DNA of 24,331 nt, taken from positions 1 through 24,331 of the IMG/VR virus record IMGVR_UViG_3300045738_000647. One strand, given 5' to 3'. The notes under the pieces are model-generated. The model searched no databases. It was given only the letters and a program-made list of their open reading frames with translations, and was not told the DNA's origin. Positions 1 to 24,331 of the stretch are shown here, piece by piece. The stretch is from a virus. The translations under genes and the position numbers were made by a program. How positions within the stretch are numbered: position 1 is the first letter of the stretch; each line of letters begins with the position of its first letter.

Positions 1-62
1 GCGACAAATGCAACACTCCGTGGTCACAGCCGACCAGCAAAGGAAGGAAAGGCCGAAGATGA
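1..62 (+). CDS. C-terminal end of an upstream gene (partial)
   Basis: In the frame starting at base 3 the left edge is open and runs to a TGA at 60-62, giving a tail of about 19 residues that ends in a lysine/arginine-rich stretch (KGRKGRR). That TGA overlaps the ATG at 59 (ATGA), the same coupling used elsewhere in the window, which is why this frame is preferred. Too little is present to identify the product. The other two frames are also open here, so the call is tentative. Confidence 0.3.
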   Translation, partial: DKCNTPWSQPTSKGRKGRR

Positions 63-166
63 CGGTCAACGATGCCGCGTTCGTCGCTCTGTTGATCCTG
101 CTCGCGCTTGCCTTCCCGGCGTGCGTCGACTGGGCAATCGAACGAGCACGCAGGAGGAAACCTTAG
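59..166 (+). CDS. Small single-span membrane peptide (35 aa)
   Basis: The ATG at 59 is preceded by a purine-rich Shine-Dalgarno region (aaggaaggaaagg, about 6 nt away) and overlaps the stop of the preceding frame as ATGA. The product has a short uncharged N-terminus, one hydrophobic segment at about residues 6-22 (FVALLILLALAFPAC) and a basic C-terminus (RARRRKP). The positive-inside rule predicts N-out/C-in topology in the inner membrane. The FPAC sequence is not a convincing lipobox. Short one-span peptides of this kind in phages include holin-like, antiholin-like and superinfection-exclusion proteins, but nothing here decides the role. The same frame is open back to base 2, so a longer product cannot be ruled out. 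Confidence 0.45.
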   Translation: MTVNDAAFVALLILLALAFPACVDWAIERARRRKP

Positions 167-265
167 GAGAGAATGGTTCCACGGTCGCGTGTCGAGGAAC
201 AAGCTGCGAACTTCCACATGTCACCGCGCGTGGAGAGTGAAACGTTGGAACCATAAACACGAAAG

Positions 266-287
266 CCGCCCTCGGGGATGGGGGCGG
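266..287 (+). terminator. GC-rich hairpin without a clear U-tract
   Basis: CCGCCC (266-271) pairs with GGGCGG (282-287), and two further pairs (T-G, C-G) close onto a GGGGAT loop. It lies between the small upstream genes and the terminase block, where a transcription stop would make sense. No run of T follows, so it could equally be an mRNA structure or part of a packaging site. Confidence 0.25.
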
Positions 288-299
288 AAGTGCAGCGCG

Positions 300-310
300 A
301 AGGAGGTGAT
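300..310 (+). promoter_or_regulatory. Perfect 11-nt Shine-Dalgarno sequence
   Basis: AAGGAGGTGAT is exactly complementary to the usual 3' end of bacterial 16S rRNA (ATCACCTCCTT). The ATG at 309-311 overlaps it and is too close for normal initiation; it would give only 13 codons (309-350). The next ATG, at 322, is about 14 nt from GGAGGT, rather far, and opens 24 codons ending in TAA at 394-396. Neither product resembles anything. The site could load ribosomes for a leader peptide ahead of terS, which has no good SD of its own. Confidence 0.4.
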
Positions 311-321
311 GCCGACAAGCT

Positions 322-396
322 ATGGCTTTCTCGAGGAGCCTGCAGCGTGAACTGCGGGCTCCGTTTCTATTCGCGCTTCGATACGACTCGCGGTAA
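322..396 (+). CDS. Possible 24-residue leader peptide
   Basis: ATG at 322, TAA at 394-396, downstream of the perfect SD at 300-310 and 12 nt before terS in the same frame. The product is basic and lacks recognisable features. It is listed only because a maximal SD must serve something. The 14-nt spacing is poor, and the stretch may simply be untranslated leader. Confidence 0.2.
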   Translation: MAFSRSLQRELRAPFLFALRYDSR

Positions 397-399
397 TAT
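394..399 (+). promoter_or_regulatory. Candidate -10 box (TAATAT) of terS
   Basis: TAATAT fits the TANNNT form of a -10 element and ends 9 nt before the terS ATG at 409. Transcription would then begin 0-3 nt before the start codon, giving a leaderless or nearly leaderless mRNA. This agrees with the lack of an SD before terS. No convincing -35 is visible 16-18 nt upstream, so the support is weak on its own. Confidence 0.3.
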
Positions 400-408
400 C
401 TGGGCAAC

Positions 409-984
409 ATGCCACGCATCGCGAAAACAGAATTCGATGCTCGCCTTCGACACGCCGAGCAATTGCTTGTCGCTGGCTTCGCGACGCACGAAGTCATCTC
501 GGCGTGCTGCACTGAATTTGAGGTGTCGCGCTGGACAGTTCGCAAGTGGATAACGCTCGCGCGCGCGAAGCTCCAGCGTGAATCGGGGATGCCGCGCGAC
601 GTTCACAAGGCCCGATGCTCGGCTGCGCTTCGACGGATCGAGCGCAAGCTCGACGCCATCGCGCGGAGCACGAAAAGCGACATGGCGAAGGTCGCCGCTT
701 ACCGTGTGCAGGTCACGGCCATCAAGCACGAGACGAAACTGCATGGTCTCAACGATCCTGAATCGATTGTGATCACTGGCGGAGATCCGATCTCCGAAGC
801 CCTCGGGCACGACGACCAACTAGCGCACGAACTGGAGCATGAACGTGAACGGCTATTCTGCGTTGTCACGGAGCCAGCTCCGACGGGCTTGCTTGGATCC
901 GACGGAGTGGGGGATTCGAATTCTAGGCGGGTTACCGGAAACGGATCGGCATCACCAGCTTCCGGAAACGGGGCCGGCGCTTGA
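409..984 (+). CDS. terS: Terminase small subunit
   Basis: The 191-residue product has a helix-turn-helix-like N-terminus (about residues 15-50, with VSRWTVRKWI as the recognition-like helix), as expected for DNA recognition at the packaging site. A basic helical middle follows. Near residues 115-130 comes the pattern (ETKLHGL, then DPE and VITGGD) typical of small terminase C-terminal regions in Mu-type and HK97-type phages. It lies directly upstream of the large subunit. The last 48 codons or so are read in a different frame from terL, and that tail is low-complexity (Gly/Ser/Asn-rich), so terL probably carries the constraint there. No SD precedes the start; a TAATAT box 9 nt upstream suggests a short-leader transcript. 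Confidence 0.8.
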   Translation: MPRIAKTEFDARLRHAEQLLVAGFATHEVISACCTEFEVSRWTVRKWITLARAKLQRESGMPRDVHKARCSAALRRIERKLDAIARSTKSDMAKVAAYRVQVTAIKHETKLHGLNDPESIVITGGDPISEALGHDDQLAHELEHERERLFCVVTEPAPTGLLGSDGVGDSNSRRVTGNGSASPASGNGAGA

Positions 985-2407
985 TCGCTTCCTAACGCGC
1001 CGAGCTCTTATCAAAGAGCACATGGTCGGCGGCACGTATACGCGGCAGCAGTTCCAAGTGCAGCAGGCGATCCGACAGCATCGTCGCGTCGTCGTTCACT
1101 CAGGACATTCGACTGGCAAGTCATTCGTGTGCGCCGATCTGATCGCGTGGTTTATGAAGTCGTTTCCAGGTGGCGCGTGCAAGGTCGTCACGACCGCGCC
1201 GACTTGGCGGCAGGTCAAAGACATCCTTTGGAAGACCCTTCGCGCTCGAATCAGGAAGTCACGCGTGCGACTCGGCGGCAACCTGTTGCCGAGGGCACCG
1301 ACGTGGGAGTTCGAGGACGAGCATTTCGCCGAAGGCTTCTCGACCGACGAAGCCGAGAAGATGCAAGGCTACCACGCGAAATATCTTCTCGTGATACTCG
1401 ACGAGGCGGCGGGCGTCAGCGAAGAGATCTGGGACACCGCGACGCGCCTCGCGACCGGGTCGACGAATTTCATTCTCGCCATCGGGAACCCCGGCGCACC
1501 GACCGGCCCGTTCTACGAGGCGGCGGTCAACAGCTCGAAGTGGCACACCATCCATCTTGACAGCCGTCTGCACCCGAACGTCGTCACGGGCGTCGAGCTT
1601 GTGCCCGGCGCGGCGACACGCGTGTGGATCGACGAGATGGAGGAGCAGTACGGCGGAACGAACACGATGCGTTTCTGCGCGTACGTGTCGGGCGAGTTCC
1701 CTACCGAAGGTGCCGACACGCTTATCGCACCGTCGTGGGTCGATCGAGCGTTCGAGTCGTCGCCCGCGTCGCCGTCGTGCTTCACTTCGATCAGCGCGGA
1801 CATCGCGCGTTACGGTGACGACGAGACCGTCATCACAACCTACAACGGGAGCGATCACGTTCGGACGTTGCACTATAACGGGCGCGACTTGATGCACACG
1901 GCGGGCGTGATCGTCGACGAGTTCAGCCGTCACGACCCTGCGACGACTCGAGTCATCGTCGACGCCGACGGCATCGGCGCAGGCGTGCTCGACCGCCTGC
2001 AAGAACTGAAGATTCCAGCCGAGGCGTTTCACGGTGGGCTCGCGCCGTTCTATCGGCCCGGTCGCAACGTCGACCGTCGACGCGAGCGGTTCCTCAACCT
2101 GCGGGCACAAGCGTGGTACGAATTCGCCGAGGCGCTTCGAACCGAGCAGATGACGCTGCGGCCCGACCGCATCACGAAAGCGCAACTGACCGCGCTTACG
2201 TACAAGTTCACATCCGACGGGAAGATCCAGGTCGAACGAAAGGAAGACCTGAAGAAACGGATGCCGCGCCTCGGGTCGCCCGACCGAGCCGACTCGCTCG
2301 TGATGGGGTGGTTCCTCGCAAGTCACTGGACGATCGCAATGCCGGTCAAGAAGCCGAGAAGGAAACGAACGTGGGTCGATCAAGCGCAGGAGATGCAAGG
2401 CGCGTAA
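839..2407 (+). CDS. terL: Terminase large subunit (packaging ATPase/nuclease)
   Basis: The 522-residue product is the packaging motor. The N-terminal ATPase has a Walker A GHSTGKS at residues 89-95, a TTAPTWRQV stretch typical of terminases near 118-126, and Walker B LLVILDEA at 183-190. The C-terminal RNase H-fold nuclease shows DIARYGDDE (321-329), VDADGIGAG (374-382) and SPDRADS (480-486), supplying the expected acidic residues. The length is normal for the family. The ATG at 839 sits only 1 nt after a GGAG. A GTG at 845, in frame and 7 nt from the same GGAG, may be the true start. The overlap with terS is about 146 nt, and the residues encoded there (DPTEWGIRILG) look like genuine terminase N-terminus. 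Confidence 0.95.
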   Translation: MNVNGYSALSRSQLRRACLDPTEWGIRILGGLPETDRHHQLPETGPALDRFLTRRALIKEHMVGGTYTRQQFQVQQAIRQHRRVVVHSGHSTGKSFVCADLIAWFMKSFPGGACKVVTTAPTWRQVKDILWKTLRARIRKSRVRLGGNLLPRAPTWEFEDEHFAEGFSTDEAEKMQGYHAKYLLVILDEAAGVSEEIWDTATRLATGSTNFILAIGNPGAPTGPFYEAAVNSSKWHTIHLDSRLHPNVVTGVELVPGAATRVWIDEMEEQYGGTNTMRFCAYVSGEFPTEGADTLIAPSWVDRAFESSPASPSCFTSISADIARYGDDETVITTYNGSDHVRTLHYNGRDLMHTAGVIVDEFSRHDPATTRVIVDADGIGAGVLDRLQELKIPAEAFHGGLAPFYRPGRNVDRRRERFLNLRAQAWYEFAEALRTEQMTLRPDRITKAQLTALTYKFTSDGKIQVERKEDLKKRMPRLGSPDRADSLVMGWFLASHWTIAMPVKKPRRKRTWVDQAQEMQGA

Positions 2408-2658
2408 GTCGCGATGGCTGTCTGAAGTGCAACGGCTTCGGCGAGGTCGGATGCGACCGGTGCGCCCACCGATCCGCATCGCGGTCGTGGTTCCTCGAGT
2501 CGTGCTCAGCGTGCGACGGCGAGGAGCTTGTCGCTTGCCCCGACTGCAACGGCACTGGTATGATCGTCCGCGACCTTTCTGGCGTGAGCCCTTCGCCGAT
2601 CGCAGCGCCTGAGCCGGGAGAAGAAGGCAGCATCCCAACAGTCGGAGTTATCGAATGA
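2371..2658 (+). CDS. Small DnaJ-type zinc-finger protein
   Basis: This 95-residue protein has four CxxC pairs at residues 17-20, 28-31, 45-48 and 56-59. The first and last read CxxCNGxG, as in the cysteine-rich domain of DnaJ/Hsp40, where four such repeats bind two zinc ions. There is no J domain. After the fingers comes a Pro/Glu-rich tail. The GTG at 2371 is chosen because it follows AAGGAAACGAAC (a usable SD) and removes an arginine-rich extension that only shadows terL. The gene overlaps terL by 37 nt, and its TGA overlaps the portal ATG (ATGA), so it should be co-translated with packaging genes. Possible roles are chaperone for terminase or portal, or nucleic-acid binding; neither is shown. 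Confidence 0.75.
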   Translation: MGRSSAGDARRVSRDGCLKCNGFGEVGCDRCAHRSASRSWFLESCSACDGEELVACPDCNGTGMIVRDLSGVSPSPIAAPEPGEEGSIPTVGVIE

Positions 2659-4349
2659 CGTTACCGATTCTGCAAGGAACGTATCCAGCCGGCGACATCT
2701 ACTCGCACGCGCTCGCGTCCGCCTATCATCACGAATGGCGCATTCTTGATCCCGACTTCTCGCAAGAAAAGGAGCCGTCGGTTTGGGAGCTGATCCAACG
2801 CGACCCCGTCGTGCAGCAGGCCATCCTGCAACGGCTCGCGGTCGTCGCGCCGAAGACGTGGCAAGTCGAGGCCGCGACGAAGTCTGACGACGACAAGCGC
2901 CTCGCACGCATCGTGCAGGAAATGCTCGAAGGCATCACCCGATTTGTGCAGGCTCGCAGCGACCTCGCGAAAGCGATATTCCGTGGTCGCGCTTACGCTT
3001 TCATCTCCGGTCGTCGTCGGCCGTTCGCCTTCGCCGACAGCACGACGATGCAACGATGGTGGTTGCCTCACCGATTGCAGCCCGTCGACAAGCGTCGTAT
3101 CCAGTTCGTCCCGAGCCGCAACGCTGCCGGCATTCTCACGACGCGCCCGCAGTTGTTCAGCGTGTCGCGCGAGAAGTGGGAGGACATCCGGCTGAAGGGC
3201 AACTTCGTCAGCGTCACCTATGGAGGCGATGAAGAATCCCGGCTCGGCTACGGCCGTGGAATAATCGAGACGTTGTACTTCCTATGGTGGGCACGCCAGC
3301 GCGTCATGCGCGAAGGCTTGCAAGCGGTCGAGCGTTGGTCGCAGGGTTTCATTCTCGCGAAGATCGACTCAACAGTTCGACCGGGCGGCGCGGGCAAAGA
3401 CCCGAACACCATGCGCGACGAGATGATTTCAATGCTCGAGCAGCACCGCGCACAGCACATCGCCGTCGTCGACAAGGCCGACGACATCTCCGTTGTCACG
3501 GGTCCGACCGGCGAGCACTCGCTCGCGGAGTTCTGGATCAATTACATCGACTCGAAGATTCTCGGCGTGTCGCTCGGCGCGAACCTGCCCTTCGGTGGCA
3601 GCGCCGACGCCGGCTCGCTCGCACGCTCGGTCGAGGAAGGCGAGACGGCCGACGACCGAACAGAGCTCGATCGCAACGTCCTCGACGAGTCGGTGCAAGC
3701 CGATCTTGTCACTTGCTTTCTCAACCGCAACCGACAGCAACTCGAGGCCGAAGGCCTCGGCAACGCTCGCATCCCGCGCTTCGCGACCATCACGCAGAAG
3801 ACCGAGAACCCGAAAGAGAACGCCGAGACGGCCGCGATCGTCCTTCAGTCGGCACCGCTCAAGCGCGAAGAATACTACGCTCGCGTAGGATGGGAGCCGC
3901 CCGAGGACGAAGACGAAGTCATCGAGGCGACGGCGCAGCCAGGTCTGCCCGGTCTGCCCGGTCTGCCCGACTTCGGCGACACTGACCTTCCGCCGATCGA
4001 CTTGGACCTTCCCGACGACACGACGCCCACCGACGAGCCCGCAAACCCCGACGAACCCGATCCGCAGATCGACGACGACGCGGAAGTCGAATCGGAGTTG
4101 CTCGGCAAGGTCGGCGGCATCACCGGCGCGATCGAGATCCTCGGCAAGCTCGGCGAAGGCGTCATCACACGCGAGACAGCAGTTCGACTTTTCGTTTTGT
4201 TCTTCCACCTAACGCCCGAGCAAGCTAGCGATCTCGTTGGCGAGTCGGGTGAAACCTTACCAGAAGAAAGCATCCCGGATGAGCGCAGCATCGCGGGCGA
4301 GCCCCCGGCGAATAACGGAGGTGCTCCACGAGCAGCAGTGGTCGGGTAA
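2655..4349 (+). CDS. Portal protein (DUF935, Mu gp29-like)
   Basis: The 564-residue product would form the dodecameric DNA gate at the capsid vertex. Features of the DUF935 family are the RDPVVQQAILQRLAVV stretch (about residues 49-64), a tryptophan-rich core (LYFLWWARQRVMREG), and a late block ILGVSLGANLPFGGSADAGS followed by a long acidic helix region. The C-terminus has GVITRETAVRLFVLFFHLTPEQAS, like the helical end of SPP1/Mu portal relatives. Between core and end lies an acidic, proline-rich linker. It includes three tandem copies of the 9-bp unit ggtctgccc (3943-3969), giving a PGLPGLPGLP segment. The gene sits in the usual place after terL and is translationally coupled to the zinc-finger gene. 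Confidence 0.88.
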   Translation: MTLPILQGTYPAGDIYSHALASAYHHEWRILDPDFSQEKEPSVWELIQRDPVVQQAILQRLAVVAPKTWQVEAATKSDDDKRLARIVQEMLEGITRFVQARSDLAKAIFRGRAYAFISGRRRPFAFADSTTMQRWWLPHRLQPVDKRRIQFVPSRNAAGILTTRPQLFSVSREKWEDIRLKGNFVSVTYGGDEESRLGYGRGIIETLYFLWWARQRVMREGLQAVERWSQGFILAKIDSTVRPGGAGKDPNTMRDEMISMLEQHRAQHIAVVDKADDISVVTGPTGEHSLAEFWINYIDSKILGVSLGANLPFGGSADAGSLARSVEEGETADDRTELDRNVLDESVQADLVTCFLNRNRQQLEAEGLGNARIPRFATITQKTENPKENAETAAIVLQSAPLKREEYYARVGWEPPEDEDEVIEATAQPGLPGLPGLPDFGDTDLPPIDLDLPDDTTPTDEPANPDEPDPQIDDDAEVESELLGKVGGITGAIEILGKLGEGVITRETAVRLFVLFFHLTPEQASDLVGESGETLPEESIPDERSIAGEPPANNGGAPRAAVVG

Positions 4350-5928
4350 ACCGTGCGTGGTCATCGGTGGCGGGCCGTCGTTGAAAGGCGTCGACCCGTC
4401 CGTCATCCCAGAAGGCGTTCCTTCGATTGGATGTAATGGTGCTTACCTATGGAACCCGACCATCGTGTTCTTTATCGACTGGCGCTTTTACGAGCTAGTG
4501 AAAGATCGCGACGATTGGAAGGCGTGCACGTCGACACGCATCATGCACAAGTCGTGCATCCAATACCCAGCGAGCAACGAAGCCGGAGCGTACTGGATTC
4601 CCATCGGTCGAGGAACTGTACAGTGGGGCATAAACTTCGACGCTGGTCTAGCAGGCCTGTCGAACACCGGCGTGATGGCCGTGAACCTTGCCGACATACT
4701 CGGGTGCGATCCGATCCTCTTGCTCGGCTTCGACCTGCTCGGCATCCCGTGCCCCGAGAAAGGCGAAGCTCGATCGGCGAACTTCCACACGCTTTACCCG
4801 GAGAGCTGGACGACGGGCGACAGCGTGTATACTCGATTCCTCGATTCGTTCGTTCGCTGCTTGCGCTACTCAGGCAAGCGCGTCATTAATTGCAACCCGG
4901 ATTCTGCGCTCGACCTGTTCCCGAAGTGCACGCTCGACGAAGGCATGGCGATCGCTCGAGGCGACGTCGATCCCGCCGAGTTGTTCCCGAACGGAAAGCT
5001 TGTCGGTACAACGTCGGGTCCGATAGCTGTGAGGTGCAAAGCCGATGAAGGCAACGAAGCTGATGGTCGCCTTGCTCCCGATCTTCTTAGTCGCCTGCTC
5101 GAGCCAGGAGAGACGGGAAGCAGTCGACGCCGGATTCCAGGCGGGATGGGACAAAGCCGCCGAGTCGATCTCGGCGGGCGCGTCGCCGACGGACCCGGCG
5201 ACCCTAATCGCTGTCGGGGTTACGGCAGTCAGCGCGGCCGTGCTGGCGTGGGTCAGAGCCCGGAAGAAATACAAGAATGGAGGGCCGGGCGGGACAAACG
5301 GCTAGCAGCCGCGCTGACGAAGGCCGACACTGAACTCGCGAAGTTCGTCGCGAAGCCTTCGAACATCAACGAACATCTGGAAACGCTCCGGGAGCTTGCT
5401 CGAGGTCAGACGGTAGTTGCGGAGTTCGGAAGTGGCACCGACTGCCGATCCACCCTAGCCTTGATAGCAGGTCGCCCGGAGCGCGTTCTTTCGTACGACC
5501 TAACGACGCCGAGCGAGACGCTCCGATTTAATCTCGGACAGTACGGCGCGGACAACGGCACCGTGGTCGAGTTCATCGAGAAGGACACCGGGCGGCTTCC
5601 AACGCTTGACCGCGATGTCGATTTGCTTCTTATCGACTCCGCGCACAACTGCGAACAAGTCACGGCCGAGCTTGTACTCAACGCTCACCGCGTTCTCGAT
5701 TACATCGTCTTCCACGACGTCGTGTCGTTCCCGTTCATCGATCAAGCGTTCGGAGGCAACGTCACGAACACCGAACCGATCTCCGGCGACGATACTGGCG
5801 TGATGCGTGCAGTGCTGTTGTTCCTTCGCGACAATGTCGAGTGGACGGTCGCCGAGTTCTATCAAAACAACAATGGTCTTTTGGTCCTGCAACGCTACGA
5901 CCGACGACCCGAGGTCGAGGTCGCCTGA
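4279..5928 (+). CDS. DUF115-like sugar domain fused to a methyltransferase
   Basis: Numbering from the ATG at 4279. Residues about 24-240 look like the DUF115/MptE-like Rossmann domain found in Maf-type glycosyltransferases: PCVVIGGGPSLKG near 26-38, SIGCNGAYLWNP, FFIDWRFYE, and ILLLGFDLLG. Residues about 345-540 look like a class I SAM-dependent methyltransferase of the Methyltransf_24/CmcI type: VVAEFGSGTD (glycine motif, 382-386), LLLIDSAHNCEQV (DSAH 453-456), and YIVFHDVVSFPF. The linker at about 256-343 is Arg/Gly-rich and shapeless, and a lipoprotein gene is encoded there in another frame. A TTG at 4237 is possible but lies deeper in portal. A GTG at 5248 could give the methyltransferase alone. 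Two genes joined by loss of a stop or by a frameshift is a real alternative to a true fusion. Confidence 0.7.
   Translation: MSAASRASPRRITEVLHEQQWSGKPCVVIGGGPSLKGVDPSVIPEGVPSIGCNGAYLWNPTIVFFIDWRFYELVKDRDDWKACTSTRIMHKSCIQYPASNEAGAYWIPIGRGTVQWGINFDAGLAGLSNTGVMAVNLADILGCDPILLLGFDLLGIPCPEKGEARSANFHTLYPESWTTGDSVYTRFLDSFVRCLRYSGKRVINCNPDSALDLFPKCTLDEGMAIARGDVDPAELFPNGKLVGTTSGPIAVRCKADEGNEADGRLAPDLLSRLLEPGETGSSRRRIPGGMGQSRRVDLGGRVADGPGDPNRCRGYGSQRGRAGVGQSPEEIQEWRAGRDKRLAAALTKADTELAKFVAKPSNINEHLETLRELARGQTVVAEFGSGTDCRSTLALIAGRPERVLSYDLTTPSETLRFNLGQYGADNGTVVEFIEKDTGRLPTLDRDVDLLLIDSAHNCEQVTAELVLNAHRVLDYIVFHDVVSFPFIDQAFGGNVTNTEPISGDDTGVMRAVLLFLRDNVEWTVAEFYQNNNGLLVLQRYDRRPEVEVA
5045..5305 (+). CDS. Overprinted lipoprotein with C-terminal membrane span (86 aa)
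   Basis: The ATG at 5045 follows GAGGT with 9-nt spacing. The product has a basic N-terminus (MKATK), a hydrophobic core and a lipobox LVAC with the cysteine at residue 18, which is standard for signal peptidase II processing. About 34 polar residues follow, then a second hydrophobic segment (about 52-70, LIAVGVTAVSAAVLAWV) and a strongly basic tail (RARKKYKN). An outer-membrane lipid anchor plus an inner-membrane C-terminal span is the topology of unimolecular spanins, but the linker is much shorter than in phage T1 gp11. The gene lies wholly inside the fusion gene in another frame. Its codons look natural while the host frame there looks like noise, so this frame is probably the selected one. 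Confidence 0.7.
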   Translation: MKATKLMVALLPIFLVACSSQERREAVDAGFQAGWDKAAESISAGASPTDPATLIAVGVTAVSAAVLAWVRARKKYKNGGPGGTNG

Positions 5929-5946
5929 TGGCGTGGGGCTATTGAA

Positions 5947-6675
5947 TTGATCAGTCGCGATGTGACTCTAATAACGTGCACCGGTTTTCGACCCGAGGCG
6001 TTCGCGCTCTGCGAGAAGTACGTCCATCGCTTCGACACCGACGGCATCGATGTCGAGTGGATCGTCGTGTCCGACGACAACATGTCGATCGGTGTTGATG
6101 CGTTTCTGGACAAAGGCATCAACGTCGTGTCGGTCGACGGGATCGGCCCGCAGAGATACTGCACGATGCCTTCGAACCTGCACACGGCGCTTTCGCTCGC
6201 ACGCGGGCAACTTGTCATCATCATCGAAGACGACGATTGGTACCACGCGAGCTACGTTCGATTTCTTTGGAACGCGTACAACACTTCGGCCGTCAAGCTG
6301 CTCGGGTTCTCGGCGGCACGTTATTACAGCGTCAGCACGCGGACTTTCAAAGGCCGGTATTCTTCACGATACTCGTCGCTCTGCCGTACGGCGTTCGATC
6401 GATGCCTCGCCGATCGCGTCGGCGAGGTCTGCCGAGCTTGCCATGCAGACCGAGCCATCAACGTCGACACACGAATTTGGTCAACGATCTGCGATCGCGA
6501 TGAGCGCTTCCTGTTCCCGCAATCGCATCTTTGCGTTTCGATCAAAGACATGCCCGGTCGAGGCAGGGCGGGCTTGATGGGCGGAAAGATGACCAATGCA
6601 GATCCGAGATTGTCCGTTCTCCGCCAGTGGATCGGCGACGACTGTCAGAACTACGAAAGGGTCCAGAATGTCTAA
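5947..6675 (+). CDS. GT-A fold glycosyltransferase (GT2-like)
   Basis: The 242-residue product starts with a beta strand (VTLITCTGFRP), has WIVVSDDN near residues 38-45, and an acidic motif EDDDWY at 94-99 after the strand LVIIIEDD. That matches the nucleotide-sugar and metal-binding DxD motif of GT-A enzymes. The family is probably GT2 or close to it, and acceptor and sugar are unknown. The start is the TTG at 5947, with GGGG about 9 nt upstream. The frame has no ATG before the fold begins; a GTG at 5962 is an alternative. The gene begins 18 nt after the methyltransferase stop and overlaps the next glycosyltransferase by 8 nt (ATGTCTAA), so the three form one translational unit. Confidence 0.7.
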   Translation: MISRDVTLITCTGFRPEAFALCEKYVHRFDTDGIDVEWIVVSDDNMSIGVDAFLDKGINVVSVDGIGPQRYCTMPSNLHTALSLARGQLVIIIEDDDWYHASYVRFLWNAYNTSAVKLLGFSAARYYSVSTRTFKGRYSSRYSSLCRTAFDRCLADRVGEVCRACHADRAINVDTRIWSTICDRDERFLFPQSHLCVSIKDMPGRGRAGLMGGKMTNADPRLSVLRQWIGDDCQNYERVQNV

Positions 6676-7429
6676 TCCGTTTATTGTCATCGGCTCGAGC
6701 AACGCCGAGCGTGTTCCTGCAATCGTGCTCAAGCACACCATCCTGCAGCACTGCCCGAGCGCCGATATAATAATGACGCACGACCGACCCGACGCTCCGA
6801 CGCGCGGGCTGGTCGACGAAGGCGGGATGGACCCGACGAACTTTTCGTTCGTCCGCTTCTGGTTGCCCGAGCTTGCCGAGCGCAAAGGTCGGGCGTTGTA
6901 CTTCGACTGCGACATGATCGTATTCGATTCGGTGCAGTCGCTTTTCGACACCGACATGGGCGACAACTGGGTGATGACGACACCGAATCCGTCGGTGTTG
7001 CTCGTCGATTGCGAGCGCACACCGTGGCCGCCTGTTCAGCAGATGATGAAGAATGTCACCGATGGTGGGACGCAAGCGTACGGGATCAACATGGGAACGC
7101 TAGGCGGAATACCGAAGACTCGCGTCGGTCAGCTTCCTGCGTGCTGGAACAGCCTTGATCGATTCGTCGAGGAGGAGACTAAGCTCTTGCACTATACGAA
7201 CATGACGATGCAGCCCTGGGTGAATCACAAGCACACCGACTCGGTGCCCGCGCACAGTCTTGCACATCTGTGGTACGATGCCCTTGCCGACGCAGTTCAC
7301 GCCGGTGAAGTCGGCACGAACGATCTGCATCATTCGATGCTCGGCTTGCTCGAAGAGGCTTTCCGGTTCCAGGTGAAGCAAGATGCCACGCCCGCGACAG
7401 TCGAAACAGCTCGAGGATATATCGAATAA
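6668..7429 (+). CDS. GT8-like glycosyltransferase
   Basis: The 253-residue product has the GT8-type layout: FVRFWLPELAERKGRALYFDCDMIVFD at residues about 61-87, with the DxD motif D80-C-D82, followed by QAYGINMGTLGG (acceptor-side loop) and HYTNMTMQPW at 175-184. GT8 enzymes are retaining transferases that use UDP-sugars; the acceptor here is unknown. The ATG at 6668 follows GAAAGGG with suitable spacing, and an upstream extension to 6596 only shadows the preceding gene. The 3' end overlaps the MuF-like gene by 47 nt, so the glycosylation genes and head genes share one transcript. Confidence 0.7.
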   Translation: MSNPFIVIGSSNAERVPAIVLKHTILQHCPSADIIMTHDRPDAPTRGLVDEGGMDPTNFSFVRFWLPELAERKGRALYFDCDMIVFDSVQSLFDTDMGDNWVMTTPNPSVLLVDCERTPWPPVQQMMKNVTDGGTQAYGINMGTLGGIPKTRVGQLPACWNSLDRFVEEETKLLHYTNMTMQPWVNHKHTDSVPAHSLAHLWYDALADAVHAGEVGTNDLHHSMLGLLEEAFRFQVKQDATPATVETARGYIE

Positions 7430-8354
7430 CAGCGTCGCATCGTTCATCGAGCGAGCCAACGCGATAGTCGCTGCGACGTTTCGTGGTGGGGATGTCGAGG
7501 CGGAAACGCAGAAGCTCGCTCGACTCTTTTCTGAGACGATGACCCTTGCCGACCTCACCGGTCGAGCCACGCTTATCGAACAAGCTATGCGCTCGATGAA
7601 GAAACAAGGCAAGACGCCCGCCGACGCCGAGCACGGTGTGCCGCTCCGATTGAAAGACGACACGGCGCTCGGCTTCAGACCCGACGAGGCGGATCACTCG
7701 CCCGTCGTTCCCGGCACCGACTTCGACGATGCTGTCGAGGACATCGTAAGCCGCGTTCCTATTCTGCAGCAAGAGATGAGCGATGGTCGGCCACGCTATT
7801 TACAGATTGCCGACCTGTACGAAAACAAGCACGCGTTTGGCCTTGCCCGTTCTTTCTCGGACAAGCTTACGCAACGCGTGCAGTCCATCATCAAGAAGTC
7901 GATCGCCGACGGGACACCGATAAAGACAGCGCAAGAAGCGATTCAGAAAGCCGGCGATTTTTCGCGTTCGTACGCCGAGCTAACATACCGGACGAACTTG
8001 GTCAGTGCTTACACGGCTGGAACGTTTCAAGAGATGCAAGACCCTGTCGTGCAACTGGTCTTCGGTGCGCTCGAGTTTGTCGCCGTGCTCGACGACGACA
8101 CGCGCGAGAATCACTCCGCCGCGCACGGCTTAGTCGCGGCGATCGACGATCCGATCTGGGACTCGCTGTCTCCGCCGCTAGGGTACAACTGCCGGTGCGC
8201 CGTGTTCCCGGTCGACTTCCTTCGCCTCGAGGAGATGGGACTAGTGAAAGGTGGCGGGTCAGTCAAGATGCGTCGGCCTACGAACTTCGCCGCAGCCTCA
8301 GCCGACGCCGTCGGGCACTTCGGTCGTCGGCCCGACGGGAACATCTACGGTTGA
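7383..8354 (+). CDS. Head morphogenesis protein (Mu F/SPP1 gp7-like)
   Basis: The 323-residue product carries the Mu F-like minor head domain in its second half: YRTNLVSAYTAGTFQEM (202-218), DDDTRENHSAAHG (237-249) and PPLGYNCRC (264-272), with the conserved histidine and two cysteines of the family. The N-terminal half is helical and variable, as expected. Members of the family bind the portal inside the capsid, and some are ejected with the DNA. AGGTG lies 7 nt before the ATG. It normally follows portal directly; here four accessory genes separate them. It is the last + gene before the repeat array and the minus-strand gene. Confidence 0.85.
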   Translation: MPRPRQSKQLEDISNNSVASFIERANAIVAATFRGGDVEAETQKLARLFSETMTLADLTGRATLIEQAMRSMKKQGKTPADAEHGVPLRLKDDTALGFRPDEADHSPVVPGTDFDDAVEDIVSRVPILQQEMSDGRPRYLQIADLYENKHAFGLARSFSDKLTQRVQSIIKKSIADGTPIKTAQEAIQKAGDFSRSYAELTYRTNLVSAYTAGTFQEMQDPVVQLVFGALEFVAVLDDDTRENHSAAHGLVAAIDDPIWDSLSPPLGYNCRCAVFPVDFLRLEEMGLVKGGGSVKMRRPTNFAAASADAVGHFGRRPDGNIYG

Positions 8355-8360
8355 AAACCG

Positions 8361-8500
8361 CTCGGGCTCGACCGCTCGGGCTCGACCGCTCCGGCTCGAC
8401 CGCTCCGGCTCGACCGCTCGGGCTCGACCGCTCGGGCTCGACCGCTCGGGCTCGACCGCTCGGGCTCGACCGCTCCGGCTCGACCGCTCCGGCTCGACTG
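8361..8500. repeat. Ten tandem 14-bp direct repeats
   Basis: Ten head-to-tail copies of CTCSGGCTCGACCG (S = G or C) fill 8361-8500 with no spacers; the last copy ends ACTG. Only the fourth base varies, reading G G C C G G G G C C in order, so variants come in adjacent pairs and a GGCC block of four occurs twice (8361 and 8445). The array fills the gap between the converging stops of the MuF-like gene (8354) and the minus-strand gene (8504). There is no GAG on the + strand of the array, so it does not fold into strong hairpins. Possible roles are protein-binding iterons, an origin or partition-like site, or a barrier between converging transcripts. Confidence 0.95.
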
Positions 8501-8503
8501 CCC

Positions 8504-9073
8504 CTATCGAACTGGCGTCGCTGATGCCCGACGAGAGTCATCGGCAGGCACGACTGCCGAGGAAGCTCGCGGCAACCGCAACGGTTCAACGTCAATCGCT
8601 TCTTCGAAAGCGCAATACAACTGCGACAGATCGAAGACGTCGATAGATTCGCCTTCGGGCACGTCAAGCTCAACGCCTTCACCACACACGACGCACCCGT
8701 CTTTAACCGTTCCAGCCGTCCGAAGACAGAAGAAGACGTGGTTTTCGCCGAACGTGTTCGCTAATTTCACCGTCATCTGTCGCACTAGTTCGTGTGCTCC
8801 TTTGATCGGCATCGAGTGTTGCGCGTGACAATGGGCGAGCACGCAGAAGGCCGCGAGTTCTTCAGACGAAAAGCCCATCCCGGCGTTCCGTTCGCCGTGC
8901 TTCAATTCGTGTAAGAGCCGTTCGTGGCGGTACTTGACGAGCAGATCCTTCGGGATGCCGAGCTGTTCGGCGAGCACCGAAGTGTCGAGCGCCAGGCGCT
9001 TCACGCGTCCGGGCTCGAGGTCTGCATCGGTGATCAGATTCACGCCGTCGGGCAGGTCTGCTTTTCGTATCAT
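8504..9073 (-). CDS. Minus-strand protein with HExxH motif, possible metallopeptidase
   Basis: This 189-residue protein is the only minus-strand gene. Around residues 50-82 it reads RHERLLHELKHGERN then SSEELAAFCVLAH. HELKH (55-59) fits the zincin HExxH motif, and the EELAAF helix starting at about residue 71 resembles the third-ligand helix of ImmA/IrrE (DUF955) peptidases (EEEANxFAAxLL). A CVVC pair lies at 127-130. ImmA-type proteases cleave phage or element repressors, but no repressor gene is next to it, so function is inferred from a short motif only. The start at 9073 has no SD; TACGAT ends 7 nt upstream. The stop lies 4 nt from the repeat array. Chance occurrence of HExxH is possible. 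Confidence 0.6.
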   Translation of the reverse strand: MIRKADLPDGVNLITDADLEPGRVKRLALDTSVLAEQLGIPKDLLVKYRHERLLHELKHGERNAGMGFSSEELAAFCVLAHCHAQHSMPIKGAHELVRQMTVKLANTFGENHVFFCLRTAGTVKDGCVVCGEGVELDVPEGESIDVFDLSQLYCAFEEAIDVEPLRLPRASSAVVPADDSRRASATPVR

Positions 9074-9080
9074 GCCCGCG

Positions 9081-9086
9081 ATCGTA
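9081..9086 (-). promoter_or_regulatory. Candidate -10 box of the minus-strand gene
   Basis: Read on the minus strand, TACGAT (TANNNT form) ends 7 nt before the ATG at 9073, so transcription would begin at or beside the start codon. No good -35 is visible at 16-18 nt, and the region where it would lie overlaps the -35 of the opposing promoter. Confidence 0.35.
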
Positions 9087-9097
9087 CTCGCCTGCCC

Positions 9098-9124
9098 TTG
9101 ACAACGCTACAAGTCGGGTAGGAT
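9098..9124 (+). promoter_or_regulatory. Promoter of the head operon, predicted leaderless
   Basis: A consensus -35 TTGACA (9098-9103) is followed after 15 nt by TAGGAT (9119-9124), a TANNNT -10. The ATG of the protease gene begins 7 nt after the last T (9131), where a transcript would normally start, so the mRNA should be leaderless. This fits the absence of an SD before that gene and the need for a new promoter after the minus-strand gene. The 15-nt spacer is short of the 17-nt optimum. Confidence 0.55.
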
Positions 9125-9130
9125 CGCAGC

Positions 9131-10492
9131 ATGGTCATGCCCGCGTTCGCACAACCGCTTCCGTCCATCGACGGTGTTCGCACGCCGAACCTTTTACCCG
9201 GCGGCGAGTTCACCGCGTTGCAAGAAACCGACGGCACATGGACCATCAAGGCCGTTCCGATCCTCGCGGAGATGGAGCCTGGACGACGCAGCAACGAGAA
9301 GAAGATCGACGGCGCGTGGATGCTCGCCGCGATCGCACGGCACGCGCAACTCGAGCGCGACAACCGACATCTCGCCGCCGTGCACGAACTGCACCACGAC
9401 CCCGGAGTCGTGCCGACGCAGATCGGCTTCCTTCGACTTTCGCACGTCGGGCGACTTCGCTTGAACGGCAAGGATCAAGACGTTCTGTTTGCGGACATCG
9501 TTCGCGTGCGACAGTACGACCTCGACCGAATGCAGGAGCTTGAACTGCCGTTCCGCTCGATCGAGATTTCGCGGACATGGAAACCCGAGATCGCATCGCT
9601 CGCGTTGATGGCGACGGAAGCGCCCGAGCACAAGCTTCCGATGCTGACGCTGGGCGACGTTGTGCCGAGTGACGAATTCGAGAATCAACCCATCGCTCTC
9701 GTCGAGACCGGCGACCGCGTGCATCTTCAGTTCGGAATTACAGGAGCAACGAACATGGCCGACGCGCCGAAGAAACCCGATGAGCTCGAAGAAGACGGAG
9801 CGAGCGACGCGACGACCGACATGATCACGAAGGTCGTGTCTGAGTACGTTTCGAAGACCTTGCCCGATATGATCAAGTCGGCACTCGAGGGTGCGGGAAG
9901 TGGCGGCGACGCGCCTGCCGCCGACCTCGCCGACGACGACACTTCGCCAGCCGAGACGGATGACGAGGACGACATGGCCGAAGACGACGACGACGACGAG
10001 AAGGACGACGATAAGAACTCCGGGAAGAACGCGAAGATGCGCGGCGAGATCGCTGCGCTGAAGAAGGTCAACGCCGACCGCGACAAGGTCGACGCGAAGA
10101 AGGCTGCGGTCGACGCGGCGTGCGAGAAGCTTCGAGAATCTGGTCGCGAGGTCGACAAGGCTACGCGGAAGGACATCGTCGCGCTCGCCGATGAAAGCAA
10201 GAACCCGGCGAAGTCGTGTATGAGATACGCCGAGTCGTATCTTCGCACCGTTCCCGAAGACCCGCCCGAGGATGTCGAGGCGCTCGGTGCTCGCGGCTTG
10301 CTCGACGGGACCGAGTCGATCGATTCGCTTTCCGATGAGGTCAAAGCGTATCGGGAGCAAGGCCCCGAGAAGCTCGCACGCGCGGCCGAGAAAGGTCGCG
10401 AGTTCGACGAGCTGAAAAAGAACGGGATGCACTTCAGCATCTCGCGAAAAGATTACATCGAACTGAACATGGATGACCACGTTGTCGTCTAG
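9131..10492 (+). CDS. Prohead protease with C-terminal scaffold (Mu I-like)
   Basis: The 453-residue product has an N-terminal protease-like domain (about 1-200). HELHHDPGVVPTQIGFL (85-101) fits the histidine-bearing DHe..aaG segment of Mu I-like prohead proteases, and LPFRSIEIS (139-147) fits the later rySp-type serine segment. Residues 209-453 are a highly acidic, helical scaffold-like region with a poly-Asp stretch (DDDDDEKDDDK) followed by a coiled-coil-like KK/AA-rich part. This is the Mu I/Z and lambda C/Nu3 arrangement, in which the protease and a separately initiated scaffold share a C-terminus. It opens the head operon. HELHH also formally matches HExxH, probably by chance. The start is set by the predicted leaderless promoter; ATG 9137 is an alternative. 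Confidence 0.75.
   Translation: MVMPAFAQPLPSIDGVRTPNLLPGGEFTALQETDGTWTIKAVPILAEMEPGRRSNEKKIDGAWMLAAIARHAQLERDNRHLAAVHELHHDPGVVPTQIGFLRLSHVGRLRLNGKDQDVLFADIVRVRQYDLDRMQELELPFRSIEISRTWKPEIASLALMATEAPEHKLPMLTLGDVVPSDEFENQPIALVETGDRVHLQFGITGATNMADAPKKPDELEEDGASDATTDMITKVVSEYVSKTLPDMIKSALEGAGSGGDAPAADLADDDTSPAETDDEDDMAEDDDDDEKDDDKNSGKNAKMRGEIAALKKVNADRDKVDAKKAAVDAACEKLRESGREVDKATRKDIVALADESKNPAKSCMRYAESYLRTVPEDPPEDVEALGARGLLDGTESIDSLSDEVKAYREQGPEKLARAAEKGREFDELKKNGMHFSISRKDYIELNMDDHVVV
9755..10492 (+). CDS. Internal in-frame start: scaffolding protein
   Basis: An in-frame ATG at 9755 (codon 209 of the protease gene) follows AGGAG (9742-9746) with 8-nt spacing, using nearly the same AGGAGCAACGAAC leader as the capsid gene start. 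It would yield 245 residues: MADAPKKPDELEEDG, then the acidic and coiled-coil region without the protease. Free scaffold made in excess from a nested start is known for Mu (Z within I) and lambda (Nu3 within C). The strong SD inside a coding frame, at the exact domain border, supports this. Confidence 0.7.
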   Translation: MADAPKKPDELEEDGASDATTDMITKVVSEYVSKTLPDMIKSALEGAGSGGDAPAADLADDDTSPAETDDEDDMAEDDDDDEKDDDKNSGKNAKMRGEIAALKKVNADRDKVDAKKAAVDAACEKLRESGREVDKATRKDIVALADESKNPAKSCMRYAESYLRTVPEDPPEDVEALGARGLLDGTESIDSLSDEVKAYREQGPEKLARAAEKGREFDELKKNGMHFSISRKDYIELNMDDHVVV

Positions 10493-10552
10493 CGACTGCG
10501 GCGGGCGTCCTTTCCGGCGTTCTACGAACACCACCAACAGGAGCAATGAATC

Positions 10553-11077
10553 ATGGTTCTTAGTGTAGGCTCCCGACCTGTTCGGGAACGACCGGGGCAC
10601 ACCGCAGAGTTCGTCGTCGTGCCCGCTGCCGTCATCGTCGATGGTGCTCTTGTCGGAACGATCACTGGTCTGACGACCGGTGCGCTCGGCGGCGTGAACA
10701 ACATGGATCCGACAAGCGCGGCTTTCCAGTTCCTCGGGATCGCTCGCGTGCGACCGACCTCGCAAGACTCTGCCGCGAAAAGCGTAACAGGCAGCGCCGC
10801 GATCACGACCATCGCTTCGGTCGGTGTGATGAACACCGTCGAGGTCGACATGTCCGGCGTTCTTCTCGAAGGCATCACCGTCGCGGTGATGGGTTCGTAC
10901 GTCGAGACCGGCGACTTAGTCTACGCTGGTGGTTCGACCGGAGATCCGAATCAGTCTACAACCGCCGCGTCGAACGCCGACGCGATCGGTTTCATCACGT
11001 ACGTTTACCCGGACGGCAACACGGCCGACGTGAAGCTGTTTTCCGCTGGCGAGATCCGAGGTCAGCCCGCCGCTTAA
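10553..11077 (+). CDS. Head decoration/stabilisation protein
   Basis: The 174-residue product is rich in Gly, Ala, Val, Ser and Thr, with predicted beta strands and few charged residues (for example GHTAEFVVVPAAVIVDG and VMGSYVETGDLVYAGG). That matches small capsid-surface proteins. It sits between the scaffold and major capsid genes, where lambda-D-like or DUF2190-like decoration proteins are coded. AGGAG lies 9 nt before the ATG. The family is inferred from position and composition, not from a specific motif. Confidence 0.6.
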   Translation: MVLSVGSRPVRERPGHTAEFVVVPAAVIVDGALVGTITGLTTGALGGVNNMDPTSAAFQFLGIARVRPTSQDSAAKSVTGSAAITTIASVGVMNTVEVDMSGVLLEGITVAVMGSYVETGDLVYAGGSTGDPNQSTTAASNADAIGFITYVYPDGNTADVKLFSAGEIRGQPAA

Positions 11078-11140
11078 GAACGCGACGAGCAACTTCCTTT
11101 CGTCCGTCATCGTTTCGAACAGCATCAAGGAGATACGAAC

Positions 11141-12109
11141 ATGCCCGCGCCGGTGTCTGCAGGAGCAAGCTTCCGAGCTGGTCTCCGCTCCGAACTTCTC
11201 GGAACCTACAAGCGGATGTACGAGTCGCTTCTGCCGCGCCTCGCCATCGCGATGGGTCTCGACTTCCCGTCCGACAAGCGTTCCGAGTATTATTTCTACT
11301 GGGAGTCTGCGCCGCACATGGCTCGCTGGGCCTACGGCAACGACATGTCCGAGGAGGCGTTCCGCGGAATCCAGTTCGAGGTTACGAATCACCGTTGGGC
11401 AAAAGCCATCTCATGGCAGTCCGACGACCGTGCCGACGATCAAACGTCATCGCTAATGGATCACGCGCGTGGTCTTGGCGAGTCGGCCGCGCTGCTCGAT
11501 GAGCGCGTGCTCTGGCAGATTATCGAAGGCTCGACTGATCGCGAGTTGCTTCCGTCGATCCCGAACGCGCCCGACGGCATTTCGCTTCACTCAGGAATCA
11601 GCACGACACGCTTCGGTGCTGGCGCTGATGGGAACACCGTAGACGTCACGGCGGTGACGACGGATCAGACCGCACGCGATGCATTCTGGGAGATGCTCGG
11701 TCGCGCTCGGTTGTTCCAGGACATCCAAGGACAGCCGCTGCTTGATCCGTCCGTGCTCGATGGTCCGAAGATGATCGCGTATCATCCCGACGACGAGCCA
11801 CACTTCGCAGGCGCGTTCCTTCGAGAACTTGTCGACACCGGCAGCGCAGGCGTGTCGAACGAGATCAAGGCTGCGGGCCATCAAGTCACGTTGTGGACGA
11901 CGAGCCGGTGTGCGAACACGCATTACATCATGTTCATTGACGCACTGATCAAGGCCGTCTTCTCGCAGCTTCGCGAAGGCATGCAAGAGGTCGTCGCGAC
12001 CGCACAGAACTCGGATGTCGCACGGCAGCAGGACGAGGAGTCGATTCGCTTCAAGGTCCGCAAAGGCTACGGCGTCGCACTTCCGTATGCGTCCGTCGAG
12101 GGCGTCTAG
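11141..12109 (+). CDS. Major capsid protein (Mu T-like)
   Basis: The 322-residue product resembles the Mu major head subunit (T, about 305 residues). It has the opening SAGASFRAGLRSELLGTYKR, the aromatic stretch YYFYWESAPHMARWAYG near residues 47-63, a following FEVTNHRWAKAISW, and a C-terminal segment FKVRKGYGVALPY. Its place after scaffold and decoration genes fits. A strong SD (AAGGAG, 8 nt before the ATG) fits the high expression needed. It is the last gene before a strong intrinsic terminator. Confidence 0.82.
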   Translation: MPAPVSAGASFRAGLRSELLGTYKRMYESLLPRLAIAMGLDFPSDKRSEYYFYWESAPHMARWAYGNDMSEEAFRGIQFEVTNHRWAKAISWQSDDRADDQTSSLMDHARGLGESAALLDERVLWQIIEGSTDRELLPSIPNAPDGISLHSGISTTRFGAGADGNTVDVTAVTTDQTARDAFWEMLGRARLFQDIQGQPLLDPSVLDGPKMIAYHPDDEPHFAGAFLRELVDTGSAGVSNEIKAAGHQVTLWTTSRCANTHYIMFIDALIKAVFSQLREGMQEVVATAQNSDVARQQDEESIRFKVRKGYGVALPYASVEGV

Positions 12110-12140
12110 GTAGAACCCCGACAACAACCACCAAGTGTTT

Positions 12141-12172
12141 CGAGCGGGGCACGTCGCCCCGCTCGACTTTTC
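12141..12172 (+). terminator. Intrinsic terminator after the capsid gene
   Basis: CGAGCGGGGC (12141-12150) pairs perfectly over 10 bp with GCCCCGCTCG (12156-12165) across the loop ACGTC, followed by ACTTTTC. It lies 31 nt after the capsid stop and should end or attenuate the head operon, raising capsid over tail transcripts. No convincing promoter is visible in 12173-12201, so the downstream genes may depend on read-through. Confidence 0.85.
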
Positions 12173-12201
12173 AAGCTTCCCGCAATTCATGTGGCGCAGA
12201 C

Positions 12202-12882
12202 ATGACGACAATAAAATCACCCGCTTCGCCTCTCGACGTTAGCAGCGCACCGAAGGCGACCGACAAGGCCGAGAGATATTACGGCCGATCATACGGGAAC
12301 GAGTGCAAGTTCCTGTTCGGCATCAAGAAGCACGAACGGTCGGGCTTGTACTACGCGACGACCGCGAACGTCGCGCAGATGAAGTTCGTCAGGATCCGAC
12401 AGAAAGCGTATCTCGACGAGCAGGACAACGGACAATGGATGCGACTCGGCACGCCTGGTCGCTTCGGTTGCATTCGGATGTTGTCCTTTCCGAAGCTCAA
12501 AGAGATCACGGCTCGAATCACCGACTTCGTGTTCCGACCGTTCTACAAAGGAATGCCTGAGCGGCAACCCGATGGAACCTACACGGGCGACGCGCAGAGC
12601 TTCAGCGTCGTCGATCTCGCACGCGTGCGGTATACGGAAGACCGACGCACCGGCACATCGACGCCAGGCCCGAAGACCGAGATCGCTGGGCCGTATGATA
12701 TTCCGGCCGCGAAGTGTCTGATTCTGATTCGCGCTTCGGACATCGTCGAGCACGGCTCGCGCAGCCAGAGCCTTCCGTCGATCGCAGATTTAGATCCGAA
12801 GCTCGCCGTCATCACCGAAGGCTTGAAGATTTCGCAGGCGGTCGGGTCCGTCGACGAACAAGAAGAAGACGAGGAATGGTAA
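12202..12882 (+). CDS. Unrecognised virion-associated protein
   Basis: The 226-residue protein is not recognised. It has a polar N-terminus, a compact aromatic-rich core (CKFLFGIKKHERSGLYY, FVFRPFYKGMPERQPDG) and a very acidic end (EQEEDEEW). It is the first gene after the terminator and 3 nt upstream of the next gene, in the stretch that usually encodes head-tail connector or capsid-accessory proteins. No SD is visible before the ATG. Its function is open. Confidence 0.6.
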   Translation: MTTIKSPASPLDVSSAPKATDKAERYYGRSYGNECKFLFGIKKHERSGLYYATTANVAQMKFVRIRQKAYLDEQDNGQWMRLGTPGRFGCIRMLSFPKLKEITARITDFVFRPFYKGMPERQPDGTYTGDAQSFSVVDLARVRYTEDRRTGTSTPGPKTEIAGPYDIPAAKCLILIRASDIVEHGSRSQSLPSIADLDPKLAVITEGLKISQAVGSVDEQEEDEEW

Positions 12883-12885
12883 GCG

Positions 12886-14244
12886 ATGCCGACCGAAGCA
12901 GAAGTACAAACGACTCTCAATGACTGCTTTCGGATCCTCGACGAGTTCCTTCTTTATTCAACGTCGAACTCTGAGAAGTTCGCCGATGGTACCGGCTCGC
13001 ACGAAGGTCTGTTCCTCGCCGGCCTCGTGCCCGACTATAAATACCATCGCGACATGGTCGCCGCCGTCGAAGACTTTCGCGGTGGGCTCGACACGCAGTT
13101 AGATTTTGGATCGCGAATGATCGAGGCGGCGTTCCGCGAATACGCTGCGGTCGCCGACATACCCGAGACCGACATTCACCACATCCTTGATCGACTCTGG
13201 GATCGTTTCCAGGTCACGGCGACGAAGCAGACCGTCAAGACTCGAGCGTTTACGTTCGGCACGCCGACGGCGTTGACCGCTAACAACGGCGACATCATCT
13301 GCAATCGACTCAAGGTCGACAAGTACGGGAAAGACCTCGAGGCGCAAACACCGGACGCGAAAGTCGCGACGTGTATTTCCGACGAGGCGTCTGGTGCGAA
13401 GAAGTGGGAGGAGCTATGGGAGATCCGAGGTCGAGAAGCCGGCCGCGATCGTCTTCTGATTCCGGGCTCGGGCCTGGTCAGAAACATCAAAGCTCTGTCG
13501 GCCCGCGACTCGCTTCGCTTCCTAACGAACCCGAGCTTCGATCAGATCGACGGAACGGCTGGAAGCCCGAACAGCATACCGGGATGGCTTGGACCATCGA
13601 CGGCGAACATCGCTGCAATGACTCTCGACTCGACGATTTATTATCGCGACTACTCGGGATCGCCTGCAACGTCATACAGCCTGAAATGGACATCTTCGAC
13701 AGGTCAGCAAAGTTTCGAACTGAATCAGGATCTAAAAGATCGCAACGCATCGCTTCGACCGAACGTTCCGTTGTACGTTCAGATCGCAGTCTACAAGCCT
13801 GCGACCGGAGGCACTGGTGCGATCGAGCTTGACCTTGGAGCTGTTGCGATCGCGTCGGTGAACATCGCCGACCTGAACGTCGCCGGCTGGACCGTCATCC
13901 GACTAGCGACCGGCGTCAGCGTCGGTGGTGGAACGAAGAACTGGTACGACAACTTTCGAACGAGCAGCCCGCTGAACATCGACATCACTGTAAACACTGC
14001 AGACCTTGGTCGCGTGCTTTACTTCGACGACATCATCATCGCGCCGTTCAGCCCGTTCGATGGAGACTGGTACACGTTCTGCGCTGGCTCGACCACATCG
14101 GGCAACGCCGACAAGCCCCTTCGCGACGACCAGCACACGTGGTCGGACAGCGCAACCGATTCGATCGTTCAGAAGTGGCTCTGGCGATTGTTCAAGCGGT
14201 GGCTCCCGCACAGTTCTTCACCGAGTTGGGCTGACCCGTCTTAA
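12886..14244 (+). CDS. Virion protein with a carbohydrate-binding-like jelly-roll domain
   Basis: The 452-residue product has two parts. Residues 1-210 are not recognised (helical start, then AFTFGTPTALTANNGDIICNRLKVDKYG). Residues about 215-395 read like a CBM4/9-type or galactose-binding-like beta sandwich: LTNPSFDQIDG, IPGWLG, the long central strands, and VLYFDDIIIAPF at the end. Such domains on phage particles usually bind glycans at the host surface or stabilise the virion. The C-terminus ends in a tryptophan/arginine-rich helix (KWLWRLFKRWL). GAGGA lies 10 nt before the ATG. Its position between capsid and connector genes suggests a capsid- or neck-borne protein. Confidence 0.6.
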   Translation: MPTEAEVQTTLNDCFRILDEFLLYSTSNSEKFADGTGSHEGLFLAGLVPDYKYHRDMVAAVEDFRGGLDTQLDFGSRMIEAAFREYAAVADIPETDIHHILDRLWDRFQVTATKQTVKTRAFTFGTPTALTANNGDIICNRLKVDKYGKDLEAQTPDAKVATCISDEASGAKKWEELWEIRGREAGRDRLLIPGSGLVRNIKALSARDSLRFLTNPSFDQIDGTAGSPNSIPGWLGPSTANIAAMTLDSTIYYRDYSGSPATSYSLKWTSSTGQQSFELNQDLKDRNASLRPNVPLYVQIAVYKPATGGTGAIELDLGAVAIASVNIADLNVAGWTVIRLATGVSVGGGTKNWYDNFRTSSPLNIDITVNTADLGRVLYFDDIIIAPFSPFDGDWYTFCAGSTTSGNADKPLRDDQHTWSDSATDSIVQKWLWRLFKRWLPHSSSPSWADPS

Positions 14245-14253
14245 GGAGGTGCT

Positions 14254-14679
14254 GTGGCTCTTATCGACGACATACAGCTCCGCTATGCGACCTCGCAGCT
14301 TCGGCGACTGACGACGCCGGACGCGCCCGCGACGGCATCACTCGCGACCGGCGCGACGAGCAAGCTCGCCCTCGCGTGCGACGATGTCGCCGCTGCATTC
14401 GAAACGGAGATCGGTAAGACCTACGACTCGGGCGACGGAACGCATCTCGAGGTCGCGTGCGAAGGCGTCATCGCGAAACTGTCGATGCGCGGCGTGCAGG
14501 CTCGCGCCGTCGGTCAACAGTTGCACGAAGACTTTCTGTTCCGACTTCGTGGTCTTCGCGGGCGGATCACGCCGAAGACTTCTTCGGTGCTTTCGGTCAC
14601 TGAAGGCAACGCACTGAACAAGCCCTGGTCAGATGTCGCGAACTTTGACCAGTCCGAACCGGAGCATGGGGAGTCGTGA
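14254..14679 (+). CDS. Head-tail connector (possible Mu gp36/DUF1320-like)
   Basis: The 141-residue, mainly helical protein begins at a GTG 4 nt after GGAGG in TAAGGAGGTGCTGTG; the SD abuts the stop of the preceding gene. The opening IDDIQLRYATSQLRRLT followed by alanine-rich helices (LACDDVAAAFETEIG, LEVACEGVIAKL) resembles DUF1320 and gp6-type connectors that dock on the portal. Similarity is weak, and position is the stronger argument. It overlaps the region upstream of the next gene's start but not the chosen start itself. Confidence 0.5.
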   Translation: MALIDDIQLRYATSQLRRLTTPDAPATASLATGATSKLALACDDVAAAFETEIGKTYDSGDGTHLEVACEGVIAKLSMRGVQARAVGQQLHEDFLFRLRGLRGRITPKTSSVLSVTEGNALNKPWSDVANFDQSEPEHGES

Positions 14680-14683
14680 ATCG

Positions 14684-15325
14684 ATGCCCGTCGACCTTGC
14701 CAGTGGAGAGTATCTGCCACCGCGACTGCGAAAGTTGATCGAGGATCCTTCGTCGGTACTCAAGGCGATCGGCAATCACCTCGCCGCCGAGTCGCGCGAG
14801 GCGTGGCAGAAAAATTCCTACGGTGGCATCCCGTGGCCCGAGCATTATCCAGGAATGGATGACAGCCGCTTCGTCCACGTCGCGGGCGCGATTACTGATC
14901 TACTTCGCGGCCCTGCTATCCGATCAAAGTTCCTGAAGCGTCGCGAGCCTACACTCGTCGGCGACGGACATCTTCGTCGGTCGATCAATTATCAGATACT
15001 GTCATCTCGCAAGGTCGAAGTCGGCGCGATGAAGAACGTCGGCGATTATGCGGCGTTGCACAATAAAGAAGGCAGCAAGTCTAAGCCCGTAAAGATCAGC
15101 GGTGGGCTTCGAAGTAATCTCGCGAAGGTAATGAAGCGTGCGAAACGCAACCCGGTCAAGAAGAAGAAGCTGCAGACGCTCGGCTTCCTTTTCAACGTCG
15201 ACGTGTACCAGCAAGACATCGCATGGCGTCCGTTCATCGGCATCACCGATCAGTCGCGTGCAATGATCCCGCGTATCGTCAAGGCCGCGTTCGAAGGAAC
15301 TCGAATAAATCAGGTGAGGTCTTAA
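14684..15325 (+). CDS. Tail completion protein (Mu gpG/phage virion morphogenesis-like)
   Basis: The 213-residue product fits the phage virion morphogenesis family: a helical N-terminus with ESREAWQKNSYGGIPWPEHY, then LVGDGHLRRSINYQILSSRKVEVG, DYAALHNKEG and RPFIGITDQS. These are the order and spacing seen in Mu gpG/P2 gpS-like proteins, which join tail to head or finish the tail end. The middle is strongly basic (KRAKRNPVKKKK). The ATG at 14684 follows GGGGAG with 10-nt spacing. An upstream start at 14633 would overlap the connector gene and lacks an SD. Confidence 0.75.
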   Translation: MPVDLASGEYLPPRLRKLIEDPSSVLKAIGNHLAAESREAWQKNSYGGIPWPEHYPGMDDSRFVHVAGAITDLLRGPAIRSKFLKRREPTLVGDGHLRRSINYQILSSRKVEVGAMKNVGDYAALHNKEGSKSKPVKISGGLRSNLAKVMKRAKRNPVKKKKLQTLGFLFNVDVYQQDIAWRPFIGITDQSRAMIPRIVKAAFEGTRINQVRS

Positions 15326-15326
15326 C

Positions 15327-15902
15327 GTGCCCGTCGGATCGCCGATCAATTATTTCCACATGTCGGGGCGGTTGTGTCACACGCCGACCAATCTTTCCGC
15401 AGAGTTCCCGCACGGCGGGACCGATATGGGCGAGTTCAAGGATGGCGTGTTCGCCGCGAACCCGTCTTACGAATCAATTGACGCAGAAGAATACGCACAG
15501 AGTCGGGTCGACTTCGTTCGTAGGTCCGACGCCGCTGCGCTGGTGTGCGTGCTTCGCGAGTTCGATCCCGACTCTTTATCTGCAATCTTCCCGAACATCA
15601 CAACAGGCTTGGACAGTGGCAATCCACGTATCGAGTCGCGTAACTTCGGGGGCAGCGGAACGCTTCCGGGCGCACGTGTTTCGGCCGTGAACAAAATCAT
15701 TCTCTTTTCGCCCGACGCGCCGAACAGGACGCCGGCTGTCATTCTGTACAACGCGCTGCCGATGCTGCAGGAAGCGTCGGAGATTCAGTTGTCGATTGGT
15801 GCGGAGGCTGGCTTCCCGGTCGCGTTCCAAGGAACGCACAATTCGAATGGCTGGATCTATCAGCACGTCTTGCTGTCCGACATGCAACTGGCACCATCGT
15901 GA
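15327..15902 (+). CDS. Probable tail tube protein
   Basis: The 191-residue product is beta-rich with the features of tail tube proteins: an early FKDGVFAANPSYESIDAEEY, the segment AALVCVLREFDPDSLSAIFPN near residues 70-90, and a late strand pair ending in GAEAGFPVAFQGT, like the final strands of siphophage tube folds. Its size is typical. The start is GTG at 15327, preceded by AGGTGAGGT. It lies just after the tail completion gene. The family is inferred from size, pattern and order, not from a unique motif. Confidence 0.55.
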   Translation: MPVGSPINYFHMSGRLCHTPTNLSAEFPHGGTDMGEFKDGVFAANPSYESIDAEEYAQSRVDFVRRSDAAALVCVLREFDPDSLSAIFPNITTGLDSGNPRIESRNFGGSGTLPGARVSAVNKIILFSPDAPNRTPAVILYNALPMLQEASEIQLSIGAEAGFPVAFQGTHNSNGWIYQHVLLSDMQLAPS

Positions 15903-16192
15903 ACGACCCTTATCTCAGAACCTACACGACAGACATCGAAGAAGTTCCCGACGAGCTTCGCGACCTTATCGTCGCCGATGTCGAGACGTTCATCCGAGCA
16001 GGCGGTGTGCCGACGTGGTCCGAGTGGTCAGGCATGTCGCCGATCACTCGCGACGCTTGGGCTCGCGCGATCGTCGGAATTGAAACAGAGCTCGAGGATG
16101 TCGACGAACCAATGCCTGCGCCGCGCGTCGTTCCTAGTGGAAAGATTCGCCGAGCTTGCAAGGAGATGGCCGGAAGGCTTGTCGCACAATGA
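15899..16192 (+). CDS. Small tail-module protein, unrecognised
   Basis: The 97-residue acidic helical protein (DIEEVPDELRDLIVADVETFIRAGG, then WSEWSGMSPITRDAW) starts at a GTG whose last two bases overlap the preceding TGA (GTGA). Its own TGA overlaps the next ATG (ATGA). Such tight coupling beside tube and terminator-like genes would suit a tail assembly chaperone, but no slippery sequence or longer frameshift product is apparent. Confidence 0.6.
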   Translation: MNDPYLRTYTTDIEEVPDELRDLIVADVETFIRAGGVPTWSEWSGMSPITRDAWARAIVGIETELEDVDEPMPAPRVVPSGKIRRACKEMAGRLVAQ

Positions 16193-17061
16193 CCGAGATG
16201 CAATTGCTAATGCAGATTCGTTTCCTTCTGCAAGCCCGCACATGGGCCGAGCACGATGGAACGGCACTCGGTTCGGCCGCGAAGGTCTTCGGAGACAACG
16301 TCGTCATCTCCGCAGGCGCTGCGAACGAGGACATTCTTTCGTCGCTGTCGCTTCCGTGTGCCGTCGTCATTCCCGGTAGCTCGATCCACGATGAAGACTC
16401 AGGCGACGACCCCCGCGTACTGACGACGCAACCGCGCGTTCGCATCATCACCGCCGTGCAAGGCGACATGATCGGACAAGGCGCTTTGATCGGTCACGAC
16501 ATTTCCGACGAAGGCCTCAGCGCCGGGCACGGGCTTCTCGAGATCCAGGAGCAATTGCATCTCGCGCTCGAGCATCTCGGAAAAGACGACAGCGTTTTTC
16601 TGAAGCTTACAGCGCAAAGTATCGCCGCCGTCGTGTCGCTCGAAGACATGGGCAACGTCAATCTGAGAGACTACGAGTTCAGCGCGAAGGTCACGACGCG
16701 CCGACATTACCCTCGCGTGCCGACGATGACACTCACGTCGGCGGTCGCCGACCAGATCGTCGCCGTGTGGGTTCTGCCCGCCGACCGGTACGACCGGCTG
16801 CGCGTCAAGCTTCGGATCGGAACGGCTCAAGCGACGGAAGCACTCGCACTCGCGAACGCGCCCACCGCGCACGACGGTGGTTCGTCGGTGACAGTGTCCG
16901 GCGGAGACAACGGTACAACGGGAACCGCCACGAGTTTGACGACGGGGCAGTGGTACGGAATGTCGGTCTTTGAAATGTACGACGACAGAAACGCAACGCC
17001 AGCAACGGAGACCGACGCGCAATCGTCGGTAGCTCTGTCGCTCGCTTTCCAGGCAAGCTGA
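16189..17061 (+). CDS. Tail-terminator-like protein with extra C-terminal beta domain
   Basis: Residues 1-190 of 290 follow the pattern of tail terminators: an initial helix (MTEMQLLMQIRFLLQ), RVRIITAVQGDM, a helix GLLEIQEQLHLALEHLG, and a last strand YEFSAKVTTRRHYP. Residues about 190-290 are a Ser/Thr/Gly-rich beta segment resembling an Ig-like or small sandwich domain (GGSSVTVSGGDNGTTGTATSLTTGQWYG). This is an unusual addition that could lie on the tail surface. The ATG at 16189 overlaps the previous stop. An ATG at 16156 in the same frame lies inside the preceding gene and is less likely. Confidence 0.55.
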   Translation: MTEMQLLMQIRFLLQARTWAEHDGTALGSAAKVFGDNVVISAGAANEDILSSLSLPCAVVIPGSSIHDEDSGDDPRVLTTQPRVRIITAVQGDMIGQGALIGHDISDEGLSAGHGLLEIQEQLHLALEHLGKDDSVFLKLTAQSIAAVVSLEDMGNVNLRDYEFSAKVTTRRHYPRVPTMTLTSAVADQIVAVWVLPADRYDRLRVKLRIGTAQATEALALANAPTAHDGGSSVTVSGGDNGTTGTATSLTTGQWYGMSVFEMYDDRNATPATETDAQSSVALSLAFQAS

Positions 17062-17774
17062 TGGTTGTCACGCTCGACGATGCAAAGATTCAAGTCACGC
17101 TCGACGTGTCGCGCATCGATCGCGAAGTCGATCGCAGCGATCGTCGGCGCGAAGACAAAGGAACGAAGAAACGCAAGGACGAGATCAAGAAGGAAGTAAA
17201 GAAGCAGACAGGCGGTTTGTCGAAGCACAAGTCTGGACGGCTCACGAAAGGCACGCGACTGATTTCGATTCAATCGAAACTTGCGAAGGGTGCTGCGACA
17301 GCAGGAATCGCAGTCGCAGTCTTATCGGCTGTCGAACAGATCGGGCCTGCGTTGGTCAACAGCACGCTTGAACTGATCGGCGAGAACTTCGCCACCGGTG
17401 GTAGATTCGGCGGGCTCGGTGAGTTTGCGAAGGAATGGTTCGACATCGACCTCGAGGCGAATATGAAAGCCGTCGTCGAGGAAGTGTCGCGGCCCTGGTT
17501 TGATAAGATCGCTGAGTGGACGTCGGGCATCGACGAGACTCGCGCCGGCATCGACGCGGTGAAGGAGACGGCGAACTTCGCACGGCAGGCTGCGATACTC
17601 GGGCGCCCGCCGGGGTTCGAAAAAATCAGCTCGGTGTTCGACGACGTGCAGGCCGCTAGGTACTCGCAGCTTCGAACGCATCGCTTCGTCAAACGAGAAT
17701 CAACCGAAGCTGTCATGGGGGCCATCTTTGCGAAAGCCGGCACGTCCGTGATGCGCTACTTCGGAGCACAGTAA
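17061..17774 (+). CDS. Short tape-measure candidate
   Basis: The 237-residue protein has a very highly charged helical N-terminus (residues 15-65, rich in Lys/Arg/Asp/Glu; DRSDRRREDKGTKKRKD), a hydrophobic stretch at about 74-97 (AATAGIAVAVLSAVEQIGPALV) and a helical C-terminal half. Such a layout, placed between tube/terminator genes and tail-tip genes, is where the tape measure protein is coded. At about 0.15 nm per residue it would set a tail of only some 35 nm. It could instead be a minor tail or membrane-active injection protein. The start overlaps the previous stop (TGATG). Confidence 0.5.
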   Translation: MVVTLDDAKIQVTLDVSRIDREVDRSDRRREDKGTKKRKDEIKKEVKKQTGGLSKHKSGRLTKGTRLISIQSKLAKGAATAGIAVAVLSAVEQIGPALVNSTLELIGENFATGGRFGGLGEFAKEWFDIDLEANMKAVVEEVSRPWFDKIAEWTSGIDETRAGIDAVKETANFARQAAILGRPPGFEKISSVFDDVQAARYSQLRTHRFVKRESTEAVMGAIFAKAGTSVMRYFGAQ

Positions 17775-19292
17775 ATGGCTGCGGCATCGCGTGACTTCAA
17801 AATTGTGTATGGGACTCTCACGGTCGGCACCGATTCGTCGCCCGACATGCCGTTGCATGGACCGCTCACGATGCGGAAGACGCCCGAAGAGTTTGAGTGC
17901 TCGTTTCAATTCTGGGTATTCGGTTCCGGTCCGTCTGATCTCGAAGCGAACTGCGCGACCGCCGAGACCGCGCTACGCACGCCGTTCCAAAATCTCGCGA
18001 TCACGATGGGCGACGGCTCGACGAACGACGTGTTCTGGACGTTCTCGAATTCGTCGGGCACTGGCTTCGATGCTGTCGCAACTATCGAGAAGGAAGGCAA
18101 CCCAGCAGACTCGCCGCGCTCGCGTCTTTACACGGTGTCGATCATTCTGCAGCTTCCTGCCGACACGCTCGGCTCGACGAGCGGACAGTACGGCCGACGC
18201 GAAGGCACTGTTTCGGTCAGTCAAGATGCAGCCGGTCGGCGCGAGGTCAAAATCTCGGGAGCTTACACGGCGACCGATACATCGAACTCTGGAAAGCAGA
18301 CCGGCCGCGAACAGTATCTTGCACGCATCGACGCTTACGCAACGGCAGTTCTCACCGCGATCGACACGAACGCGACGTGGGAGTTAGTCGGTGCTCCGCT
18401 CGCCGAGATCGACGAGACCGATACGGCTTCGCTCGGGCTTGGCAAGGTCTGCCGTTTCGAGCGAACCTACGAAGAGCTGACTTATCCGCAAGGCAATACA
18501 TCGAGCGCGGGCTCGCCGAACGATGCGTCGATTAAACAGCAACGCCTGAACATCTCGCGGTCACGTCACAACCGCGACAACCTGGAGCATCTCAACGAAG
18601 TCGGCACGCTCGATCAAGCGACTGTGACTTACGAGTGCTTCGTCGACGTCGGCACTGCGGCGCAACGAACAGCCGGCACTGCCGACGTCGGTGCTCGACT
18701 TGTCACGAAGTACGAGATCGTCATTCGCCCGTTCCTATTTACGCAAGCTCGCGACCTGCTCGGGATCACGACGCTGCAAATAATTGAGGAGAACGTGTCG
18801 TTCGATCTCGACCTCAACAAGATCGCCTGCACGATGACCATCGGCGGCATCGCGCCCGGCGAAGGAACCGTTTCGAGCGTCGACATCACTGACGGCTACA
18901 CGGACACCGGGCGCAGCCTTGTTCCGTTCCTTGATGGCGACCCGCACTCGGCACTCGAAGTGCAAGGCCCTGCGAAGTACACGCGAACGATTCACGTCGT
19001 CGAGCACGTTCTAACGATGACGACATCGAACCCCGTCGGCCGCGACGGCTTCGAGCACCCGCCGAACGGGATCGTCAAGAGCCGCGTCGTTCGGCATAGT
19101 CCGATCCAGATCAATTTGCACTTCGACAACACGAGCCCGAGCTTCTCGCGCGGCATTCGCGAAACGACTATCGTCATCGAGTTCTACTCGCCGCTCGGCG
19201 GCAACGCTGCTATCGGTCGCGACCTGAACCAACTAGACGATGCGCTCGCGCCAGGCGGCGGGCTCGATCAAGGCCCCGGATTCGGCGTTTAA
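17775..19292 (+). CDS. Tail structural protein (distal-tail/hub-like)
   Basis: The 505-residue beta-rich protein starts directly at the previous stop (TAAATG). The N-terminal part contains FQFWVFGSGPSDLEANCATAETALRTPFQNLAITM, a pattern like distal tail proteins where a short helix follows two strands. Later stretches such as GRREGTVSVSQDAAGRREVKISGAY and RLVTKYEIVIRPF suggest repeated beta-sandwich modules. It precedes two larger tail-tip genes, the normal order Dit-Tal-fibre. A specific family is not recognised. Confidence 0.55.
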   Translation: MAAASRDFKIVYGTLTVGTDSSPDMPLHGPLTMRKTPEEFECSFQFWVFGSGPSDLEANCATAETALRTPFQNLAITMGDGSTNDVFWTFSNSSGTGFDAVATIEKEGNPADSPRSRLYTVSIILQLPADTLGSTSGQYGRREGTVSVSQDAAGRREVKISGAYTATDTSNSGKQTGREQYLARIDAYATAVLTAIDTNATWELVGAPLAEIDETDTASLGLGKVCRFERTYEELTYPQGNTSSAGSPNDASIKQQRLNISRSRHNRDNLEHLNEVGTLDQATVTYECFVDVGTAAQRTAGTADVGARLVTKYEIVIRPFLFTQARDLLGITTLQIIEENVSFDLDLNKIACTMTIGGIAPGEGTVSSVDITDGYTDTGRSLVPFLDGDPHSALEVQGPAKYTRTIHVVEHVLTMTTSNPVGRDGFEHPPNGIVKSRVVRHSPIQINLHFDNTSPSFSRGIRETTIVIEFYSPLGGNAAIGRDLNQLDDALAPGGGLDQGPGFGV

Positions 19293-21616
19293 TGGTACAG
19301 CCTGAAGACTCTCCGATCGTCAAGATCAACGGCATCCCGATTCTGCTATCGCAGCCGGTGTCGTGGGAACTGAAAAGCGGAGTCGCGCCCGTCATTCGCG
19401 AGTTCCCTTTCGACGCCGCCCGCCACGGTGGTGCGTTCGAGAACCTGTTAGGTCGACAAGTCGATCTGGAGTTCCGCGTGCTCGGCGAACGCATGAACGT
19501 GCAGAACGTTTGGGTGATGCGAATCCTGCCAGGACCGAAAGAAGAGATCCGAGTGGTGCAGGTTGCCGACTGGCGCTGGCGCTTGCCCTACATGCACATC
19601 CTGAAGCGGTACAACATGCGCCGCAAGGTCGGCGTCTGGAGACCCGAGTCGCAGAACGCCGACGAGGTCGTCGACGTGCTCGAGGATATTTCATATTGGA
19701 AATGGAGTTTGAGACTCGAGCAAGACAAGTGGACACCTAGTGACGTTCTTCAAGATGTCTTCGCCGAAGTAAACGGCAGGCTGTTCGACGGCTTCGTTCA
19801 GCCGCGCTTGCGCGTGCTTGTTCTTCAGCATCAAGAACGACTGCCGATCGAGAACTTGGAGATCGACGACTCGGGCGACTCCGCTATCGCACGCATCCTG
19901 GATTACTTTCCCGCCGCTGACCTGTTTGTAAACTGGGCAGGCGACGCGATCATCTACGACCGATCCGATGGGCAAGAAGCAAACATCACGCAAGAGCCGT
20001 GGGCGATCGCCGACCGTGGACGCATCGAATTAGCGCCGCGCACGGCCATGCGACCGAGCAGCGTGCGTGTGCACTTCACTTACGAAGTCGAAATGCGGTT
20101 TGATTATGTCGAGGCGACACCGACGACGGGCCGTACCTTCGTCGAGGAAGCTCACGGCAGCGCCGAGGCACGCGAACGATCGCGCCTGCTTGAGAACGTT
20201 GTCCCGCTCCCAGACCATTCCCTTGTGATCGACGGAGACAAGATTGCTGCGGGCACGTATGTCGAGATTAAAGACCTGCTCGACGCGTGGAACGACCTCG
20301 ATGGCGATGACAGCTTCCCGCCGTCGGGCGGTCGCAAGGTCAGCTTGAACGAACTCAAGCGTGCGATGCTTCCGTTCGTCGACTTGGCGACCGCGCTGGT
20401 GCCCCCGAACTCGCCTAATCCCGACTTGCATCTCGCACGCATCGCAGCGTTGCTCGAGAACTATCGTCGCACGTTTCGAATTCCCGAACGATGGATGGAT
20501 CGCTTCCTGTCGATCCAGCCGTACCGCATCGCGACGATCGACCCGAAGACGGGCGCGCGTGCTCCGGGGACAGTGTATTGCGACTACTGCTACCTGCGCG
20601 GCTCGCCGGTGATGCTCGACGCTGTCGGCGAAGACGACACGCGCAGAGCGCAGTATGCGTCGAACGTTCGCGGCTATCCTCGCCGACCCGGACAAGGCAT
20701 CGACTTGTCGGTTCCCGAGCTATTGAAGCTCACCGAAGAATCTAATGTTCCCGGAAAGATTTCGATCCTCGATGCCGATCAAGGCATCTTCCGCATCGAC
20801 TTCCTGACGAGCCCGCTCAAATATTTCTCGCAGGTCTTGCCCGGTAACATCGCCGACGCCGACAACCCGACGCCTGACATACGGAAGGACCACGTAAACG
20901 CATCCGACGCGCCGATATTTTTCAACGCGTCACCGAGTGGCGGCAAGCTGCCCGAGCTGAAAGGCAAGTGGACGGCCGCGATGATCTTCACCGTCGTTCC
21001 CGCGAGCCCGAACATCGGTCTGTCACAGTTGTTCACCGTCGAGATATTTCCGAACGACAGTGGTCTCACGCAATTGCTTTCGCCTCACGCTCGACAAAAT
21101 CTCGCGAACTCTCGAGGCCCGCCGATGGATATCCGTGTGCCGCCAGGCGTCGAGACTGCTCGCGTTCGATGGGCTGATGACTTCGCCGACGTTATCATGT
21201 CGGGCATCTTCGGGTTCGAGTCGTCTTCGTTCCAACGCGGCGACGACGTGCCGACCGATGTCGAGGTGTCCGAACTGGTCATCAACCTGCGACAGAACCC
21301 GACGGGCGAAGGCGGCGGCGACACCGTCGTCCAGTTCAACGAGCTTGAAGCTATTGCACTCGCGCACGCGGCGTCGATCTATTCTGAGTATTCCGATTCG
21401 TACGAAGGCCATGCCGACTTTGATTTCCGCAACGCGCCGACCGTGCTGCGCGGGAACATGGAAGCGATCACGCTGACGATCAACCCGAACGGCGAGGCCG
21501 TGATGAGCGTTTCACTTCCTAGCAATCAACCCCGCATCTCGATGTTCGCTTTCCTTGACGCGGGCACGCGAGCTCTGATCATGCGGCTTGCCGCGCAACC
21601 GAAGCCTGCAAACTGA
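19292..21616 (+). CDS. Tail tip/hub protein
   Basis: The 774-residue product begins one base inside the preceding stop (TAATG). N-terminal segments (VKINGIPILLSQPVSWELKSG, then LLGRQVDLEFRVLGER) and the block DVLQDVFAEVNG / ILDYFPAADLFVNWAGD resemble hub proteins of the gp27/Tal type that cap the tube. The C-terminal third is beta-rich. No peptidoglycan hydrolase motif is seen. It is probably part of the tail tip complex that meets the cell envelope. This is an inference from order, size and general pattern. Confidence 0.55.
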   Translation: MVQPEDSPIVKINGIPILLSQPVSWELKSGVAPVIREFPFDAARHGGAFENLLGRQVDLEFRVLGERMNVQNVWVMRILPGPKEEIRVVQVADWRWRLPYMHILKRYNMRRKVGVWRPESQNADEVVDVLEDISYWKWSLRLEQDKWTPSDVLQDVFAEVNGRLFDGFVQPRLRVLVLQHQERLPIENLEIDDSGDSAIARILDYFPAADLFVNWAGDAIIYDRSDGQEANITQEPWAIADRGRIELAPRTAMRPSSVRVHFTYEVEMRFDYVEATPTTGRTFVEEAHGSAEARERSRLLENVVPLPDHSLVIDGDKIAAGTYVEIKDLLDAWNDLDGDDSFPPSGGRKVSLNELKRAMLPFVDLATALVPPNSPNPDLHLARIAALLENYRRTFRIPERWMDRFLSIQPYRIATIDPKTGARAPGTVYCDYCYLRGSPVMLDAVGEDDTRRAQYASNVRGYPRRPGQGIDLSVPELLKLTEESNVPGKISILDADQGIFRIDFLTSPLKYFSQVLPGNIADADNPTPDIRKDHVNASDAPIFFNASPSGGKLPELKGKWTAAMIFTVVPASPNIGLSQLFTVEIFPNDSGLTQLLSPHARQNLANSRGPPMDIRVPPGVETARVRWADDFADVIMSGIFGFESSSFQRGDDVPTDVEVSELVINLRQNPTGEGGGDTVVQFNELEAIALAHAASIYSEYSDSYEGHADFDFRNAPTVLRGNMEAITLTINPNGEAVMSVSLPSNQPRISMFAFLDAGTRALIMRLAAQPKPAN

Positions 21617-23718
21617 TGTCGTTCATCAACAGTTCACGAGGTGGCTCGCTCGGGTTTCTACCTGCCCGGAGTACCGGATTCAAAGATCGAGGCACGGCGC
21701 TCTGGCAGCGAGACTTCATCGGAATGGTCGACGTTCGCAAGCGCGTCACGTGGCCCGAAGGTGGTGTCGGTGAATTCGAGTTCCACATCGACACCGTCGG
21801 CGACCTCAACGGTGCGGACATGTGGAGCGTTTCACAGAATCCGAAAGAGGGCGCACCGCGACCGATCCCGATGTGGCGGTTCTCGACGCCATGCGTAACG
21901 ATCGCTCCCGAAGAAGACGATGGTGATCCGCCGAACTGCACGGTTCCCGGCAACCAGATGTTCTACCTGCCGTGGCATCACAAGGACGCGAACAACCCGT
22001 TCCCGTTCCCGGATCACTCAGTCGCGGAGAGACAGTACGCTCCGATCAGTTGCAACCCTAAGCGCGAGATCGAGGCGTGGTCGCATGTACCGGCAGGCGT
22101 CATCGGTATCTCGCTGGCGCTCGGCGACGAGGATGAACTGTCGAACGTTTTCCTTCCCACCGATCAGCGCCTTATCGCAGGGTCTGGAGGATCAAAGTTT
22201 GCGTCGACGAAAGTTTGCGACTGCGAAGGATGGGAAATTTCCACGCTGTGCAACGGGGTGCCCGAAGGTACCGATCGCACCGCACCGCTGAACACTCTCA
22301 CGCGAGTCATCCCGCACCCGCTCCAGCAGATCGGGCCGTGCGCTATACAAGGTCCGTTCCTTTCTTTGCAGCTCGTGAAGGACGCTTGCGCCGCGCAACT
22401 CAGCGCGGGCTGCATGTCGTTCCAAAGGAACATGGGCCGCGACTTCACCGCCGGAATGATGAGCCATCAAGACTTCGGTGGCCCGTTTGATCCGGGCCAC
22501 CGAGCCAACGACAAGCACAAGATCTGGCAAGACCCCGACGGGAACAAAGGCAACGCGCTGCACTTCTCGATCGACGCGCTATGGTTCCTCGACGAGATCC
22601 ACGACGCGCCGATGAAGTTCGACAGCGACTATGTCCCGAGCGAGCTTGGCGACAACCCGATCCAGGTCACGCTGGACTACGACCGAGACTCAAAGCACAT
22701 CTTTTGTGGCGATGAGAAGGACGGCATCTGGCGTTGGTCCGCGTGGCTGAACGAAGATTACAGCGAGCCGCCTTCTAGCGATGACCCGCGTCGAGGTCCG
22801 GAGCGATGGCCGTTCCCGCCGTTCTCGTGGTTCTTTGATCGCGCTGGTGGTGCGCCTGGTGGGTCGGGCGGTGCGTTCACGCCGTCTTGGTTATACGGCG
22901 ACGGCGGCAACCCGTTCCCAGCACAACCGCCGATGGCGATTCAACAGGACGGCGCGGGCACTCCGTTGTTCACGTTCTTTGATCCCGAAGACCTTGTACG
23001 CAAAACCGAACGCGGTCACGAACGCGCCGGCACCGAACGGCTAGGACGAACGCGAACGGTCGAGGCGAAGATCGTAAGCGACAAGGATGCGACCCAGCGT
23101 GGCATCCTGATCAGCCACATGGAGAAGTCATTCCCGTGCGTGCTCGCGCGACCGCAGTTCGTTCACAAAGACGCCGTCGACTTTCGAAACTGGAAAAGCG
23201 GAAAGCACAAAGCGCTGATGCAGGATTCGAAATACTCGACACCGGTCACCGCTCGACTCGAGGCGATCGGTCTGCAGGTCGGCACCGACGCTCCGGGATG
23301 GACCTACACGAAGGAGCCGGGCGAGTTCCGTGGTCGCTACAATGTACCGTCGGCCGCTGGTGGCTTCGTGCTACTGTCGCCCGACGTCGGACTCGAGGAC
23401 CACGCATTCGGGTCCTACTCGTCGGCGGACGACAACGCAGAGGCGAGCCTTATCATCGCCCCCGACTCGTCGTTCCTTAAGTTCGGCACTCCTGACCCGA
23501 CGAATCCTGCTCTAATCTCTTCGGGGTTCGGGTTAGACTACTCGTCGTCATTCCTGCGCTTCCGTCGATGGGATGGATCGGCGTGGTCCGATACGATGTC
23601 GATGGACTCAACGGGCGTGACGTTCGACAAGGCGCTGATCCTCGCCGACGCGGGAGCCCTTACAATCGCGTCAGGAGTGGTGACGGTGACGGGATCGTAT
23701 CACTCGATCAAGAATTGA
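21616..23718 (+). CDS. Tail tip/fibre protein, likely receptor-binding
   Basis: The 700-residue product overlaps the previous stop (TGATG). The N-terminal region is rich in Trp, Pro and Cys (CTVPGNQMFYLPWHH, KVCDCEGWEISTLC, IGPCAIQGPF). The middle has a Pro/Gly-rich stretch (GGAPGGSGGAFTPSW). The C-terminus (about 590-700) ends in DAGALTIASGVVTVTGSYHSI, a closing pattern common to trimeric phage fibre tips. It probably attaches by its N-terminus to the hub and contacts the cell with its C-terminus. Receptor unknown. Confidence 0.6.
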   Translation: MSFINSSRGGSLGFLPARSTGFKDRGTALWQRDFIGMVDVRKRVTWPEGGVGEFEFHIDTVGDLNGADMWSVSQNPKEGAPRPIPMWRFSTPCVTIAPEEDDGDPPNCTVPGNQMFYLPWHHKDANNPFPFPDHSVAERQYAPISCNPKREIEAWSHVPAGVIGISLALGDEDELSNVFLPTDQRLIAGSGGSKFASTKVCDCEGWEISTLCNGVPEGTDRTAPLNTLTRVIPHPLQQIGPCAIQGPFLSLQLVKDACAAQLSAGCMSFQRNMGRDFTAGMMSHQDFGGPFDPGHRANDKHKIWQDPDGNKGNALHFSIDALWFLDEIHDAPMKFDSDYVPSELGDNPIQVTLDYDRDSKHIFCGDEKDGIWRWSAWLNEDYSEPPSSDDPRRGPERWPFPPFSWFFDRAGGAPGGSGGAFTPSWLYGDGGNPFPAQPPMAIQQDGAGTPLFTFFDPEDLVRKTERGHERAGTERLGRTRTVEAKIVSDKDATQRGILISHMEKSFPCVLARPQFVHKDAVDFRNWKSGKHKALMQDSKYSTPVTARLEAIGLQVGTDAPGWTYTKEPGEFRGRYNVPSAAGGFVLLSPDVGLEDHAFGSYSSADDNAEASLIIAPDSSFLKFGTPDPTNPALISSGFGLDYSSSFLRFRRWDGSAWSDTMSMDSTGVTFDKALILADAGALTIASGVVTVTGSYHSIKN

Positions 23719-23727
23719 GGTAATTGC

Positions 23728-23997
23728 ATGAGCTGGACATTCTACTTCGACGAGGACGTGGCGCAGCCGGATGCGAACGTCGGGTTGGGGCGTTTCGTTT
23801 GGAACGAACTCGCGGACGACGGAACGTTCTTTGAACGCGTCGCAGCCCTCAACATGGAAAAATGGGAGGTCGACTCGGGCTATCGCGATGGGTGGAAGCT
23901 GACCATAAACAGCGACCGGGATGCCCATCTCAAGCGGATCGCTCTCCGCGACGGTCAACAGAAGACGGACGTCGAGACGTTCTTGAACGCATCGTAA
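23728..23997 (+). CDS. Small acidic protein downstream of the fibre gene
   Basis: This 89-residue protein is rich in aromatic and acidic residues (WTFYFDEDVAQ, FVWNELADDGTFF, MEKWEVDSGYRDGW). It starts at an ATG 6 nt after GAGGT, 10 nt past the fibre gene stop. Not recognised. Its position suggests a small virion protein or fibre chaperone. Confidence 0.65.
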   Translation: MSWTFYFDEDVAQPDANVGLGRFVWNELADDGTFFERVAALNMEKWEVDSGYRDGWKLTINSDRDAHLKRIALRDGQQKTDVETFLNAS

Positions 23998-24007
23998 GGA
24001 GATCACG

Positions 24008-24331
24008 ATGGGCAGCTTCGGAAAAGAATTTGATACCTTCGCCGACGTGATCGGTGCGTGGGCGACCCCGACACGGTCAACGCTATCGGGAACGACAAAG
24101 ACCTACGGAAGCTCGGTCGACTGCAACTCGTGGGACGGTACGACATTCCAGTACGGCGTCCTCTTCGACGGCTCGGCGACGGACGATGTCGAGATTGAAA
24201 TCTACGCAGCCAGCTCCGACGACTTCGACGCGCAAGATATCCCGGTGATGACCGTGCGTGTGAATCGCGTAAGCTCCGACGAGGTGTTCGGCGTCATCAC
24301 GATCCGAGATGCCGAGTACGTTCGCGCTTCT
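24008..24331 (+). CDS. Virion protein cut by the right edge (partial)
   Basis: The ATG at 24008 follows AAGGAG with 6-nt spacing, 10 nt after the previous stop. It is open for 108 codons to the end of the window. The visible part is beta-rich (KTYGSSVDCNSWDGTTFQYG, then VLFDGSATDDVEIEIYAASS, then VFGVITIRDAEYVR), resembling small jelly-roll or baseplate accessory proteins. The C-terminus is missing, so its length and role are unknown. Confidence 0.7.
   Translation, partial: MGSFGKEFDTFADVIGAWATPTRSTLSGTTKTYGSSVDCNSWDGTTFQYGVLFDGSATDDVEIEIYAASSDDFDAQDIPVMTVRVNRVSSDEVFGVITIRDAEYVRAS

Follow-up and report, generated by a model that had tools for sequence, protein, structure and literature searches.

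Results

The portal-to-Mu-F interval

The stretch of DNA analyzed here (the window) is an IMG/VR virus record of 24,331 bases with a Mu-type head module, which includes a terminase (839-2407), a portal gene of the Mu type (2655-4349, plus strand; PF06074, E=5.6e-32) and a capsid protein (11141-12109). Downstream of the portal gene, on the same strand, lie A, a gene or domain for an MptE-like/phrog_4603 sugar enzyme (4279-5044, frame 1), a lipoprotein gene (5045-5305, frame 2), and C, a class I SAM methyltransferase of the DINEHLPTL type (5314-5928, frame 1). These are followed by glycosyltransferase-like genes (5947-7429, plus strand), i.e. a GT2-like gene with an apparent TTG start (5947-6675) and a GT8-like gene (6596-7429), and the interval is closed by a Mu gpF-like head morphogenesis gene (Mu-F; 7383-8354, plus strand; PF04233, E=9.6e-22). 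With A, C and the GT2- and GT8-like genes, the interval from portal to Mu-F is a sugar-modification island of a phage with a Mu-like head, and its enzymes would be expected to modify a glycan.

A begins inside the portal gene, and the two genes share 71 bases (4279-4349) that are read in different frames. The portal-to-Mu-F interval (2655-8354) is a variable island among related contigs: L206 has no sugar island between the two genes, and in L005, L006 and L035 this place is taken by other sugar enzymes. Small, free-standing lipoprotein-like genes with a Shine-Dalgarno (SD) sequence were seen in L035 (5823-6368, within the island) and in L215 (at 4933, just upstream of Mu-F). The L035 gene showed no sequence match to the lipoprotein of the window, and both genes are analogues by position only. 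Outside the island, the only clear minus-strand gene of the window (8504-9073) is an ORF of 189 aa whose codon usage is coding-like and which weakly matches a MerR helix-turn-helix (E=0.0039).

Single-sequence scans with the complete A-C frame of 549 residues, the portal and C found no close relatives. Alignment-based scans identified five relatives of the portal, in addition to one metagenome-assembled portal relative, and 22 relatives of Mu-F. The best identities in these scans were 35-39%, with one partial Mu-F match at 43%, and across the whole genes searched no relative was above about 40% identity.

A single open frame joins a sugar enzyme and a methyltransferase

An earlier note on this DNA had described a long frame of 549 residues, and this frame is indeed open on the plus strand from the ATG at 4279 to the stop codon at 5926-5928. 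AlphaFold modeling of the frame with 24 relatives gave two confident domains, and pLDDT was about 30 at residues 239-323, which mostly overlap the lipoprotein gene. The A-C linker as a whole (5045-5313, frame 1, about residues 256-345) is Arg/Gly-rich and predicted to be disordered.

A matches phrog_4603 ("alpha-2,3-sialyltransferase") with E=7e-13 over residues 29-224 and shares with the phrog_4603/MptE-like proteins the residues GGGPS, NTG/NSG, GFD/GYD and an S-L near the end, which place it in this group; its match to PF01973 has E=1.4e-6 but, at 28.6 bits, falls below the curated cut-off of 34.6. An alignment scan of viral contigs with A yielded 343 distant relatives, from which the best 80 were kept, and the nearest homologues are about 35% identical. 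Most of these best 80 of 343 are stand-alone proteins whose last residue corresponds to a position from 214 to about 254 in the frame of the window.

C carries the (D/N)INEHL.TL motif, a methyltransferase core and the NNNG...VL end, and resembles methyltransferase folds of the PDB; it matches L115 with a phmmer E value of 5.6e-28. By these sequence features we assign C to a large phage methyltransferase type that is recognized by DINEHLPTL.

Domains of both types were found joined to other enzymes. Of the best 80 of the 343 A relatives, 29 extend at the C-terminus by about 95 aa or more; the A domain is fused to a nucleotide-sugar transferase type in L006 and L024 and to GT2 in L010, and C-type domains stand behind GT2 domains in L093, L146, L170 and L201. 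A viral structure library includes a 685-residue "MptE-like" phage protein (A0A6J7XC21) with an alignment along most of the model. Since fusion to other sugar enzymes or methyltransferases is frequent for domains of both types, an A-C fusion is an ordinary architecture; what is unusual about the locus is the nested gene. The opinion of the earlier note that a true fusion and a lost boundary would both be unusual is thus too strong for the fusion. Two long phage ORFs were also observed, one encoding an MptE-like domain and then a methyltransferase (L057, 4642-6240) and one encoding A, GT2, Methyltransf_24 and GT2 domains (L047, 3122-6859); both are natural examples of an A domain joined to a methyltransferase.

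The linker region contains an out-of-frame lipoprotein gene

All of the elements that had been reported at 5045-5305, namely a complete 86-codon gene with an SD sequence, a lipobox and a second span, are present in the sequence. The gene is a complete frame 2 ORF on the plus strand, running from the ATG at 5045 to the TAG at 5303-5305, and its SD sequence, GAGGTG (5031-5036), lies 8 bases ahead of the ATG. The N-terminus of the product, MKATKLMVALLPIFLVAC, consists of a basic n-region, a hydrophobic h-region and the lipobox LVAC with Cys18, as in bacterial lipoproteins (lipobox [LVI][ASTVI][GAS]C), and LVAC fits the published consensus (PMC6139136). Between Cys18 and the membrane span lie about 33 polar residues; the span, from about residue 52, has a mean Kyte-Doolittle value of 2.13 over 19 residues, and a basic C-terminal tail, RARKKYK, comes after it. 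In Lol sorting, the residue at position +2 bears on the membrane destination of a lipoprotein, and Ser at +2 fits the outer membrane. The protein is probably lipidated and, with its Ser at +2, sorted to the outer membrane, and by its anatomy the C-terminal span should lie in the inner membrane with the tail in the cytoplasm.

The combination of SD sequence, lipobox and second span occurs in one ORF of the window, that at 5045-5305, and in none of 60 random windows built with the trinucleotide statistics of the window itself. Chance as the origin of the ORF was rejected on the basis of this absence and of the codon usage in frame 2. No homologue of the lipoprotein was found in viral_contigs or the phage collection (best E=4).

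Codon usage divides the long frame into three coding units

We compared the three frames with a codon model trained on the other genes of the window, with A, the lipoprotein gene and C all left out. The model switches from frame 1 to frame 2 at 5032 and back to frame 1 at 5304. A separate, open segmentation covered the whole window and was trained with A (until 5025) and C (5314 onward) but without the lipoprotein gene; it placed coding segments at 4315-5022 (A, frame 1), 5039-5254 (frame 2) and 5311-5922 (C, frame 1). The two switches adjoin the SD sequence and the stop codon of the lipoprotein gene, and together with the open segmentation they indicate three coding units. Over 5045-5302, the codon likelihood of frame 2 is 13.7 nats above that of frame 1; this gap is at the low end for off-frame readings of the phage's genes (5th to 25th percentile), so the linker may be under weak constraint. 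Codon statistics over 86 codons are suggestive rather than conclusive. The codon usage of the linker is off-frame-like and shows no sign of adaptation. Together, the frame 2 preference and the low pLDDT bear out the impression of the earlier note that the long frame is shapeless here and the short one protein-like.

The polarity in that note's title, a lipoprotein gene overprinted inside an enzyme gene, is the opposite of what we found, in that the lipoprotein frame is coding-like and the enzyme linker secondary. True overprinting, in which the fusion is ancestral and its linker gave rise de novo to the lipoprotein ORF, would agree with the frequent fusion of these domains and with the existence of embedded phage lipoprotein genes such as lambda Rz1 in Rz (PMC6139136). 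However, the phage's codon usage over 5039-5254 lies in frame 2 and not in frame 1, and an SD sequence, signal peptide, lipobox and span were jointly absent from the 60 random windows. We therefore consider a de novo origin very improbable.

The open state of the linker frame calls for no special cause. When the lipoprotein was recoded synonymously, frame 1 stayed open in 14% of cases, and among 86-codon windows with the same shift in the phage's genes 26% are stop-free; thus, a stop-free frame 1 across the lipoprotein gene is unremarkable, and the sole thing that needs explanation is that A has no stop codon.

Gene A has no stop codon near its coding end

The coding signal of A ends at about 5022-5032, and its frame contains no stop before 5926. 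Near the end of A, TAG (5024-5026) and TGA (5030-5032) occur in frame 2 and TGA (5046-5048) in frame 3, and none occurs in the frame of A. The last of these, which the earlier note had pointed out correctly, overlaps the ATG of the lipoprotein gene (ATGA). A stands alone among the clear genes of the window in that its stop is far from the end of its coding segment, at a distance of 903 bases; elsewhere this distance is at most 144 bases, except for two weak segments at 8367-8582 and 11058-11132.

The stops that follow closely in the two remaining frames would also fit a programmed frameshift near 5020, by which most of A would be made alone and a minority as the fusion, but no recognized slippery sequence was seen at the junction by eye, and we give this mechanism almost no credence. 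The same stops (5024, 5030, 5046) lie where A should end, and they would suit a contig artefact. In that case the three genes would be separate and the fusion only apparent, produced by a false indel close to the 3' terminus of A, with A ending around 5024-5048 and C starting at GTG 5248 or CTG 5314. The three separate coding segments and the mostly stand-alone relatives of A are in line with such an error. Against it, every other clear gene of the window is intact, the junction has no long homopolymer, and an error at the end of A leaves the start of C unexplained (below). Overall, we judge an artefact to be unlikely, although it deserves consideration. As for a general sequencing or indel problem in the contig, it was rejected, since the window contains no other clearly broken gene.

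The usual start codon of the methyltransferase is missing

Start codons were counted at 96 usable places of the C family. Where no long open frame lies upstream, a start codon stands 10-33 residues ahead of the motif in all 86 of 86 places, and where there is such a frame, a start at -10 to -33 is missing in 4 of 10 (Fisher p=6e-5). C in the window has CTG at -16, and the nearest canonical start upstream, GTG 5248, is at -38, slightly outside the family range of 10-33; a further in-frame start, an ATG, lies upstream of GTG 5248. C therefore departs from the family in having no start of its own at the usual position. Since the start is also missing in several fused members, the membership of C in its domain type is unaffected. 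The start Met of the relatives aligns with CTG 5314, nine bases past the lipoprotein stop, so that A, the lipoprotein gene and C would be expected to lie packed end to end.

C lacks the usual start at the family position and so probably depends on the fusion. GTG 5248 is a possible start of C, and the helix predicted by AlphaFold at residues 328-345 (5260-5313) could belong to an N-terminal extension of C; no SD sequence was found ahead of this GTG. This codon bears on a further explanation, i.e., that the stop loss is real but non-functional, adding a useless tail (and incidentally C) to A, with C also produced through weak initiation at GTG 5248. The presence of GTG 5248 in frame and the lack of any sign of adaptation in the linker would be compatible with this explanation, but the lack of an SD sequence for the GTG and the loss of the start at the family position, as in fused relatives, make it quite improbable. 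The missing start also argues against the contig artefact, since all 86 stand-alone relatives possess the ATG, GTG or TTG that C lacks and an error at the end of A would not have removed it. Altogether, the absence of other broken genes and the missing start of C favor a real fusion over a contig error or a passing mutant, at a probability of about 0.6.

Discussion

The explanation that we favor, with the probability just given, is that three older genes are now read through as an A-C fusion, whose linker is a by-product of an intact lipoprotein gene. The ancestral order would have been A, the small lipoprotein gene and C, arranged consecutively. On the sequenced molecule A lacks an in-frame stop of its own and, with the lipoprotein gene stop-free in the frame of A and C in that same frame, a 549-residue A-linker-C protein would result. 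The lipoprotein would still be made, by internal initiation at its own SD sequence and ATG, and its frame would be the older one, the linker being its off-frame shadow and acting as an unstructured tether. The earlier note had offered a true fusion and two genes with a lost boundary as alternatives. The codon segmentation, the gene ends of the A relatives and the gene starts of the C relatives suggest a combination of the two: the ancestral genes were three, the boundary was lost, and a fusion is now encoded.

The three coding segments, the absent stop, the open linker, the family identities and the precedents for fusion come from the computation itself, and from them we infer that the fusion is real and translated, and that it is young. 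A more specific proposal, that a fusion of two glycan enzymes by stop loss, spanning an intact lipoprotein gene, has become fixed and is translated, with the methyltransferase devoid of its own start and made only by read-through, is tentative, and we place its chances somewhat short of even.

Phage sugar enzymes with several domains are common, and the birth of the first in-frame linker between such domains is rarely seen. If our explanation is true, the window offers a snapshot of fusion by read-through across an intact gene, in which the other frame of that gene became an 85-residue linker. A long new linker would have been created at once, and the lipoprotein gene would be locked into the fusion gene, coupling a membrane protein and two enzymes in their evolution. 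If it is not true, the locus still serves as a warning: roughly a quarter of such off-frames in this G+C-rich phage are open over 86 codons. Because off-frames are so often open, gene callers can join neighboring genes and swallow a small lipoprotein gene.

Known phage enzymes with the phrog_4603/PF01973 domain (L006, L024, L057, L047) have the same N-terminal domain as the window protein, often with a second sugar enzyme or a methyltransferase. In L006 the next domain follows the A domain almost directly, whereas in the window a linker spanning the lipoprotein gene lies between the domains; in the same scan, fused loci of the phrog_4603 type contained no lipoprotein-like ORF with an SD sequence and second span. 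Phage methyltransferases of the DINEHLPTL type (PF13578-like) align with C over the whole domain at 30-39% identity, but they start with Met where C has CTG 5314 in the aligned position, and their partner domain is GT2 in L093, L146, L170 and L201, in contrast to the MptE-like partner in the window.

In its sequence plan the lipoprotein appears to be built like a very short u-spanin, having both the lipoprotein signal and the C-terminal transmembrane domain of this class. The unimolecular spanins of the T1 gp11 type combine an N-terminal lipobox with a C-terminal span and no later cysteine, as does the window lipoprotein, and all 58 u-spanins of a published survey lack a cysteine after the lipobox (PMC6139136). 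The shortest two-component spanin pair has 62 combined periplasmic residues (PMC6139136); against this minimum of at least 62, the window lipoprotein has about 33 residues from Cys18 to the span. A weak match to phrog_3198 ("Rz-like spanin", E=0.022) covers the signal peptide alone, and Pfam and PHROGs recognized no lysis gene among the window genes scanned. A spanin role is therefore a guess, and a lipoprotein for super-infection or surface exclusion is an equally open one.

The closest parallel in arrangement is lambda Rz/Rz1, in which a phage lipoprotein gene is embedded out of frame in a longer gene (PMC6139136, PMC5295617). As in the window, the small lipoprotein gene has its own start and lies on the same strand as the longer gene. 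However, both genes of the lambda pair are lysis partners, whereas the outer frame in the window encodes a sugar enzyme and methyltransferase, and, unlike in Rz/Rz1, the overlapped part of the longer protein in the window is a disordered, secondary-looking linker.
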